Source of the DNA: Caldicellulosiruptor owensensis OL
GTDB lineage: Bacteria; Bacillota; Thermoanaerobacteria; Caldicellulosiruptorales; Caldicellulosiruptoraceae
Assembly (NCBI RefSeq): GCF_000166335.1
Contig: NC_014657.1
Span: forward strand, 2,152,501-2,216,500
DNA: 64,000 nt
Reading direction: 5' to 3'
The position numbers and the translations under genes were made by a program. Below the pieces are notes generated by a model. That model did not search any database. It saw only the letters and a list, made by a program, of their open reading frames with translations, and had not been told where the DNA came from. Below are positions 1 to 64,000 of this stretch, one piece after another; position 1 is the first letter of the stretch, and every line of letters begins with the position of its first letter.

Positions 1-809
1 TTACTAATTTTTTGTTTTACATCACTAAATACTTCGTCAGCGATTTCTTTAACTCGTAAAAAAGCTTTCTTCAACTCATCATCTTTATTGTGGTTTTTAG
101 TTAGATGCCGCAATAGTTTCCCATACCAGCTCCACTGGTTAATTCTTAACTGCACCATTGGATCTCTAAAAGAGGGTATTATCGCACTTTGAAGGAATTC
201 ATTGCGAATTGGTGCTGAAAATGCCATCGTCCAATTTGAATTTTCATCTTCTCTATAAAAAAATCGCAAATCCTTCTTTACATCTCCATCTTCATTTCTA
301 TATGCTTTCAAAACAAATGCAAATATATATTTATTTTCAAATTCCTCTATAACCTGGTCAATATTTTTCTTTGGATTTATATACTGTTTTTCTTCATATC
401 TTAACTCATCAGGATTTATTAAAAATTCATTTTCAAAACAATTTTTTATAGCATCCTTATCTATCGATCGTGAATACTTATAAAACCCCGAGCACTTAAG
501 CATCATATCATAAGGAATATCTTCTCCTTCATCTCGCCTCAATTCACAATAAATAAAAATATCATTAGTAACTACAATTTCCTCTTTCGTTTCATCCTTA
601 ATTTTGTATGTGAAAAAATCCTTTTCTGTTATATTCTCATTTTTCACATATGCTGGATTACTTTCCCCTAAAACCAAATCTATTGCTTTAATAATATTGC
701 TCTTACCACAATTGTTTTTCCCAACAATAATGTTTTTCCCCTTAGCAAAAGTTATATCGATATATTCAATGCTTCTAAAATTCTTAATAATTACCCTATG
801 TAAATACAT
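1..809 (-). CDS. AAA/OLD-family ATPase, C-terminus cut by window edge
   Basis: Reading the minus strand from the ATG at 809 gives 269 open codons running off the window start. The N-terminus reads MYLHRVIIKNFRSIEYIDI, followed by a Walker A loop GKNNCGKS around residues 31-38. This is the usual opening of SMC-like AAA ATPases and OLD-family nucleases (established family knowledge). A GGAG lies about 9 nt upstream of the ATG. The gene is 55 nt downstream of hsdR on the same strand, so it is probably the last known member of the restriction-modification transcription unit. The signature, Walker B and any TOPRIM nuclease domain would lie beyond the window, so ATPase-only versus ATPase-nuclease cannot be decided. 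A role as an accessory defence gene is inference. Confidence 0.8.
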   Translation of the reverse strand, partial: MYLHRVIIKNFRSIEYIDITFAKGKNIIVGKNNCGKSNIIKAIDLVLGESNPAYVKNENITEKDFFTYKIKDETKEEIVVTNDIFIYCELRRDEGEDIPYDMMLKCSGFYKYSRSIDKDAIKNCFENEFLINPDELRYEEKQYINPKKNIDQVIEEFENKYIFAFVLKAYRNEDGDVKKDLRFFYREDENSNWTMAFSAPIRNEFLQSAIIPSFRDPMVQLRINQWSWYGKLLRHLTKNHNKDDELKKAFLRVKEIADEVFSDVKQKIS

Positions 810-864
810 TCTTCCCACTCCATCTTAAGACAGTCATATTTCACTAAAAACAAATACTTATCCA

Positions 865-3800
865 TTAAGCAGCATCTTCAAAGAGAGATACAGCCTGTTC
901 AATGACCAATTTAACTACATTATCAAGCTTTTGTGGATCTTTGAAGCCCTTTCTTCTTAGTAATCTTTTTACCGTTGCCCTAATGGATGCCTTAATGTTT
1001 TCTTTTATAGTCCAATCTACCTGTCCCTCGGTTTTACTTTTTATAATTCGCACAAGCTCTCTTGCAATTTCCTTTGCCTCTTCGTCATTTAAAATAGCCT
1101 CTTCACCCTGACATACAATGTCGTAAAAAGCCATTTCTTCTTCCGTTAAGTTCATTTCTTTTGCCCGTTTGTCCATATTCTGCATTTCTTTTGCCAAATC
1201 AATAAGGTGTTTTATAACCTCAGCAGATGTAATAGCACGATTATGATACTTATTCAAAACTTTTTCTATCATTTCTTTAAAAGAAGCATACTTTACATGA
1301 TTCTTCCTGATCTTAGCCTTAATCTCATCATTGAGCAGTTTACGCAAAACCTCAATCTGCAAGTTTTTATTCTCATGCCCAATAAGTTTATTTAAAAATT
1401 CTTCACTCAGAATAGACAAGTCTGGTTTTTTAAGCCCCGCCGCATCGAATATGTCAATTGGTTTGTCGCTTGCAGCAACACCCTCGGAAATAATCTGCTT
1501 TATGGCACTGTCCAGCTCTTCGATTGATAACCCTTTAGGCGGCGTGTATTTGACAATATTGCTTCTTACTGCTTGGAAAAAGGCAACATCTGAACGAATA
1601 CGCATCGCTTCTTCTCGCGGTATTACAAGGGCAAAAGCCTTGCACAATGCCATGCACTGATCCAAAAAATTTTTCTTTGTGGTCTCATCCTTATTTATTA
1701 AGTCCATAGCCTGCTTTAAAAGACTTAATTTGTCCTCTGCACTTTTTTCTTCCCAACCCGAAAAATCAATGCCGTGGAAATACGAGCAAACAATATCATA
1801 CTTCTCCTGCATAATCCTTATTGCTTCGTCTATGGGTAAGGTAGCAGCCTCCTTGCCCGTGCTTCTTGTGTAGTTTGCCAGTGCCAGTTTTAAGTCATCA
1901 GCAATACCGATGTAATCTACAACCAATCCTGCAGGTTTGTCCTTAAAGACCCTGTTTACTCTGGCTATAGCCTGCATTAAGTTGTGCCCTCGCATTGGCT
2001 TGTCAATATACATTGTATGCAGGCACGGCACATCAAAGCCAGTAAGCCACATATCCCTAACAATCACAAGTTTAAGAGGATCGTTAGGGTCTTTCATTCT
2101 TTTTTCAATCTCTTTTATTTGTAACTTCGTATATAGGTGGGGCAAAAAATCTTTAGGATCTTTCGAAGGATTTCCTGACATTACAATTTTAATTACGCCT
2201 TTGTCTAAATCATCACTGTGCCAGTGCGGTCTTAACTTAATTATTTCGTTGTAAAGGTCAACGCAAATCCTTCGGCTCATACATACTATCATGCCTTTGC
2301 CCTCAAGAACCTTGCACCTTTCTTCGAAGTGCTCTACAATATCCCTTGCTATGGTTTCAATCCTTTCTTTGGTCCCCACTAATGCCTCCAAAGCTGCCCA
2401 TTTTGTCTTGAGTTTGTTCTTTACCTCTTCTTCCTCACCTTCTGTCACTTCTTCAAAGTCTCTGTCAATATCTTCGTTTATCAAATGAAGCTTTACCAAC
2501 CTTCCCTCATAATAAATGGGCACAATGGCTTTGTCTTCTACCGCCTGCTTCATATCGTAGATGCTGATATAGTCTCCAAACACCTGAAGTGTAGACCTGT
2601 CTTCAAGATCAATAGGTGTCCCCGTAAAGCCAATGAAGCTGGCGTTAGGAAGCGCCTGCCTTATATACTTCGCAAAGCCGTCAATAAATTCATAGTGCGA
2701 CCTGTGAGCTTCATCGACAATAACAATGATATTGCTACGGTCAGAAAGAAGGGGATAGGTTTTGCCCTTCTTTAAAGCTTTTTTAAGTTTTGGATCAACA
2801 ACCTCTGAAACCTCTTCTGCTTCCGCCTGAAATTTCTGTATTGTGGTAAAAAAGATGCCCCCAGCCGCAACCTGCGAAAGTTTTTCTTTTAAGTCTTCTA
2901 CGCTTTCTGCCTGCTTTGGATATGGAATTAGGTCGCTTGCATTGCAAAAAGTTTCATACAGCTGGTCGTCAAGGTCGTTGCGGTCGGTAATGACTACAAT
3001 TGTAGGATTCTGAAGTTCTTTAAGCTCTATTATCTTTCCCGTATAAAACACCATAGAAAGGCTTTTGCCGCTGCCTTGAGTATGCCAGAATGTGCCTATT
3101 CTTCTGTCACCGCCAGGAGATGTGGCCCTGATTGTTTCTTCTACTGCTTTATTTACACCGTAATACTGGTGATACATAGCCATAATTTTAATTACTTCAT
3201 CCTTAACAGTAGAAAAGGTAATAAAATTCCTTATTATGTCGAGAACTCTTCTTTTATCAAACATGCCTTTTATCAAAACTTCAAGTTCTGGCATCCCCTC
3301 TACGCTACTGACACCGTCAATGGATTTCCATGCAGAAAACCTCTCCCAGGGTGCAGTAAGCGTTCCTGCTTTTGCTTTATTCCCATCAGATACAACGCAG
3401 ATCTCATTGTAAGCAAAAATGTCGGGAATATCCCTTTTGTACAGCTCAAGCTGTCTATATGCCCCTTCTATTGTGGCCGCCTCATCTAATGGATTTTTCA
3501 GTTCGAATAACCCTACTGGCAGGCCGTTAATATAAACAACAATATCAGGGATTCTTACACCTGCGCCCTTAATTTTCACTTGATTGCAGACAAGAAAATC
3601 ATTGTTTTTTGGGTTTTCATAGTCAAATATCTTTACTATTTCTCCTACCTCTTCACCCTCACTGTTGCGTCTTGTAACTTTCGCACCATTGCGGTATATT
3701 TTATGTATCTCTCTGTTGTTCAACTCTATTCTTGGATACTGGAGGTTCTTCAGCTGGCGTACCGCTTCCTCAATGCACTCCAGCGGAAGTTCGGGATTCA

Positions 3801-3966
3801 ATCTTATTAAGGCCTTATAAAGCCTATTTTTTAAAATAACTTCTCTGTAGTCTTCCCTATCTTCAATTGGTATCTTACTGCCGTGTAAATATTCGTAGCC
3901 TATGTCCTTAAACCATTTGATGGCCGCCTGCTCTACCACACTCTCAAAATTTTGATTGAGATTCAT
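865..3966 (-). CDS. hsdR: Type I restriction enzyme R subunit (HsdR)
   Basis: This 1033-residue protein is the motor and nuclease subunit of a type I restriction-modification complex. It translocates DNA with ATP and cuts unmethylated DNA away from the recognition site. The N-terminal PD-(D/E)xK nuclease is visible as D141 followed by E155-L-K157 in the string GLFELKNP. The helicase Walker A TQGSGKS is at 296-302 and the DEAH box at 418-421. Motif III-like FTGTP and motif VI-like QAIARVNR follow. Length is normal for the family. ATG 3966 is preceded by AAAGGGTG. It begins 29 nt after hsdS, in the same operon as hsdM and hsdS. No frameshift or missing motif is seen, so it appears intact. Confidence 0.97.
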
Positions 3967-3995
3967 GGATTATTCACCCTTTTTACACAGTATTT

Positions 3996-5225
3996 TCACA
4001 TTACCCTTATTTCGCCTGATATAAGTTTAGGAAGCAAGGTATCGCGAAGTTGGGATAAAGTTAAGTTTTCAAATATACAATCCCTTATTTTGGATATAAT
4101 TGGGTATAAAAGCTCATTGAATCTTTGTCTAATTTTTTCTGTTGGTAAGGCTATCTTCATTTCAGCCAGGCCATTATCCCAAACAGCATAAGGCATTGTA
4201 GTCCCTTTTGAATGTGCATCTGCAAATTTTATGGTATCATCTTGAAAAATTAATAATAAAGTGTATGATAAATCAAATCTTTTTTTGGGCCTTAATACAA
4301 AGCAAGTCTTTCGTGTAACTCCCTCACATGGTGCTATACTAACCTTATGAAAATAAACTCTCATTGCACCTAATAGAATATCATCCTTTTTAAACTTTAT
4401 TAAACTGCTTTTTGCTTCTTCCCATGATTTAAATTGTTTTAAAGCAATTGACTTTCTTTCTACTATGTCTATTGGTACATAGGGTAATCCTTCTATTTCT
4501 TTCCCAGGCTTTACACTATCACATATATTGTCTAAAATCTCCCTTAATTTTACCACTTTCCACCCCTTCGGTATCGGCCCTAATTCACTGTCTACAAATT
4601 CTCCCCCGCTGGATTTATAAGGTTCTCCATTTTCGTTTGGAAATTCAAAATCAATAAACCAGTGCTTGAATATAGCCTGCGCTATTTCTTCAAGCGTCTT
4701 GTTCATCTCGTTGTTTAGTTCGATTTTGTCGTCAAAAGCGGAAAGGATGGAGGCGATTTTTTGCTGCTCGGGTAGGGGGGGAAGTTTTATTCTTAACTCA
4801 TTAAAGCATGATTTATCAACTCTTTGTCTCCCTGAAGTTCCAATCATATTTTTAACAGCATACTCTCTAATCTCTGGAGAACGAGATAAATAATAAACAA
4901 ATAAATTATCTGTTACGCCTTCTTTCCCAGAAAACACTAAAAATTCAGTAGAGCCAAAACCTTTCTCTCCATTCTTTAATTCTTTAACATATGCAGTCTT
5001 GCCATTTTCTAAACATGGTGTAATTCTAGCAAAAAGAGTATCGCCATTTTTAAATTTACTACCCGAACCATTATATTTTCTAAATTTTATATTTGAAACC
5101 TTACGAGTATAAGGCTCTACCGCTTGCATATCAATAAAAGGATATTCTTGTCCCTTACTTAGCTCTCTATTTGGATTTATTTCAATAACCTCAGAAAAAA
5201 TAACTTCCTTCCACTCACTCCCCAT
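3996..5225 (-). CDS. hsdS: Type I restriction-modification specificity subunit (HsdS)
   Basis: This 409-residue subunit holds the DNA target specificity for both methylation and cleavage. It has the expected two-half architecture: target recognition domain 1 (about residues 1-150), a central conserved helical spacer containing LPPLPEQQKIASILSAFDDK, a second recognition domain, and a C-terminal conserved helix containing LSQLRDTLLPKLISG. Both recognition domains are present, so the recognised site should be bipartite. The site itself cannot be read from the sequence. The ATG overlaps the 3' end of hsdM by 11 bp, which suggests translational coupling. GAGG lies 9 nt upstream of the ATG. Confidence 0.95.
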   Translation of the reverse strand: MGSEWKEVIFSEVIEINPNRELSKGQEYPFIDMQAVEPYTRKVSNIKFRKYNGSGSKFKNGDTLFARITPCLENGKTAYVKELKNGEKGFGSTEFLVFSGKEGVTDNLFVYYLSRSPEIREYAVKNMIGTSGRQRVDKSCFNELRIKLPPLPEQQKIASILSAFDDKIELNNEMNKTLEEIAQAIFKHWFIDFEFPNENGEPYKSSGGEFVDSELGPIPKGWKVVKLREILDNICDSVKPGKEIEGLPYVPIDIVERKSIALKQFKSWEEAKSSLIKFKKDDILLGAMRVYFHKVSIAPCEGVTRKTCFVLRPKKRFDLSYTLLLIFQDDTIKFADAHSKGTTMPYAVWDNGLAEMKIALPTEKIRQRFNELLYPIISKIRDCIFENLTLSQLRDTLLPKLISGEIRVM

Positions 5226-6759
5226 ATCCCAATTCCTCCAGATTCGCCTTTATAATTTCGTCAAGCCTTCTTGCTTCTTTCATCTGCTGATATAGTTTTT
5301 CAGTTAGCTCTGCCATTTTTTCTTCAAAAGGTATATCATCTTCTTGTGTATCCTCTACACCTACATATCTTCCAGGTGCAAGGACATAATCGTTTTGTGC
5401 GATAACCTCCATAGGAACCGAAGCACAAAAGCCTTTTAGATCTTCATACCCACTTTTATTTCTCCAGTTGTGATAAGTCTCGGCAATCTTTTGAATTTCC
5501 TCATCGGTAAGTTCTCTATGCGTCCTGTCCACCATAACACCCATTTTTCTGGCATCGATAAAAAGAGTTTCTTTCGTTTCCCTACCTTTGCGGATGAACC
5601 ACAAACATGCAGGAATTCCTGTTGTGTAAAACAGCTGTGGTGGCAGGGCTACCATACAGTCAACAAGGTTATCTTCTATAATTCTCTTTCTTATCTCATA
5701 CTCCGCATTATTGCTTGTAGTCATAGAACCATTGGCAAGCACAAAACCAGCAACACCTTTTGGCGCAAGATGATAAATAAAATGCTGGATCCATGCATAA
5801 TTTGCATTGGAATCTGGCGGCAGCCCGTATTTCCACCTCACATCATTCGCCAACCTATCTGCTCCCCAGGCACTGTCATTGAACGGCGGATTTGCCAATA
5901 TATAATCTGCTCTCAAATCCTTAAATTGGTCATCTGTGAAGGAATTCCCTAACCTTATATCTGCCTCAATACCCCGAATTGCAAGGTTCATTTTACACAG
6001 CCTGTAAGTGGTCGGATTGGACTCCTGCCCATAGATCGAAATATCACCTTTCTTGCCTGCATGAGCCTCTACAAAGCGTATGCTCTGAACAAACATGCCC
6101 CCAGAACCGCAGCATGGGTCAAAAACCCTGCCATGAAGAGGCTGAATCATTTCAACAAGAAGTTTGACAACGCTAGATGGCGTGAAGAACTCGCCACCTC
6201 TCTTACCCTCTTTTCTGGCAAATTCGGAAAGAAAATACTCATAAACTCTCCCTAAAACATCCAGTTCCTCATTTTTACCAAAATTAATGCTGCCAATCAA
6301 ATTGACAATTTCGCCAAGAGTGTGCGGATCTAAAGGCGCTTTGGTGTATACCTTAGGAAGAACACCTCGTAGCTGCTTCGGATTTTCTTTCTCAATCAAA
6401 TCCATAGCGTCATCAATAAGTTTTCCTATATCGCTTCGCCGAGCATTTGCCATAATATACTCATATCTTGCCTCAGGAGGAACATAGAATACATTAGCAG
6501 CCATGTATTCATCTTTGTCTTCCAAAATAAGTTGCGCTTCTTCTTCAGAGCCGCAATAATATTCTTCGTTTTTAGGATCTTTTATTAAATACTCCAACTC
6601 CTCTTGTCGAAATTTAAATGCATCGGAAATATATTTTAAAAATATAAGTCCAAGGACAATATGTTTATATTCCGACGGTTCCATATTATTTCGCAATCTA
6701 TCGGCTGCTGCCCAAAGGGTTGAAGCAAAGTTTAACACTCCATCGTTATTCTGACCCAT
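5215..6759 (-). CDS. hsdM: Type I restriction-modification methyltransferase (HsdM)
   Basis: This is the adenine-N6 DNA methyltransferase subunit, which protects host DNA and is required for restriction. Numbered from ATG 6759 (514 residues), the SAM-binding motif I is FDPCCGSGGMF around 214-224 and the catalytic NPPF is at 290-293. An HsdM N-terminal helical domain precedes them. An in-frame GTG at 6771 gives four more residues, but it overlaps the AGGGGAG ribosome binding site. The ATG at 6759 is better spaced and is the start chosen here. The gene follows the small RHH-like gene by about 20 nt and overlaps hsdS, so RHH-hsdM-hsdS-hsdR reads as one operon. Confidence 0.96.
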   Translation of the reverse strand: MGQNNDGVLNFASTLWAAADRLRNNMEPSEYKHIVLGLIFLKYISDAFKFRQEELEYLIKDPKNEEYYCGSEEEAQLILEDKDEYMAANVFYVPPEARYEYIMANARRSDIGKLIDDAMDLIEKENPKQLRGVLPKVYTKAPLDPHTLGEIVNLIGSINFGKNEELDVLGRVYEYFLSEFARKEGKRGGEFFTPSSVVKLLVEMIQPLHGRVFDPCCGSGGMFVQSIRFVEAHAGKKGDISIYGQESNPTTYRLCKMNLAIRGIEADIRLGNSFTDDQFKDLRADYILANPPFNDSAWGADRLANDVRWKYGLPPDSNANYAWIQHFIYHLAPKGVAGFVLANGSMTTSNNAEYEIRKRIIEDNLVDCMVALPPQLFYTTGIPACLWFIRKGRETKETLFIDARKMGVMVDRTHRELTDEEIQKIAETYHNWRNKSGYEDLKGFCASVPMEVIAQNDYVLAPGRYVGVEDTQEDDIPFEEKMAELTEKLYQQMKEARRLDEIIKANLEELGYGE

Positions 6760-6782
6760 TTCCTTTTTCACTCCCCTAAATG

Positions 6783-7124
6783 TTATTTTGTTTTAATAAA
6801 ATTAGTTTTTTGTTCTTTCTTCTCCATAACACGGAAATAAGTATAAACCATATTTCTCAGCAAGCGACTAATAGTTACATTGTAGCGTTGTGCAAGGTTT
6901 TTGATATACTCAAGCTCTACATCGGAAACTTTTATATTAACCATTTTTCCTACCCTCGATTGAAAAGTATAGTCTTCCAATAGCTGGTCGGGATGGAAAT
7001 TATAAAGTATATACATAATCATCTTGGCACGGGTAGAAGCTATTTGGTTTTCAACTGCATATTCCTTTAGTTTCTTATGCATTGCTGGACTCACTAAAGC
7101 CCATATTTGATGAGGCTTTCTCAC
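6783..7124 (-). CDS. Small ribbon-helix-helix-like protein, possible operon regulator
   Basis: This 113-residue basic protein starts at GTG 7124, with GGGAGGG about 9 nt upstream. The C-terminal part (VNIKVSDVELEYIKNLAQRY, then NVTISRLLRNMV) has the strand-helix-helix pattern of a ribbon-helix-helix DNA-binding domain. The N-terminal part (ALVSPAMHKKLKEYA) looks like a second similar unit. It is the first gene of the hsd operon. Autoregulation of the restriction system is inference from position and fold pattern. I do not recognise a named family. A mobilisation accessory protein of relaxosome type is an alternative, but no relaxase is nearby. Confidence 0.65.
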   Translation of the reverse strand: MRKPHQIWALVSPAMHKKLKEYAVENQIASTRAKMIMYILYNFHPDQLLEDYTFQSRVGKMVNIKVSDVELEYIKNLAQRYNVTISRLLRNMVYTYFRVMEKKEQKTNFIKTK

Positions 7125-7480
7125 GAAACAAATCCCTCCCTCTCTTTAATCATAGCACAATGTATAATAAAATTCATCAAGTTTTTTTTAGATTTTTCTT
7201 TAAACTTCGTGAGCAGTAAAACCATTTTAGAGCCTACAAAATGCTTAATTCCCAAAACTATATTTATTGCGATATTGCAAAAATCTTTAAAATTACATTT
7301 TTAGACTAACCTCAACGAATTATTTGGCTTTATCCCAAGTATACTAAGTTTTTCTTTATAATAATAATGTTTTTTACTGCTAAACAATAAATAACCTCCA
7401 TGCTTGCACCGTTTCTAAAATCGTATTTATTATTTCTGCTCTCGTTTTTCTCAATTGGCTCTTCAACCTCTTCAGTCTTT

Positions 7481-7560
7481 TAATACGGGCCAATATGAAT
7501 TAATACAAATTAATATAAATTAATACGAATCAATTCATATTAATTTGTATTAATACGAAT
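7481..7560. repeat. Eight-unit 10-bp-period repeat, consensus TAATACRAAT
   Basis: Cut into tens from 7481, the sequence gives taatacgggc, caatatgaat, taatacaaat, taatataaat, taatacgaat, caattcatat, taatttgtat and taatacgaat. Units 3, 4, 5 and 8 match TAATAYRAAT, and units 6-7 read as the inverted form. An 18-bp perfect inverted repeat (7499-7516 with 7537-7554) is embedded. The period is close to one DNA helical turn. Confidence 0.8.
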
Positions 7561-7685
7561 TATTTTTCCCTACAGGTATATTGTATCTTTGCCTCAATAC
7601 CCTCAATGGCTCAAAGCCTTGATTTTAGTGAGCCGAAGGAACTTTAAAATAGCGAAATTTACAACACATTTGTTAAGCTCGTCTG

Positions 7686-7738
7686 CTCGCCAAAAGGCAT
7701 TTTTTGGATTTGTATGCGGCGAATAGACTTTTGGCGAG
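7686..7738. repeat. 11-bp perfect inverted repeat CTCGCCAAAAG / CTTTTGGCGAG
   Basis: The arms lie at 7686-7696 and 7728-7738 with a 31-nt spacer. There is no adjacent T-run, so it does not look like a terminator. It could be a transposon-end relic or an RNA stem. Confidence 0.6.
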
Positions 7739-7970
7739 ATATAGTCGAAATTGCAGTCCCGAATGAAAACCAACAAATGGAAACGGTATACAAAAAACAT
7801 TCTTTGCACCATTTACTTCTTTGTTTACAGTTATAGGTGTAAGATTGGCTGAAGCCTTTGTAATATAAATATAGATTTCGATTCTAAAAACAAAAAGTTT
7901 ATTAAAAACATTCATATCCTCAGCATTTCGATTTTAAAATCGTAACTTGTATTTTTAAAATCATAAATAA

Positions 7971-8007
7971 AAGCCTCTACATACGAATTGGATAGATGTA
8001 GAGGCTT
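7971..8007 (-). terminator. Intrinsic terminator downstream of the 8077-8508 gene
   Basis: The arms AAGCCTCTACAT (7971-7982) and ATGTAGAGGCTT (7996-8007) form a perfect 12-bp stem. On the minus strand the stem is followed by a TTTTATTTAT tail, which fits the gene ending at 8077. Confidence 0.85.
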
Positions 8008-8076
8008 TCTTATTAGTTTTGGCTAAACGGAAATGATAGATTTGATCTCTTTATCTCCAATCTATTGTTGCTTTCA

Positions 8077-8508
8077 TTAATAGTGATAACCTCTCTGTGC
8101 AAAGTTGCTATAGTAAAATTCGTAAAGTTCTTCGGTAGAGTTAAATTCTGGCACCGTCCCCTCTACTAATGGCCTTACTTTGGAATTGTATTCCTCCAGG
8201 GTAAGGGCCTTGAATACTATCATTCCAAAATCCCTGATACCTTCTTCCAAAGTATTTTCTACCCGATGCCAAATAAAGCCGTCCTTTGTCTCTTTGACCA
8301 GTTTGCCAAAAAACTGATGCCCCCTGCCAGTATCATGGAATCCAACCCAGTTATCATGAACCTCGACGCTGATTGCCAGTAGCAACGGCGGATTTGGGCC
8401 AAATGAAGAGTCTTTTACTAAATAAAGAACTTTATCACTAATCACACTAAACACCCCCATACCCAGCAGGTTATCCCAATCATATTCCCCTTGCTTTTCT
8501 TCATTCAC
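8077..8508 (-). CDS. Hypothetical protein, 143 residues
   Basis: I do not recognise this protein. It starts at GTG 8508, with an in-frame stop just upstream, and has only a weak ribosome binding site. It has no signal peptide or membrane segment. The N-terminal half is hydrophobic-strand rich (GMGVFSVISDKVLYLVKD), and there is an aromatic and His/Trp-rich middle (NWVGFHDTGRGHQFFGK, DGFIWHRV). The C-terminus ends in tyrosines (YEFYYSNFAQRGYHY). The composition looks like a genuine soluble protein and a clear terminator follows, so it is probably real. The neighbours give no functional clue. Confidence 0.6.
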   Translation of the reverse strand: MNEEKQGEYDWDNLLGMGVFSVISDKVLYLVKDSSFGPNPPLLLAISVEVHDNWVGFHDTGRGHQFFGKLVKETKDGFIWHRVENTLEEGIRDFGMIVFKALTLEEYNSKVRPLVEGTVPEFNSTEELYEFYYSNFAQRGYHY

Positions 8509-8589
8509 TATGAATCATTTTATCCATCTTCAATATATCAACTTTGATGGGCAATTTCTATTTATAACCTCACTTCTCTTGAGTAAAAT

Positions 8590-8619
8590 TTGACTTTAAT
8601 TACCCGTTTTAGGTAATAT
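8590..8619 (+). promoter_or_regulatory. Promoter of the four-helix-bundle gene with a dyad in the spacer
   Basis: The -35 element TTGACT (8590-8595) is followed by an 18-nt spacer and the -10 element TAATAT (8614-8619). The dyad ATTACC (8599-8604) / GGTAAT (8612-8617) lies across the spacer and the -10, where a repressor could bind. Confidence 0.6.
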
Positions 8620-8663
8620 GGGAACGAATAATTACTTTAGTATAGCAAAGGAGTGTGATCAAG

Positions 8664-9062
8664 ATGGCGCAAAACGATTATAGCATAAAGGATTTCAAAA
8701 CACTGATAGTTTGGCAGAAAGCAAGGGAATTGACTCAAGATATTTATAAAGTTTCCGCTAATTTTCCGCAATTCGAAACCTATGCTGCAAAATCACAAAT
8801 TATTAGGGCCATTGCCTCAATCGGGGCAAATATTGCAGAGGGCAACGGCCAGCTTTATAAGAAAAAACAAATTAACTTTTTCAACAATGCATTAGGAAGC
8901 GCATCGGAAACGCGGCACTGGCTTGTTATTGCTGCTGATAATGGATATATTTCTGAAGAAGATTATACTGTTCTTGAGCAAAAAACTATTGAAATAATTA
9001 AGATGTTGATCGGCTGTATCCGAAAACTGCAGGAACAAGCAGAGGATGAGGAAATAGCGTAA
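8664..9062 (+). CDS. Four helix bundle protein (S23 / 23S rRNA intervening-sequence type)
   Basis: This 132-residue protein matches the S23/four-helix-bundle family that was first found in intervening sequences of 23S rRNA and is also common as free-standing genes. Family hallmarks visible are FKTLIVWQKARELT at the N-terminus, IRAIASIGANIAEGNG in the middle, and FFNNALGSASETRHWL. Its biochemical function is not established in the family. The ATG at 8664 has AGGAG 10 nt upstream. The in-frame GTG at 8655 overlaps that site and is less likely. It has its own promoter (8590-8619) and a strong downstream hairpin (9091-9138), so it is a single-gene unit. Confidence 0.9.
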   Translation: MAQNDYSIKDFKTLIVWQKARELTQDIYKVSANFPQFETYAAKSQIIRAIASIGANIAEGNGQLYKKKQINFFNNALGSASETRHWLVIAADNGYISEEDYTVLEQKTIEIIKMLIGCIRKLQEQAEDEEIA

Positions 9063-9090
9063 CCTTTTTCATGTTTCTGTCTTCTATATG

Positions 9091-9138
9091 GGAATAAGTG
9101 TATACGCTTTTTATTATTATAAGCTTTACACTTATTCC
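9091..9138 (+). terminator. Long-stem terminator-like hairpin after the S23-type gene
   Basis: The arms GGAATAAGTGTA (9091-9102) and TACACTTATTCC (9127-9138) form a perfect 12-bp stem with a 24-nt loop. A T-rich tail (ttctatttttc) follows on the plus strand. Confidence 0.7.
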
Positions 9139-9190
9139 TTCTATTTTTCTATCAGCCACACCTTAATCCTTGCTCATTTACTCCTTCCCC

Positions 9191-9430
9191 TTATACTACA
9201 TAAACCTGTTCCTGTACTTCATCTATTGCTATTGTTTTTCCTGTAACATAGAATCTGACGAAAATCTGTTCCCGACTGTCAATAATTTTGCCAGTATCCC
9301 CTTCTTCAAGTTTACTGATATAGTCTTTGTTTTTATTGATTATTTCGGTAACTTTTTGCTCTAAAATTGTTTTATCGGTGGCATAGCAATCTATCATGCA
9401 GCCGTTAATGAAAACTATTTTGCGCTCCAG
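9191..9430 (-). CDS. Small hypothetical protein, possibly with a CTG start
   Basis: The first ATG at 9397 gives 68 residues but has no ribosome binding site. The same frame is open upstream through an ERKIVFINGC stretch to a CTG at 9430. That codon sits exactly 7 nt after a perfect GGGAGGG (9438-9444), so the protein may start there (79 residues). No ATG, GTG or TTG lies between. The sequence is charged and soluble, with a helical middle (KTILEQKVTEIINKNKDYI) and a beta-like C-terminus (EQIFVRFYVTGKTI). The family is unknown. Being real is supported by the ribosome binding site and sensible composition. The start codon is inference. Confidence 0.5.
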   Translation of the reverse strand: MERKIVFINGCMIDCYATDKTILEQKVTEIINKNKDYISKLEEGDTGKIIDSREQIFVRFYVTGKTIAIDEVQEQVYVV

Positions 9431-9444
9431 TTCAGTTCCCTCCC

Positions 9445-10044
9445 TATTTTTTCTATATATAATAATATCAAAACTTAATTTTTGTTAAAAGAAGTTTTGA
9501 ACAGGATCAAAGGTTGAAGAAATAAGGATTTAATGTTCTTTCGCATGAAAAATAAAATACTGTTTATAGGAAAAACTTTTTTCCTCTTACGGAACGACTT
9601 TTTTACTCACGGAAAAACTTCAGCCAAAAACAATTTCCGAACTTGATCCTTATCTCCTTTTTCCTTGTCATTAACTATGTTGATTTAAAAAAAACCCTTT
9701 CCATTTCCAATCCCTCAAACCCGCATAAAATCTGCCTGGCATTTCCTGGGAGGCAATAAAGTTTTTCCGTAATTGACCTGTTTTTATACTAAATTTTCCC
9801 AAATACTGCCCTATTTTGTGTGAAAAAAGCCTTTCCAAATGGGAAGTGTTAAGGAGAAAAGGAAAAAGGGATAAGTGGCGTAAAGCCTCTACCCTCAAGG
9901 CTTCACCACTTATCCCACTTCTTGTTCAATGCTGCTTGAACCTTAAACCCTTTCCCTTTTTCCTACCCAAACAGAACAACTTTTTTCGCACGCGGAAAAG
10001 GTTTATTTGAAATATACAATAACGCCTAGTACCTTCATTTCAAA
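9445..10044. other. 600-bp gene-free stretch rich in hairpins and a recurring ACGGAAAAACTT motif
   Basis: No frame here has a plausible start and composition. The palindrome GGAAAAACTTTTTTCC is at 9569-9584. Variants of ACGGAAAAACTT recur near 9590, 9607 and (inverted) 9761, with a diverged copy near 9985. A large imperfect hairpin spans 9868-9916. It may be decayed insertion-sequence or repeat-element DNA. No terminator typical for glmS is evident. Confidence 0.5.
9868..9916. repeat. Long imperfect hairpin, arms GGGATAAGTGG / CCACTTATCCC
   Basis: The outer 11-bp arms are at 9868-9878 and 9906-9916. An inner 6-bp stem is AAGCCT (9883-9888) with AGGCTT (9898-9903), around a 9-nt loop. Purine-rich GGAAAAAGGG on the left and CCCTTTTTCC further right could extend the fold. 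There is no adjacent T-run of terminator type. Confidence 0.65.
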
Positions 10045-11880
10045 TCACTCCACAGTCACGCTCTTTGCTAAATTTCTTGGTTTGTCTACATCGCAGCCTC
10101 TTTGGACTGCTGTGTAGTATGCAAAAAGCTGCAAAGGCACAACTGTCAAAACTGGTGCTAAAATGTCAAGCGTTCTTGGAATGTACAAAACATGGTCTGA
10201 TACATTTTCTATGTCGGTATTTCCTTCCTGCGCAACAGAAAGAACAACAGCACCACGGGATTTTACCTCTTTTATGTTGCTTACCATCTTTTCAAAAAGC
10301 TTTTCCTGGGTTGCAAGTGCAATCACAAATGTCCCATCTTCAATCAGTGCAATGGTTCCGTGTTTCAGCTCACCTGCTGCATATGCTTCTGAGTGAATGT
10401 ACGAAATCTCTTTGAGTTTTAAAGACCCTTCCATTGCAACCGCAAAGTCCAAGCCTCTTCCTAAATAGAAGATGTCTTTTGCATTGAAATGCTCAGATGC
10501 ATATTTTTGAATATTTTCCCTGTGAGTCAGAACATACTCAACCTTTTCAGGAAGTCTCTTTATTTCATCTCTGATCTTGGCAAACTCTTCATAGGAAATT
10601 GTTCCAAGCTTTGTTGCAAAGTCAAGTGCAATGAGATAGAGGCATATTAGCTGTGTTGTGTAAGCCTTGGTTGATGCAACCGCAATCTCAGGTCCTGCCC
10701 ATGTATAAAGACAGTCATCTACCTCTCTTGCAATTGATGATCCAACAACATTGACAATTCCAAGCGTTCTTGAACCTTTTGCTTTTGCCTCTCTCATTGC
10801 AACAAGAGTATCTATAGTCTCACCCGACTGAGAAATCACAATGGTGAGTGTATTTTCATCTACAATTGGGTCTCTGTATCTAAACTCGCTTGCAATGTCA
10901 ACCTCAACAGGAATTCTTGTAAGCTTTTCAATGACATGTTTGCCGACAATCCCTGCATGGTATGCTGTTCCGCATGCAACTATAAATATCTTGTTGAGTT
11001 TTTGCAAATCTTCTTTAGTAATCTTAATTCCATCAAGGTTCACTTCAAAACCATCGTCTGGAAGCCTTCCTGTCAAGGTATCCCTGATAGCCTTGGGTTG
11101 CTCCATTATCTCTTTTATCATGAAATGTTCATAACCGCCCTTTTCTGCACTTGATACATCCCATGTAACATGAAATACCTCTTTGGAAATAGGCTCCTTC
11201 TCTGTATTGACAATCTCTACCTTATCTTTTGTTACAATGGCAATCTCGTTTTCTTCAAGAATATAGGTATCCCTTGTATATTCCAATATAGCTGGGATGT
11301 CTGATGCTATGAAGTTTTCGCCCTGCCCTAAACCGACGATCAGGGGACTATCTTTTCTTGCTGCAAGTATCATGTCTGGTCTGTCAAGACAAAGAACACC
11401 AAGCGCATATGAGCCCTGGATCTTTTCGAGTGTCTTTATAAATGCATCCAAAATGTCACCATCATAGTAGTATTCTATAAGATGAGCAACAACCTCTGTG
11501 TCTGTATCTGATGCGAAAGTGTAGCCTTTCTTTATGAGAAATTCTTTTAGTTTCAAATAGTTTTCTATTATCCCATTGTGGACTATTGCAATCTTGCCAC
11601 TTTGACTCACATGCGGATGCGAATTCTCATCAGACGGCTCTCCATGCGTTGCCCATCTTGTATGACCAATCCCAACAAAACCTTCAATGGGATTTTGATT
11701 TAGCTTTTCTTCTAAAACGGTAAGCCTTCCTTTTGTCTTGACTATATCAATCTTCGATTTATCTATATCGATAACTGCCACACCGGCAGAGTCGTATCCT
11801 CTGTACTCAAGTCTTTTAAGTCCAGAGAGCAAAATAGGAACACAGTTTTTTGTGCCAACATAGCCAACAATTCCGCACAT
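10045..11880 (-). CDS. glmS: Glutamine-fructose-6-phosphate aminotransferase (isomerizing)
   Basis: GlmS makes glucosamine-6-phosphate from fructose-6-phosphate and glutamine, the first committed step to UDP-GlcNAc and peptidoglycan. Starting at ATG 11880, the protein is 611 residues and opens with MCGIVGYVG. Cys2 becomes the N-terminal nucleophile of the class II amidotransferase domain. The C-terminal half has two SIS sugar isomerase domains (SQSGETIDT, AGELKHGTIALIE) and ends KSVTVE, as usual. An AAAGGAGG lies 8 nt upstream. The longer open frame to 12081 only translates the ribozyme leader and is rejected. It follows glmM on the same strand and is controlled by the glmS ribozyme in its leader. 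Confidence 0.98.
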   Translation of the reverse strand: MCGIVGYVGTKNCVPILLSGLKRLEYRGYDSAGVAVIDIDKSKIDIVKTKGRLTVLEEKLNQNPIEGFVGIGHTRWATHGEPSDENSHPHVSQSGKIAIVHNGIIENYLKLKEFLIKKGYTFASDTDTEVVAHLIEYYYDGDILDAFIKTLEKIQGSYALGVLCLDRPDMILAARKDSPLIVGLGQGENFIASDIPAILEYTRDTYILEENEIAIVTKDKVEIVNTEKEPISKEVFHVTWDVSSAEKGGYEHFMIKEIMEQPKAIRDTLTGRLPDDGFEVNLDGIKITKEDLQKLNKIFIVACGTAYHAGIVGKHVIEKLTRIPVEVDIASEFRYRDPIVDENTLTIVISQSGETIDTLVAMREAKAKGSRTLGIVNVVGSSIAREVDDCLYTWAGPEIAVASTKAYTTQLICLYLIALDFATKLGTISYEEFAKIRDEIKRLPEKVEYVLTHRENIQKYASEHFNAKDIFYLGRGLDFAVAMEGSLKLKEISYIHSEAYAAGELKHGTIALIEDGTFVIALATQEKLFEKMVSNIKEVKSRGAVVLSVAQEGNTDIENVSDHVLYIPRTLDILAPVLTVVPLQLFAYYTAVQRGCDVDKPRNLAKSVTVE

Positions 11881-11944
11881 CGTTTTTGTCCTCCTTTGAG
11901 CTTCATATTTAATTTCCAAGCTGCCATTTTTCGATAGCAATCGC

Positions 11945-12111
11945 AAAACATAAGCCTTTTTTCTTCCTGCCTTTGTCCCAGAAGTTGCCTTCCGGGGTTT
12001 GTAGCAGAAAGTTACGAGGAAAAAGGCCAAACCCCGCTGGGGCATCCGCCGAAAACCTCGATTCTCCCCAGTCCTCGTCAACCCTTGATCTTTATCAAGG
12101 GTCCTGGCGCT
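11945..12111 (-). ncRNA. glmS ribozyme (glucosamine-6-phosphate riboswitch)
   Basis: On the minus strand the leader contains the hallmark AGCGCCAGGAC at the 5' end (AGCGCC at 12111-12106). Next come a P2-type hairpin with arms ACCCTTGAT / ATCAAGGGT, GACGAGG, a tract ATCGAGGTTTTCGGCGGATG and pairing GCCCCAG. A P3/P4 region then runs down to about 11945. By family knowledge the RNA self-cleaves before the G of GCGCC when GlcN6P binds, that is between 12111 and 12110. This lowers glmS expression when product is plentiful. The 3' boundary is approximate. Confidence 0.93.
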
Positions 12112-12155
12112 TTTGAAGAAAACCCGTTTCCAAAAATCTTTTTTTAAAATCTTTC

Positions 12156-13505
12156 TTAAGAAAGTCTTGACTCAATCAAGCTAGCAAGAGCATTGGCATC
12201 TTTTTTGATCTCTTCATAGTCTTCGCCTTCAATCATGACCCTCACAAGTGGCTCTGTGCCAGATGGTCTTATCAAGACCCTTCCTCTGCCATTTAGCTTT
12301 TCTTCAATCTTTTTGATAGCCTCTAAAATTACAGGGTCTTTTAAGTAAAGGTCTTTTTTGCCATTTTCAACCTTAGCATTTACCAGCACCTGAGGATATA
12401 CCTTCATTATCTTTGCAAGTTCAGAAAGCTTCTTCCCACTTTCCTTAATTAGCTTTGTCAGCTGAAGACTTGTCAAAATTCCATCACCTGTTGTTGCAAA
12501 GTCCAAAAGAATTATGTGCCCCGACTGTTCGCCGCCGATTGAATACCCGCCTTCCAGCATCTTTTCAAGAACATACCTGTCACCAACTTTTGTAACTTCA
12601 AGCTCTATTCCAAGCTCTTTTGCTGCAACAAAAAGCCCCATGTTGCTCATGACTGTTACAACCAGGGTATTGCGTTGGAGCTTGCCCTGCTGTTTTAGGT
12701 TTTGTGCCAAAAGAAGCATTATTTTATCGCCATCGACAATATTGCCCTCTTCATCAACAAAAAGTGTTCTGTCTGCATCACCATCATATGCAATGCCAAA
12801 ATCAGCTTTATTTTTAACAACTTCCTCCTGCAAAGCTTTAAGATGAGTAGACCCGCAGTTTTTGTTGATGTTTGTACCATCTGGCTGGTTGTTTATTACT
12901 ACAATCTCTGCTCCAAGCTCTTCAAAAACTTCAGGTGCAATTTTATACGCTGCACCATTTGCACAGTCAATGACAATTTTAAGTCCTCTGAAAGTTGCAC
13001 CATTTAGCGTTGATTTTAAGTATTCTTGATAGTCCTTTTTAAGGTCAACTCTATTTACCCTTCCTATCGCATCAAATTGAGCGTGTGGAACCTCAGCCCA
13101 TTTCTTGTTTAGAATAATGTCTTCTATTCTGTCTTCAATCTGGTCAGAAAGTTTAAACCCTTGAGAATTAAAGAATTTGATGCCATTGAACTCGTAAGGA
13201 TTATGTGATGCAGAAATCATAACACCCGCATCAAATCCCTGCGATTTTACAAGGTAAGCTATAGCAGGTGTTGTGACAACTCCTGCCAAATACACATCTG
13301 CTCCTACCGAGGTAAGTCCAGCACAAAGTGCAGATTCCAGCATATCGCATGAGATTCTTGTGTCCTTGCCAATTAAAATTTTGGGCTTTTGCTTAGTTTC
13401 AGTGAGCACATACGCCCCAGCTCTTCCTAAGTCAAACGCAAGCTCGCATGTAAGTTCTTTATTTGCAATACCTCTCACACCATCTGTTCCAAAAAGCTTT
13501 CCCAT
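12156..13505 (-). CDS. glmM: Phosphoglucosamine mutase
   Basis: GlmM interconverts glucosamine-6-phosphate and glucosamine-1-phosphate, the step after GlmS. The 449-residue length is standard. The N-terminus GKLFGTDGVRG, the phosphoserine loop SASHNP, the metal-binding DGDADR and the sugar-binding GGEQSGH are all visible, as is the C-terminal phosphate-binding RPSGTEP. ATG 13505 is preceded by AGGGGG. The glmS ribozyme begins 44 nt downstream, so glmM and glmS are probably co-transcribed and ribozyme cleavage would separate the two messages. Nothing is missing or unusual in the protein. Confidence 0.98.
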   Translation of the reverse strand: MGKLFGTDGVRGIANKELTCELAFDLGRAGAYVLTETKQKPKILIGKDTRISCDMLESALCAGLTSVGADVYLAGVVTTPAIAYLVKSQGFDAGVMISASHNPYEFNGIKFFNSQGFKLSDQIEDRIEDIILNKKWAEVPHAQFDAIGRVNRVDLKKDYQEYLKSTLNGATFRGLKIVIDCANGAAYKIAPEVFEELGAEIVVINNQPDGTNINKNCGSTHLKALQEEVVKNKADFGIAYDGDADRTLFVDEEGNIVDGDKIMLLLAQNLKQQGKLQRNTLVVTVMSNMGLFVAAKELGIELEVTKVGDRYVLEKMLEGGYSIGGEQSGHIILLDFATTGDGILTSLQLTKLIKESGKKLSELAKIMKVYPQVLVNAKVENGKKDLYLKDPVILEAIKKIEEKLNGRGRVLIRPSGTEPLVRVMIEGEDYEEIKKDANALASLIESRLS

Positions 13506-13546
13506 TCCCGTCCCCCTTTCACAAGAAATAACCTGTTACTTTATCT

Positions 13547-13575
13547 ATTATATACCTATGTTTAAGAAATCACAA
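13547..13575 (-). promoter_or_regulatory. glmM promoter
   Basis: On the minus strand the -35 element TTGTGA (13575-13570), a 17-nt spacer and the -10 element TATAAT (13552-13547) lie 42 nt upstream of the glmM ATG. Confidence 0.6.
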
Positions 13576-13596
13576 TGTGAACGTTTATTTTAGAAA

Positions 13597-13631
13597 AAGT
13601 GAAAGCTGCCACAGAAACTTCCCCGGGCAGC
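13597..13631 (-). terminator. Terminator of the CE12-like esterase gene
   Basis: The stem GCTGCC / GGCAGC (13605-13610 with 13626-13631) is followed on the minus strand by TTTCACTTTTT, just after the stop codon at 13647. Confidence 0.6.
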
Positions 13632-13646
13632 AATCACCAAAGCAAA

Positions 13647-14669
13647 CTACCTTAAATAATTTTTGAGCTTCAAATCTAATTTTTTTATCCCTTCAACTAC
13701 AAGCTTTGCAATTTCATACGCCCCGTACATATTAAAGTGGGTATTGTCTTCTATGCCATCCGGAAACTGTGGTAACTCTTTCGGCTTTGCATGGACAAAG
13801 AGCTTTTTTGACTCTTCAACCCCAAGTTTTTCATAAAACTGAGAACTCATCTGAAGCAAATCAATCAGAAAAACATTTTCTTTCTCTGCCAACTCCCTCA
13901 TAGCCTTAGGGTAATCAAAATGAAGTCCGCTACCAACAATTTTTCCATTTTCATCAAAATGTCTTCGTGCAACAGGTGTCACTAAAACCGGCACAGCTCC
14001 TCTTTTTCGTGCTTCATCAATATAAACCTTTAACATTATCTTATATGTAGTATTTGCCTCAGTATATCTTTTATCATCTTTCTGGTCGTTGTGACCAAAC
14101 TGAATGAAAAGATAATCACCCTCTTTTATGGTCTGAAGAATTTGTTCCAGCCTTCCCTCTTCAATAAAACTTTTAGAAGATCTGCCTGAATAGGCATGAT
14201 TAGAAATAGAAACTCCTTTTTTGAAAAAGCATCCAAGCGCCTGACCCCAGCCGGCATAAGGCAAGTTTTCCTGGTCGCACACAGTAGAGTCTCCTGCAAG
14301 ATAAACAACAATTGGATTTTTAGCCTCTGTAACTTCTATACTACACACCTCAGCTCCATCAGTTTCAACTTCAAAAATTATCTTTTCGTCCTTCACATTC
14401 ACTGTAAATTCGTCTTGATACATATCTCCCTTTTTAATTTGTGCATCCTTTATCATAAGTCTTCTTGGAAAAACCATTATGGTCGCACTTGCAACATCTT
14501 TTTTGAAATTTTTGAGGACAAATTTGATATCGTAGTTGCCGTTTGGGACATCCACTCTAAACTTAAACGTTTCAAAACCATAACCTTTATCCTTACTGTA
14601 GAGCGTGCTACCGCTGACATTTATAAAATCACTTTTTACAACAGGCTCAAAATTGAATTTAAATACCAT
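13647..14669 (-). CDS. CE12-type SGNH esterase (rhamnogalacturonan acetylesterase-like)
   Basis: The 340-residue protein (from ATG 14669, with AGGAG 8 nt upstream; a GTG at 14678 overlaps that site) has two parts. Residues 1-115 form a beta-rich, carbohydrate-binding-like module. From about residue 120 there is an SGNH hydrolase: block I AGDSTVCD with the nucleophile Ser near 128, YSGRSS, block III FGHNDQK, and the C-terminal catalytic Asp/His in DNTHFNMYGA. This set matches CE12 esterases, which remove acetyl groups from rhamnogalacturonan or xylan (family knowledge). No signal peptide is visible, so it probably acts inside the cell on imported oligosaccharides. The exact substrate cannot be read. 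Confidence 0.88.
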   Translation of the reverse strand: MVFKFNFEPVVKSDFINVSGSTLYSKDKGYGFETFKFRVDVPNGNYDIKFVLKNFKKDVASATIMVFPRRLMIKDAQIKKGDMYQDEFTVNVKDEKIIFEVETDGAEVCSIEVTEAKNPIVVYLAGDSTVCDQENLPYAGWGQALGCFFKKGVSISNHAYSGRSSKSFIEEGRLEQILQTIKEGDYLFIQFGHNDQKDDKRYTEANTTYKIMLKVYIDEARKRGAVPVLVTPVARRHFDENGKIVGSGLHFDYPKAMRELAEKENVFLIDLLQMSSQFYEKLGVEESKKLFVHAKPKELPQFPDGIEDNTHFNMYGAYEIAKLVVEGIKKLDLKLKNYLR

Positions 14670-14863
14670 TAGAAACACTCCTTTGTTCTTATAAATTCCT
14701 CTTTACATCTATTTTACTTTCTACCTCAAAATTATTCAACATAATAACACAATATTTCTACATATACTGCTATTGAATTCTTCTTGATTTTTTTCGGTAA
14801 TCCTATCTTTGTGCATAATATCCAATCAAATTTGTGCATATCAACTATTTTAAAAGCGCTGAT

Positions 14864-14892
14864 TTGATTGCAATTAGTTCAGATGTTATAAT
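14864..14892 (+). promoter_or_regulatory. Promoter of the MFS transporter gene
   Basis: The -35 element TTGATT (14864-14869), a 17-nt spacer and a perfect -10 TATAAT (14887-14892) leave a leader of about 100 nt before the ATG at 15001. No riboswitch family was recognised in that leader. The rest of the 14670-15000 gap shows nothing else. Confidence 0.7.
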
Positions 14893-15000
14893 AGTCTCGA
14901 GAGGTATTATATCGAAATTCAATATTAAAAGGAGTGTGATATTTTAAACCACAAGAATCAAATATATTCCTCATAATATCTACAAGAAGGTGAAAAATGG

Positions 15001-16233
15001 ATGCAGATTTTTTTAGCATCAGGACCTTTTAGAGCTCTGAGGCATAAAAACTACCGGTATTACTGGTTTGGACAGGCAATATCGGTGATTGGTTCATGGA
15101 TGCAGAACATGGCAATGCAATGGCTGGCTTTAGAGCTTACAAATTCAGCGCTGCTTCTTAGCATTGTTACAGCTATAGAGCAGGTCCCTGTTATGATTTT
15201 ATCCCTTTTTGCCGGTGCAATCTTAGATAGAAAACAAAAAAAAAGAATAATTTTGTTAACTCAAAGCCTTCTTTTAACATTTGCCTTCATTCTGTTTTTG
15301 ATTACATATACACATGTTGTTAGGTACTGGCACTTGGTTGTTTTAGCGTTTATGAGAGGTCTTGTTACAACATTTGATAATCCTGCACGGCAATCTTACA
15401 TGATAATTCTTGTTGGAAGAGAGGACCTACCAAACGCTGTGGGTCTTAACTCTATGATTTTCAACCTTGCAAGAATCATAGGTCCTGCTGTCGCAAGTCT
15501 GGTAATATCAACAGCTGGAATTGAAATGTGTTTTTTGGCAAATGCTATAAGTTTTGTGCCAGTCATTGTAGGTGTATTTCTGATTGATGCCAGAGAATCT
15601 CAAAAAGAGGAAAATGGTAAAAGTGTTTTTACAGAGGTGATTGAGGGACTGAAATATGTTTATACAAACAAAGTTCTTTTAAGAACAATATCGCTTGTTT
15701 TAATTATGGGTACATTTATACTCAATTTTAACGTTCTCATTCCTGTGTATGCAAAACTTGCGCTTGGCAGAAACGAAACAGGTTTTGGACTTTTGATGTC
15801 ATCGATGGGAATTGGAGCACTTACAGGCGCGTTCTTGACAGCTATAAGAAGAAAGGAAAATATTAATTTAAATCTTCTTTTTAAGTTCATTCTTTTTGTT
15901 TCAATAGTTTACATTCTTCTGGGGCTGAACAAAAGCTATACAGTTGCGTGTATGTTATTTGTACTTGTAGGGCTTCTTGCAATAAGCTTTAACACAAGCG
16001 CAAACGCTCTTTTGCAGCTTTTATCCGGCGATGACTTCAGAGCAAGGGTGCTAAGTATTTACTTTCTTTGCAATGCCGGAACAACACCGATTGGCAATCT
16101 ATTTACAGGGACAATCTCACAAAAAATTTCTCCCTGGGCCGGCTTTTATATATCCGGTCTTGTTACTATAGCTTTGACCATAATCGTTCTTATCACCACC
16201 TTTAAGAAAAGGAACCTTGAGAAAACTAAATAA
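15001..16233 (+). CDS. Major facilitator superfamily transporter (MFS_3 / EntS-like)
   Basis: The 410-residue protein has about 12 hydrophobic segments. The N-terminus ALRHKNYRYYWFGQAISVIG, the loop ILDRKQKKRI between helices 2 and 3, and TFDNPARQSYM are typical of the MFS_3/EntS-like exporters, which export siderophores, drugs or other small molecules (family knowledge). The substrate cannot be assigned. The ATG is preceded by AAGGTG at 9 nt. It is the only gene of its unit and converges with the AEC transporter, overlapping it by 8 bp at the stop codons. Confidence 0.88.
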   Translation: MQIFLASGPFRALRHKNYRYYWFGQAISVIGSWMQNMAMQWLALELTNSALLLSIVTAIEQVPVMILSLFAGAILDRKQKKRIILLTQSLLLTFAFILFLITYTHVVRYWHLVVLAFMRGLVTTFDNPARQSYMIILVGREDLPNAVGLNSMIFNLARIIGPAVASLVISTAGIEMCFLANAISFVPVIVGVFLIDARESQKEENGKSVFTEVIEGLKYVYTNKVLLRTISLVLIMGTFILNFNVLIPVYAKLALGRNETGFGLLMSSMGIGALTGAFLTAIRRKENINLNLLFKFILFVSIVYILLGLNKSYTVACMLFVLVGLLAISFNTSANALLQLLSGDDFRARVLSIYFLCNAGTTPIGNLFTGTISQKISPWAGFYISGLVTIALTIIVLITTFKKRNLEKTK

Positions 16234-17176
16234 TCTTAATCAGCACCATCAAAAACGGCATTATTACAACCGAAAACACGGTGGAATATGTAATCATAGC
16301 AGTTGCAAATTCATAATCGCCATTATATACTCTTGAAATTATAGCTGAATTTACCATTACAGGCATTGCAGACATTATGATAAACACATCGCGCATAAGT
16401 TTAGGAACAGGTATAAAATGAGCCAAAAGCCATGTGATAAAAGGCGTGACAAGGAATCTGCCTGCAAATACTAAAATGCTATCTCTGTCTAATTTGAAAT
16501 TTTTAAATCCCATCTCATACATTGTTATTCCAACACAGAAGATGGAAAGGGGGGTTGTAAGCCCTCCTACCATTTTAAAACTATCAAATACAAACTTTGG
16601 AAGTTTTATCTGTAAAAGTACAAGCATAACTCCTATCAAAAATCCAACCAAAGGCGGGTTAAATATGCGCTTTAACGTGTCTATGCTAAAAACATTCTGG
16701 TTTTCTTCTCTTTTATCCCTGATAATTCCATAAACCCCCAGTGTCCACCATATTGTAGTATTTGCCATGTAATATAGCAGTGTATAAGGTGTTGCAACAT
16801 CTCCAAAAAGAGCCAAAGACATAGGAAGCCCCACAAAAATTGAATTGGAAAGTGAAAATATGGCTGCAAAAAGGCCTCTCCTGTGAACTTTTACATTTGC
16901 AAGTTTTGCTATAATCACAGCTACACTGTAAGAAAGCAGGATTGACACAAAAGGAATTAAAAGGCCCCGCGCTGAATGTTCAAGCTCATATTTTGTAAAT
17001 GTTGAGGTGAGGTTTGCTATCATATAAAGCGGCAGCGAGACATTTACAACAACCTTTGCAAAAAGGTCTGATACCTTTGAGTCAAACCATCTATATTTTG
17101 CAAGAAAAAAGCCAAGCATGAGAACAAATAAAATTACCAGTACTCCCTGAATGGCATTGACAAATGTATGAAGCAA
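16226..17176 (-). CDS. AEC (auxin efflux carrier) family permease
   Basis: This hydrophobic protein of about 10 helices carries the membrane-transport domain of the AEC family. Members of the family export or import organic acids such as malate (family knowledge). I place the start at TTG 17176 (317 residues), because AAGGGGG lies 8 nt upstream. An in-frame ATG at 17224 would add 16 residues, but it is only about 5 nt from a TATAAT box (minus strand, around 17229-17234), leaving no leader or ribosome binding site. Key segments are NVSLPLYMIANLTSTF near the N-terminus and PLSIFCVGITMYE in the second half. The substrate is unknown. Confidence 0.82.
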   Translation of the reverse strand: MLHTFVNAIQGVLVILFVLMLGFFLAKYRWFDSKVSDLFAKVVVNVSLPLYMIANLTSTFTKYELEHSARGLLIPFVSILLSYSVAVIIAKLANVKVHRRGLFAAIFSLSNSIFVGLPMSLALFGDVATPYTLLYYMANTTIWWTLGVYGIIRDKREENQNVFSIDTLKRIFNPPLVGFLIGVMLVLLQIKLPKFVFDSFKMVGGLTTPLSIFCVGITMYEMGFKNFKLDRDSILVFAGRFLVTPFITWLLAHFIPVPKLMRDVFIIMSAMPVMVNSAIISRVYNGDYEFATAMITYSTVFSVVIMPFLMVLIKII

Positions 17177-17512
17177 GATTTTAACCCCCTTCAAATAGTC
17201 ACCAAAAAATAACTCAGTTTTCAAACTATTATACCATCAAAACTTATGCTTTGTAGATAATTTTTATTGTAAATACCCTCTTTTAAAAAGTCAACATAAT
17301 TAAATATAAACTCCAATATTGTACATTGGGATTTTTGAATATTTATATGGTTTTTGAGATTAAACTCGTTCAAAATAACAACGTCTTGTTAAACAATTAT
17401 CTTAAATTTTTCGCTTCAAACTTAAAATAATCCACTTTAATTTATTACGTTTTGCTGTTATAATTAAGGTCAAAGTAGTAGAAATAATGAACAATATTGT
17501 GGGAGGTTTAAG

Positions 17513-19798
17513 ATGGAAAAGGAATTTCAGCTCTGGGAAAAGATTAAAGACATAACCTATCAGTATCTTGATTTTACCCTAAATTACAGGCAGAGCGGGC
17601 ATCCTGGCGGTTCTCACTCAAAGGCTCACATGTTAATTGCTCTTTTGTTTGGTAAAAAGATGACGTATGACATCAGAAAACCAGAATACAGATTCAACGA
17701 CAGGCTAATTCTTTCCGCAGGACATACAATACCAATAATCTACTCACTATTTGCTGTTATTGGCGATGCTTTTGATGAGATGTATAGGCAAACAAAAGAT
17801 TCAAAATATTTAATTGATGAGGATAAACTTGTAAGATATTACGACTTATTAACCTTCAGACACAATAAAGGCTTACCCGGTCATGCAGAGTCAAGCGGAA
17901 AAACATTGCTTTTGAAATTCAACACAGGACCTTCTGCCCATGGTCTTCCTGCATCTGTAGGGCAAGCTTTAGCACTCAAAAAAGCAGGACTTCAGGATGT
18001 AAAGGTTTTTTTGATTGAAGGAGAAGGAGCACTTACAGCTGGTGCAACTCATGAGTCTCAAAACGGTGCATGGGCATACGGACTTGGCAACCTGTTCTGG
18101 CTTTTGGACTGGAACGATTTTGGAATAGATGACAGACCTTTTTCTTCTGTTGTGTACGGTACACCTGATGAATGGTTTTCTGCCCATGGCTGGAAGGTTC
18201 ATGGAACAATGAATGGTCACAGCTGGCAGGATGTCTATAGCACAATCAAAAAAGCAGTTGAAGAAGCAAATGAGAATATTCCTAATCTCATGTGGTTTAA
18301 GACCAAAAAAGGATATGAATATGGAGTATACGACAACAAATCACATGGAGTGCCGCACAAGAAAAACTCAGAGATTTTCTGGGAGACAAGGAAGCCTTTC
18401 ATGGAAAAGTACGGAGTTGAGTTTATAGGTTTTGGAAAGCCTGCGCCATCTGACCCGTATGAAGAAAGAAAGCAATGGGAAGAAAACCTCAAAATTATAA
18501 ATAGAGTGCTTACATCAGATGAAAAGCTTTTGAAGTATATCACAGACACACTTGTTGAGATCGCAGAAGCTCTGCCAAAAGATGCTCCTTCGACATTTGT
18601 TCTAAACCAAAATCCATATAAAGACCCGGCTATCTATGATTATAAAAACTATCCTGATTGGCTTTTTGCAAAGCCGGGCGAAAATGTTCCAAACAGAGCA
18701 GCTTTAGCAAAATGGGGAATGTATATAAACGGCGTAATCGGTAGAAAGTATGGAAGACCTCTTTTTGTTGCAACATCTGCCGACCTTACAGAGTCTACAA
18801 ACCTTCACGGGTTTGGACTTGGAAAAGATGATTTTGCCGGATTTGGAGTGTATAACAGAGAAAACAACATAAATGGAGCAATTTTGCCATCTGCAATCAC
18901 AGAATTTTTGAATGCCGGTGTGTGTGCGGGTTTAGCTACTGTCAATTTAAGTGAAAATCCATGTGAGGATTTTAACGGTTTTTGGGCTATAACATCAACA
19001 TATGGGTCGTTTATGTATCTCAAATACGGCGCAATAAGGCTTTTTTCCCAGATGGCACAAGACTCACCAATAAAGTTTGGCAAAGTTATCTGGGTTGCCG
19101 GCCACTCTGGACCAGAAACTGCAGAAGATTCAAGGACACATTTTGGGATTTTTGAGCCGGGAGTTTTGCAACTTTTACCAAAAGGAAAGATTATAAATCT
19201 TTATCCGTGGGAACACAATGAAGTTCCGGTTTTGCTTGCAGCTGCACTTGCAACTGACATAAACAACATAGCATTGCACCTTACAAGACCACCAATTGAA
19301 ATACCGGATAGAAACGCTCTTGGCATTCCTTCACATTTTGAAGCTGCAAAAGGAGCTTACATCATAAATGATTTTGACCCGAATAGAAGAAAGGATGGAA
19401 CAATAATAGTCAGGGGTACAAGCACAACATACAATTTAATAAAGCTTTTGCCACAGCTTAGAAAAGATTTTAATCTCAAGATAATTGCTGCACCCAGCTT
19501 TGAACTTTTCATGATGCAGGAAGAAGAGTACAGAAACAAAGTGCTGCCCCTTGAAGACTGGATGGATTCAATGGTAATAACAAATGAGAGCAAAAAGCTC
19601 ATGCACGACTGGATATTCTCTAAGGTATCTGAAGAATATTCTCTTTCAAGCGACTGGGATAATCAGTGGCGAACAGGCGGAACAGTTGACGAGATATTAA
19701 AAGAAGCACACTTGGATTGTGAAAGCATTTACAGCGGCATTGAAAGGTTCGTAAAGGATAGAGAAAAAAGAATTGCTAAACTTAAAAATATTTTATAA
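17513..19798 (+). CDS. Transketolase-like thiamine diphosphate enzyme, single chain of 761 residues
   Basis: The protein has the transketolase order of domains. The TPP-binding N-terminal domain has HPGGS at 30-34, SAGHTIP near 65 and the GEG of the diphosphate motif at 170-172, ending in WND rather than the usual NN. A middle pyrimidine-binding domain follows (SADLTESTN, then GHSGPETAEDSRTHFG), and then a C-terminal domain. It is about 100 residues longer than ordinary transketolases and quite divergent, with insertions around residues 250-400. It probably transfers two-carbon units between sugar phosphates in pentose metabolism, but a different donor is possible. GGGAGG lies 6 nt before the ATG, and a TTTAAT-17-TATAAT promoter lies about 50 nt upstream. 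Confidence 0.8.
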   Translation: MEKEFQLWEKIKDITYQYLDFTLNYRQSGHPGGSHSKAHMLIALLFGKKMTYDIRKPEYRFNDRLILSAGHTIPIIYSLFAVIGDAFDEMYRQTKDSKYLIDEDKLVRYYDLLTFRHNKGLPGHAESSGKTLLLKFNTGPSAHGLPASVGQALALKKAGLQDVKVFLIEGEGALTAGATHESQNGAWAYGLGNLFWLLDWNDFGIDDRPFSSVVYGTPDEWFSAHGWKVHGTMNGHSWQDVYSTIKKAVEEANENIPNLMWFKTKKGYEYGVYDNKSHGVPHKKNSEIFWETRKPFMEKYGVEFIGFGKPAPSDPYEERKQWEENLKIINRVLTSDEKLLKYITDTLVEIAEALPKDAPSTFVLNQNPYKDPAIYDYKNYPDWLFAKPGENVPNRAALAKWGMYINGVIGRKYGRPLFVATSADLTESTNLHGFGLGKDDFAGFGVYNRENNINGAILPSAITEFLNAGVCAGLATVNLSENPCEDFNGFWAITSTYGSFMYLKYGAIRLFSQMAQDSPIKFGKVIWVAGHSGPETAEDSRTHFGIFEPGVLQLLPKGKIINLYPWEHNEVPVLLAAALATDINNIALHLTRPPIEIPDRNALGIPSHFEAAKGAYIINDFDPNRRKDGTIIVRGTSTTYNLIKLLPQLRKDFNLKIIAAPSFELFMMQEEEYRNKVLPLEDWMDSMVITNESKKLMHDWIFSKVSEEYSLSSDWDNQWRTGGTVDEILKEAHLDCESIYSGIERFVKDREKRIAKLKNIL

Positions 19799-19834
19799 CC
19801 CCCCAGCAACAAACTAAACCTAAGTTAAAAAATT

Positions 19835-19881
19835 GAGCGGGATGAGAAGTAACTTTATCTTTCTCCCTCCCGCTCTTTTTT
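19835..19881. terminator. Bidirectional terminator between transketolase-like gene and AraC regulator
   Basis: GAGCGGG (19835-19841) pairs with CCCGCTC (19869-19875), with further pairing inside (GAGAAG / CTTTCTC). The plus strand has a T-run after it. It also overlaps the stop region of the convergent regulator gene. Confidence 0.8.
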
Positions 19882-22201
19882 ATTGTAATTTGTTAAGCTC
19901 TCTGAATTTGTTGGGAGATACACCTTCAAACTTTTTAAAAGCCTTGGTAAACCCACTTACTTCTGTATATCCAATCATCTTCGCAATCTGAGACACCGGA
20001 TAGTCGGTTGTCAGAAGAAGTTCTTTTGCTCTGTTCATTCTCAGGTTCTGGATATAGTCGCTTATGTTCTGTCCGGTCTTTTCTTTGAATATTGCTGAAA
20101 GATACTGCGGAGTTATATTGAACTTATCTGCAATTGTTGAAAGTGATATCTCTGAGCTTGAATATTGCTGGTGGATATACTCCAAAATATTTGAAATTAA
20201 ATCATTGCCCATTTTTTGTTTATTTATTATCACACTGTCAGCCAAGTTTTTGTAATCTTCTTGCAATGCCTGAAGAACTTTTTTGGGATTTTTTTCATTA
20301 ATGATTAACCGCAATACTTTTTCTGGCTCAGGTTTTTGTTTTTCTCCAACTGTGTTTGGAATACTATTCAAAAGCTGATAATACAGTCCGTAGAGATATA
20401 TAAGTATCATCTTTGCCATGTGAGGAGAATTCGCAGCTGTGATATGGCTGCGGATATTTTCAAACACTTCATAAATTCCTTCTACTTTTCCTTCTTTCAC
20501 AGAATTTATAATCCTGTTTTCAATGTCCTTGGGCAAAAATTCTTTCTCTGAAGTTATATCTTGAGAAAGCTCAGAAAACTTGAAAATCTTCATGTTAGGT
20601 TTTACAAATTTCAAACCAAGAACCTTTTCTGCCTGCTCGTATGCAAATTTTAAATTTGTTATACCCAAAACCTCCCCACTTATACCCACAGATACATATA
20701 TTTTAAAGTTCTTCTCCAAAAACTCAATCATGTTTTCAAACAGGCTAGAAAGTTTTGCCATGCTCTCTTCAAAGCTATCTTTAATCTCCACGATTACACT
20801 GAGCTTTGTCCTTGAAAATAGAACATCCCAATGTTTAAAGTTATTTGTATCCAAAAGCTCAGCCAAAACATTTGTGACAACAAGGGTCACAAGAGCATAC
20901 TCACTATCACTCTCATCCTTTATAAACCCTGAACAGTCATCAATCTCAACCAAACACACTATAAACTTGCCACTTTGTTTTTCTATACCCAGGGTTTTTA
21001 ATTCCGGCTCTCCTACACTTTCGGGTAAAATTCCGCCCACTAAAAGCTGGTATAAAAGATTGTTCTTTATTACAGGTGTAAATCTCATAATCTGCTTTTT
21101 CATCTCTTCTTCCTTTGAAAGCGTATGGAGCACAAGGTCTCTTATCACATCAAATTCATTTTTAGAACTCTTTGTTTCTTTATTTTCACTTTTTGATTGC
21201 AAAAGACTCTTTATTTCACTGAGAGGTCTATAATTTTGCAAACTGAAGAAAAATATAAGGATGCTTCCCACAATACTCATAAGCCCAAGTAGAAGCAAAC
21301 TCATATTTCTTACTCTTCTAACATCTTCAAAAAAACTATCAACAGGAACCATCGATATATATTTCCAACCATAAAGGGGTGAGATTACATAATATACTAT
21401 CCACTTTTGTCCTTTTAAAGTTAATTCTTTTATGTTAAAGCTATCGTATATAGAAAAATCAAGTTTGGGCAGAACTATATTTTGACTTTCTGCAAATACC
21501 TTTAATATATGATTATTATCTCTGTCCAGTATCCACATTGCACCTTTTGGATAGCTAATAATCTCTTTCATTGTACTTACAATTTTGCTCTGATCAATTA
21601 TTACAAAAACATTTGCATTCTTTCCGTCAATGACCCACCTTGACAAAGTATTTGCAAATACAATTGTTGAAAGATTTTTATAATCAGCTTTTATCCTGAA
21701 CGATGATATATATTTCATTTTGTATTCACCGCTTAAAAATTCCAGCCACTTCTCATAACTCATATCAAGCGGTTTGTTTATGTAGGTATAGTAGTTATAT
21801 GGTGTTGTTGTATATGAAGGCCCTATTATCAACTTTTCAGAGGGAATGTAAATAAATGCGTCTAATATATATGAGTTTTTATATGTCTGCGAATATAGCT
21901 CTCTGCAAAGGTTTCTGATATTAAGGAGCCTATCACTGCTGTCAAGTGCTTCCTTCGCTTCAGGCAAAAAAATGAAATAGTACGGATTCAAGTTTACCCA
22001 GTCTGCAAGAGACTCTACAGATTTTAACACTTCATTTTCAACCTTATCCTCAAGTTGTATCAATGTTGTCTTGTTGTATCTATATAAATTATTCATCATA
22101 ATATCTTTCACATTGAAATATGCTCCTAATCCAATAAAGAGCGGAATAAGAAAAATTATTAGATACGAAAAGACAAATCGCCACAAGATCTTTTTAAACA
22201 T
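19880..22201 (-). CDS. Membrane-bound AraC-family sensor regulator
   Basis: The 773-residue protein has an N-terminal transmembrane helix (about 8-28), an extracellular sensor of roughly 270 residues, and a second helix (about 300-322). A cytoplasmic region follows, and then a C-terminal AraC double helix-turn-helix of about 100 residues (ISLSTIADKFNITPQYLSAI, then VSQIAKMIGYTEVSGFTKAF). By family knowledge these one-component regulators sense an extracellular sugar or binding protein and activate the adjacent LplA/LplB/YtcP-type importer. The divergent gene at 22510 encodes just that binding protein. ATG 22201 is preceded by AGGAGG at 12 nt. There is no kinase or receiver domain. Confidence 0.92.
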   Translation of the reverse strand: MFKKILWRFVFSYLIIFLIPLFIGLGAYFNVKDIMMNNLYRYNKTTLIQLEDKVENEVLKSVESLADWVNLNPYYFIFLPEAKEALDSSDRLLNIRNLCRELYSQTYKNSYILDAFIYIPSEKLIIGPSYTTTPYNYYTYINKPLDMSYEKWLEFLSGEYKMKYISSFRIKADYKNLSTIVFANTLSRWVIDGKNANVFVIIDQSKIVSTMKEIISYPKGAMWILDRDNNHILKVFAESQNIVLPKLDFSIYDSFNIKELTLKGQKWIVYYVISPLYGWKYISMVPVDSFFEDVRRVRNMSLLLLGLMSIVGSILIFFFSLQNYRPLSEIKSLLQSKSENKETKSSKNEFDVIRDLVLHTLSKEEEMKKQIMRFTPVIKNNLLYQLLVGGILPESVGEPELKTLGIEKQSGKFIVCLVEIDDCSGFIKDESDSEYALVTLVVTNVLAELLDTNNFKHWDVLFSRTKLSVIVEIKDSFEESMAKLSSLFENMIEFLEKNFKIYVSVGISGEVLGITNLKFAYEQAEKVLGLKFVKPNMKIFKFSELSQDITSEKEFLPKDIENRIINSVKEGKVEGIYEVFENIRSHITAANSPHMAKMILIYLYGLYYQLLNSIPNTVGEKQKPEPEKVLRLIINEKNPKKVLQALQEDYKNLADSVIINKQKMGNDLISNILEYIHQQYSSSEISLSTIADKFNITPQYLSAIFKEKTGQNISDYIQNLRMNRAKELLLTTDYPVSQIAKMIGYTEVSGFTKAFKKFEGVSPNKFRELNKLQ

Positions 22202-22376
22202 ACTTCAAAAAATCCTCCTCAAAACACAAATTTATATAAGCCTTCTCTTTTGGGCAATTTCAATTATAATACAAGCACCATTGAAAAGCAATGAAACAAA
22301 TTACAAAGAAAATATAAATCATGAGTATATTTTTAAGAAGCTTAATATTGTCCTTTCAATCTTAATATTTTCCTCT

Positions 22377-22405
22377 TTCAAAAAGCTATAGTCCCCCTCT
22401 ATAAT
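22377..22405 (+). promoter_or_regulatory. Promoter of the sugar ABC importer operon
   Basis: The -35 element TTCAAA (22377-22382), a 17-nt spacer and a perfect -10 TATAAT (22400-22405) lie about 105 nt before the ATG. The 22202-22509 gap holds no other gene and is the likely target of the AraC regulator. Confidence 0.6.
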
Positions 22406-22509
22406 TAAAACTGTAAAGCCCGTCGACAAGATGTTGAAAACAACAAGAGCTTGCCGCGGGAATTTTGGAAAAATTCAATAAAAAATTTTTAAAATGAGGA
22501 GGTTGTAAA

Positions 22510-24111
22510 ATGAACTGGTTCAAATCTTCTAAAAAGGTTTTAAGTCTGATTGTGGTGATTGCATTTACCTTATCACTTGTAATTCCAGCGTTTGTTTCGT
22601 CATCCTCAACAGCTTATGCAAAGTCAACACCAACACTTACCTATTTTGTTCGTCTTGACCCCAAGGTTGCAACATCTTACAACAGCTACTCTTCAATTGC
22701 TGCTTACCAGCTTTTGCAAAAAAAACTTGGGGTAAAGATTGTGTTCAAGCACCCACCGGTTGGTGGTGAAACAGACCAGTTTAACTTAATGATTGCATCA
22801 AGACAGCTGACAGACATCATTGAGTGGAACTGGGTTGACAACTATCCAGGTGGACCTGTAAAAGCAATGCTCGATAAGGTAATTATTAGACTTAATGATT
22901 ATCTACCAAAATATGCTCCAAACTTCAACAAATACTTGCAGCAACATCCCGATATCAAAAAATTGATAATAACAGATGATGGTGATATTTACGGATTCCC
23001 TGCTCTTCGTGGAAATAATCCAAAGATCGCATGTGTATACTATGGGCCTCAGATAAGAAACGACTGGCTCAAAAAGCTCGGATTAAAAGAGCCAGAGACA
23101 GTTGATGACTGGTACAAAGTTTTGAAAGCATTTGTGACAAAAGACCCAAACGGCAATGGCAAAAAGGATGAAAGAGGATTTTCAATCCTTCGAAATGCTT
23201 CCAACCCAAGATATGCATTTGATTATTCTTCTTTCCTGGTTGGTGCTTGGGGAATAAAGACAGATTTCTTCCAGGTAAATGGAAAGGTCAAATATGGTCC
23301 GTTAGAACCACAATACAAACAGTTTATTGCAACACTTCAGAAGTGGTGGAAAGAGGGTCTTATTGACCCGGATATCTTGACAATGAACCAGAAAGTTATT
23401 AAAGCAAATGTTCAAAACGATGTAATCGGTGCATGGCTAGGACTTCTTTCTGGTGATATGGGCTTTTTCCTGAATCTCAAGAAAGATATCATAGCAACAA
23501 AATTTCCTGTGCTCAAAAAAGGTGAAGAACCACTTTTGGGACAGGCAGAGTTTTTGTTCTCACGAACAAGTGCAGCAATCACAACAGCATGTAAAAATGT
23601 GCCACTTGCTATGAAGGTTCTTGACTGGGGATATAGCAAAGAAGGATATGAAGCATTCAACTATGGTGTGCTTGGAAAATCTTATATTAAGAAAGATGGC
23701 AAGGTATACTACACAGATGAAATCTTAAAAAATCCGCAGGGACTTTCTGCAGCAGAAGCTTTGGCAAAATATGCTCGTGCATCTATAAGTGGTCCATTTG
23801 CTCAGGCAGATGAATATTATCTGCAGATTCAAATGATGTATCCACAACAAAAAGAAGCTGTTATGGAAAAATGGTCTTATGTTAAAAATGATAGACTTTT
23901 ACCACCACTTTCGTTCACAGACGAGGAGTCAAAGAGGCTTGCAAATATCATGAACACTGTCAACACATACTATGATGAAATGTTCTTAAGACTTATGACA
24001 GGAAAGGCAACAAATGTTGATGCATTTGTAAAGACGCTCAAACAGATGAAGATTGATGAGGCTATTAAGATTTACCAGCAAGCTTATGATAGATGGAAAA
24101 AGAGAAAATAA
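22510..24111 (+). CDS. Extracellular sugar-binding protein of an LplA-type ABC importer
   Basis: The 533-residue protein has a cationic N-terminus, a hydrophobic core and an AYA-K cleavage site near residue 38, so it is exported. No lipobox cysteine is present, which is unusual for a Gram-positive binding protein. The mature part has the long LplA-like solute-binding fold: LARLD-like start (YFVRLDPKV), KDPNGNGKKDERGFS, DWGYSKEGYEAFNYG. Such proteins bind oligosaccharides (family knowledge). The GAGGAGG ribosome site is 9 nt upstream. It is first in the operon with two permeases, and a strong hairpin follows directly. No ATPase gene is present, so a shared MsmK-type ATPase elsewhere is expected. 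Confidence 0.92.
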   Translation: MNWFKSSKKVLSLIVVIAFTLSLVIPAFVSSSSTAYAKSTPTLTYFVRLDPKVATSYNSYSSIAAYQLLQKKLGVKIVFKHPPVGGETDQFNLMIASRQLTDIIEWNWVDNYPGGPVKAMLDKVIIRLNDYLPKYAPNFNKYLQQHPDIKKLIITDDGDIYGFPALRGNNPKIACVYYGPQIRNDWLKKLGLKEPETVDDWYKVLKAFVTKDPNGNGKKDERGFSILRNASNPRYAFDYSSFLVGAWGIKTDFFQVNGKVKYGPLEPQYKQFIATLQKWWKEGLIDPDILTMNQKVIKANVQNDVIGAWLGLLSGDMGFFLNLKKDIIATKFPVLKKGEEPLLGQAEFLFSRTSAAITTACKNVPLAMKVLDWGYSKEGYEAFNYGVLGKSYIKKDGKVYYTDEILKNPQGLSAAEALAKYARASISGPFAQADEYYLQIQMMYPQQKEAVMEKWSYVKNDRLLPPLSFTDEESKRLANIMNTVNTYYDEMFLRLMTGKATNVDAFVKTLKQMKIDEAIKIYQQAYDRWKKRK

Positions 24112-24124
24112 TTTTCTTTTAGAT

Positions 24125-24195
24125 AAAGAGCCTTGCAACAAGGCTGATGGCAATCACTTTCTTGATGGTACACCTTATTGCAAGGCTCTTTTTTA
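24125..24195 (+). terminator. Attenuator-type hairpin between binding protein and permease genes
   Basis: AAAGAGCCTTGCAA (24125-24138) and TTGCAAGGCTCTTT (24178-24191) form a perfect 14-bp stem followed by T residues. Placed inside the operon, it probably gives partial termination and protects the upstream message, so that binding protein is made in excess over permease. Confidence 0.85.
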
Positions 24196-24260
24196 TAAAA
24201 CTCTCCTTCATTTTCAAAGTGCAAAAATCATTATCTTTCCTCAAAGGAGGTTTTAAATAA

Positions 24261-25214
24261 ATGGAAAAGACTGCAGCAAAGGCCTACCAGCCAAATAGAT
24301 GGCAGGAACTCAAAAAAGACCTTATACGAAATAAAAGTCTTTATATAATGCTCATCCCTGTAGTTGCATACTATTTTATCTTTCATTACATTCCTATGTA
24401 CGGTCTTCAGATTGCTTTTAAAGACTTCACTCCAGCTAAAGGCATCTGGGGAAGCCCATGGGTTGGCTTGGAAAAGTTCAAAGAGTTTTTCGTTTATGAC
24501 AGCTTTTATGTATGGAGAATAATCCGAAATACTATACTTATTAACGTTTATGACCTTATATTTGGTTTTCCTGCACCGATAATATTTGCACTGCTTTTAA
24601 ATGAAATCAAAAACAGCATATACAAAAGGACTCTTCAGACAGTAAGCTACATGCCACACTTTATATCAACAGTTGTCATTGTTGGTATGATTATGGACTT
24701 CTTCGCAAGAGATGGGCTTATAAATCAGATTTTAAAGTCTCTCGGTATTTTATCAGAACCAATCTCTTTCATGACAGAACCTGGCTGGTTCAGACCATTG
24801 TATGTCGGATCTGGAATATGGCAAAACCTTGGGTGGGGTTCGATTGTGTACTTGGCGGCAATCTCAAACATTGACCCTCAGCTTTACGAAGCGGCTTTGA
24901 TAGATGGTGCTGGAAGGTTCAGACAGGCACTTTATGTCACAATACCAGGAATACTGCCAACAATTGTCATCATGTTTCTTTTGAGAGTTGGACACATGAT
25001 GAACGTCGGGTTTGAAAAGGTATTTTTAATGTATAATCCTCTTACTTATGAAACTGCTGACGTTATTTCAACATACGTATACAGGAAAGGTCTTTTAGAA
25101 ATGGACTACAGTTATGGTGCAGCAGTTGGACTTTTTAACTCTGTTATCAACTTCTTGCTGGTCATATTCTCTAATAAGATTGCTAAAAAACTTACAGAGA
25201 CATCGCTGTGGTAA
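24261..25214 (+). CDS. LplB-type sugar ABC transporter permease
   Basis: The 317-residue membrane protein has about six helices and the binding-protein-dependent permease EAA loop, seen as EAALIDGAGRFRQAL near residues 212-226. It starts after AAGGAGG. It pairs with the following permease to form the channel of the carbohydrate importer, in the LplB family associated with polysaccharide oligomers. It lies 21 bp before the second permease. Confidence 0.95.
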   Translation: MEKTAAKAYQPNRWQELKKDLIRNKSLYIMLIPVVAYYFIFHYIPMYGLQIAFKDFTPAKGIWGSPWVGLEKFKEFFVYDSFYVWRIIRNTILINVYDLIFGFPAPIIFALLLNEIKNSIYKRTLQTVSYMPHFISTVVIVGMIMDFFARDGLINQILKSLGILSEPISFMTEPGWFRPLYVGSGIWQNLGWGSIVYLAAISNIDPQLYEAALIDGAGRFRQALYVTIPGILPTIVIMFLLRVGHMMNVGFEKVFLMYNPLTYETADVISTYVYRKGLLEMDYSYGAAVGLFNSVINFLLVIFSNKIAKKLTETSLW

Positions 25215-25235
25215 GAAAAGAGGTGAATTTGCAAG

Positions 25236-26120
25236 ATGAAGATAAGAAAAAGTCCAGGTGAAATAATATTTGATACTTTTAACTATATATTTTTAGGTCT
25301 TCTTTGCTTTACAATGCTTTATCCCATGCTGTATGTCATCTTTGCATCTTTCAGTAACCCGATAAAGCTCATGGCATACAGAGGACCGCTGTGGCGACCG
25401 CTTGAATTTTCAACAGAAGCATATAAATTGCTTCTTAGTTACCCTATGATATGGATTGGATATAAAAACACACTTATATACGTTATTGTTGGAACAGCAA
25501 TAAATATTCTTCTTACTACAATGGGCGGGTATGTCCTGTCTCGAAAAAATTTAAAGCTCAAAAATCCAGTGATGTTCTTTATAGCATTTACCATGTACTT
25601 TAGCGGCGGAATGATTCCAACATACTTGCTTGTTCAATCACTTGGAATGATAGACACAATCTGGGCGATGATGATTCCAGGTGCAATCTCAACAACAAAC
25701 CTGATTATAATGAGAACAGGATTTCACGCAGTTCCAGACAGTTTGGAAGAGTCAGCAAGGATAGATGGAGCTGGGGACTGGACAATACTTTTTAGAATCA
25801 TGATACCACTTGCAATGCCGATGATTGCTGTTATGATTCTATTTTATGCGGTAGGTCACTGGAATGCATTTTTCAGTGCTATTATATACCTTAGATCCAG
25901 AGAACTTTATCCTCTTCAGCTTGTATTAAGAGAAATACTTATTATGAGTAGTACCGAGAACATGACAACAGGTATTTCAGATGCATCAGACAGGTTTGCA
26001 GTGACAGAGCTTATCAAATACGCAGCAATTGTAGTATCAACAGTACCAATTCTGTGTATATACCCATTTTTGCAAAAGTACTTTGTAAAAGGTGTCATGA
26101 TTGGGGCTATCAAAGAGTAA
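25236..26120 (+). CDS. YtcP-type sugar ABC transporter permease
   Basis: The 294-residue second channel subunit has about six helices. The EAA loop reads EESARIDGAGDWTILF. The N-terminus (IFDTFNYIFLGLLCFTMLYP) and C-terminus (YFVKGVMIGAIKE) are typical of the family. AGAGGTG lies 10 nt upstream. It follows the LplB-type gene directly and belongs to the same importer. Confidence 0.95.
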   Translation: MKIRKSPGEIIFDTFNYIFLGLLCFTMLYPMLYVIFASFSNPIKLMAYRGPLWRPLEFSTEAYKLLLSYPMIWIGYKNTLIYVIVGTAINILLTTMGGYVLSRKNLKLKNPVMFFIAFTMYFSGGMIPTYLLVQSLGMIDTIWAMMIPGAISTTNLIIMRTGFHAVPDSLEESARIDGAGDWTILFRIMIPLAMPMIAVMILFYAVGHWNAFFSAIIYLRSRELYPLQLVLREILIMSSTENMTTGISDASDRFAVTELIKYAAIVVSTVPILCIYPFLQKYFVKGVMIGAIKE

Positions 26121-26176
26121 TAATTTGTGATATAATTAAATAAACTTAAACAAAAGAGAAGTGGTGTAAAATCAAC

Positions 26177-26944
26177 ATGAAAAAAGATAATATAGCAGCC
26201 CAGCTGTATACTTTGCGGGAATTTTTAAAGACTGAAGAGGATATTTCTTTAAGTCTCAAAAAGGTCAGTGAAATTGGGTTTAAAGCTGTTCAAGTCTCAG
26301 GGATTGGAAAGATTGAACCAAAAAGGCTAAAAGAAATCTGTGATGAGTTTGACCTTAAAGTCTGTGCAACCCATATACCTTTTGAAAGACTCAGAACCGA
26401 GCTTGATAATGTTGTACAAGAACATAAAATTCTGGAGTGTTATCATATCGCAATACCCTCTGCACCTTCTGAGTACAGGTCTGAAGAGGGTGCCTTGATG
26501 TTTGCTTTAGCGTGCAATGAAATTGGAAAAAAGCTCAAAGAGGAAGGAATTACTCTTTCGTATCACAACCACAGTTTTGAATTCAAAAAATATGGTGGGA
26601 AGACATGGTTTGAGATACTGATTGAAAATTCAAACCCGGAATATCTTATGATTGAAATTGATACGTACTGGGTTCAGTTTGCGGGGGCAAACCCTGAAAA
26701 GTTAATAAGATGCCTTGAAGGTAGAATTCCTCTCGTACACTTAAAAGACATGGGAATGATAGAAGATTTTAAGCAAACAATGTTTGAAGTTGGATATGGC
26801 AACCTTGACTGGGACGGGATAATTGCTTCTTGTACTCAGGCAGGAGTAGAATGGTATATAATAGAACAGGATATCTGCCAGCGTTCACCTTTTGAAAGTC
26901 TTAAGATGAGTTTTGATTTTTTATTAAAAAATTATGTGAATTGA
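26177..26944 (+). CDS. Sugar phosphate isomerase/epimerase (TIM barrel)
   Basis: The 255-residue protein belongs to the xylose isomerase-like TIM-barrel family. Metal-ligand strings are visible: SYHNHSFEF (His and Glu), EIDTYWVQFAG, VHLKDMG and a terminal IIEQD. By family knowledge such enzymes epimerise or isomerise sugars or inositols using a divalent metal. The exact substrate is not known. It lies 56 bp downstream of the permease on the same strand, so it probably processes an imported sugar, and a terminator follows. Confidence 0.9.
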   Translation: MKKDNIAAQLYTLREFLKTEEDISLSLKKVSEIGFKAVQVSGIGKIEPKRLKEICDEFDLKVCATHIPFERLRTELDNVVQEHKILECYHIAIPSAPSEYRSEEGALMFALACNEIGKKLKEEGITLSYHNHSFEFKKYGGKTWFEILIENSNPEYLMIEIDTYWVQFAGANPEKLIRCLEGRIPLVHLKDMGMIEDFKQTMFEVGYGNLDWDGIIASCTQAGVEWYIIEQDICQRSPFESLKMSFDFLLKNYVN

Positions 26945-26971
26945 CATGTTATTTGTATAAATAAAAATTTC

Positions 26972-27013
26972 AGGGCTGTCCAGAAAAAAATGAGTGAACA
27001 GCCCTTTTATTTT
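26972..27013. terminator. Terminator between converging isomerase and dehydrogenase genes
   Basis: AGGGCTGT (26972-26979) pairs with ACAGCCCT (26998-27005), followed by TTTATTTTTT on the plus strand. The stem start GGGCTGTCC resembles the hairpin ends at 50648. Confidence 0.85.
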
Positions 27014-28120
27014 TTAACTACAAAATCCTTTACCTTTTATTTGCTCAATTCTTTCCAGAACCTCTTTATCACTTTCAAGCGGAAGTTTTACAGGTTTTCC
27101 TGTCAAGCTTGAAAGATAAATGGCAAGTATGATTTCAACAGGATGTCTCCCCTCTTCAGCCGGGATAAGCGGTTTCGTTCCTGTCTTTATAGCATTTATT
27201 ACATCTCTATACTGTTTTACATGTCCTTCTTCATTGATAGCAGCAGATGACGCACCAACAGCTCCTTTGTCCTCCTTTTTGTAATTCTCCAAATACACCT
27301 TCTCAGTACCATCTTTGAAAAAAAGACTTTCAAGCTGAGTATTTACAGCTATTGCAGAACCATTTTCTCCAAAGATCTCAAGCCTTGTCTCAAATCCTGG
27401 ATATGCACTTGTTGTTCCAACTATTTCGCCAATTGCACCATTTTCAAACTTGACACAAGCCACAGCAGCATCTTCCACCTCTATTTTATTATGTGCTCTT
27501 GTTGCACAGTATGCAAAAACCTCTGAAACTCTGCCAACAATCCACTGAATCATGTCTATATAGTGTATAGATTGGTTCATGAGCGCACCGCCGCCGTCCA
27601 AGTTCCATGTACCTCGCCAGCTACAACTATCATAATACTCCTGGGATCTGTACCACTTTGTATAACTTGTCGCTAAAACTATGTTACCAAACTTACCTTC
27701 ATTCATAAGTTTCTTTAAAAGCTGCATACAATCGCTGTATCTGTGTTGTGAAATTATCGAAATTATAACATTATTTCTATTTTGAGCCTCTATTATCTTG
27801 TCTGCTTTAGACAATGTAATATCCATTGGTTTTTCAACAATGACATGTTTTTTCGCGTCTGCTGCTAAAACTGCCATGTCAGCATGCATACCCGAAGGTG
27901 TGCAGATAGAGACAACATCAATCTCAGGATCAAGAAGCATCTTTTCATAATCAGTATATATCCTCTTTACTCCAAAATCCTGCGCAAGTTTTCTGGCTTT
28001 TTCTTCTACCACATCGCACACTGCAACAAGCTCAGCATCATTTGAAAGAGCAGAGATGGCTGATGCATGTGTCTTTGATATAACTCCACAACCGACAATG
28101 CCAAATCTAAGTTTTGACAT
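27014..28120 (-). CDS. Gfo/Idh/MocA family oxidoreductase
   Basis: The 368-residue NAD(P)-dependent dehydrogenase has an N-terminal Rossmann fold starting FGIVGCGVISKTHA. The family motif EKPMDI, with its catalytic Lys, is near residue 95, and the C-terminal domain is of the GFO_IDH_MocA type. Known members oxidise sugars or inositols. The substrate here is unassigned. AGGGGAG precedes ATG 28120. It starts 3 nt after the upstream isomerase gene and so is translationally close to it. A role in catabolising sugars from the neighbouring importer is inference. Confidence 0.93.
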   Translation of the reverse strand: MSKLRFGIVGCGVISKTHASAISALSNDAELVAVCDVVEEKARKLAQDFGVKRIYTDYEKMLLDPEIDVVSICTPSGMHADMAVLAADAKKHVIVEKPMDITLSKADKIIEAQNRNNVIISIISQHRYSDCMQLLKKLMNEGKFGNIVLATSYTKWYRSQEYYDSCSWRGTWNLDGGGALMNQSIHYIDMIQWIVGRVSEVFAYCATRAHNKIEVEDAAVACVKFENGAIGEIVGTTSAYPGFETRLEIFGENGSAIAVNTQLESLFFKDGTEKVYLENYKKEDKGAVGASSAAINEEGHVKQYRDVINAIKTGTKPLIPAEEGRHPVEIILAIYLSSLTGKPVKLPLESDKEVLERIEQIKGKGFCS

Positions 28121-28123
28121 CTT

Positions 28124-28939
28124 TTAAATCTCCCCTTCTTCGTCTATTATCCTCTTAATTGCTCTGTAAGCTTTTGCAAAATTTTCAGGTCCTCCACCAG
28201 GAAGGTTATTGTTGAGATGAGGTTCTATAGACAAAAAACCACAAAAACCTATCCTTTTTAGTGCTGCTATCACATCTTTTAACCTTCCGTTACCCTCACC
28301 TGCCACCGTAACACTGCCATCTGAAAATTTTGCATCTTTTATGTGTACATACTCAATATAATTCTTTAAAAGTTCAAATGCATGAGGATAGACTTCAACC
28401 TTGCACTGGACAAAGTTTGCCGGGTCAAAAGTTGCTCTCAAATTAGGTGAATTGATTGTAGAGAGGATTTTATAACATCTTTCGGCATTGCTGCCATATA
28501 TCTCTTTTTCATTCTCATGAAGAAGAATTATATCTTCCTTTTTAGCAATCTCTGTAAACTTCGAAAGCCTTTCTACAACAACATCTGTGTACTTTTCTTC
28601 TTCACCCTCTGGAACATAAAACGAAAAGATACGTATGTATTTTGTTTCAAGGACGTGCGCAAGTTCAACGATGTGCCTGAAAAGTTCAAGATACTTTTCA
28701 AAGTCACAGTTCACATCAACCTTGCCAATCGGCGATCCTATCGCCGAAACCTTTATGCCACTGTCCTTTAACTTCCTTAAAACCTCCTTTGCTTCATCCT
28801 CAGTATAGTCAGCAATGTTTTTACCATTCGCGGACCGAAACTCTAAATATTCAATACCGTGTTTTTTTAAAACCTCTATTTGTTCATCCAAACTGCTTGC
28901 TATCTCATCTCCAAATGCCGAGAATATAAATTTATACAT
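28124..28939 (-). CDS. Sugar phosphate isomerase/epimerase (TIM barrel)
   Basis: The 271-residue xylose isomerase-like TIM-barrel protein shows metal-site strings LLHENEKEIYG, TFDPANFVQ, YVHIKDA and SIEPHL. AAGGAGG is 12 nt upstream of ATG 28939. It is the first gene of a two-gene unit with the MocA-type dehydrogenase. It is not closely similar to the isomerase at 26177, so the two probably act on different substrates. Confidence 0.9.
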   Translation of the reverse strand: MYKFIFSAFGDEIASSLDEQIEVLKKHGIEYLEFRSANGKNIADYTEDEAKEVLRKLKDSGIKVSAIGSPIGKVDVNCDFEKYLELFRHIVELAHVLETKYIRIFSFYVPEGEEEKYTDVVVERLSKFTEIAKKEDIILLHENEKEIYGSNAERCYKILSTINSPNLRATFDPANFVQCKVEVYPHAFELLKNYIEYVHIKDAKFSDGSVTVAGEGNGRLKDVIAALKRIGFCGFLSIEPHLNNNLPGGGPENFAKAYRAIKRIIDEEGEI

Positions 28940-29001
28940 CCTCTCACCATACCTCCTTGTTCAAATTCTATTTTGTACAAATCCAAAGCAAAAAGTCAAT
29001 T

Positions 29002-29015
29002 TGAAAACGATTTAG
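29002..29015. promoter_or_regulatory. Possible catabolite/LacI-type operator
   Basis: TGAAAACGATTTAG resembles the catabolite-responsive consensus TGWAANCGNTWNCA with two mismatches and lies 63 nt upstream of the isomerase gene start. This is suggestive only. Confidence 0.3.
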
Positions 29016-29105
29016 AAATAGGGATTAAGAAAAAATTTTTTGTTTTTGTGTGTTTTTAAATATATTTTATATCTACCATCTCTTATTTTCAATAACAAAA
29101 CCATA

Positions 29106-29139
29106 AAAATAAGCTGGCATAATTATGCCAGCTTATTTT
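29106..29139 (-). terminator. Terminator after the flgJ-like gene
   Basis: AAAATAAGCTGGCAT and its complement ATGCCAGCTTATTTT make a near-perfect palindrome centred near 29122, at the stop codon of the flagellar operon. The T-run lies on the minus strand. Confidence 0.85.
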
Positions 29140-29488
29140 ATTCCTCTTTAAACTTATATGCATTTTCAATCCTCTTTATCATTGAATCATACAAAAGTTT
29201 AGAAAGACCTATTCCACCCTGTTTTGAAGCACTTCTTGAAACCTCGTCAACAAACATCTCGTTAAAGATATCCTCAGCAATACCCTCTTTAAAAAGCCCA
29301 CCTTTTGGTATCGACTTTTGCATTTGTTTAAAAATAGTAGAAAGCATTATTGCTTCAAATTCCTCACAAGCCTCTTTAAGCTTTTGCTTATCTTTCTCAG
29401 AATACGCTTTTTCAAGCTTTTCTATGATAGAGTTATCAATACCCTGCTTATAACCAGCCTGAACCTTTATACCCGAAATATCACTCAT
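29138..29488 (-). CDS. flgJ: FlgJ-like rod-binding protein
   Basis: The 116-residue protein corresponds to the N-terminal rod-binding domain of FlgJ, without the muramidase domain that Proteobacteria fuse to it. The family signature is visible as CEEFEAIMLSTIFKQMQKSI and IFNEMFVDEVSRSASKQGG. It is last in the order mbl, flhO, flhP, flgJ and probably helps assemble the flagellar rod. No signal peptide is present. Confidence 0.88.
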   Translation of the reverse strand: MSDISGIKVQAGYKQGIDNSIIEKLEKAYSEKDKQKLKEACEEFEAIMLSTIFKQMQKSIPKGGLFKEGIAEDIFNEMFVDEVSRSASKQGGIGLSKLLYDSMIKRIENAYKFKEE

Positions 29489-29512
29489 TGATAATTACCT
29501 GCCTCTAAAGAT

Positions 29513-30316
29513 TTATCTTTTGAGATTGTTTGCTATGGAAAGCATATCGTCAGCTGTTTGGATTGCCTTGGAATTTATCTCATACGCCCTCTGAGCAATT
29601 ATAAGTTTTACCATCTCATCAACAACCTGAACGTTTGACATCTCCAAAAATCCTTGTAATATTCTGCTCTTTTGCCCCTCCATCTCCTCTTCAGATACTG
29701 GCTCACCAGATGCTGCAGAAACATTATAAAGATTTTTACCCTCTGCCAAAAGTCCTTGAGGGTTTATAAATCTTACTATTTTGATTTTAAGACCTGAATC
29801 CTGAACCTGTCCCTCCTGGTCTTTATAAGTAATCCTCCCCATTTCATCTATTGTGATGCTGGATATTGCAGTCTCTGGAAGAACAATCTCAGTGTCGCCT
29901 TCTGCTAAAACTGGATATCCATCTGAAGTCACAAGTTTTATTTGCCCCTCAACATTGGAGACTTTAAAGCTTCCATCTCTTGTATATCTTGGACCGTTTG
30001 GAGTTGATACAACAAAAAATCCTTCTCCCTGAATCGCCAGATCAAGCGGATTTTCAGTCCTCTCCAAGTTCCCTTCTGCAAAGCTTTTTGTTATAGCAGA
30101 GATTGTGACACCATGACCTATCTGAAGACTCACAGGTTTCCCGTCACCTGCAACAACATCTGCACGCGATAAAGTCTCATACAGAAGGTCTTTAAATTCA
30201 GCCTTATCTTTTTTAAAAGCTGTTGTATTGACATTCGCAAGGTTGTTGGATATGATATCAACATTTGTCTGCTGTGCTTTCATGCCAAGAGCAGCAGAAT
30301 AAAGTGCCCTCATCAT
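29513..30316 (-). CDS. flhP: Flagellar hook-basal body rod protein (FlhP/FlgG family)
   Basis: The 267-residue protein has the rod/hook signature ALGMKAQQTNVDIISNNLAN at the N-terminus and a matching C-terminal helix (VQVVDEMVKLIIAQRAYE). Both ends form the coiled-coil tubes of the rod (family knowledge). By synteny with Bacillus mbl-flhO-flhP it corresponds to FlhP. It follows the FlhO-like gene by 55 bp. Confidence 0.9.
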   Translation of the reverse strand: MMRALYSAALGMKAQQTNVDIISNNLANVNTTAFKKDKAEFKDLLYETLSRADVVAGDGKPVSLQIGHGVTISAITKSFAEGNLERTENPLDLAIQGEGFFVVSTPNGPRYTRDGSFKVSNVEGQIKLVTSDGYPVLAEGDTEIVLPETAISSITIDEMGRITYKDQEGQVQDSGLKIKIVRFINPQGLLAEGKNLYNVSAASGEPVSEEEMEGQKSRILQGFLEMSNVQVVDEMVKLIIAQRAYEINSKAIQTADDMLSIANNLKR

Positions 30317-30371
30317 CTTATCTTTTTGCCTCCTTGTACCTTTATAATTCTTTTTACAAATTACACCTTAA

Positions 30372-31139
30372 TTATTTTCTTGCAATCTCACTTATTGCCT
30401 TTTGCAATGTCTCATCCTGAATGGTAAACGCCTTCTGGTTTGCTTCATACGCCCGCAGCACGTTTATCATGTTGACCATCTCTTGAACTGAATTTACATT
30501 AGAGCCTTCCAAATACCCCTGAAGGATTTTGCCTGAAAATGGTATCTGCTGTGCACCAGCATCTGCTTCAAACAGGTTATTGCCAACTTTGCGAAGCAAT
30601 TGCTTGTCCTGAAAATCAACAATTCTGAGCCTGTCAACAAATCTTCCATTCTGATAAATATTTCCCTGATCGTCTATTCTTATTTGCCCGTGATTTTGAA
30701 GGACAATTCTTCCGTTCTGTCCAAGGACGTAAAAACCATCAATTGTAACAAGCTCTCCCCGCGAATTTAAAGTAAACGCACCATTTCTGGTATAAAGAAC
30801 TTGCTGACCCCCCTCACTTTCAGGCACTTCCACAGTAAAAAATCCATTCCCTCTTATTGCTAAGTTCAAAGGCTCATCTGTTTTTATGTAAAGCCCCTGG
30901 GAAAAATCGCTCACAATCCTTGACACATCGCTACCGAGCGACATATACCCTATTGCATTGTCAGGCGAAGAAGTTTTGTCGTATATCCTGTAGACAAGCA
31001 TGTTTCTGAAACTTTCAACCTGTGCAACATCTCTTTTAAATCCGGTTGTGCTCACATTTGCCACGTTGTTTGCTGTTATGTCCATTAGTTTTTGATTCAA
31101 AATCATCCCCGATGCCGATGTGTAAATTCCTCTAATCAT
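30372..31139 (-). CDS. flhO: Flagellar hook-basal body rod protein (FlhO/FlgF family)
   Basis: The 255-residue protein has the signature SASGMILNQKLMDITANNVA, then NVSTTGFKRD, and the C-terminal EMVNMINVLRAYEANQKAF. It follows mbl by 21 bp, which is the arrangement known for flhO. It is a distal rod component rather than the hook, judging by length. Confidence 0.9.
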   Translation of the reverse strand: MIRGIYTSASGMILNQKLMDITANNVANVSTTGFKRDVAQVESFRNMLVYRIYDKTSSPDNAIGYMSLGSDVSRIVSDFSQGLYIKTDEPLNLAIRGNGFFTVEVPESEGGQQVLYTRNGAFTLNSRGELVTIDGFYVLGQNGRIVLQNHGQIRIDDQGNIYQNGRFVDRLRIVDFQDKQLLRKVGNNLFEADAGAQQIPFSGKILQGYLEGSNVNSVQEMVNMINVLRAYEANQKAFTIQDETLQKAISEIARK

Positions 31140-31160
31140 CTTTTCTGCAATCTCCCTTTT

Positions 31161-32180
31161 TTATCTGACTCTCGGGTCTTTTATAAGACTTGCTTCCAAA
31201 ACATCTAATGCTTCTAACGCCTTTCCTGTTCCAAGTGCAACGCACGACACAGGATCATCTGCAATCCTTGTTGGAATTCCTGTTTTTTCAGAGATAAGCT
31301 TGTCAAGCCCCCACAAAAGGCTTCCTCCGCCTGTCATCACTATTCCAGTTGTGGTAATGTCTGCTGCAAGTTCAGGTGGTGTATTTTCTAAAACCCTGTG
31401 CACAGCTTCAATTATAGCCGAAACAGGCTCTTCTAATGCCAAAAGCATCTCCTCAGATGTGACAGTTATTGTCTTTGGAAGACCGGTAAGAAGGCTTCTT
31501 CCCCGCACCTCCATTGTTTCAACTTTCGGTTTTTTGTATGCACATCCAATGTTTATCTTAAGCTCCTCAGCAGTTCTTTCACCAATTGCAACGCTGTGCT
31601 TCTTTCTTATATATCGGATAATTGCTTCATCAAATTTATCCCCTGCAACTTTAATCGATTCACTGACAACCGCCCCACCAAGAGAAATTACTGCAATGTC
31701 TGTTGTCCCACCACCGATGTCAATCACCATACACCCTACAGGTCTTGATATGTCAAGCCCTGCTCCAATCGCAGCTGCAATTGGTTCTTCTATTAAAAAT
31801 GTTTGTTTTGCGCCTGCCTCATATGTTGCATCTAAAACTGCTCTTTTTTCAACCTCAGTCACCCCCGATGGTACACACACAACAACCCTCGGCTTGAAAA
31901 ATACCCTCTTGCCAAGAACTTTGCCCAAAAAATATTTCAGCATTGCCTCTGTAACCTCATAGTCTGAGATGACACCGTCGCGAAGAGGTCTTACAGCCAC
32001 GATATTGCCCGGTGTTCTTCCAATCATGCGCCTTGCTTCTTCTCCAACTGCTAAAATCTGTTTTCTCGTCTGTTCTATCGCAACAACTGATGGTTCTTTT
32101 AAAACTATACCCTTTCCTTTCACATAAACTAATACTGTTGCTGTACCCAAATCTATTCCTATGTCTGTGCCAAACGCCAT
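31161..32180 (-). CDS. mbl: MreB-like cell-shape actin (Mbl)
   Basis: The 339-residue actin-fold ATPase has phosphate loop 1 GIDLGTATVLVYV, phosphate loop 2 DIGGGTTDIAV and the adenosine motif TGGGSLLWGLD. It polymerises on the inner membrane and guides sidewall peptidoglycan synthesis (family knowledge). I call it Mbl rather than MreB because it is followed by flhO-flhP instead of mreCD. An AAAGGA lies upstream of the ATG. Confidence 0.93.
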   Translation of the reverse strand: MAFGTDIGIDLGTATVLVYVKGKGIVLKEPSVVAIEQTRKQILAVGEEARRMIGRTPGNIVAVRPLRDGVISDYEVTEAMLKYFLGKVLGKRVFFKPRVVVCVPSGVTEVEKRAVLDATYEAGAKQTFLIEEPIAAAIGAGLDISRPVGCMVIDIGGGTTDIAVISLGGAVVSESIKVAGDKFDEAIIRYIRKKHSVAIGERTAEELKINIGCAYKKPKVETMEVRGRSLLTGLPKTITVTSEEMLLALEEPVSAIIEAVHRVLENTPPELAADITTTGIVMTGGGSLLWGLDKLISEKTGIPTRIADDPVSCVALGTGKALEALDVLEASLIKDPRVR

Positions 32181-32299
32181 AACGCCGATCTATCCTTTCT
32201 ATTTTTCTTTTTTGTAAATATACCTTTAAATATATTTTAATTTTTAATTTGCATATTTTCAATGAATTTTATATACAATTTTTTTTATAAAACAAATAA

Positions 32300-32339
32300 G
32301 GCTTTTGCCGCACTCACTTTTGAACTGCCGGCAAAAGCC
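32300..32339 (-). terminator. Terminator of the CtpA protease gene
   Basis: GGCTTTTGCCG (32300-32310) and CGGCAAAAGCC (32329-32339) form an 11-bp stem, with a TTATTTGTTTT tail on the minus strand directly after the protease stop. Confidence 0.85.
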
Positions 32340-32351
32340 CGGTTAACTTTC

Positions 32352-33770
32352 TTACTTTCCAGTCTTGAAATACTGAATTGCCCGCTGTAGCTGTTTGTCA
32401 ACATATTTAGATTTTAAAAAATCTGTAAACTTTTCATTTAGCTTTTTCTGCGTTGTTATATCAAGTATTCCAGAAGGATAAAGCTTATTGTCTTTCTGGA
32501 ACTTTTGAACAGCAACCACTGTATTATCATCCATCTTTGCTGTCCAGCTACTCAAATACCCAAGGTAAAAAAGCCTTTGCTGAGCTGCCAGAATCTCTAA
32601 GTCCATATCACCTTTTTTGAACTTCTTAGTTGCGCTCAGGCTCAAAATCTTATCAGGTCCAAACTGTGAAAGTGAGTCATCCTGAACCTCTATGTTTGGC
32701 ACAACACCTTTTCCTTCAACATAATAACCAGACGGTGACTTGTACTTTGCAACAGTTACTTTCGCCACATATCCTTTTTTTGTATCCGTATCAGGAAGAC
32801 CAACTAAAGTCTGTACAGTCCCTTTGCCATATGTCTTTGTACCAATTACAACTCCTACTTTTCTGTCTTTTATAGCCTGGGCAAAAATCTCTGAAGCAGA
32901 TGCGCTCGATTCGTTTGTCAGAACAGCAAGTCTGTATTTCGGGTTTTTGTTTTTGGATTTATACTCATCTTTAAACGTGTTGTATTCAATTGTAACAATT
33001 GGTCCTTCTGGCACAAAATGTTCACATACCTTAACAACCTCATCCAAAAGTCCGCCGGGATTGTTTCGAATATCGAAAATAATGTTCTTTATACCTTTTT
33101 TGTCGAACTCATCAAGAGCTTTTTTGATATCATTTGAGCATCCCTGGGTAAACTGTGTGAGTTTAATATAGCCGATGTTGTTGTCAAGCACCTTGTATTC
33201 TACAACAGGAATTTTTATCTTTCTTCTAACAATAGAAAATCTGTAAGTCTTGCCATCTCTTAAGATGTCAATCACAACAGTTGTACCTTCCTGACCACGA
33301 ATGAGTTTAACAGCATCATCTGTTGTCTTTCCAACCAGAGATTTTCCGTCTGCTGCAATAATTTTATCTCCAACCTTTAGCCCCGCTTCCTTTGCGGGTG
33401 TTCCATCAAAAACTCCAACAATAACTATATAATCTTCCTGTTTTTCTATCTGGATACCTATCCCCGAAAACTCGCCATTTACACTCTGGGTAAAATCCTG
33501 TGCTTGCTGTGGTTTCATATACTCTGAATATTTGTCAAGACTTTTGAAAAGCCCTGTAAACATCATATCAATAAGCTCATCATAACTGTACTTGCCTATG
33601 TGATAAACCTTTGCAACCTGTAACACCTTTTTGATATAATCCATCTGCTGGTCTGTTGGAAAATCAGTTGAAATTATGAAAAACTGAGAATACACGGGGA
33701 CTGCAACAAAGATAGAAAGCACAACTACTACAGCTACAATTTTCATTAAAAGCTTTTTGTTAATTTTCAT
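32352..33770 (-). CDS. ctpA: S41-family C-terminal processing peptidase with PG-binding domain
   Basis: The 472-residue protein has an N-terminal membrane anchor/signal (about 8-28), a PDZ domain (SGIGIQIEKQ to VIDILRDGK) and an S41 serine protease domain. The catalytic Ser is in NESSASASEIF and the Lys in GTKTYGKGTVQ. A C-terminal peptidoglycan-binding repeat follows (LEILAAQQRLFYLGYLS). It acts outside the membrane, trimming C-termini of envelope proteins. ATG 33770 has GGAGG 10 nt upstream. An ATG at 33779 has only 1 nt spacing and is rejected. It is transcribed after the two SLH-protein genes. Confidence 0.93.
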   Translation of the reverse strand: MKINKKLLMKIVAVVVVLSIFVAVPVYSQFFIISTDFPTDQQMDYIKKVLQVAKVYHIGKYSYDELIDMMFTGLFKSLDKYSEYMKPQQAQDFTQSVNGEFSGIGIQIEKQEDYIVIVGVFDGTPAKEAGLKVGDKIIAADGKSLVGKTTDDAVKLIRGQEGTTVVIDILRDGKTYRFSIVRRKIKIPVVEYKVLDNNIGYIKLTQFTQGCSNDIKKALDEFDKKGIKNIIFDIRNNPGGLLDEVVKVCEHFVPEGPIVTIEYNTFKDEYKSKNKNPKYRLAVLTNESSASASEIFAQAIKDRKVGVVIGTKTYGKGTVQTLVGLPDTDTKKGYVAKVTVAKYKSPSGYYVEGKGVVPNIEVQDDSLSQFGPDKILSLSATKKFKKGDMDLEILAAQQRLFYLGYLSSWTAKMDDNTVVAVQKFQKDNKLYPSGILDITTQKKLNEKFTDFLKSKYVDKQLQRAIQYFKTGK

Positions 33771-33844
33771 CTCTCTCATGCCTCCACATCATGATTTTTT
33801 GTATGCTCAAAATCTACTACTTTAAACCTTTTCTAATTTAACCG

Positions 33845-35296
33845 TTAATCCGAGCTAAAGAGGCTCATGTCAAGATATCTTCTTGCGAGTGTGTCTCTTA
33901 AAAAGTTTATGAGGTTATAAACAAGGTTTGCAGCAGTGCCTTTTGTAAGCCTTTGCTGCGGCAAAAAATGGTTATCCTCAGTTCCAACCATTATTTTTTC
34001 ATTTTTTAATACCCAAGCAGCATCCTTTGCCCAAACAGGAATACTTTCGTCGTCAAGGTAATCTGTTTGAGTGATTGGCTGGGTTACCTTTTTATCAAAA
34101 CCAAGCACCTTTGAGATGACAACAGCAGCTTCCGCTCTGGTTATATAATCCTCTGGCCTAAAATAGTCAGCACTTTTGCCTCTCATTAACCCTGCCTTTG
34201 TGACTGCATATATGTAGCCATAATACTTGTGATTGAGCGGCACATCCTTGTATATCGACTTTTTTTGCACTGTCCTTGGATTATAATAGTTAGAATATAT
34301 GTTGAGCGCATCCATCAAAAGCTTGGCAAACTGAGCACGGGTTATATACTCTGAGGGATTAAAATCAGTGGCACTGTCAAATCCGCCAAAAGCAAAACTT
34401 GTGTTCACTGCATCTTCGTACTCATACCCTTTCACCTTTGGAAGAGTAGGCGCAATTGCCATCCTGACAACTGGACTTTTTTCAATGCTTTTTGTCACTC
34501 TACCTTTCTGTCTTATTGTCAGAACTTCTCCCGTCTTTGTGAAGGTTGGAAGGTCAAACATAGCAATGAAATTACCTTCAACCTTGGACTTCAGTACATA
34601 TGTCCCTGGAATACTGGATGGAAGATTATTTTGTTGAAACTCCAAGATAGTTTTTTGCACAAGTGCAATATTGTAATTGATGGTTGCAAACCATGAAGGT
34701 GTTTCCACTGTCTGTTTTATGTTCTGAAACTCTCCGCTTCCCCAGTACCCGTCATACCCGTAGTTTTTACCTTCGATAGTAATCTTCAGTCCCTTATCAT
34801 ATGTCTTTTCAAGCGTCCACTGACCCTGAAAAAAGCTCACAGCCGGGTTTGTATCAACCGCTGTCGATTTTGAAAATGAATAGTTTTGAAGATTGTAAGT
34901 AGCACCCTCTACAGTCAATGTCTCTTTATAACCGGCAATTGTATACTCCTTTGTTATACTCCCATTTTGAAGCTTTGTCAAGCTGCCTTTTAAACTTACA
35001 GTTCTTTTTATAAAAATCTTACCCGTTGAATCTTTTAGGTCATAAGTATAAGAAAGAGTCTCATTATTTGCCGCTCTTTTTATCTTTGCATCAATAGTAC
35101 CCGAAAGAAGAACTGGTTTTCCTGCAACAAATGTATATTCATAGTATTCAATCTTGGTCTTTTTCGGGTCGGGGTCTTTGTATGCTGAAATTCCACCTTC
35201 GTATCCCAAATACCCTTCCTCACAAAAAGCAACCTGCCAGCTAATAATTAAAATGATACTCAGCACAACTGCCGCCATCAAAAATTTTTTAAACAA
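33845..35296 (-). CDS. S-layer homology domain protein, C-terminal SLH repeats
   Basis: The 483-residue secreted protein has a signal peptide ending around residue 25 (a Cys in VAFCEEG could also be a lipobox, but the preceding residues fit poorly). A beta-rich central part of about 240 residues is followed by three C-terminal SLH repeats (SEYITRAQFAKLLMDAL; PEDYITRAEAAVVISKVL; QQRLTKGTAANLVYNLI). SLH domains tether proteins to secondary cell wall polymers. The central domain is not recognised. It starts at TTG 35296 with GGGGG upstream. It lies 34 bp after the larger SLH gene and probably shares its transcript. Confidence 0.88.
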   Translation of the reverse strand: MFKKFLMAAVVLSIILIISWQVAFCEEGYLGYEGGISAYKDPDPKKTKIEYYEYTFVAGKPVLLSGTIDAKIKRAANNETLSYTYDLKDSTGKIFIKRTVSLKGSLTKLQNGSITKEYTIAGYKETLTVEGATYNLQNYSFSKSTAVDTNPAVSFFQGQWTLEKTYDKGLKITIEGKNYGYDGYWGSGEFQNIKQTVETPSWFATINYNIALVQKTILEFQQNNLPSSIPGTYVLKSKVEGNFIAMFDLPTFTKTGEVLTIRQKGRVTKSIEKSPVVRMAIAPTLPKVKGYEYEDAVNTSFAFGGFDSATDFNPSEYITRAQFAKLLMDALNIYSNYYNPRTVQKKSIYKDVPLNHKYYGYIYAVTKAGLMRGKSADYFRPEDYITRAEAAVVISKVLGFDKKVTQPITQTDYLDDESIPVWAKDAAWVLKNEKIMVGTEDNHFLPQQRLTKGTAANLVYNLINFLRDTLARRYLDMSLFSSD

Positions 35297-35330
35297 CTTT
35301 TAAACATCCCCCTTTTATGATAAAAAACTT

Positions 35331-38300
35331 TCAGTAGTTTACAAGCACAACAGATGGTACCAACTCTGATTTTGACAGGTCAAAATTGCTCTGAGGAACA
35401 AGTAACAAAACCCTGTCGCCAAATTGCGGCATTTGAGCTGTTAAGTTCCCTCCTGCGTCTATCAAAACTGCTTGGGTGGTGTCAAGGGTAAAACTTTTAT
35501 CAATTCTGTTCCATGTCTGGGTCATCATATCGTTGTACTGGACATTTAGAATCTTCATGTCCTTGCCAACCACGCCTGCAACAATGTATCCACCAAAACT
35601 CGTATCAATTATCACATTTGCGTACTTGCCATCGTGGATGATATATACACTCTTCCCTTTAAGATTCAATATCTCCTTAGGACTTTCAAGCCCATATACA
35701 TCACACAGAACTGTCTGTGTATCGTAAAAAAGAATTAGCTTGCTCGGAACATACTGCCATCCACGTTGACTATCCAAATATACATAATCCTTTACGCTGA
35801 TATATTCAAGCTCTGAAATCTCTTGTACCTGTCCGCGAACAAATACAGGTTTTGAGATGCCTTGTAGCTTCTTTGCAACAACAAGGCTGTCCTGGCTTGC
35901 AACACCAATTATTTCATCCCCAACCTTGAAGTTTGCAGGGGTCAAAAGTCCGTTTACAACGGTGTACGTTTTGCTTCCTATTGAATACCTATTTCCAGAT
36001 ACCACCACCGAATTTGAAGATGTCACGCTCACCTCACCCTGTATCTTTGTAAAAGTCCCTCTTGATATTGCCACAACGGTGTCCAACACTTCCTGTGAAA
36101 ACCTTTCTTTTGTCACAACTACAACTGGTAAGTTTTTCAGCTTTGAAAGTGGTGCAAGAAAACTTCCATCTAAAATGAATTTCAAATCAGATGGAATCTT
36201 AAAAGAAAGCCATGTGTACAGCGGTTCAAATGCATTGTTTCTTAAAATCTGGATGTCAGAAAGATATAAAACATCTCCATTGACCGTTCCTTTTGCGATG
36301 TAGATATTTTTTATATATTCATTTCCTGATACCTCTATCTTTCGGATGTATGCTGAGCTTCCATAAAAACTTCCTGTGAGCTTTACATACTGACCTGGTA
36401 GAATATCTTTCAAAGCTGCAGGCATACCACTTTTTACAATATCAACGTTGTCATTTATTTCATATGGTCCATATATTCTCCCATCGATATTGACAATTAT
36501 TTTTTGGGGAAGACCACTTGCAAGATTTCTTATAACATTTTCAATCTTTGCAAACTTCTGCTGTATATTAGAACTTGCTGTGACTGTGCGCACAAAATCA
36601 CCACTAAAATAGAGGAAAACAACATCGCCTGGCAAAAGGCTGTCTAAAGAAGCATTTTGACCATCCTTTTTAACTTTTAGCCCAAGCTTTTTTGAAAATC
36701 TGTAACTCTTCTTCATGCCATCTTGGTTGTAAATCTCTATATAGGCAAGGTTAGAATCTATTTCGTGCAAAATTCCTGAAACTGTATTCTCAGACTTCTC
36801 ATCAAAAGTAGTGCTCATATACTGAACATATCCACAAGCTGTACCTGCCAAAACTTTCATACCATCATAAAAATCATTTTTTGTAAGAACTCTTGAAAAA
36901 TCACCCTTGTCAATGTAGACTGTATCCGATGAAAGAAAATATTCTGTTAATACTCCATTTTGATTGAGAACAACCCTGTCACTTGTAATTCTTGCTATAA
37001 CTCCCTGTACTCTTGTTATTTGAGGACTGTCAAGCGAAACCAATGTAATAGCATCTGCTCTATTTTTTCGGACTTTGACCTGTACAAGATTTCCTGTATC
37101 CAGTTCGGAAAAGTTTAAGCTTTTGCCAGAGTTTTCATCATAGATTGTAGCTTTGGGATTTAAAGAAAGATTGTAAACTCTCCCATCCGAAAGTTTTACT
37201 GAAAAAGTCATTTTCTTTGTATCAATTTTTGAGATAGCACCTGTTATATTTTCCTCTCCTGGTCGTTGCAAAAGACTTGCAAGTACAACCTCGTTTTTGC
37301 CATTTATATAAAAGCTTGCATAGTCCCCTTTTTGAAAATAAGAAGAGCTGAACAAGTTGCTATCTGCTATTACTGCAAAGTCCTGCTTACCCGGAGTAAC
37401 CACAATGTTTAAGCTGTCTCCTCCCTCATTTTCACATACATAAATGACTTTACTACTGTTGAATTTTTGAATATCCTTTATCTCAAGTTTTACCTCTTTT
37501 ATCCTGTTTGTGCTCAAGATGTTATATTTTAAATTTCCAAGAACAAATGCCAGCTCTTCATACGTAATATAATCATCTGGATGAAGATAGCCATCAGACC
37601 TTCCAACGAGAGCACCATTTTTTAAAAGAGTATTTATTGAACTTAAAAACTTGCTCTCTATTTTATCATAATCAGGATAGGTCTTAGCCAAATTCTCATA
37701 AGAAATGGGTATTTTAAATGCTCTTACAACCCAGTAGCAAACTTCCTGACGGGTAGCAGGGGCAGAGCGCACAAAAATCAAATCGTCATATGAATATGGT
37801 CTTCCTTCATACACAGCTTTTGCAATGGTATTTTCATTTTTCTTTATAAGCTCCTCTGTCATCTTCTTATGTTCTTTTTCACTTGGCTGCACTTGCGCCA
37901 TCGCATCCTGATACTCTTTTTTGGACAAAATTTTTAAATCATATGCAAGCTGAATATATCCAAGATAAAGATAATTATATGGCTTTACAAGCTTTTGACC
38001 TGATGGTCTTTTAAGTTCCAGCTTTTCAGCTCTAACAAACGCATCCTGCTGTCTGCCTGCGCTATTTAAAATCACAGCCAGTGCCTCTTCCTTTGTTAGA
38101 GTATTAGAAGGATTTATCTTTGCTTTTCCAATTGTATTGAAAAATCCAAATGCTAACATAAACAAAAATGTTTCTCTTGAAAAAGCATTTTGAGGCAAAT
38201 TTATAATTTGGGTATTTTTTACTACATTATTGTAACTGCTGCTTGCTATATACTCCTGACCAGCTTGGATATTTACAGGAATGAGTATACAAAAAAATAA

Positions 38301-38363
38301 AATTAAAACTGCTATACTTCTTAATCTATATAGGCTAATTATTTTAAGTTTATTTCTTATCAT
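35331..38363 (-). CDS. Large S-layer homology domain protein, beta-rich
   Basis: The 1010-residue exported protein has a cationic N-terminus and hydrophobic helix at about 12-34, then an SLH-like N-terminal region (about 55-290: FSRETFLFMLAFGFF, LTKEEALAVILNSA, PDDYITYEELAFVLGNL). The remaining 700 residues consist of many short beta segments with repeated VIAxISTKxMTF-like and GDxV phrases, suggesting tandem small beta domains. It probably forms or decorates the cell surface. The binding function is unknown. ATG 38363 has GGGGG 9 nt upstream. It is the first of an SLH-SLH-ctpA unit. Confidence 0.85.
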   Translation of the reverse strand: MIRNKLKIISLYRLRSIAVLILFFCILIPVNIQAGQEYIASSSYNNVVKNTQIINLPQNAFSRETFLFMLAFGFFNTIGKAKINPSNTLTKEEALAVILNSAGRQQDAFVRAEKLELKRPSGQKLVKPYNYLYLGYIQLAYDLKILSKKEYQDAMAQVQPSEKEHKKMTEELIKKNENTIAKAVYEGRPYSYDDLIFVRSAPATRQEVCYWVVRAFKIPISYENLAKTYPDYDKIESKFLSSINTLLKNGALVGRSDGYLHPDDYITYEELAFVLGNLKYNILSTNRIKEVKLEIKDIQKFNSSKVIYVCENEGGDSLNIVVTPGKQDFAVIADSNLFSSSYFQKGDYASFYINGKNEVVLASLLQRPGEENITGAISKIDTKKMTFSVKLSDGRVYNLSLNPKATIYDENSGKSLNFSELDTGNLVQVKVRKNRADAITLVSLDSPQITRVQGVIARITSDRVVLNQNGVLTEYFLSSDTVYIDKGDFSRVLTKNDFYDGMKVLAGTACGYVQYMSTTFDEKSENTVSGILHEIDSNLAYIEIYNQDGMKKSYRFSKKLGLKVKKDGQNASLDSLLPGDVVFLYFSGDFVRTVTASSNIQQKFAKIENVIRNLASGLPQKIIVNIDGRIYGPYEINDNVDIVKSGMPAALKDILPGQYVKLTGSFYGSSAYIRKIEVSGNEYIKNIYIAKGTVNGDVLYLSDIQILRNNAFEPLYTWLSFKIPSDLKFILDGSFLAPLSKLKNLPVVVVTKERFSQEVLDTVVAISRGTFTKIQGEVSVTSSNSVVVSGNRYSIGSKTYTVVNGLLTPANFKVGDEIIGVASQDSLVVAKKLQGISKPVFVRGQVQEISELEYISVKDYVYLDSQRGWQYVPSKLILFYDTQTVLCDVYGLESPKEILNLKGKSVYIIHDGKYANVIIDTSFGGYIVAGVVGKDMKILNVQYNDMMTQTWNRIDKSFTLDTTQAVLIDAGGNLTAQMPQFGDRVLLLVPQSNFDLSKSELVPSVVLVNY

Positions 38364-38399
38364 GCTAAAAATCCCCCGCTTTAGCTTATAAATTCTGTC

Positions 38400-39386
38400 C
38401 TATAAGATATTATCGACAAAACTTTCTTTTTTCTCAAGAGAAGATGCAAGCTCTTCAAGAAACTCTAAAAGTTCTGCAGCATTATTCATTCTGTTAATTC
38501 TATCTCTTATCTTAGCAGCATTCTCAATTCCTTTTACAAAAAAGCTAAGGTGCTTTCTTGCTTCCAATACCGCCATTTTCTCGCCCTTTTCGCTGCAAAG
38601 CTGTCTGAAAAACTCAATCGCAACTCTTATCTTCATATGAGGCAAGACCTTAGTTTCAACATATCCCTTTTCAAAACCCTCTTTTATTTGTAGGAACACC
38701 CATGGGTTTCCAAGAGCTGCTCTTCCTATCATGATACTATCCGCACCTGTTACTTCATAAACTCTTTTTGCCGACTCAAAATCAGTTATATCACCATTTG
38801 CAACAACCGGAATTTTTACCTTTTCTTTTACCTTTCTTATTATTTCCCAGTCAGCTTTTCCAGAATAAAGCTGTGTCCTTGTTCTTCCATGAACTGTTAC
38901 AAAAGAGGCTCCGCTTTCTTGCAGGATGTATGCAAATTCAGGAGCATTAATACTTTCTTCATCAAATCCCTTTCGAATTTTGACAGAAACAGGTTTTCTG
39001 CTTACCTTTGCAATGCTTTCTACAATTCTTGATGCCAAAGAAGGATTTTTCATCAGAGCACATCCTTCACCACTTTTCACAAGCTTGGGAACAGGACAGC
39101 CCATGTTTATATCAATAAAATCATACTCAAACTCATCCTGCAATATCTTGACAGACTGTGCCATAACTTTAGGGTCGCTTCCAAAAATCTGAACACCTCT
39201 TATTTTCTCTTCCTGCGAAAATGAAATAAGCTCTTTTGTCTTTGTACTTCCAAGAACTAAAGCTTTGCTTGATACCATCTCTGTCACTGTAACATTTGCA
39301 CCAAACCTTGAGCAAAGTCTTCTGAAAACCTTGTCTGTAAATCCAGCCATAGGTGCTAAAAAGATTTTTCCTCTGATGTCAAACAT
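38400..39386 (-). CDS. dusB: tRNA-dihydrouridine synthase
   Basis: The 328-residue FMN enzyme reduces uridines in the tRNA D-loop. It starts with the Dus motif APMAGFTDKVFRRL and contains the catalytic Cys in NMGCPVPKLV, plus HGRTRTQLYSG and VVANGDIT. The length and sequence agree with the DusB branch of Firmicutes. GGAG is upstream of the ATG. It lies 36 bp upstream of the SLH gene and 9 bp downstream of the HEPN gene on the same strand. Confidence 0.95.
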   Translation of the reverse strand: MFDIRGKIFLAPMAGFTDKVFRRLCSRFGANVTVTEMVSSKALVLGSTKTKELISFSQEEKIRGVQIFGSDPKVMAQSVKILQDEFEYDFIDINMGCPVPKLVKSGEGCALMKNPSLASRIVESIAKVSRKPVSVKIRKGFDEESINAPEFAYILQESGASFVTVHGRTRTQLYSGKADWEIIRKVKEKVKIPVVANGDITDFESAKRVYEVTGADSIMIGRAALGNPWVFLQIKEGFEKGYVETKVLPHMKIRVAIEFFRQLCSEKGEKMAVLEARKHLSFFVKGIENAAKIRDRINRMNNAAELLEFLEELASSLEKKESFVDNIL

Positions 39387-39395
39387 CTTTAATTG

Positions 39396-39818
39396 TCAAC
39401 TCCTTTTTTGCAGAAAATTCAGCACAGCATCTTTAAATTCTAAAAAATCAGATAAATTTTTTTCAATTATATTTTTGAGAATCTCAAGATTAATAGCTTG
39501 ATAATCATGCACTACAATATTTCTAAAACCCACCATGGCTTTCAGTCTTTTGGCCAACTCTTTTGACACAATATTTTTTTCCTCTAACAAATCGAAAGCT
39601 TCTCTGCTGCTTTGCGGAACTCCAAATTTAAAAACTGCGCACAGGTGTATTGCAATATCTATTGCTGCTTCTATAGCTCTTTGAAGATTTAAAATAATTG
39701 AGTCTTGTTTTGTGTAATTGAGAAGATTTTTAGGATTTTGCTCATATTCTTCATCTATTCTCTTTAAACATCTTTCAATGACCTGTATCTTGTTTACAAT
39801 TATATCATCTATTATCAT
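39396..39818 (-). CDS. hepT: HEPN-family toxin-like protein (HepT / DUF86)
   Basis: The 140-residue helical protein (ATG 39818, with AAAGGG 8 nt upstream) carries the HEPN RNase motif R-x4-H-x-Y in GFRNIVVHDYQ and the DUF86 pattern AIDIAIHLC. By family knowledge HepT is an RNase toxin neutralised by its MNT partner, which adenylylates the Tyr near the motif. The gene overlaps the MNT gene by 14 bp, the classical arrangement. The key Arg, His and Tyr are all present, so it looks active. Confidence 0.9.
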   Translation of the reverse strand: MIIDDIIVNKIQVIERCLKRIDEEYEQNPKNLLNYTKQDSIILNLQRAIEAAIDIAIHLCAVFKFGVPQSSREAFDLLEEKNIVSKELAKRLKAMVGFRNIVVHDYQAINLEILKNIIEKNLSDFLEFKDAVLNFLQKRS

Positions 39819-40239
39819 TTCTTTCACCCTTTGAATATATACTCATCCCAAAAAAGCTTTTTAAAACAACATCTCTCTCCTCGTTTAAAAGTGCATATTC
39901 TTTCAAAGCCCTCATAAAAAACAAATTTTTTCTTTTCTCATCCTCGCAATATATTACCTCTCCCGTGCCGACAATCTGGGCTTTTAGCACAGTGGAAGCC
40001 TTTTTTAAATCAATCAAATCTATATCTCTGTTTAAAACATCTGCAATTTCTTGAGAAACCCAGAACCTCTCAACGTTTGATATTTCTTTATCAGAAAGAT
40101 ATGCAATGTCAATATCGCTATCTTTTCTAAAATTCCCCTTAACAAGAGAACCAAACAGAATTATAAGCCAGGGTGATATTTCTCTTTTTAAAATATCCAC
40201 AACTACCTTTTTTATTTCCTGAATGTTAATCTCATACAT
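39805..40239 (-). CDS. mntA: MNT-type nucleotidyltransferase antitoxin
   Basis: The 144-residue protein has the minimal nucleotidyltransferase motif FGSLVKGNFRKDSDIDIAYL (GS-x10-DxD), with Asp residues for metal binding. Paired MNT proteins act as antitoxins by transferring AMP onto HEPN toxins (family knowledge). It begins at ATG 40239 with AAGG upstream and precedes hepT. Confidence 0.9.
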   Translation of the reverse strand: MYEINIQEIKKVVVDILKREISPWLIILFGSLVKGNFRKDSDIDIAYLSDKEISNVERFWVSQEIADVLNRDIDLIDLKKASTVLKAQIVGTGEVIYCEDEKRKNLFFMRALKEYALLNEERDVVLKSFFGMSIYSKGERNDNR

Positions 40240-40346
40240 GATTTTTTACCTTCTTTTTTCAAAAACTTTTTGTAGTAACCGACTTACAACAATATTTTAC
40301 CACACTTCAACCTTTATAAGCTCACTATTTTATCAAGACTATCATT

Positions 40347-41051
40347 TTATGAACACCCAAGAAGTTTTCCAACAAAAACTAAAAACAGCATGTGAAGAGG
40401 ATAGAACCAGTAAAAAAAGTATTTATTGAGTTTAAATTCAAAGTCGACCGGAAGCATTCTCACAAAAAATATCAATACCACACTCAAAATAGAATATACC
40501 TGAAGCTGCCAGCCCATAAAGTGTGTGACAATTAATGTAAGAATTGAAAATCCAATAAGCTGCAAAATGGGTTTTTCGTATAAAAAATAAAACAGTAATA
40601 TTGTTAAGACGCCATAAATTCCATAGTCCATTGAAATAAAGTATGATATAGCAAGTGGAATAATCACCAGTGGATACCACTTTCTTTTGAAAAAATAAAG
40701 ACAAAGCGCTGCAAAAAAGAAGGTCGCAATAACATTCAGCTCTCCATCACCTGTCATAAGATAAAAAGGATACTGGGATATGATAGCAAATATTAAAAGT
40801 CTTTTTAAGTACCTTTTATGGTCAGATGTGTGCCAGAACCCCACTGCAACTTGATAGGCAAAGATGGGAAAAGCAATGCGACCAATTATCCGCAGCAAGG
40901 GTTTTTGTGGAAAATATAAAAATCCTGTATGGTCAATAAACATGGTTATACATGCTACGAGTTTTAATAAATTAGACTTTGACTTTGTAAGGTCTTTTGA
41001 ATATACAGAAAAAAAGGGTATTGATTTAAGTTTCAATACTAACTTTTCCAC
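40347..41051 (-). CDS. TraX-family membrane protein
   Basis: The 234-residue protein has about seven hydrophobic helices. It contains the TraX family strings CITMFIDHTGFLY, RIIGRIAFPIFAYQVAVGF, KRLLIFAIISQYPFYL and YWFYPLHMLFL. TraX is the F-pilin acetylase in conjugative plasmids. Chromosomal relatives are common in Firmicutes and are probably O- or N-acyltransferases of the envelope (family knowledge). It starts at GTG 41051 with AAGGAG 10 nt upstream. No conjugation genes are nearby. Confidence 0.88.
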   Translation of the reverse strand: MEKLVLKLKSIPFFSVYSKDLTKSKSNLLKLVACITMFIDHTGFLYFPQKPLLRIIGRIAFPIFAYQVAVGFWHTSDHKRYLKRLLIFAIISQYPFYLMTGDGELNVIATFFFAALCLYFFKRKWYPLVIIPLAISYFISMDYGIYGVLTILLFYFLYEKPILQLIGFSILTLIVTHFMGWQLQVYSILSVVLIFFVRMLPVDFEFKLNKYFFYWFYPLHMLFLVFVGKLLGCS

Positions 41052-41163
41052 AGAATATCTTCTCCTTCCATGAAAAATGTGGTGATTGATTTATATATTT
41101 CTACCATGAGGGTTTAAAACCCTTTTTATTCTGAAATATTGAAAGCACTATTGCAACAATTTT

Positions 41164-41192
41164 GGGGCTACCCTCCATTTTCGGATAGCCCC
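41164..41192 (-). repeat. Hairpin GGGGCTA-N15-TAGCCCC after the ABC permease gene
   Basis: The arms at 41164-41170 and 41186-41192 extend inward with GG/CC pairing. There is no T-run on either strand, so terminator function is uncertain. The sequence resembles the ends at 26972 and 50648. Confidence 0.5.
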
Positions 41193-41219
41193 TCGGTAAA
41201 ACATATTTTTGAAAAATCT

Positions 41220-42395
41220 CTATGCCAAAATATCCTTATTTTTAAAACTCAACAATGCTGTTGCTATAGGAATAGTAAGATATACGACAATTACCATTAT
41301 GCTGAACCATGGGTTTATGAAACTAATACTTAATTCAGCTGAAATATCATTAGTAATTATTTTTAAAGGATCAAGATAAGAATAAAGAAGCATCATATTC
41401 AAATATTTAAGAACAGGAACTGCTTGGGAGATTGGTGAGATCAAAAAATAAATTCCATAAACCACAATAAAACTTAGAATATTTGCCAATGAATTGCTCT
41501 TGCAAAGAGTAGAAATAAATACGCTCAGTGCACAACATGCAGCAATTATTAACGCCTGAAGTAAAAGGGCTAAAATTAAAAATTTCCCCAGTGTTATAAT
41601 ATATGAACTACCATATACAGGTATTACTGCCTCTCCAACCTTTTTATAAATTGTTCCAATTACTACTGGATATTTTAAGTTAGTGAAACCATAAATTATT
41701 CCAGTTACTATATATACTAAAACTTCTAAGATCAAAATTAGCCCTTCGCTGACAATTAAAGCTGCTAAAAACTTTGACAAAACAATGCTGTTTCGTGGTA
41801 TTGGTTGTGAGGCTAATATCCTTATAGTCTTCTGTGAAAATTCGTTTGACATTATATCTGAACTTAATAAAAATACTATCAAAGGCATCATAAATATAAT
41901 CATGCCTAAGAAAAGTATCATCACATTAAAATTATTCAAATCTGTAAGACTCAGTGGCTTTAGATTGTGTGAAAGATAGTATTCGTCTTCTATAATTTTT
42001 TTTCGATAATTTTCTTTTGAGTCAGAAAAGCTCAAATCAAGCGCCTGGTTCATCTTGATTTTAAGTTCTTTGATTTCTTTTTTTAAATTTTCTCGCCAAT
42101 CATTCGACTTACTTGACAGAGCACTTTTCCACTGGGCAAGCTGTTGTTCAAGTTCATATATTTGTCTATCAAGCTTTTGCTTTTTCGCTTCATCTTTTAT
42201 TTTTGATTTTTCTTTTTGAAATTGTCTAATTGTCTTTTGTAATGCTCTTATTTCCTCTTCTGGCTGAATTGATTTAATATAAGCAATGCTCCCCCAAACA
42301 CCAACTATCGCAGAAGCAATTATAATAAGGATAGCAATAAAAATCTTCTTCCTGTAAAAAAGTTTTATAAGCTCATTTTTTATAAGGGCTAACAT
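41220..42395 (-). CDS. ABC-2 type permease with extracellular coiled coil
   Basis: The 391-residue membrane protein has a first helix near 18-38, then a charged coiled-coil stretch of about 90 residues (EEIRALQKTIRQFQKEKSKI and onward), and five to six helices in the C-terminal half. This is the ABC2 membrane fold with a long loop between helices 1 and 2. It pairs with the ATPase gene 11 bp upstream. Substrate unknown; export or sensing of envelope stress is possible. GGAGGG lies 6 nt before the ATG. Confidence 0.88.
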   Translation of the reverse strand: MLALIKNELIKLFYRKKIFIAILIIIASAIVGVWGSIAYIKSIQPEEEIRALQKTIRQFQKEKSKIKDEAKKQKLDRQIYELEQQLAQWKSALSSKSNDWRENLKKEIKELKIKMNQALDLSFSDSKENYRKKIIEDEYYLSHNLKPLSLTDLNNFNVMILFLGMIIFMMPLIVFLLSSDIMSNEFSQKTIRILASQPIPRNSIVLSKFLAALIVSEGLILILEVLVYIVTGIIYGFTNLKYPVVIGTIYKKVGEAVIPVYGSSYIITLGKFLILALLLQALIIAACCALSVFISTLCKSNSLANILSFIVVYGIYFLISPISQAVPVLKYLNMMLLYSYLDPLKIITNDISAELSISFINPWFSIMVIVVYLTIPIATALLSFKNKDILA

Positions 42396-42406
42396 CTTAT
42401 ACCCTC

Positions 42407-43327
42407 CTAATTCTGGTATATTTTTATATATTTGTCCTCGAGAGATTCTACTTTTTCGTAAAAATCCTTTATATTAACTCCATTTTGAAAGAGGAAATTC
42501 AAAAATGCCACCTTTTTACTTCTGTCAAGTTCTAACTCAATACTGCTTTCTTTTACTTCCAAAATTTTTGCACCTTCAAAGCAAGATATTACTTCTGTAG
42601 CTTTTGCCACCACATCATTTGTATTTCGGTCTTCATTTAATACCAGAACAAACTTCACATTTTCGATGAAACTGCTGTCTATGTTTTCAATCATCTCTAT
42701 CTTTCCTTCTTTAATAAACACCACTTTATCGCAAATTTCTTGAATCTCAAATAGATTGTGAGATGATATAAATATCGTTACCTTTTTATCATTTGCAAGG
42801 TTCTTCAAAAGATTTCTTAACTCAATAATACCACTTGGATCAAGGCCATTTGTCGGCTCATCTAAGATCAGAAGCTTTGGATCTGCCAAAATTGCCATCG
42901 CTAAAGCAAGCCTCTGCTTCATTCCAAGCGAATACTTTTTTGCCTTTTCTTTGAGTGCATAGTCAATACCAACAAGTTTTGCAGCTTCAATTATTTTTGA
43001 CCTCGGAATGTTTGAAATTCTTGCAAGCTGAGCTAAATTTTCAAAGCCTGTTAGATATTCATAAAGCTCGGGGTTTTCTATTATACATCCAATAAACTTT
43101 AATGCCATTTCTCTTTCATGTACAATGTCATACCCAAAAATCTTAATCTGCCCACTATCTGGCTTTATAAGCCCTGTTATCATTTTAATAGTGGTGGTTT
43201 TACCAGCTCCATTTGGTCCCACAAATCCTACAATTCGACCTTCTTCAATATCAAACGAAATCCCTTTTATCACCTCCTTTTTCCCAAATCTTTTGTAGAC
43301 TGAAATTACCTCAAGAGCTTTCTTCAC
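42407..43327 (-). CDS. ABC transporter ATP-binding protein
   Basis: The 306-residue ATPase of the CcmA/drug-efflux type has Walker A GPNGAGKTT, signature YSLGMKQRLALA, Walker B LLILDEPTNGLD and an H-loop SSHNL. A C-terminal extension of about 90 residues is typical of this subgroup. GTG 43327 has GGAGG at 9 nt. It energises the following permease. Confidence 0.94.
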   Translation of the reverse strand: MKKALEVISVYKRFGKKEVIKGISFDIEEGRIVGFVGPNGAGKTTTIKMITGLIKPDSGQIKIFGYDIVHEREMALKFIGCIIENPELYEYLTGFENLAQLARISNIPRSKIIEAAKLVGIDYALKEKAKKYSLGMKQRLALAMAILADPKLLILDEPTNGLDPSGIIELRNLLKNLANDKKVTIFISSHNLFEIQEICDKVVFIKEGKIEMIENIDSSFIENVKFVLVLNEDRNTNDVVAKATEVISCFEGAKILEVKESSIELELDRSKKVAFLNFLFQNGVNIKDFYEKVESLEDKYIKIYQN

Positions 43328-43366
43328 ACTAAAGCACCTCCGAATTTTTCTTCTTTTAGAAGTTTT

Positions 43367-44086
43367 TTATATCTCAAGCTTTTTGTCAAAAAGCTTGATA
43401 GCTCCATATAAACATAAAAGGGTAAGCCCAGCTATCAAGGCAATATTAATAAATTCTCTTAAAATACTTGGAATATGTGAAGAAAAGCTCTGATTTATGT
43501 TGATAAGTATACCAATAATTAATAACAGGACGTATGCACTCAAAATATATTCGACGATGGACGTTACTTTATATAAAACATTTGGGAGAAATTCTTTCAG
43601 GACTGTGAGATTGAAGATTATTAAAAAGTAAATTGCTGCAATTGCAAAAGAAACATAGAACAAAACTACAATTATATCAAATAGTGTCTCTATCTTCTGA
43701 GTAAAGAGATTCTTTATTAACAAAATAATCTCACTTTTGTATTGCCTTCTTGCGAGATTTGTAATCATCTCGGATAAAAACACAACTATGAAGAAAAGAA
43801 TTGTATCTGAAAATACTCTGATAAATTTAGTAAGAACAAACGTCTTACCATCAATCTTAGGTGATGCAAAAATTAAATATCTTTGCTGCGAGGCAATCTC
43901 ACTTGCAAATGTTGAAAGATGATAAATACAGATACCTATCAAAAAAATAATGCAAAAATCTCCAAGTGACAATTCTCCAGAGACAAAGTCTTTCCAAAAA
44001 AATATATACAACCCAGCAAGTAATCCTAAGGCTGAATAATTTTTGAAGCGTTTTTTGTAATCAAAAATGAGAAATTTGATAATCAT
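43367..44086 (-). CDS. Membrane protein, probable ABC permease subunit
   Basis: The 239-residue protein has about six helices, starting IIKFLIFDYKKRFKNYS. It resembles the ABC-2 type membrane subunits of ytr-like operons. There is no enzymatic motif. Its place between two ABC modules in one operon suggests that it and the next gene form the channel for the ATPase at 44822. Confidence 0.75.
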   Translation of the reverse strand: MIIKFLIFDYKKRFKNYSALGLLAGLYIFFWKDFVSGELSLGDFCIIFLIGICIYHLSTFASEIASQQRYLIFASPKIDGKTFVLTKFIRVFSDTILFFIVVFLSEMITNLARRQYKSEIILLIKNLFTQKIETLFDIIVVLFYVSFAIAAIYFLIIFNLTVLKEFLPNVLYKVTSIVEYILSAYVLLLIIGILININQSFSSHIPSILREFINIALIAGLTLLCLYGAIKLFDKKLEI

Positions 44087-44120
44087 TTAAAAGCGATAAC
44101 CTCCTTTGCTACTAATATTT

Positions 44121-44825
44121 TCAAGTATCCAATCCTTTTTTCAGCATTTTCAAGTTAAATATAATCAATGCAGTAAATATCAAAAAATTAGTTAAAAACA
44201 AGCAGGTTAACTTTATAGAATCGCTTAAATTGGTTCTTGCTATAAATTCAGATAAACTTATGTGAAAGTATGCAAGCAATATAAATACTAAGCTCATATA
44301 TGAACCCCACTGAGAAAAGTTCTTCAATGTATTCCAATAGACAATTCCTGTAAGATACCAAAAATATACTGCACTAAAAAAGAATATAGATATAACAATT
44401 AAATAAAAGTCATCGACATCAACTTTCTTTATCACCAAAGTGAGAAGAGAAATATACTTTTCCGGAGTCATAACAATAGCTCCAAGCAAGTTAAACCAAA
44501 TCGAAAAAAGGAAAAGGTCTAAAATAAGATAAAATATTTCTCCAAACAATAAGACCTCTGGTTTTAACTTACAAGAAGATAAGAGCAAAAATCTTTCTGA
44601 ACTTTTAAACATCTTATTCCATCTTACAAGATGATACACTATTGCACTCATCAATGAAATAATCCACAATAGCCATAACACAGCTATTTTTGGCATTTCT
44701 TCAGGTTGAACTTTAACATTTTCTGAGTAATAGGCCCACACTCCAATAAAAGTTACACCCAAAGTATAGAAAATATAAAAATGAATTCCATTCTTGTACT
44801 GATATCTCAAAAATTTTGTTATCAT
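44121..44825 (-). CDS. Membrane protein, probable ABC permease subunit
   Basis: The 234-residue protein has about six helices. The N-terminus ITKFLRYQYKNGIHF parallels that of the following gene, suggesting an old duplication. Its ATG overlaps the stop of the upstream ATPase by 4 bp (ATGA), so the two are translationally coupled. Confidence 0.78.
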   Translation of the reverse strand: MITKFLRYQYKNGIHFYIFYTLGVTFIGVWAYYSENVKVQPEEMPKIAVLWLLWIISLMSAIVYHLVRWNKMFKSSERFLLLSSCKLKPEVLLFGEIFYLILDLFLFSIWFNLLGAIVMTPEKYISLLTLVIKKVDVDDFYLIVISIFFFSAVYFWYLTGIVYWNTLKNFSQWGSYMSLVFILLAYFHISLSEFIARTNLSDSIKLTCLFLTNFLIFTALIIFNLKMLKKGLDT

Positions 44826-45514
44826 TTTGCACCACCTTCTTTGAAGAATTGATTTACTGAAACCCCTGACTTTTCTCTCAAGTTTTCTGCTGAATCCAAA
44901 GTAGCAATCTTGCCGTCTTTAAGAATGATAACCTCATCAAATATATGCTCAATTTCAGAGATAATATTGGTAGATACAATAATTGTCTTCTCTTCACTAA
45001 GATTATCTAAAATCATATTAATCACTACATCTCTTGAGATTGGATCTATGAAAGCAAGTGGTTCGTCTAAAAGATATAGATTAACATTTCTTGAGAGCAA
45101 AAGTGCAATAGACAGCTTCTCAATGGTTCCTCTTGAAAAATCATGAATCTTCCCGTTTTCGCTAATATTCAAAAACTTAAGCATATCCTTTGCCTTTTGA
45201 AAATCAAAATCATCAAAAAAGTCTGAAAAAAACTTTAGAGCATCCTTTACTTTCATCCACTTGGGAAACATAATTGAATCTGGCAAAAATGCAACGTATC
45301 TGCGTGTTTCAACCCCTACCTTTGTATTGTTTATAATAACCTGCCCTGAAGTAGGTTTAGAAAAGCCTGCAATAATCTTCAAAAGTGTTGTTTTCCCTGC
45401 ACCATTTTCCCCCAAAAGCCCTACTATTTTGCCTTTATCAACTGAAAAACTAATACCATCCAGAACAATCTTCTTGTTATATCTCTTGCATAAATTCTTT
45501 ACCTCAAGAAGCAT
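44822..45514 (-). CDS. ABC transporter ATP-binding protein
   Basis: The 230-residue ATPase has Walker A GENGAGKTT, a degenerate signature FSRGTIEKLSIAL and Walker B LYLLDEPLAFID. The start is ATG 45514, with GGAGGAG 10 nt upstream; the open frame extends to 45535 but lies within the ribosome site. It lies between the GntR regulator and the two membrane proteins. The degenerate signature is common in YtrB-like ATPases. Confidence 0.92.
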   Translation of the reverse strand: MLLEVKNLCKRYNKKIVLDGISFSVDKGKIVGLLGENGAGKTTLLKIIAGFSKPTSGQVIINNTKVGVETRRYVAFLPDSIMFPKWMKVKDALKFFSDFFDDFDFQKAKDMLKFLNISENGKIHDFSRGTIEKLSIALLLSRNVNLYLLDEPLAFIDPISRDVVINMILDNLSEEKTIIVSTNIISEIEHIFDEVIILKDGKIATLDSAENLREKSGVSVNQFFKEGGAK

Positions 45515-45521
45515 AAGAATT

Positions 45522-45887
45522 CTACTCCTCCCCATTTAATTTTTCATTAAGAAGATTCAGGATTTCTTGCTGGTCATAGCCTATCTCTTTCATTGCTAAG
45601 ATGAAGTCTTCTATAATCTTTTCAGCCATTTTTTCTTTTAAGTCATGAATAAGCTTTGTATCGGACGTAACAAAATTCCCAATTCCTCTTTCTGTTTTTG
45701 ACAGACCTTCTCTTTCCAGCTCCTGAAAAACCCTTTGTGCTGTATTTGGATTTATGTTAAACTTCTGCGCCATCTCTCTTACAGACGGAAGCTTTTCACC
45801 AGGCCTTATCTTGCCACTGATAATCTGTTTTTTTAGGTATTCCAGCACTTGAAGATAAATAGGAACATTAGGATTAAATTCAATCAA
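45522..45887 (-). CDS. GntR-family (YtrA-type) repressor
   Basis: The 121-residue protein has an N-terminal winged helix (VPIYLQVLEYLKKQIISGKI; LPSVREMAQKFNINPNTAQR) and only a short C-terminal dimerisation tail, the definition of the YtrA subfamily. It is first in the six-gene ABC operon and starts at TTG 45887. By family knowledge YtrA-type repressors control their own operon and often respond to cell wall antibiotics. Here the inducer is unknown. An operator-like dyad overlaps its promoter (45907-45928). Confidence 0.93.
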   Translation of the reverse strand: MIEFNPNVPIYLQVLEYLKKQIISGKIRPGEKLPSVREMAQKFNINPNTAQRVFQELEREGLSKTERGIGNFVTSDTKLIHDLKEKMAEKIIEDFILAMKEIGYDQQEILNLLNEKLNGEE

Positions 45888-45906
45888 GCCTCTTCCCCCT
45901 GTACTG

Positions 45907-45948
45907 GTGTACTAATTAAATAATACACTAATACGATAAGATTGTCAA
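45907..45948 (-). promoter_or_regulatory. Promoter and operator of the GntR/ABC operon
   Basis: On the minus strand the -35 is a perfect TTGACA (45948-45943), the spacer is 17 nt and the -10 is TATTAT (45925-45920). The -10 lies inside a 22-bp dyad (45907-45928) with ends GTGTA / TACAC and 9 of 11 matching positions per half. A repressor bound there would block RNA polymerase. Confidence 0.75.
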
Positions 45949-46076
45949 TGGGATATTTTTAGTTTTTTTATCCAACAAAAAATAAATTTCTAAAATGTTT
46001 AAAAGAATCTTCTCTTAAGGCAAGAACATTCTGGTATAATTTAATAAATAGAAAACCATTTTGAAGGTGTGAAAAG

Positions 46077-48080
46077 ATGCAAGAAGAACTTGTGCTTGTT
46101 CGCAATGAAACATTTAAAGACTTTCCTATTGGGAACTTCCCTTTTGACCCTCAGCACTCTGCAATGGGAGAATATCACTGCTATATCCCTGAAGGCTACC
46201 GCGGAAACTGGTACGATCCGGTAGTTTATCATGGCTGGAATGGAAGTGGACCTACCTGGATTGTAACAGAAGAAAACGGCAAAAAGTTTATGGAACAGAC
46301 AAGAGTACTCTCTGCATTAAAGAATTTGTGGCCAATGCTTGTTTCAGGAGATGAGTTTTGGCAAGACTATTCAGTTGAAGTTCAAGTAAGAATGCTTTCA
46401 ACCATTTCTCCAGCCCATGCAGGCATAATGTTCAGATATATTCATGCCCGAAGTTTTTATGCTCTTTTGTTTCAAGACAAAAAGCTCAAGCTTATAAAAA
46501 AAGATCAGGAAAATATTGAGGTCCTTGCTTTGTGTAACTTCAATTATAATTGTGATACATTTTATAATCTGCAAGTGGAATGTGTCGGCAGCAAAATAAT
46601 TGGATATGTAAACAACAAAAAGATGGTAGAAGCAACCGATAGATCATATACAAGAGGAAAAATTGGGATTACAGCAACAATGCCTGCTCAGTTTACAGAT
46701 GTCCGGGTGTTGATGGACCCTCAAGCTTATAAAAGTTATTTGATGGCAAAAAGCAACTGGGTTCAAGTTGAAAAAAATCTTCAATGCGAGCATCCTCAGC
46801 CGGTCTTATGGAAGATAATTGATTTTAAAAATTTTGGCGCAGGCAGGCAAATAAGATTTGGAAATTTACCAGAAAACAATCAGAAGTTTATGGTAATAGC
46901 CCAGCATCAAAAGCGGGTGCACAGAGATGCATACGCAAATATAAGCTGTCTTACAGCAATTGATTTTGATGGTAATGTTATATGGCAGATTGGTGAACCT
47001 TCTTCACAAAAGGACCATGCATATCTTACAGCCGACCTTCCTTTTCAGGTGTGCGATATTGACTTTGACGGGGTTGATGAGGTAATTGTTGCAAGAAACT
47101 TTAAAATCATGATTTTAGATGGGCTCACAGGAAAGATAAAAAAACAAATTTCTGCGCCTTTTTCTGATGAAACTGACAAACTATACTCTGTACCATTTGG
47201 TCAATACGCCTTTGACAGGGTCAATATCGACTCAATTAGAATTGCAAATCTGACTGGTAAAACTAAACCAACAGATATAATTGTTAAAGATAGGTACAGC
47301 AGGCTTTGGGCATATGATAACAATCTTGAACTTCTGTGGAAATTCAATGGTAATAATACAGGACACTTTATGTTCACAAAAGACATTGATAGCGATGGCA
47401 AAGAAGAAGTTGTTGTGGGGTATCATCTTTTAGACCATGATGGAAAGCTTCTGTGGACTTTACCCATAGAATCAGACCACACTGATGAGATTGTGATAGG
47501 TCCAATTGACCCTGAGAGAAATGAAGATATCATTGCGATGGCATGTGGTGATGAAGGCCTTGTACTCTCTGACCTTAAAGGCAATATTATCAAGCGACAT
47601 TTGATAGGTCATGCTCAAAGAATAAGTGTTGGAAACTACCGACCTGATCTTAAAGGCTATGAGATATGCGTAACTACATACTGGGGATATCAAGGAATAA
47701 TATACATCTTTGATTGTAAAGGGAATCTTCTGCATCAGTTTGAGCAACCTGTGCCTGGAAATATAATAACACCTGTCAACTGGACGGGAGACGGAAGAGA
47801 TTTGATATTACTTAGCGGTCATGTTCAGCATGGTGGGATGATTGATGGTTTTGGAAGAAGGGTTGTAACTTTCCCTGATGATGGTCATCCAATCCTTTGT
47901 GCAGATAGTATTGATGTTACAGGTGATGGCAGAGATGAGATATTGCTGTGGGATGAAAAGAAAATGTATATTTATACCCAGCAAGACAATGGCATTAAAT
48001 CAGACGTGCTTGTTCCAAATAAATACTCCACTATAAATGGCTCAAACTATAGAGGGGAGTTCTCTTTTTATAATACTTAA
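46077..48080 (+). CDS. Rhamnogalacturonan lyase-like beta-propeller protein, cytoplasmic
   Basis: The 667-residue protein has no signal peptide. Residues 1-215 look like a LamG/3-keto-disaccharide-hydrolase-type jelly roll (GPTWIVTEENGKKF, YSVEVQVRML, ISPAHAGIMFRYI). From about 240 the protein has blade-like repeats with Ca-binding FG-GAP-like loops (DIDFDGVDEVIV, DIDSDGKEEVVV, DVTGDGRDEILLW). The C-terminal propeller resembles PL11-type rhamnogalacturonan lyases, but no full match or catalytic pair can be shown. It is a single-gene unit with its own terminator. Function as a lyase on imported pectin fragments is inference. Confidence 0.6.
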   Translation: MQEELVLVRNETFKDFPIGNFPFDPQHSAMGEYHCYIPEGYRGNWYDPVVYHGWNGSGPTWIVTEENGKKFMEQTRVLSALKNLWPMLVSGDEFWQDYSVEVQVRMLSTISPAHAGIMFRYIHARSFYALLFQDKKLKLIKKDQENIEVLALCNFNYNCDTFYNLQVECVGSKIIGYVNNKKMVEATDRSYTRGKIGITATMPAQFTDVRVLMDPQAYKSYLMAKSNWVQVEKNLQCEHPQPVLWKIIDFKNFGAGRQIRFGNLPENNQKFMVIAQHQKRVHRDAYANISCLTAIDFDGNVIWQIGEPSSQKDHAYLTADLPFQVCDIDFDGVDEVIVARNFKIMILDGLTGKIKKQISAPFSDETDKLYSVPFGQYAFDRVNIDSIRIANLTGKTKPTDIIVKDRYSRLWAYDNNLELLWKFNGNNTGHFMFTKDIDSDGKEEVVVGYHLLDHDGKLLWTLPIESDHTDEIVIGPIDPERNEDIIAMACGDEGLVLSDLKGNIIKRHLIGHAQRISVGNYRPDLKGYEICVTTYWGYQGIIYIFDCKGNLLHQFEQPVPGNIITPVNWTGDGRDLILLSGHVQHGGMIDGFGRRVVTFPDDGHPILCADSIDVTGDGRDEILLWDEKKMYIYTQQDNGIKSDVLVPNKYSTINGSNYRGEFSFYNT

Positions 48081-48084
48081 AAAA

Positions 48085-48121
48085 CAAGGGACTGGTGCTA
48101 CTCATTGGCATCAGTCCCTTA
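48085..48121. terminator. Bidirectional terminator between lyase-like and GH3 genes
   Basis: AAGGGACTG with TGC pairs with GCA and CAGTCCCTT around a loop of about 8 nt. T-rich sequence (tatcattttt) follows on the plus strand. Confidence 0.8.
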
Positions 48122-48133
48122 TCATTTTTAAGT

Positions 48134-50449
48134 TTATTCACACCACGCACGGCTAAGATAATTTTTGATTTCCTTAGCATCCTTCTTTTCGCCCACAATC
48201 TCAAATGTCCCTGTAAACTTTATGTCCTCAGAAGATGCCCCTACCATGACCTCAACAGTGCCGGGTGAGATTACCCTGTTCATATCATAATCATAGTATG
48301 CAAACTGGTCTGGGAAGATTTCAAATACAACTTTCTTCTTTTCACCAGGTTTTAAGTGAACTCTCTTGTATGCCTTTAGCTCTTTTACAGGTCTTGTTAC
48401 TAAAAACTCTTCTTTTCTTGTATACAGCTGAACTACCTCATCGCCTTCATAGTTTCCTGTATTTTCTATCTCAACTGAGATTTTTATGCTCTCATCCATT
48501 GTAATTTTTTCTTTTTCAATAGTAAGATTTTTGTATTCAAAAGTTGTATACGAAAGACCATAACCAAATGGTAAAAATGGCTTTGAAGACATCTCAACAT
48601 AATCTCCATGCCAGCACGACTTTCCACCGGATGGTTTGTGTCCATAGTATACCGGTACTTGCCCAACATCTCTTGGGAATGAAATTGCAAGTTTTCCACC
48701 CGGATTGTACTTTCCAAAGATAACATCTGCAATCGCCTCTGCACCTTCTTCGCCCGGGAACCAAGCTTCAAGAATAGCTTTGGACTTTTGCCAGATATTT
48801 TCTAAGGCAACAGGTCTACCGTTCACAAGAATAACAACAATGTTTTGATTCACCTTTGCAATCTCCTCTATTAGCTCTTCCTGAACACCTGGAAGTTTTA
48901 AGCTTGCTCTATCTCTTGACTCACCAGATGTGCAGTCAAGTTTTAACCCTGCCTTGTCACCAACTACAACTATAACAACATCTGCGCCCTGGGCAGCTTT
49001 TTTAGCTTCTTCAAAGCTGGACTTATCTTGAGAGTTTACATCACAACCTTTTGCATAGACTACCTCTGTATGCTTACCTATTCTTTCTTTTATAACTTCA
49101 TATACAGATTTAATATTTACAACCTTTTTGACAAATGCATCTTCATCGCCAAGGTCAACTTCTTCTTTCATAAAGAACATCTCTGTTGTTGAGATGTGTG
49201 CTGGGTAAGAATAATCACCAAGAAGGTTTCTAACTGAATTAGCATTAGGTCCTATCACAGCAACTTTCTTGAGGTCTTTTTCTTTAAGTGGCAATATACC
49301 GTCGTTTTTCAAAAGAACCATAGACTCTTGGGCAACTTTTCTTGCAAGGCTTCTTTGTTCTTTATTGTCAAAAAGTTCTATAATATTTTCTGTTTTTACA
49401 AATGGATTGTCAAAAAGTCCGAGCCTGAACTTCATCTCTAAAACTCTCTTCACAGCAGCATCAACAACCGCCATGTCAAACTTACCTTCTTTTAACGCCT
49501 CAATAAACTTCTCTGTAAAACACTCTATCCTTGGAAGTTCAATGTCAAGCCCTGCCCAAAGAGAAATATACGCTGCCTCCTCATAAGTTTTAACCGACTT
49601 GTGATAGTCTAAGATATTTTTAACACCGCTGTAGTCGGACACAAATATTCCATCAAATCCCCATTCATTCCTTGCAATTTCGGTCAAAAGCTTCCTGTTT
49701 GCATGACAAGGAATTCCGTCAATTTCATGGTAAGCTGGCATAATTGATTTTAGACCTGCAACTTTAACAGCAACTTCAAATGGATAAAGATACACTTCTC
49801 TTAGCTCTCTTTCAGGAATATGAACAGGTGCCCAGTTCATCCCGCCTTCTGACATTGCATAACCAACAAAATGCTTTCCTGTAGCAATAACCTTTTCTTC
49901 AAAGTCTTTACCTTGAATACCCTCAACATAGCTTACAGCCATGTTTGCAACAAGATATGGGTCTTCACCAAATGTTTCTTCAACTCTTCCCCAACGCGCA
50001 TCTCTTGCAACGTCAATGAGCGGTGCTAATGCCTGATGCGCACCAACGGCTTTCATCTGAAGCCTGATCACCTTTGCCATCTCTTTTACAAGCTCATTGT
50101 CAAACGTGCAGGCAACACCAATGCTCTGTGGGAATACTGTTGCCTTGCTTGCCATAAAACCAGAACAAGACTCCTCATGGATTATCGCAGGAATTTTGAG
50201 TCTTGTGTTTTCAATCAAAAACTTTTGGATTTTGTTTGCTGCCTCTAAAGCCTGCTGCGGTGTAAAGTTGCTCGCACCTGCAACTCTTGTAATCTGACCA
50301 ATACCATGAGGAATAGCTTTTTTTGCTTTTTCCTCAGAAAATTGATTGTTTTCCAAAATATCCTTCACAAGCACGCTTGTAAGCTGATACACCTTCTCCT
50401 CAACTGTCATCTTCTGTAAAAGCTCATTTACCTTTTTTTCAATTGACAT
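48134..50449 (-). CDS. Glycoside hydrolase family 3 (beta-glucosidase / beta-xylosidase)
   Basis: The 771-residue GH3 enzyme hydrolyses terminal beta-linked glucose or xylose from oligosaccharides. The nucleophile Asp lies in GIFVSDYSG, the substrate-binding KHFVGY and the C-terminal domain strings SFPRDVGQVPVYY and LPFGYGLSYTTFEY are present, and a fibronectin III-like domain ends the protein. No signal peptide is present, so it is cytoplasmic. The start is ATG 50449 with AGGAGG 10 nt upstream; 21 extra residues of the open frame to 50512 are leader. A GAAAACGGTTTC operator lies in the leader. Substrate preference cannot be settled by sequence. Confidence 0.95.
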   Translation of the reverse strand: MSIEKKVNELLQKMTVEEKVYQLTSVLVKDILENNQFSEEKAKKAIPHGIGQITRVAGASNFTPQQALEAANKIQKFLIENTRLKIPAIIHEESCSGFMASKATVFPQSIGVACTFDNELVKEMAKVIRLQMKAVGAHQALAPLIDVARDARWGRVEETFGEDPYLVANMAVSYVEGIQGKDFEEKVIATGKHFVGYAMSEGGMNWAPVHIPERELREVYLYPFEVAVKVAGLKSIMPAYHEIDGIPCHANRKLLTEIARNEWGFDGIFVSDYSGVKNILDYHKSVKTYEEAAYISLWAGLDIELPRIECFTEKFIEALKEGKFDMAVVDAAVKRVLEMKFRLGLFDNPFVKTENIIELFDNKEQRSLARKVAQESMVLLKNDGILPLKEKDLKKVAVIGPNANSVRNLLGDYSYPAHISTTEMFFMKEEVDLGDEDAFVKKVVNIKSVYEVIKERIGKHTEVVYAKGCDVNSQDKSSFEEAKKAAQGADVVIVVVGDKAGLKLDCTSGESRDRASLKLPGVQEELIEEIAKVNQNIVVILVNGRPVALENIWQKSKAILEAWFPGEEGAEAIADVIFGKYNPGGKLAISFPRDVGQVPVYYGHKPSGGKSCWHGDYVEMSSKPFLPFGYGLSYTTFEYKNLTIEKEKITMDESIKISVEIENTGNYEGDEVVQLYTRKEEFLVTRPVKELKAYKRVHLKPGEKKKVVFEIFPDQFAYYDYDMNRVISPGTVEVMVGASSEDIKFTGTFEIVGEKKDAKEIKNYLSRAWCE

Positions 50450-50497
50450 TTGAAATACACCTCCTGAAATAATTTTAAAAAACTTTGTGCTGGGGGT

Positions 50498-50511
50498 AGA
50501 AAACGGTTTCA
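50498..50511. promoter_or_regulatory. LacI/CcpA-type operator in the GH3 leader
   Basis: TGAAACCGTTTTCT (minus strand) is nearly palindromic and fits the LacI-family GAAAnCGnTTTC pattern. It lies about 25 nt downstream of the predicted start point, a roadblock position. Confidence 0.55.
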
Positions 50512-50542
50512 AATTTCATAAACAAAATTATGTTTCAACTTA

Positions 50543-50572
50543 ATTATACCATTGTCAATTTAAATTCATCAA
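50543..50572 (-). promoter_or_regulatory. GH3 gene promoter
   Basis: On the minus strand the -35 TTGATG (50572-50567), an 18-nt spacer and a perfect -10 TATAAT (50548-50543) are visible. Confidence 0.6.
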
Positions 50573-50647
50573 CTATGCACTTTGTTAAATTATTTCTTAA
50601 TATTATCATGAAAAATAGCTAACCAGATATCTCTATTTTAGAAAAAA

Positions 50648-50767
50648 GGGGCTGTCCAAAAAGGTAAATGGATAGCCCCCTTATCACAATATATAGTACT
50701 TAATTTACCCAGTTCTGTACATATACTGCTAAATAGGAATTTTAAAATTTTGTTTTTAGACAACCCC
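50648..50767. mobile_element. MITE-like 120-bp element with 15-bp terminal inverted repeats
   Basis: The left end GGGGCTGTCCAAAAA (50648-50662) matches the reverse complement of the right end (50753-50767, GGGGTTGTCTAAAAA) at 13 of 15 positions. There is no coding capacity between the ends. An internal hairpin GGGGCTGTCC / GGATAGCCCC (50648-50679) lies at the left end. The ends resemble insertion-sequence termini known from Firmicutes, so this may be a non-autonomous derivative. A target duplication is not clear. Confidence 0.6.
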
Positions 50768-50787
50768 TCTTATTTACATCAAAATCC

Positions 50788-52353
50788 TTATATAACATAG
50801 TGTTTCATAATAAAGCTAATTATTCCTGTTATAAACGCCATTACAAGTGAAATTACTATGGTTGTTCTCAAGACCTTTGACTCTTCACCTATTGCATCAA
50901 TTGCAGCAGCTGCATTTTGCAGCTTTGACGGTGAAATTCCAGAGGCAAGTCCACCGCCGAAAGCCACAGCTGCAACCATCAAAAGCGGAGACAACCCAAG
51001 CAAGTTTGAGGTTTCAATGGTATACTTTGCAAACATAGCAATGGTAGATGTTTCAGTTCCTGTTATGAAACCTCCAAGTATACCAAGGTAAGGAGCAATA
51101 AAAGCATATCCATGCTTGAAAACTTTTGCCGAATATTCTGCAAGTACATAAACAATGTTGTGCGCCCTTTGCAAAAGTTCATACCCGTTTGCTGTCTTTT
51201 GATAACCTGAGTACATCATGACATAAGCCATCAAGAAAAACACAGTTGAAGACCAGAACGGTTTTGGTATTCTTGATTTTGTCTTTTCCCATACACTCCT
51301 TAGCTTTTTTCCATCTATCTTGAAGATAAAGAATGAAATAACTGTTGAAAGTAGTATCCATGTATATGACTGCCAGATTACTCTTGTAAAAATTGGCTTT
51401 ATTTTAGGTCCTTTCATTACTTCAACTGGCATTGAAAGTTTGTTATACAGAAATTCTCTTATAGGAGTGATGAGATTCGTAATTAGAATGAACACAACAA
51501 GCAGTATCCACGGCGATGTTGCTTTTATTATCCCCATCGTTTTCTCAATTTTTCTATCTTCATCAGTAAAATGGCTCGAATCATACACCCTTCTGCCAAG
51601 AAGTTTTAACATTGCCATCATGACAAGCATTATAAGAATCCCTGCAAATATACCAGTTATAACTGGTGCTTTTACAAGAATTGCAAGTTCTGCTGCTGCA
51701 TAGGATGTAAGCCCAACAATTATGGCAGGCACAAATCCTCTTTTGATAAACTCGCTATTCCCAATTATAAATAGCATTGCAAGCGAAATTGTAAAAGATA
51801 CAACTCCAACAAACGGCAAGAAGTATTTTGCAGCTGTTATCAAGTCCACATTTGCTATCTGCGAAAACACAACCAGTGGCGTGCCAAGAAGAGCATATGT
51901 ACACAGCGCATCAAACCCGACTGCAGACAAGGCAATTGCCGCAAAAGTGGAATACCCAAGTCCAATCAAAATTGGGGGAAGCACTGTCACAGGAATAGCA
52001 CCTGTTGCTGCAAGAAAAGTTCCAAAACCTACATTTAAAATCAATGCTTGGTATACCTTGTCATCTTTTGATAGCCCTTTTATAAACACAATAATCCTTT
52101 TCATAGCACCTGCTGACTCCATGACATTGAGCTGTAGGATTGACGTGACAACAACCAAAGATACAGGAAGAGCAGCTAAAAATCCCATGATGGATGATTT
52201 TAACACAACATCAAATGAGGTTTTAAAATACAAAATGGCGATTAAACCTGTAGCCAACCATCCAACAAGCCCTGCTATGTCTGCAGTCTTTTTAGCAAAG
52301 ATAAGAAGAATCAAAACGAGTAATATCGGGAAAATAGCTAACAAAAAATCCAT
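50788..52353 (-). CDS. lctP: L-lactate permease family transporter
   Basis: The 521-residue protein has about 12-13 helices and the LctP family strings NVGFGTFLAATGAIPVTVLP, GFDALCTYALLGTPLVVF, ILGGFITGTETSTIAMF and ASGISPSKLQNAAAAI. Family members move L-lactate or glycolate with protons. In a sugar fermenter it probably exports or recovers lactate. AAAGGAG lies 12 nt before ATG 52353. It is a single-gene unit downstream of the glutamate synthase cluster, with its own promoter. Confidence 0.93.
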   Translation of the reverse strand: MDFLLAIFPILLVLILLIFAKKTADIAGLVGWLATGLIAILYFKTSFDVVLKSSIMGFLAALPVSLVVVTSILQLNVMESAGAMKRIIVFIKGLSKDDKVYQALILNVGFGTFLAATGAIPVTVLPPILIGLGYSTFAAIALSAVGFDALCTYALLGTPLVVFSQIANVDLITAAKYFLPFVGVVSFTISLAMLFIIGNSEFIKRGFVPAIIVGLTSYAAAELAILVKAPVITGIFAGILIMLVMMAMLKLLGRRVYDSSHFTDEDRKIEKTMGIIKATSPWILLVVFILITNLITPIREFLYNKLSMPVEVMKGPKIKPIFTRVIWQSYTWILLSTVISFFIFKIDGKKLRSVWEKTKSRIPKPFWSSTVFFLMAYVMMYSGYQKTANGYELLQRAHNIVYVLAEYSAKVFKHGYAFIAPYLGILGGFITGTETSTIAMFAKYTIETSNLLGLSPLLMVAAVAFGGGLASGISPSKLQNAAAAIDAIGEESKVLRTTIVISLVMAFITGIISFIMKHYVI

Positions 52354-52460
52354 CCTACCATCAATCTCCTTTCTACCATACTACAGATTTTATTTTTTAA
52401 GCTGGCTATTCTACCATAAACCTTTTTATTCTTCTTTGACATTCTCATCATTTTTGAAAT

Positions 52461-52490
52461 ATTTTATCATCTTTGCTGAAATCAAATCAA
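52461..52490 (-). promoter_or_regulatory. lctP promoter
   Basis: On the minus strand the -35 TTGATT (52490-52485), an 18-nt spacer and the -10 TAAAAT (52466-52461) lie about 108 nt before the ATG. Confidence 0.55.
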
Positions 52491-52524
52491 TACAATTTAA
52501 AATATAAGTCCTCCAAATTGGAAA

Positions 52525-52556
52525 AGAACCAGTGGCAAAATTTTTCGCCACTGGCC
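52525..52556 (-). terminator. Terminator of the glutamate synthase cluster
   Basis: CCAGTGGC (52529-52536) pairs with GCCACTGG (52547-52554), with TTCTTTTCC following on the minus strand. Confidence 0.75.
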
Positions 52557-52577
52557 AAATTTTATCATTTTTAATGC

Positions 52578-53330
52578 TTAATATGCATATAATTTCCCAT
52601 ATGGGCGCTTGTTGTAAGGAATTAGTTTGTAAAATGGTTTTGACATTATATACTCTTTGCTGTATCCAAAAAGTTTTACAAACTCTGTGACATATTTATC
52701 AATAAATTTATAATCTTCATCTTCCATATCAACAACTTTTACTTCTTTTCCAAGCTGATATGGTTGAAGTTCTCCGCGAAGATACATCACACCACCATGC
52801 ATACCTGTACCACAGTAAAGCCCTGTTATAGGCTCACCATCTTTTAAAGTAAGACCAAGAACAATTATCCTTCCACCTGCCATGTACTCACCAAGAAAAT
52901 CGCCTGCTTTGCCACCAACCACTAATACAGGAATCTTATCCTGATATTCTTTCATATGAATTCCTACTCTGTAGCCAACATCATCTTTTATGAAAATCTC
53001 TCCACCGCGCATCCCGTAGCCTAAAATGTCCCCTGCAGAACCGTGAACTATTATCTTGCCTGCGTTCATGGTGTTCCCAATACCATCCTGACCATTTGCA
53101 AATACCTCAATTGTAAGTCCGTTCATGAACGCAGCTAAATCGTTACCAGGGGTGCCATAAATGTTAAGTTTCCTATCCGGGAATGTCAGTCCATCACCAA
53201 TATAGCGCTGTCCGTTTACATTTATCAAATCTATCTCTTTGTAACCTTCATTGAGTGCACTTTCAATCATTTCATTCAACTCTTTGTAATGAATACCTTT
53301 TGCATCTATGGTAAGCTTATGAAGATTCAT
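52578..53330 (-). CDS. Glutamate synthase GXGXG domain protein (GltB C-terminal part)
   Basis: The 250-residue protein is the right-handed beta-helix GXGXG domain found at the C-terminus of GltB, with repeated Gly-rich turns (GDILGYGMRGGEIF, GDFLGEYMAGGRIIVLG, GTGMHGGVMYLRG). In this split enzyme it is a separate subunit serving a structural and gating role. The start is ATG 53330, directly after the upstream stop (TAAAATG); AGGGGG lies 14 nt upstream. It is last in the cluster. Confidence 0.9.
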   Translation of the reverse strand: MNLHKLTIDAKGIHYKELNEMIESALNEGYKEIDLINVNGQRYIGDGLTFPDRKLNIYGTPGNDLAAFMNGLTIEVFANGQDGIGNTMNAGKIIVHGSAGDILGYGMRGGEIFIKDDVGYRVGIHMKEYQDKIPVLVVGGKAGDFLGEYMAGGRIIVLGLTLKDGEPITGLYCGTGMHGGVMYLRGELQPYQLGKEVKVVDMEDEDYKFIDKYVTEFVKLFGYSKEYIMSKPFYKLIPYNKRPYGKLYAY

Positions 53331-53331
53331 T

Positions 53332-54600
53332 TTAAGCTTTTGCACCCCCTAAAATCTTCTCTTGCCTTACTTCTTTTGGCAAATCTAAATATCCAAAGTC
53401 CTCGTCAAGAAGTCTGTGCTTTATACTCTCAACATTAAAGCCTTCTTTTATCATATTGGTTATCATACCTGCTCTGTCAATTGAGTTTATAAACATGAAT
53501 CCAACAACTCTGCCATTTTTAAGATATATCTTTCTGTAAGTATTCTTCTCCTTGTCGTGTTTTACCAAGACTTCTATATCATCAGAGTTAGGAACAACAA
53601 TCCCTGCTGTTATCATGTGGACATCAAAAAACCCTATTGAGTTCATTGGGAATCCCCTGTCAAATGTCTTTTCAACCCCTGCCATGTTATAGCCTGCTGT
53701 CTCGCCCTGATTATAAGCATTCGGCCAGATTGGAATTACTCTTTGTTGTTCAAATACAAAATCGTATCCTTCTGCGCAGTCTCCCGCTGCATATACATCC
53801 TTTATATTTGTCTCCATTTTATTGTTAACAACAATCCCTCTGTTTATTTTAAGCTCCGTACCCTTCAAAAAGTCTACGTTTGGCACAACTCCTATAGCAA
53901 ACACAACTATATCGGCATCTAAAACCTCACCATTTTTGAGCTTTACCTTTTCAACCTTTCCGTCACCTGTTATCTCATCAACAGATGTCTCAAGTTTGAA
54001 AACTATACCATGTTTTTCAAGCTCACTTTGAACAATCTTCGATGCTTCTAAATCAAGTATAGACCCCAAAATCCTGTTTGCAAGCTCAACAACAGTAACA
54101 TCTACATTTCTTTTGATAAGTGCTTCTGCTGCTTTGAGTCCGCTCAAGCCCGCACCAACTACTACTGCTTTTTTTGCACCATTTTTGATAGCCTCATCTA
54201 TCGCCTTCACATCATCAAACTTTATGAATGTAAACACATTCCTGAGTTCAAACCCTTTTGTTGGCGGGATAAAAGGCTTTCCACCTGTTGCAATCAACAA
54301 TTTATCATATTTTACCTTTTCACCATCGTCAAGTAAAACTTCCTTATTAGCAAAATCAACTGCTACCACTTTTTTGCCAAGTTTTGCCTCTACTTTGTTT
54401 TTTTCATAGTAGTCCTCATCTCTTATATACATCTTGCTCTCATCAACTTTTCCACCAAGGTAATAAGAGATGAGCGGTCTTGAATATACCCTGTACTTTT
54501 CATCTGATATAACAACAATAGGGTTTTGGGTATCAACTTTTCTTATCGCTTCTATACAACCACAGGCAGCAACAGAATTGCCTATTACAACATACTTCAT
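53332..54600 (-). CDS. FAD-dependent pyridine nucleotide-disulphide oxidoreductase
   Basis: The 422-residue flavoprotein has two Rossmann folds: FAD site IGNSVAACGC at the N-terminus and NAD(P)H site VVGAGLSGLKAAEAL in the middle, plus the second FAD motif DVYAAGDCAEG. It belongs to the NADH oxidase/nitrite reductase-like group. Here it probably delivers electrons from NAD(P)H to the glutamate synthase, in place of GltD (inference from the gene cluster). ATG 54600 is better spaced (11 nt) than ATG 54609. It runs from the ferredoxin gene to the GXGXG gene. Confidence 0.9.
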   Translation of the reverse strand: MKYVVIGNSVAACGCIEAIRKVDTQNPIVVISDEKYRVYSRPLISYYLGGKVDESKMYIRDEDYYEKNKVEAKLGKKVVAVDFANKEVLLDDGEKVKYDKLLIATGGKPFIPPTKGFELRNVFTFIKFDDVKAIDEAIKNGAKKAVVVGAGLSGLKAAEALIKRNVDVTVVELANRILGSILDLEASKIVQSELEKHGIVFKLETSVDEITGDGKVEKVKLKNGEVLDADIVVFAIGVVPNVDFLKGTELKINRGIVVNNKMETNIKDVYAAGDCAEGYDFVFEQQRVIPIWPNAYNQGETAGYNMAGVEKTFDRGFPMNSIGFFDVHMITAGIVVPNSDDIEVLVKHDKEKNTYRKIYLKNGRVVGFMFINSIDRAGMITNMIKEGFNVESIKHRLLDEDFGYLDLPKEVRQEKILGGAKA

Positions 54601-54620
54601 TGACAACATTTCCCCCTTTT

Positions 54621-55088
54621 TTACACCTCTTTGATTTCAAGGGCTTCATTTGGGCAGTTCTTAACACACGCAGGATCACCAAGTTCTAAACACAAATCAC
54701 ATTTTGAGGCTGCTTTTTTGTTCTCCCCACGCCTTACCGCTCCATGCGGGCACGCCATTATACACGACCAGCACCCAACACACTTTTCTTCATCACAAAC
54801 TATCCTTCCATCTTCAAGTCTCTTCATTGCACCTGTGATACAAGCCTTTGTGCACGGAGCATCATCACAGTGTCTGCAAGAAAGAGCAAATGTTGTCCAT
54901 GTTCCATTTTTTTCTTCTATCAAGATTCTCGGTGTAGGTTTTTCATCTTTGTGCTTTATATAAAGCTTAACAAGCTCGTGAGCCTTAACATCTGGCTTTT
55001 TATATTTAGAGTGAGCATATACACAGTAAACCTCACACAGGTGACACCCTACACAAACTTCTTCTTTCGGGAAAATCTTCTTTGCCAA
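54621..55088 (-). CDS. Four-cluster 4Fe-4S ferredoxin (HycB/DmsB type)
   Basis: The 155-residue protein has four Cys motif groups: CVGCHLCEVYC, CRHCDDAPC-x3-C, CVGCWSCIMAC and CDLCLELGDPAC-x3-C. This arrangement is that of electron-transfer subunits carrying up to four iron-sulphur clusters. TTG 55088 has GGGGG 8 nt upstream and lies 3 nt after the upstream stop. It likely carries electrons between the flavoprotein and the FMN subunit. Confidence 0.92.
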   Translation of the reverse strand: MAKKIFPKEEVCVGCHLCEVYCVYAHSKYKKPDVKAHELVKLYIKHKDEKPTPRILIEEKNGTWTTFALSCRHCDDAPCTKACITGAMKRLEDGRIVCDEEKCVGCWSCIMACPHGAVRRGENKKAASKCDLCLELGDPACVKNCPNEALEIKEV

Positions 55089-55091
55089 AGC

Positions 55092-56600
55092 CTATACCCC
55101 CTCTCCTGCATGCTTGACACCTAAGATCTCCATTTCTTTCTCTGTAAGTCCAACTGCTCTGAGCATAAGTCTATTACCTCTCAAGCTCTCCAGAGCATTT
55201 ATTCCCATCAAGCCCAGCATCTCTTTTATCTCATGACTCCAAGCTTTCAAAAGGTTTGCTGCTCTTTTTGCACCAATCTCAGGATTGAGTCTTTTTACCA
55301 AAACAGGATCCTGTGTTGCTATTCCCCAGTTACACTTTCCTGTATGACACTTCTGGCAAACATGACAGCCCAATGAAATGAGCGCCGCTGTTCCAATGTA
55401 GACCGCATCTGCACCAAGTGCTATAGCCTTCACAACATCTGCACTGTTTCTAATCGAACCTGCAACAATTATGGACACCTGGTTTCTTATTCCTTCTTCT
55501 CTGAGCCTTGAATCAACAGCTGCTAAGGCAAGTTCTATTGGAATACCAACATTGTCTCTAATTCTGAGCGGTGCTGCGCCTGTGCCACCTCTCACACCAT
55601 CGATTGTGATAAAGTCAGCACCTGCTCTTGCTATACCAGAGGCAATCGCTGCAACATTGTGAACAGCTGCAATTTTAACCCCCACAGGTTTTGTATAGTT
55701 TGTTGCCTCTTTTAAAGCAAAGATTAGCTGTCTTAGATCTTCAATTGAGTAAATATCATGGTGTGGAGCTGGTGAGATAGCATCAGAGCCAATTGGAATC
55801 ATCCTTGTTCTTGATACCTCTTCGCCAACCTTTTCGCCTGGCAAGTGCCCGCCAATCCCAGGCTTTGCACCCTGACCAATCTTTATCTCAATTGCCGCAC
55901 CTGCGTTCAAATAGTCAACGTCAACACCAAATCTTCCTGATGCACACTGAACAATTGCTCTTTCTTTGTATTTATAGAGTTTCTGATGAAGTCCACCTTC
56001 ACCTGTGTTCCAGTATGTTCCTACCTGGGCAGCTGCTGCTGCCAAAGACTCACAGGCATTTAAAGATATTGAACCAAACGACATTGCAGAAAACATAACA
56101 GGTACTTCTAATTCAAGCTGTGGCGGAAGTTTTGTTTTTAAATTGCCGTTTTCATCAAACTCAAGCTTGTCAGGTTTCCTGCCAATAAAGGTTTTAAGTT
56201 CCATTGGTTCTCTCAGCGGATCAATTGATGGATTTGTAACCTGGCTTGCATTTATTAAGAGCCTATCCCAGTAAATTGGTATTGGTTTGTCATTTCCCAT
56301 ACCGGTCAAAAGTATTCCACCTGTCTCTGCCTGTTTGTATATTTCATTTATATAAGCTGGGGTCCAGTTAGCATTTTCTTTGAATGCATTTTCTGTCTTT
56401 TTGATGGTAAGCGCCTTTGTTGGGCACATAACAACACATCTGTGGCATGCAACACACTTTGAAGAGTCAGCAACTACTCTGTCTTCCTCATCATCATATT
56501 CATGAACTTCGTTTGCACACTGGCGAACACAGACTTTGCATCTGATGCACCTCAGCTCGTCCCTTACAACCTCAAACTCATTTTCATATAGCGAAATCAT
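55092..56600 (-). CDS. gltB: Glutamate synthase FMN subunit with N-terminal ferredoxin
   Basis: The 502-residue protein starts with two 4Fe-4S motifs (CIRCKVCVRQC; CVACHRCVVMC) and continues with the FMN-binding GltB central domain (MSFGSISLNA, GTYWNTGEGGLHQ, KIGQGAKPGIGGHLPG, DGVRGGTGAAP). The C-terminal Cys group CHVCQKCHTGKC is the likely 3Fe-4S site. It converts 2-oxoglutarate and ammonia (from the amidotransferase subunit) to glutamate. ATG 56600 overlaps the upstream stop as ATGA. The longer open frame to 56678 lies inside the upstream gene. Confidence 0.95.
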   Translation of the reverse strand: MISLYENEFEVVRDELRCIRCKVCVRQCANEVHEYDDEEDRVVADSSKCVACHRCVVMCPTKALTIKKTENAFKENANWTPAYINEIYKQAETGGILLTGMGNDKPIPIYWDRLLINASQVTNPSIDPLREPMELKTFIGRKPDKLEFDENGNLKTKLPPQLELEVPVMFSAMSFGSISLNACESLAAAAAQVGTYWNTGEGGLHQKLYKYKERAIVQCASGRFGVDVDYLNAGAAIEIKIGQGAKPGIGGHLPGEKVGEEVSRTRMIPIGSDAISPAPHHDIYSIEDLRQLIFALKEATNYTKPVGVKIAAVHNVAAIASGIARAGADFITIDGVRGGTGAAPLRIRDNVGIPIELALAAVDSRLREEGIRNQVSIIVAGSIRNSADVVKAIALGADAVYIGTAALISLGCHVCQKCHTGKCNWGIATQDPVLVKRLNPEIGAKRAANLLKAWSHEIKEMLGLMGINALESLRGNRLMLRAVGLTEKEMEILGVKHAGEGV

Positions 56601-57691
56601 ACTATCACCCCTTCGTCCAAAGTAACATACACAGGCTCTCCGCCTTTTGGCATCCAAACCTTTTCCGGGTCTTTGCAAATTTCTCTTATTGCTGCCTCTT
56701 CTGATGCAACATATACAAAATCACCTTTTTGTGCAGCAACAAGCGGTCGCAGCTTTATTCTATCGTTAAGAGCAAGTATTCCATTGGAAAATCCAAGAAT
56801 TATTGAAAATGGACCATTTACTAAACAGGATGAGTAAACTGCTCTTATCGCTCTGAGCTTTTCTCTTTCTTTTTCATCCTGCCTATCAATCACACTCCAA
56901 AACGGAGCTGCTAAGGCTTTGGCTGCAATTTCAACAGAAAGTTTATGCTTTCTCAAAAGAAGGTCAAAAAGGTATGCCATGACCTCAGTGTCAGTCCTGA
57001 GTGTACACTTGTAACCAAACATCTCTAAGTATCTGTAATTTGTTCCATACGATGAAATCTCGCCATTATGGACAATTGACCAGTCAAGCAGGGTAAACGG
57101 GTGAGCTCCGCCCCACCAGCCTGGTGTGTTTGTTGGGAATCTTGAGTGCGCTGTCCAGATATATGCCTTGTACTCGTCAATCCTGAAAAACTCGCCTATG
57201 TCCTCTGGATATCCAACGCCTTTGAATGCGCCCATGTTCTTGCCACTTGAAAATACATATGCACCGTCAATTTTACTATTTACAAACATTACACTGTCAA
57301 CAACAAAATCCTCTTCTGTCTTTTGTGTATCTCTAAGTTTTTTCTCAAGCGGTTTTACAAAATATCTCCAGACAATTGGAGCGTTTTGAATGCTTGAAAC
57401 CTTTCTTGTTGGAATAACTTCACTTTCCAATACTTCAAAGTTCTGATTTAAAAAGTGCTCTGTATCTTCTTTTGCCTTTATATCATCAAAAAATAGGTGA
57501 AAAGCATACCAATCTTTTCTGTCTGGATAAATACCATACGCTGCAAATCCACCACCAAGTCCATTTCCTCTTTCTTTCATGATAGCAATGGAGTTGATGA
57601 TGTCCGTACCAGAAACTCTTACACCCTTTTTGTTAATAAACCCCGAAATAGCACAACCAGACGGAATTCTAACTTGCCCTTCCCTCAACAA
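56597..57691 (-). CDS. Glutamate synthase class II glutamine amidotransferase subunit
   Basis: The 364-residue protein is the separate GltB N-terminal amidotransferase. Cys13 in PSGCAISGF is the probable nucleophile after removal of a 12-residue propeptide. Further motifs are GLGGGFAAYG, AHSRFPTNTPG and IVHNGEISSYG, as in GltB/PurF. It releases ammonia from glutamine for the FMN subunit. It starts at TTG 57691 (GGAGG 8 nt upstream; a second TTG follows) and is the first gene of the cluster, with a 120-nt leader. Confidence 0.93.
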   Translation of the reverse strand: MLREGQVRIPSGCAISGFINKKGVRVSGTDIINSIAIMKERGNGLGGGFAAYGIYPDRKDWYAFHLFFDDIKAKEDTEHFLNQNFEVLESEVIPTRKVSSIQNAPIVWRYFVKPLEKKLRDTQKTEEDFVVDSVMFVNSKIDGAYVFSSGKNMGAFKGVGYPEDIGEFFRIDEYKAYIWTAHSRFPTNTPGWWGGAHPFTLLDWSIVHNGEISSYGTNYRYLEMFGYKCTLRTDTEVMAYLFDLLLRKHKLSVEIAAKALAAPFWSVIDRQDEKEREKLRAIRAVYSSCLVNGPFSIILGFSNGILALNDRIKLRPLVAAQKGDFVYVASEEAAIREICKDPEKVWMPKGGEPVYVTLDEGVIV

Positions 57692-57820
57692 TTTCTATAC
57701 CTCCTGTTATATAAAAGTTGAACATTCTTATGCTATCGTGATTAAAAACAACTTGCATTTTTTCAAATATGTTGCATACAAAATACAACATTAAAACATG
57801 TATACAATATGTTAAGTTTA

Positions 57821-57849
57821 ATTATAGCAGTAAATTGTTGAATAATCAA
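57821..57849 (-). promoter_or_regulatory. Promoter of the split glutamate synthase cluster
   Basis: On the minus strand the -35 TTGATT (57849-57844), a 17-nt spacer and a perfect -10 TATAAT (57826-57821) are visible. The leader (about 57690-57815) holds the dyads AACAT-N9-ATGTT and ATGTTG-N11-CAACAT, possible operators. Confidence 0.75.
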
Positions 57850-57878
57850 TAATAAATTGAAGAGAATTTTTTTGTGAG

Positions 57879-57906
57879 TTGCAAGTTGAAAATAAAAAAC
57901 TTGCAA
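57879..57906. repeat. 9-bp hairpin TTGCAAGTT / AACTTGCAA
   Basis: The arms are at 57879-57887 and 57898-57906 with a 10-nt loop, with a third TTGCAAG copy near 57921. It lies about 30 nt upstream of the glutamate synthase -35. Possible activator site; there is no T-run on the plus strand. Confidence 0.5.
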
Positions 57907-57984
57907 TTTTGATATAAAATTTGCAAGCTCCTTTGCAGAAAAATAAACGATAGAAAAATTTGAATGCATCTTCTAATAAAGTAA

Positions 57985-58119
57985 TATATACTTGAAAAAG
58001 GTAAGATACACTGGACCAACAGGGGCGACTTCCATGAAATTGTAGAGGTCTTAGAAGACACAACAATGCTTTTGTTAGAAGGTCCTCTGATGGGTAAAAG
58101 ACGAAAAGGGCATCAGTAA
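57985..58119 (+). pseudogene. Possible gene remnant or small ORF of about 44 codons
   Basis: The frame open from 57985 ends at TAA 58117-58119 with ...LEDTTMLLLEGPLMGKRRKGHQ-like composition (acidic helix, then a basic tail). It has no in-frame start with a ribosome binding site. It lies immediately upstream of the riboswitch promoter. It may be the tail of a lost gene. I do not recognise the family. Confidence 0.25.
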
Positions 58120-58137
58120 TGAACCATAAATAAGGTA

Positions 58138-58166
58138 TTGAAAAGGCTTTGGTTTTACTGTAAAAT
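58138..58166 (+). promoter_or_regulatory. Promoter of the Mn2+-riboswitch operon
   Basis: The -35 TTGAAA (58138-58143), a 17-nt spacer and the -10 TAAAAT (58161-58166) would start transcription near 58173, about 38 nt before the aptamer. Confidence 0.6.
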
Positions 58167-58210
58167 AATAAATAGCCTTTGGATAAAAACTAAAAATATG
58201 TTCTGCTCTT

Positions 58211-58325
58211 TGTTAAAAGGGAGTAGCACCAATAGCCTTGTCCTCAACATTCGCGAGAAAGGTATTTTAAAAAGACCTTTCTCTGGGGATAAGGGCCCAA
58301 AATAGGGTGTGCGAGACTTTTAACA
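58211..58325 (+). ncRNA. yybP-ykoY manganese riboswitch aptamer
   Basis: P1 pairs TGTTAAAAG (58211-58219) with CTTTTAACA (58317-58325). The conserved loop GGGAGTAGC (58219-58227) and the 3' junction GTGCGAGAC (58309-58317) face each other, and GTCCTCAA then TTCGCGAGA with TCTCTGGGGA make the P3/P4 arm. These match the yybP-ykoY family, which binds Mn2+ and turns expression on. The next gene, a P-type cation ATPase, is a known target class for this family. Confidence 0.9.
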
Positions 58326-58359
58326 TGTGATTCACCGTCACATGTTAAAAGTCTTTTTT
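58314..58359 (+). terminator. Riboswitch-controlled intrinsic terminator
   Basis: The 17-bp perfect stem (58314-58330 with 58338-58354) has a 7-nt loop and a T-run. Its 5' arm contains the 3' strand of aptamer P1, so P1 and the terminator exclude each other. That gives an ON switch with Mn2+. Confidence 0.92.
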
Positions 58360-58465
58360 ATTTGTCTTTAAAAAAATTTTGCAAAACCCATAATAGTTTT
58401 GTCAGCAGTTTTAAAACACTTCAAAAGCACCTCAAAAACACTTTTGAAAAAGGAGGGATTTGAGC

Positions 58466-61123
58466 TTGAATCAAAATTTTTCTGATTTTCACTCTAAAAC
58501 TGTAGAGACCGTTTTGGAAAATCTCAAAACAAGTTTAAGCGGACTTTCCTTTGAAGAGGCAGAAGAAAGACTTAAAGTGTATGGAAAAAATATAATCGAA
58601 GAAGGAAAAAAGAAATCTATATTTGCTCTTTTTCTGGAACAATTCAAGAATGTAATGGTACTTGTACTTTTTGCTGCTGCTATAATCTCAATTCTTCTCG
58701 GTGAGGCAGCTGATGCCGCAATCATCTTGGCAGTCCTTATAATCAACGCAGTCTTTGGAGTTGCCCAAGAACTAAAGGCTGAAAAAGCAATTGAAGCTCT
58801 CAAGAAACTTAATATGCCATATGCAAAAGTTTACAGGGATGGACACCTGATGCAAATTAAAACTGATGAAATAGTAGTTGGCGATATAATTGAGATTGAA
58901 GCAGGGGATATTGTTCCAGCAGACTTGAGGCTCATTGAAAGCTTCAATCTTAAAATTGATGAGTCAGCTTTAACTGGAGAATCTGTCCCCGTTGAAAAAG
59001 ATGCAAATGACGTTCTTGACCAGTCAACACCTCTTGCAGAAAGAACAAATATGGCTTTCATGGGAACAATTGTGACATATGGTCGAGCAAAAGGCGTGGT
59101 TGTTTCAACAGGCATGAAAACAGAGATAGGCAAAATTGCAAACTTTGTCAACCTCCAATCTGCAATTGATACTAAAACTCCTCTTCATGAAAAGTTAGAA
59201 GAAATGGGGAAATATCTTACAGTTGGAATTCTGGCAATTGCATTTATAGTGTTTGTGACAGGGCTACTTTACAGACGAGATGTATTTGAAATGTTTTTGA
59301 CAGCTGTGTCATTGGCTGTTGCTGCAATCCCTGAAGGACTTCCTGCTGTTGTCACAATTGTTTTGGCAATTGGTGTTCAAAGAATGGCAAAACGAAATGC
59401 TATAATAAGAAGACTATCTTCGATTGAAACATTAGGAAGAGTAGAAGTTATTTGTTCTGACAAAACTGGGACACTTACTCAAAACAAGATGAATGTTGTG
59501 AAAGTCTATTGTAATGATAACTTGAGTGAAAATCTCGAACATGAAGATAATGCAACTAAAACCCTACTTCAGATAATGGCACTTTGTAATGACGTCAAAC
59601 TGGATTTGGTTGACAAACAACCTCAGTTTATAGGTGACCCTACCGAAATTGCCTTGGTAAAATTTGCTTATGAAAAGGGATTTAACAAAAACGCCATCGA
59701 AAAGGTTTTTAAGAGAGTATATGAAGTACCTTTTGATTCTGTCAGAAAAATGATGACAACTGTGCATGAGATTAAAAATGACCAAAAACTTCTGGTGTTT
59801 TCTAAAGGTGCTGTTGATGTGATAATCAATAAATGTAAATTCATAATGGTAAATAATGAAATACTTCCTCTTGACGAAAATACACACCAAAAAATCTTGC
59901 AGGCAAACAAAGAAATGTCCTCCAATGCGCTCAGAGTATTAGCTTTTGCTTACAAAGAAATTGATAAAAATGAGTTAGAAGATAAAAATACTATTGAAGA
60001 CAACCTCATCTTTATAGGACTTATTGGAATGATTGACCCGCCAAGAAAAGAAGCTTATGGAGCAGTTGAGGTTTGCTACCAAGCAGGAATAACACCTGTG
60101 ATGATAACAGGAGATCATAAAGATACAGCTTTAGCCATTGCAAAAGAATTAAAGATAATTGATACAAGCAAAGATGAACTTTCACAAGTTTTGACAGGTA
60201 CTGAAATTGAAAAATTAGATGACCAGCAGTTAAAAGAAAAAGTAAAAGAAGTGAGAGTATATGCAAGAGTCTCTCCTGAGCACAAATTAAGAATTGTAAG
60301 CAGCTGGAAAAGCCATGGTAAAATTGTTGCTATGACAGGCGATGGAGTTAATGATGCACCTGCTTTGAAGGCTGCCGACATTGGAATTGGTATGGGAATA
60401 ACCGGAACTGATGTTACCAAAAATGTATCTGATGTTATTTTGGCAGATGATAACTTTGCCACAATTGTTGCAGCTGTTGAAGAAGGAAGAAAGATTTATG
60501 ACAATATACGAAAAACCATACAATTTTTGCTTTCTTCAAATATTGGAGAGGTCGTAACATTGTTCTTTGCAACACTTTTAAACTGGGTAGTATTGTATCC
60601 AATTCATATCCTGTGGGTAAATCTTGTGACTGACACTTTCCCTGCTTTGGCACTTGGTATGGAAAAAGCAGAAAGTGACGTAATGAAGAGAAAACCAAAG
60701 AAAACTTCAGAAAATATATTTGCAGGTGGACTTGGCTTTTCAATCCTGTATCAAGGTTTTCTAAAAGGCTTGATAACATTATTGGTATTCTTTATTGGAA
60801 ACAAATTATATGGCCACCAAACTGCCATCACTATGACTTTCATGACGCTCAGCCTCATACAACTTACTCATGCATACAATGTGCGTTCAAACATTAATTC
60901 GCTATTCAAAATGGGTGTATTTTCAAACAAATATTTAAATCTTGCTTTTATAGCCTCGTTTTTGCTTCAGGTTGTAGTTTTAATAGTTCCTCCATTAAGG
61001 GAGTTATTTAAATTGTCATACCTCAATTTTTCACAGTGGACAATCGTAATTGTTGCCTCACTTTCTATTATCCCTATTGTGGAAGTTGTAAAGTATTTCA
61101 CACGGCACTTCCACAAAGAATAA
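58466..61123 (+). CDS. P-type cation-transporting ATPase (P2A, Ca2+/Mn2+ type)
   Basis: The 886-residue pump, counted from TTG 58466 (GGAGGG 8 nt upstream; TTG 58460 is too close), has the actuator motif TGES, TM4 with AAIPEGLPAVV as in SERCA/PMR1 ATPases, phosphorylation site DKTGTLT with D332, and hinge TGDGVNDAPALK. The family moves Ca2+ and often Mn2+ out of the cytoplasm. The yybP-ykoY riboswitch points to Mn2+ export when Mn2+ is high. About ten helices are visible, with a C-terminal four-helix block. Substrate assignment is inference. Confidence 0.93.
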   Translation: MNQNFSDFHSKTVETVLENLKTSLSGLSFEEAEERLKVYGKNIIEEGKKKSIFALFLEQFKNVMVLVLFAAAIISILLGEAADAAIILAVLIINAVFGVAQELKAEKAIEALKKLNMPYAKVYRDGHLMQIKTDEIVVGDIIEIEAGDIVPADLRLIESFNLKIDESALTGESVPVEKDANDVLDQSTPLAERTNMAFMGTIVTYGRAKGVVVSTGMKTEIGKIANFVNLQSAIDTKTPLHEKLEEMGKYLTVGILAIAFIVFVTGLLYRRDVFEMFLTAVSLAVAAIPEGLPAVVTIVLAIGVQRMAKRNAIIRRLSSIETLGRVEVICSDKTGTLTQNKMNVVKVYCNDNLSENLEHEDNATKTLLQIMALCNDVKLDLVDKQPQFIGDPTEIALVKFAYEKGFNKNAIEKVFKRVYEVPFDSVRKMMTTVHEIKNDQKLLVFSKGAVDVIINKCKFIMVNNEILPLDENTHQKILQANKEMSSNALRVLAFAYKEIDKNELEDKNTIEDNLIFIGLIGMIDPPRKEAYGAVEVCYQAGITPVMITGDHKDTALAIAKELKIIDTSKDELSQVLTGTEIEKLDDQQLKEKVKEVRVYARVSPEHKLRIVSSWKSHGKIVAMTGDGVNDAPALKAADIGIGMGITGTDVTKNVSDVILADDNFATIVAAVEEGRKIYDNIRKTIQFLLSSNIGEVVTLFFATLLNWVVLYPIHILWVNLVTDTFPALALGMEKAESDVMKRKPKKTSENIFAGGLGFSILYQGFLKGLITLLVFFIGNKLYGHQTAITMTFMTLSLIQLTHAYNVRSNINSLFKMGVFSNKYLNLAFIASFLLQVVVLIVPPLRELFKLSYLNFSQWTIVIVASLSIIPIVEVVKYFTRHFHKE

Positions 61124-61140
61124 TTTCAAAAACATTGTCA

Positions 61141-61168
61141 GGCAAAGACCATTATACAGGTCTTTGCT
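61141..61168 (+). terminator. Weak terminator hairpin after the P-type ATPase
   Basis: GCAAAGACC and GGTCTTTGC form a 9-bp stem with an 8-nt loop; the T-run is poor. The -35 box TTGACA of a next promoter follows directly (TTGACA-18-TATTCT). Confidence 0.5.
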
Positions 61169-61233
61169 TGACACTTTTTATTTGGTAGTAGTATTCTTAT
61201 TAAGAAACATTAACAAAAGAAAGGGATGACAAA

Positions 61234-62241
61234 ATGGTAGCCGGATATGTCTTAAAACTGATTATTTCTCTATTTGTAATACTTTTGGGATGTACCTTTT
61301 TTACAAATGCTGTTGAATGGTTTGGAAAAAAGCTAAAACTTGCCGAGGGAGCAGTTGGAAGCATTTTAGCTGCGGTTGGCACAGCTTTGCCAGAAACTAT
61401 TATACCCATTATTGCTATTCTTTTTTCAAAGGGTGAAAGTTCTCACCAAGTTGGAATTGGTGCAATTGCCGGTGCACCTTTTATGCTGGGAACACTTGCT
61501 TTTTTCATAACAGGGGTGGCAGTTATAGTTTACACATTGCTTAAAAAAAGAACCCTAAAAATGAATGTTGACCTGAGTGTGTTTGAAAGAGACCTTACCT
61601 ACTTTATGATTGTCTATGGCATTGCTGTTGCCACAACGTTTATACACAACCATAAGGTTATAAGAACAATAATTGCCATTACTCTTTTTGCTGCTTATCT
61701 TATCTATGTAAAAAAGACACTTGCGGATGAGTCTGAAAATGAAGAAACTGAAGAGCTTGAAGAGTTGTATTTCGCAAAATTTTTAAAACTGCCAAATAAC
61801 CTTTTGTTTATATGTGTTCAGTTTATTTTTTCACTTTCTATAATAATCTTTGGTGCACACCTTTTTGTTGAATATGTCCAGAAAGTTGCCACTTTGATTG
61901 GAATCTCAGCACTTGTTCTTTCAATCATCATCACACCAATTGCAACAGAGCTTCCTGAAAAGCTGAATTCTGTAATATGGATTGGCAAGAAAAAAGACAC
62001 CCTTGCAATTGGAAACATAACAGGTGCTATGGTGTTCCAGTCATCTGTCCCTGTTGTTTTTGGTATAATCTTTACACCCTGGAACTTGAAAGGAATTACA
62101 ATGGTATCTGCGATTTTGGCTTTTTCGTCTACTGTTTTAAATCTTTTGTGGGTTAAAATTAGAAAGAATGTCAATCCATTTACACTTTTGTTTGGTGGAG
62201 TACTGTATCTTATATTTATAGCTTATGTTTTCTGGATATAA
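61234..62241 (+). CDS. CaCA-family sodium/calcium exchanger-like membrane protein
   Basis: The 335-residue protein has about ten helices and two inverted alpha repeats: GSILAAVGTALPET near residue 42, and ITPIATELPEKLNS in the second half. Acidic and polar residues of these repeats coordinate cations in the family. It exchanges Ca2+ (or a similar cation) for Na+ or H+. AAAGGG precedes the ATG. It follows the P-type ATPase by 110 bp, with a hairpin and a promoter in between, and the two probably form a cation-export set. Confidence 0.9.
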   Translation: MVAGYVLKLIISLFVILLGCTFFTNAVEWFGKKLKLAEGAVGSILAAVGTALPETIIPIIAILFSKGESSHQVGIGAIAGAPFMLGTLAFFITGVAVIVYTLLKKRTLKMNVDLSVFERDLTYFMIVYGIAVATTFIHNHKVIRTIIAITLFAAYLIYVKKTLADESENEETEELEELYFAKFLKLPNNLLFICVQFIFSLSIIIFGAHLFVEYVQKVATLIGISALVLSIIITPIATELPEKLNSVIWIGKKKDTLAIGNITGAMVFQSSVPVVFGIIFTPWNLKGITMVSAILAFSSTVLNLLWVKIRKNVNPFTLLFGGVLYLIFIAYVFWI

Positions 62242-62311
62242 TTGTATAGATTTTTATTTCATGTTTGTGTTATAATTAAGAAAAACAAGCAAAACTTTAA
62301 GGAGAAAAGCA

Positions 62312-62854
62312 ATGAGTGATAGGGAAATACTGGAATTAATACTGGAAAAGGTTACTGTGCTTGACCAAAAGGTTGACAGGCTTGAAAAGAGGGTCGAAAG
62401 CCTTGAAAAGAAAGTTGAAAGCCTTGAAAAGAGAGTTGAAAACCTTGAAAAGAAAGTTGAAGCCCTCGAAAGGAGAGTTGAAAGCCTCGAAAGAAGAGTT
62501 GAGAGTCTCGAAAGAAGAGTTGAAAGCCTTGAAAAGAGAATGGATGCACTTGAGGCAAGAGTTGAAAGGTTAGAATTGCAGGTTGCAGAAAACACTCAGA
62601 TTCTAAAAGCCTTGGAGCACTTAGCACAGGTAAACAAAGCAGAACATGACAATTTTACTCATCAGCTTGCACGGATTGAAGGCCTACTTTCTTCTGAGAT
62701 ATCGAAAAATAAAGAAGAACATCAGATGCTTTTTGTTAAAACCGAAGAAAATTCTGAAAAGATAACAAGGCTTGAAAAAGACATGGTTGTAATCGAATCT
62801 GTTTGCGGAAAGAATATGCAAGATATAGCTTTTTTGAAGGGTGTGAAGAATTAA
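62312..62854 (+). CDS. Coiled-coil protein encoded by 21-bp repeats
   Basis: The 180-residue soluble protein consists mostly of heptads of the form VESLEKR (ten consecutive heptads from residue 21 to 90), then a second helical segment containing LEHLAQVNKAEHDNF and KITRLEKD. This is a long parallel coiled coil of trimer/dimer type with a Leu in each heptad. It has no signal peptide, membrane segment or known domain. AAGGAG lies 8 nt upstream of the ATG. It resembles tail-fibre or scaffold stalks, but function is unknown. The DNA repeats themselves are nearly identical. Confidence 0.8.
   Translation: MSDREILELILEKVTVLDQKVDRLEKRVESLEKKVESLEKRVENLEKKVEALERRVESLERRVESLERRVESLEKRMDALEARVERLELQVAENTQILKALEHLAQVNKAEHDNFTHQLARIEGLLSSEISKNKEEHQMLFVKTEENSEKITRLEKDMVVIESVCGKNMQDIAFLKGVKN
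62372..62581 (+). repeat. Ten tandem 21-bp repeats inside the coiled-coil gene
   Basis: Units of the form GTTGAAAGCCTTGAAAAGAGA run head to tail with 60-95% identity by eye. Several neighbouring units are nearly identical, so the array can change length by slippage without breaking the frame. Confidence 0.85.
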
Positions 62855-62869
62855 AGAGCATTTACATAC

Positions 62870-62903
62870 AAAAAGCTGCCAATATATGCGGCAGCTTTTT
62901 TAT
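62870..62903 (+). terminator. Terminator of the coiled-coil gene
   Basis: AAAAGCTGCC pairs with GGCAGCTTTT around a 9-nt loop, followed by TTTTTTATTTTC. Confidence 0.9.
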
Positions 62904-63034
62904 TTTCTTCTTTGCAATATTTTCACCTCTATCTATTTTTTTATTTAACAAATTGTTAACACATTGTGATAAAGTTTATACTATAATTAAAGTTGAGCAC
63001 TTATATTTTATTGATTTTGGAGGAGGGATAATTT

Positions 63035-63988
63035 TTGATAAAGGTCGAACATTTAACCAAAAAGTACGGCCAGCACTATGCAATTCACGACATCTCATTT
63101 GAAGTGCAAAAGGGGGAGATTGTTGGTTTTCTAGGTCCAAACGGTGCTGGTAAATCTACTACAATGAATATAATCACAGGATACCTATCACCTACCGAAG
63201 GTACTGCATACGTCGACGGATTTGACATCTTAGAAGAACCAGAAGAAGTGAAAAAAAGAATTGGATACCTTCCTGAAAATCCACCGCTTTATATGGACAT
63301 GACTGTGCAAGAATACCTTGACTTTGTGAGCGATATCAAAAAGGTGGATAAAAAAGAGAAAAAAAGAAGCATGGATAAGATAATGGAAACTGTTGGCATT
63401 GCTCATGTGAAAAACAGGCTCATAAAAAATCTTTCAAAGGGATACAAGCAGAGGGTTGGACTTGCTCAGGCTTTAATTGGCAATCCTCCTGTTTTAATTT
63501 TGGATGAGCCAACAATTGGACTTGACCCAAAGCAGATAATTGAAATAAGGTCTGTTATAAAGTCGCTAAGAAGTGAACATACAATAATCTTAAGCTCACA
63601 TATCCTGCCAGAGGTAAGCGCAGTGTGTGAAAGAGTTCTGATAATCAACAAAGGCAAGATAGTTGCAAGCGACACACCCGAGAATCTATCTAAAAGACTT
63701 ACTCATGGAAGCAAACTTCAACTGAGGATTTTGGGTCAAAGACAAAAGGTTTATGGAATCCTTGAAAAGGTGCCAGGAGTAAAATACATAGAATTCATTG
63801 GACCAAAAGAACCAAACACTGTTGAGGTTATTGTTGAAGCAGAAAACGATATAGATATAAGGGCAGATATATTCTATGCACTGAGCGAAGCAAAACTTCC
63901 TATTTTGATGATGAGAGCGGTTGACCTGACACTTGAAGAAATCTTCCTGCAGCTTACAACCGAGGAGAAGGAGGCTGAAGCTGTATGA
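63035..63988 (+). CDS. ABC transporter ATP-binding protein (CcmA/GldA-like)
   Basis: The 317-residue ATPase has Walker A GPNGAGKST, signature LSKGYKQRVGLAQ, Walker B VLILDEPTIGLD and H-loop SSHIL. It has a C-terminal extension of about 90 residues (IDIRADIFYALSEAKLPILM), as in GldA-like exporters of the envelope. TTG 63035 has AGGAGG 8 nt upstream. The stop overlaps the next ATG as ATGA, so a partner permease gene follows. Substrate unknown. Confidence 0.93.
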   Translation: MIKVEHLTKKYGQHYAIHDISFEVQKGEIVGFLGPNGAGKSTTMNIITGYLSPTEGTAYVDGFDILEEPEEVKKRIGYLPENPPLYMDMTVQEYLDFVSDIKKVDKKEKKRSMDKIMETVGIAHVKNRLIKNLSKGYKQRVGLAQALIGNPPVLILDEPTIGLDPKQIIEIRSVIKSLRSEHTIILSSHILPEVSAVCERVLIINKGKIVASDTPENLSKRLTHGSKLQLRILGQRQKVYGILEKVPGVKYIEFIGPKEPNTVEVIVEAENDIDIRADIFYALSEAKLPILMMRAVDLTLEEIFLQLTTEEKEAEAV

Positions 63989-64000
63989 GTGCAGTTTTGA
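63985..64000 (+). CDS. Start of next gene (probable ABC permease), cut by window edge
   Basis: ATG 63985 overlaps the ATPase stop as ATGA and reads MSAVL before the window ends. Partner identity is inferred from the usual ATPase-permease order. Confidence 0.6.

Follow-up and report, generated by a model that had tools for sequence, protein, structure and literature searches.

Riboswitches of the yybP-ykoY family (RF00080), exemplified by those of Lactococcus lactis and Xanthomonas oryzae, sense Mn2+. In the mechanism described for the class, Mn2+ docks loops L1 and L3, which stabilizes helix P1.1, blocks the terminator and leads to read-through (PMC6754395, PMC11087558). An invariable discriminator adenosine in L3 corresponds to A41 in L. 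lactis and A48 in X. oryzae (PMC6754395). A precedent in Streptococcus is the Mn-sensing riboswitch of MgtA, a Mn2+/Ca2+ ATPase (Martin et al. 2019, as cited in PMC9331361).

The DNA analyzed here, hereafter the window, is a stretch of 64,000 nucleotides from Caldicellulosiruptor owensensis OL, and its positions 58212-58324 (+) form a yybP-ykoY (Mn2+) aptamer. Like the L. lactis and X. oryzae examples, it carries the L1 and L3 landmarks with the discriminator adenosine, its P1.1 overlaps an intrinsic terminator, and a gene for a metal exporter, here a predicted one, lies downstream. Unlike these examples, it has an AG/CU P1.1, a longer P3.1, no P2 hairpin and an RF00080 score below detection. 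As with the Streptococcus MgtA switch, the gene behind the element is for a P-type ATPase proposed to export Mn2+/Ca2+, although the window pump comes from a different Bacillota lineage and its transport role is predicted. A literature search found no report joining Caldicellulosiruptor with yybP-ykoY. The element genuinely belongs to a known riboswitch class, is ordinary for that class and sits where one would predict it; the standard model overlooks it.

Architecture and conservation of the aptamer

The original prediction had placed a yybP-ykoY aptamer at 58211-58325. The class is borne out by a match to a covariance model built here (R1, see below), by covariation and by invariant loops, and the position agrees to within 1-2 bases, with a model match at 58212-58323 and a P1.1-closed aptamer at 58212-58324. 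Helices P1.1, P1.2, P3, P3.1 and P4 were all found around the two loops, on the forward strand. Alignment and fold define the switch helix P1.1, made of a 5′ strand GUUAAAAG (58212-58219) and a 3′ strand CUUUUAAC (58317-58324), the latter common to the terminator. The 5′ strand of L1, GGAGUA (58220-58225), invariant in 13 family sequences, is followed by the 5′ strand of P1.2, GCAC (58226-58229), which pairs with 58309-58312, and by the 5′ strand of P3 (58236-58245), which pairs with 58285-58294 and shows two-sided changes in five pairs. The 5′ strand of L3, AACAUUCGC (58246-58254), leads into the hairpins P3.1 (58255-58283, pairing 58255-58262 with 58276-58283) and P4 (58295-58308, pairing 58295-58298 with 58305-58308), both identified from alignment and fold. 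The fold then places the 3′ strands of P1.2 (GUGC) and L1 (GAGA) at 58309-58316.

Conservation was assessed in two alignments, one of 13 family sequences including the diverged copy L027 (A3) and one of the canonical set (A2). The L1 motif GGAGUAGC (58220-58227) and the closing GCRAGAC (58311-58317) are both present and are invariant or R-variable in A3, as in A2. The landmarks are those of RF00080 matches from other Bacillota, namely GGAGUAGC after the P1.1 5′ strand and the discriminator CA in L3, along with GG at the opposite side of P3.1 and GCGAGAC ahead of the P1.1 3′ strand. The L3 5′ strand is invariant in A3; within it, A58249, the counterpart of the discriminator adenosine (PMC6754395), sits in CAACAUUC and is kept in 13/13 family sequences. 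Two differences from most canonical sequences lie in P1.1 and L3. The P1.1 pairs beside L1 are AG/CU rather than GG/CC, a G-C to A-U replacement changed on both sides, and L3 has one base more before P3.1. Because of this extra base and the A-U pair, the affinity or selectivity of the aptamer could differ from the canonical one. P2 is likewise missing in short-linker RF00080 members, such as L032, which scores above the RF00080 cut-off.

The folding z-score was -8.7 when the terminator was included and -4.0 when most of it was left out. Under the proposed structure, 99.1% of the cells in A3 are paired, as against 36-61% for slid versions. Nine pairs in A3 changed on both sides, compared with a shuffle mean of 1.2, and none of 500 shuffles reached nine; these changes are spread over P1.1, P3, P3.1 and P4 alike but represent few events, since most of them come from L027. 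In A2, two-sided changes were found in 20 of the 23 pairs. The riboswitch was found in all 13 genomes of the family.

Detection by covariance models

The original prediction proposed cmsearch with the yybP-ykoY model as a check and took a lack of hits over 58200-58330 as its refutation. RF00080 as distributed in Rfam 15 gave no match, which taken literally is that refuting outcome; R1, built from other families, scored 42.8 bits. RF00080 found nothing at gathering level, nothing at E<=10 in 401-base or 131-base stretches over the element or in the whole genome, and nothing at E<=1 in the copies of six relatives or in the second copy, L027. Permissive matches of other Rfam families over the element (PyrR, miRNA and sRNA families) were all far under their curated scores and were rejected as chance.

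R1 was built from 27 sequences found by RF00080 in other bacterial families, with none from the family of the window. Its match to the window had an E-value of 2.7e-9 in 108 kb and of 5.8e-8 genome-wide, both rough owing to a shortened calibration; the next genome-wide match, among the part of the candidates that was scored, reached 15.2 bits. With R1, every one of 37 genomes from the class yielded a member. Across 199 Bacillota genomes, it found members in 128 at E<=0.01, as against 6 genomes with RF00080 matches above the model's own cut-off and 69 with matches at E<=1. The ATPase leaders L128 and L132, with R1 scores of 60.5 and 57.8 bits, were also missed by RF00080. Given that R1 finds the window element, that 128 rather than 6 of the 199 genomes have members, and that L128 and L132 are missed, we read the negative RF00080 result as a failure of sensitivity, that is, a false negative. 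The curated score of RF00080, below which the window aptamer falls, is an operating threshold of the database and not a property of the RNA, and the same disparity in genome counts led us not to use it to decide membership. The A-U change in P1.1 is not by itself the reason for the miss, as L051 has the same pair and is found by RF00080. A search for the pattern GGGAGTAGC-N20-40-TCAAC gave no match in the genome, which says nothing about the element because the gap in the window itself, 16 bases, lies outside the pattern. The Rfam 15 model of the Mn2+ riboswitch thus misses many likely members in Bacillota.

Expression platform and proposed switching

The anticipated promoter, TTGAAA-N17-TAAAAT, lies upstream of the aptamer at 58138-58166 (+) and is kept in 13 of the 14 loci compared. 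The intrinsic terminator with its T run (58313-58359, +) is present in all 14 loci, L027 included. Its hairpin (58313-58355) comprises 19 pairs, 17 of them Watson-Crick, and TTTTTT follows at 58354-58359. The hairpin starts in the L1 3′ strand, and its 5′ arm (58313-58331) encloses the whole P1.1 3′ strand (58317-58324), an overlap found in 14/14 loci. The aptamer and the terminator are therefore mutually exclusive. This agrees with the original prediction of a 17-bp terminator sharing the 3′ strand of P1, the length being 17-19 bp; the ON-type expression platform, which shares this strand of the switch helix, is likewise supported.

These observations make it highly probable, in our assessment, that 58212-58359 is a Mn2+-sensing yybP-ykoY riboswitch that acts by transcription antitermination and controls a Mn2+-exporting P2A ATPase. 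Class membership, structure, conservation and the geometry of promoter and terminator are established by the sequence comparisons made here. By analogy with the riboswitch family, the ligand would be Mn2+, the switch would turn expression on, and the pump would carry the same ion. Transcription would start near 58173. At high Mn2+, L1 and L3 would dock round a Mn2+ ion contacted by A58249, whose role as discriminator follows by homology from the class mechanism, and P1.1 (GUUAAAAG/CUUUUAAC) would be kept closed. With its 3′ strand thus withheld from the terminator, transcription would proceed into the P2A ATPase gene. At low Mn2+, the same strand would enter the 17-19 bp terminator and transcription would end near 58359. 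The ATPase, once made, would export Mn2+ and perhaps Ca2+ too.

Nearest-neighbour energies, which disregard tertiary contacts and folding during transcription, put the contribution of P1.1 at about -7.6 kcal/mol at 37 °C, falling to about -0.6 at 75 °C, where the terminator hairpin by itself still has about -7.4. These estimates suggest a possible reason for the metal to be important when the temperature is high. The arrangement is very likely an ordinary case of a Mn2+ ON switch for a P2A ATPase.

Cation transport genes downstream

The two genes predicted to follow were identified as such. A P2A cation ATPase is encoded at 58460-61123 (+), starting at TTG 58460 or, judging by the spacing from the ribosome binding site AGGAGG (58451-58456, +), at TTG 58466. 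It scores 732.2 bits with TIGR01116 (cut-off 703.4) and matches PF00122, PF00689, PF00690 and PF13246. Family models name it a calcium ATPase, and its closest solved relative, aligned over the whole length, is the calcium ATPase LMCA1 (Listeria lmo0841). The window enzyme carries a SERCA-like NxGE in TM5 and NLVTD in TM6, whereas LMCA1 has NLGA and NLVND. Among the best 28 homologues outside the genus in a sample of the phylum, 15 have an R1 match upstream, close by in 14 cases and about 0.9 kb away in L180. No GDT1/UPF0016 or TerC proteins were found in the genus genomes, and a weak MntP match occurs in 11 of 12 of them. As a result, the ATPase is a main candidate for Mn2+ efflux in the genus. 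The riboswitch thereby assigns a likely control signal and a likely substrate, Mn2+, to a pump named for calcium.

The second gene encodes a CaCA-type cation exchanger (61234-62241, +), with PF01699 (Na_Ca_ex) repeats in two stretches at 87.5 bits (cut-off 24.9). Since it scores 84.6 with the calcium/sodium antiporter model TIGR00367, whose cut-off is 179.65, it was not filed under that family. The sodium/calcium exchanger NCX_Mj belongs to the same CaCA fold family, with weak similarity (E 1.1e-6). The window protein has ATELPEK and GNITGAMVFQS where NCX_Mj has GTSLPEL and GNVIGSNIAD.

Alternative readings of the locus

The absence of an Rfam match would fit a plain terminator with unrelated upstream hairpins that resemble a riboswitch by chance. 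We give this reading practically no credence in view of the low genome-wide E-value obtained with a model from other families, the covariation and invariant loops, and the persistence of the structure, with changed stems, in L027, a second copy at another locus. It is also very improbable, though less so, that the element shares the fold while this family variant reacts chiefly to a different divalent ion, for instance Ca2+ or Co2+/Ni2+. The L3 and P1.1 changes are specific to the family, and both the ATPase and the exchanger fall in families named for calcium, as such a response would have it; against it, the discriminator adenosine and the loop landmarks are invariant, and canonical switches elsewhere precede the same ATPase and exchanger families. 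Moreover, a sister-genus genome with the variant switch also has a canonical switch before a gene of UPF0016, a family under Mn2+ control almost throughout (PMC7380456).

If the element is taken as a Mn2+ switch, its reach along the strand has also to be considered, as the original prediction raised a Mn2+/Ca2+ export operon of ATPase and exchanger. Among the genus members compared, the two genes are adjacent and share a strand, and 4 of 11 of these lack an intergenic hairpin, which would suit a two-gene operon. In the window, however, a terminator-like hairpin of 15 pairs with a T run (61136-61173, +) stands between the genes, and the exchanger has a promoter of its own, TTGACA-N18-TATTCT (61168-61197, +), which is identical or almost identical in all 11 of the compared members of the genus. 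The two genes sit at separate loci in the sister genus, each behind its own switch. Control of both genes as one operon thus seems unlikely: with this promoter and hairpin ahead of the exchanger, co-transcription is not indicated, and a transcript shared with the ATPase is doubtful. Membership of the exchanger in the same Mn2+ regulon is nevertheless likely, as separate Mn switches directly precede its sister-genus orthologue and homologues elsewhere.

An exchanger subfamily behind Mn2+ riboswitches

The exchanger orthologue of the sister genus (genome G012), 74% identical, is encoded at a different locus, immediately downstream of a variant switch of its own. This copy of the switch, L027, scores 35.2 bits with R1 and does not appear among the genome-wide R1 matches, for which part of the candidates was scored. 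Comparison of coordinates by hand revealed at least 14 exchanger homologues directly behind Mn switches, spread over 14 genomes from 9 other genera. They share the signature GTALPE, GAPFM, ATELPEK and GNITGAMVFQS. Homologues without a switch carry it as well, which means that Mn2+ cannot be predicted from the signature alone. In Bacillota, exchangers with ATELPEK and GNITGAMVFQS, the subfamily of the window gene (61234-62241), were repeatedly seen directly behind Mn2+ riboswitches, as at L027, L140, L147, L148, L150, L153 and L166.

A review lists five classes of Mn exporters, with no CaCA type among them (PMC9331361), and our literature search found no report of CaCA-type Mn exporters; the association may have been noticed earlier elsewhere. 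From these genomic neighborhoods, we put at roughly even chances that the ATELPEK/GNITGAMVFQS subfamily of CaCA proteins is a Bacillota Mn2+ exporter class that has repeatedly become linked to Mn2+ riboswitches. This subfamily, as a candidate for Mn2+ export, is the only new lead of the present analysis and is worth following.

Other observations

The canonical Mn2+ switch of the sister genus (L078, 1060-1290 on contig 1 of G012) scores 70 bits and precedes a UPF0016/GDT1-family gene; no gene of that family was found in the genus of the window. Upstream of the promoter, at about 57990-58120 (+), the window contains what looks like the remnant of a small gene (GDFHEIVEVLEDTTMLLLEGPLMGKRRKGHQ) with a broken frame; several relatives (L003, L004 and L006) have a longer open version of it upstream, possibly a cupin. 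The sole Rfam match above cut-off in the window is a glmS ribozyme riboswitch at 11954-12122 (-), with 93.2 bits. Beyond the exchanger gene, 62312-62854 (+) encodes a coiled-coil protein containing tandem heptads of the SLEKRVE type, whose number seems to vary among genus members.
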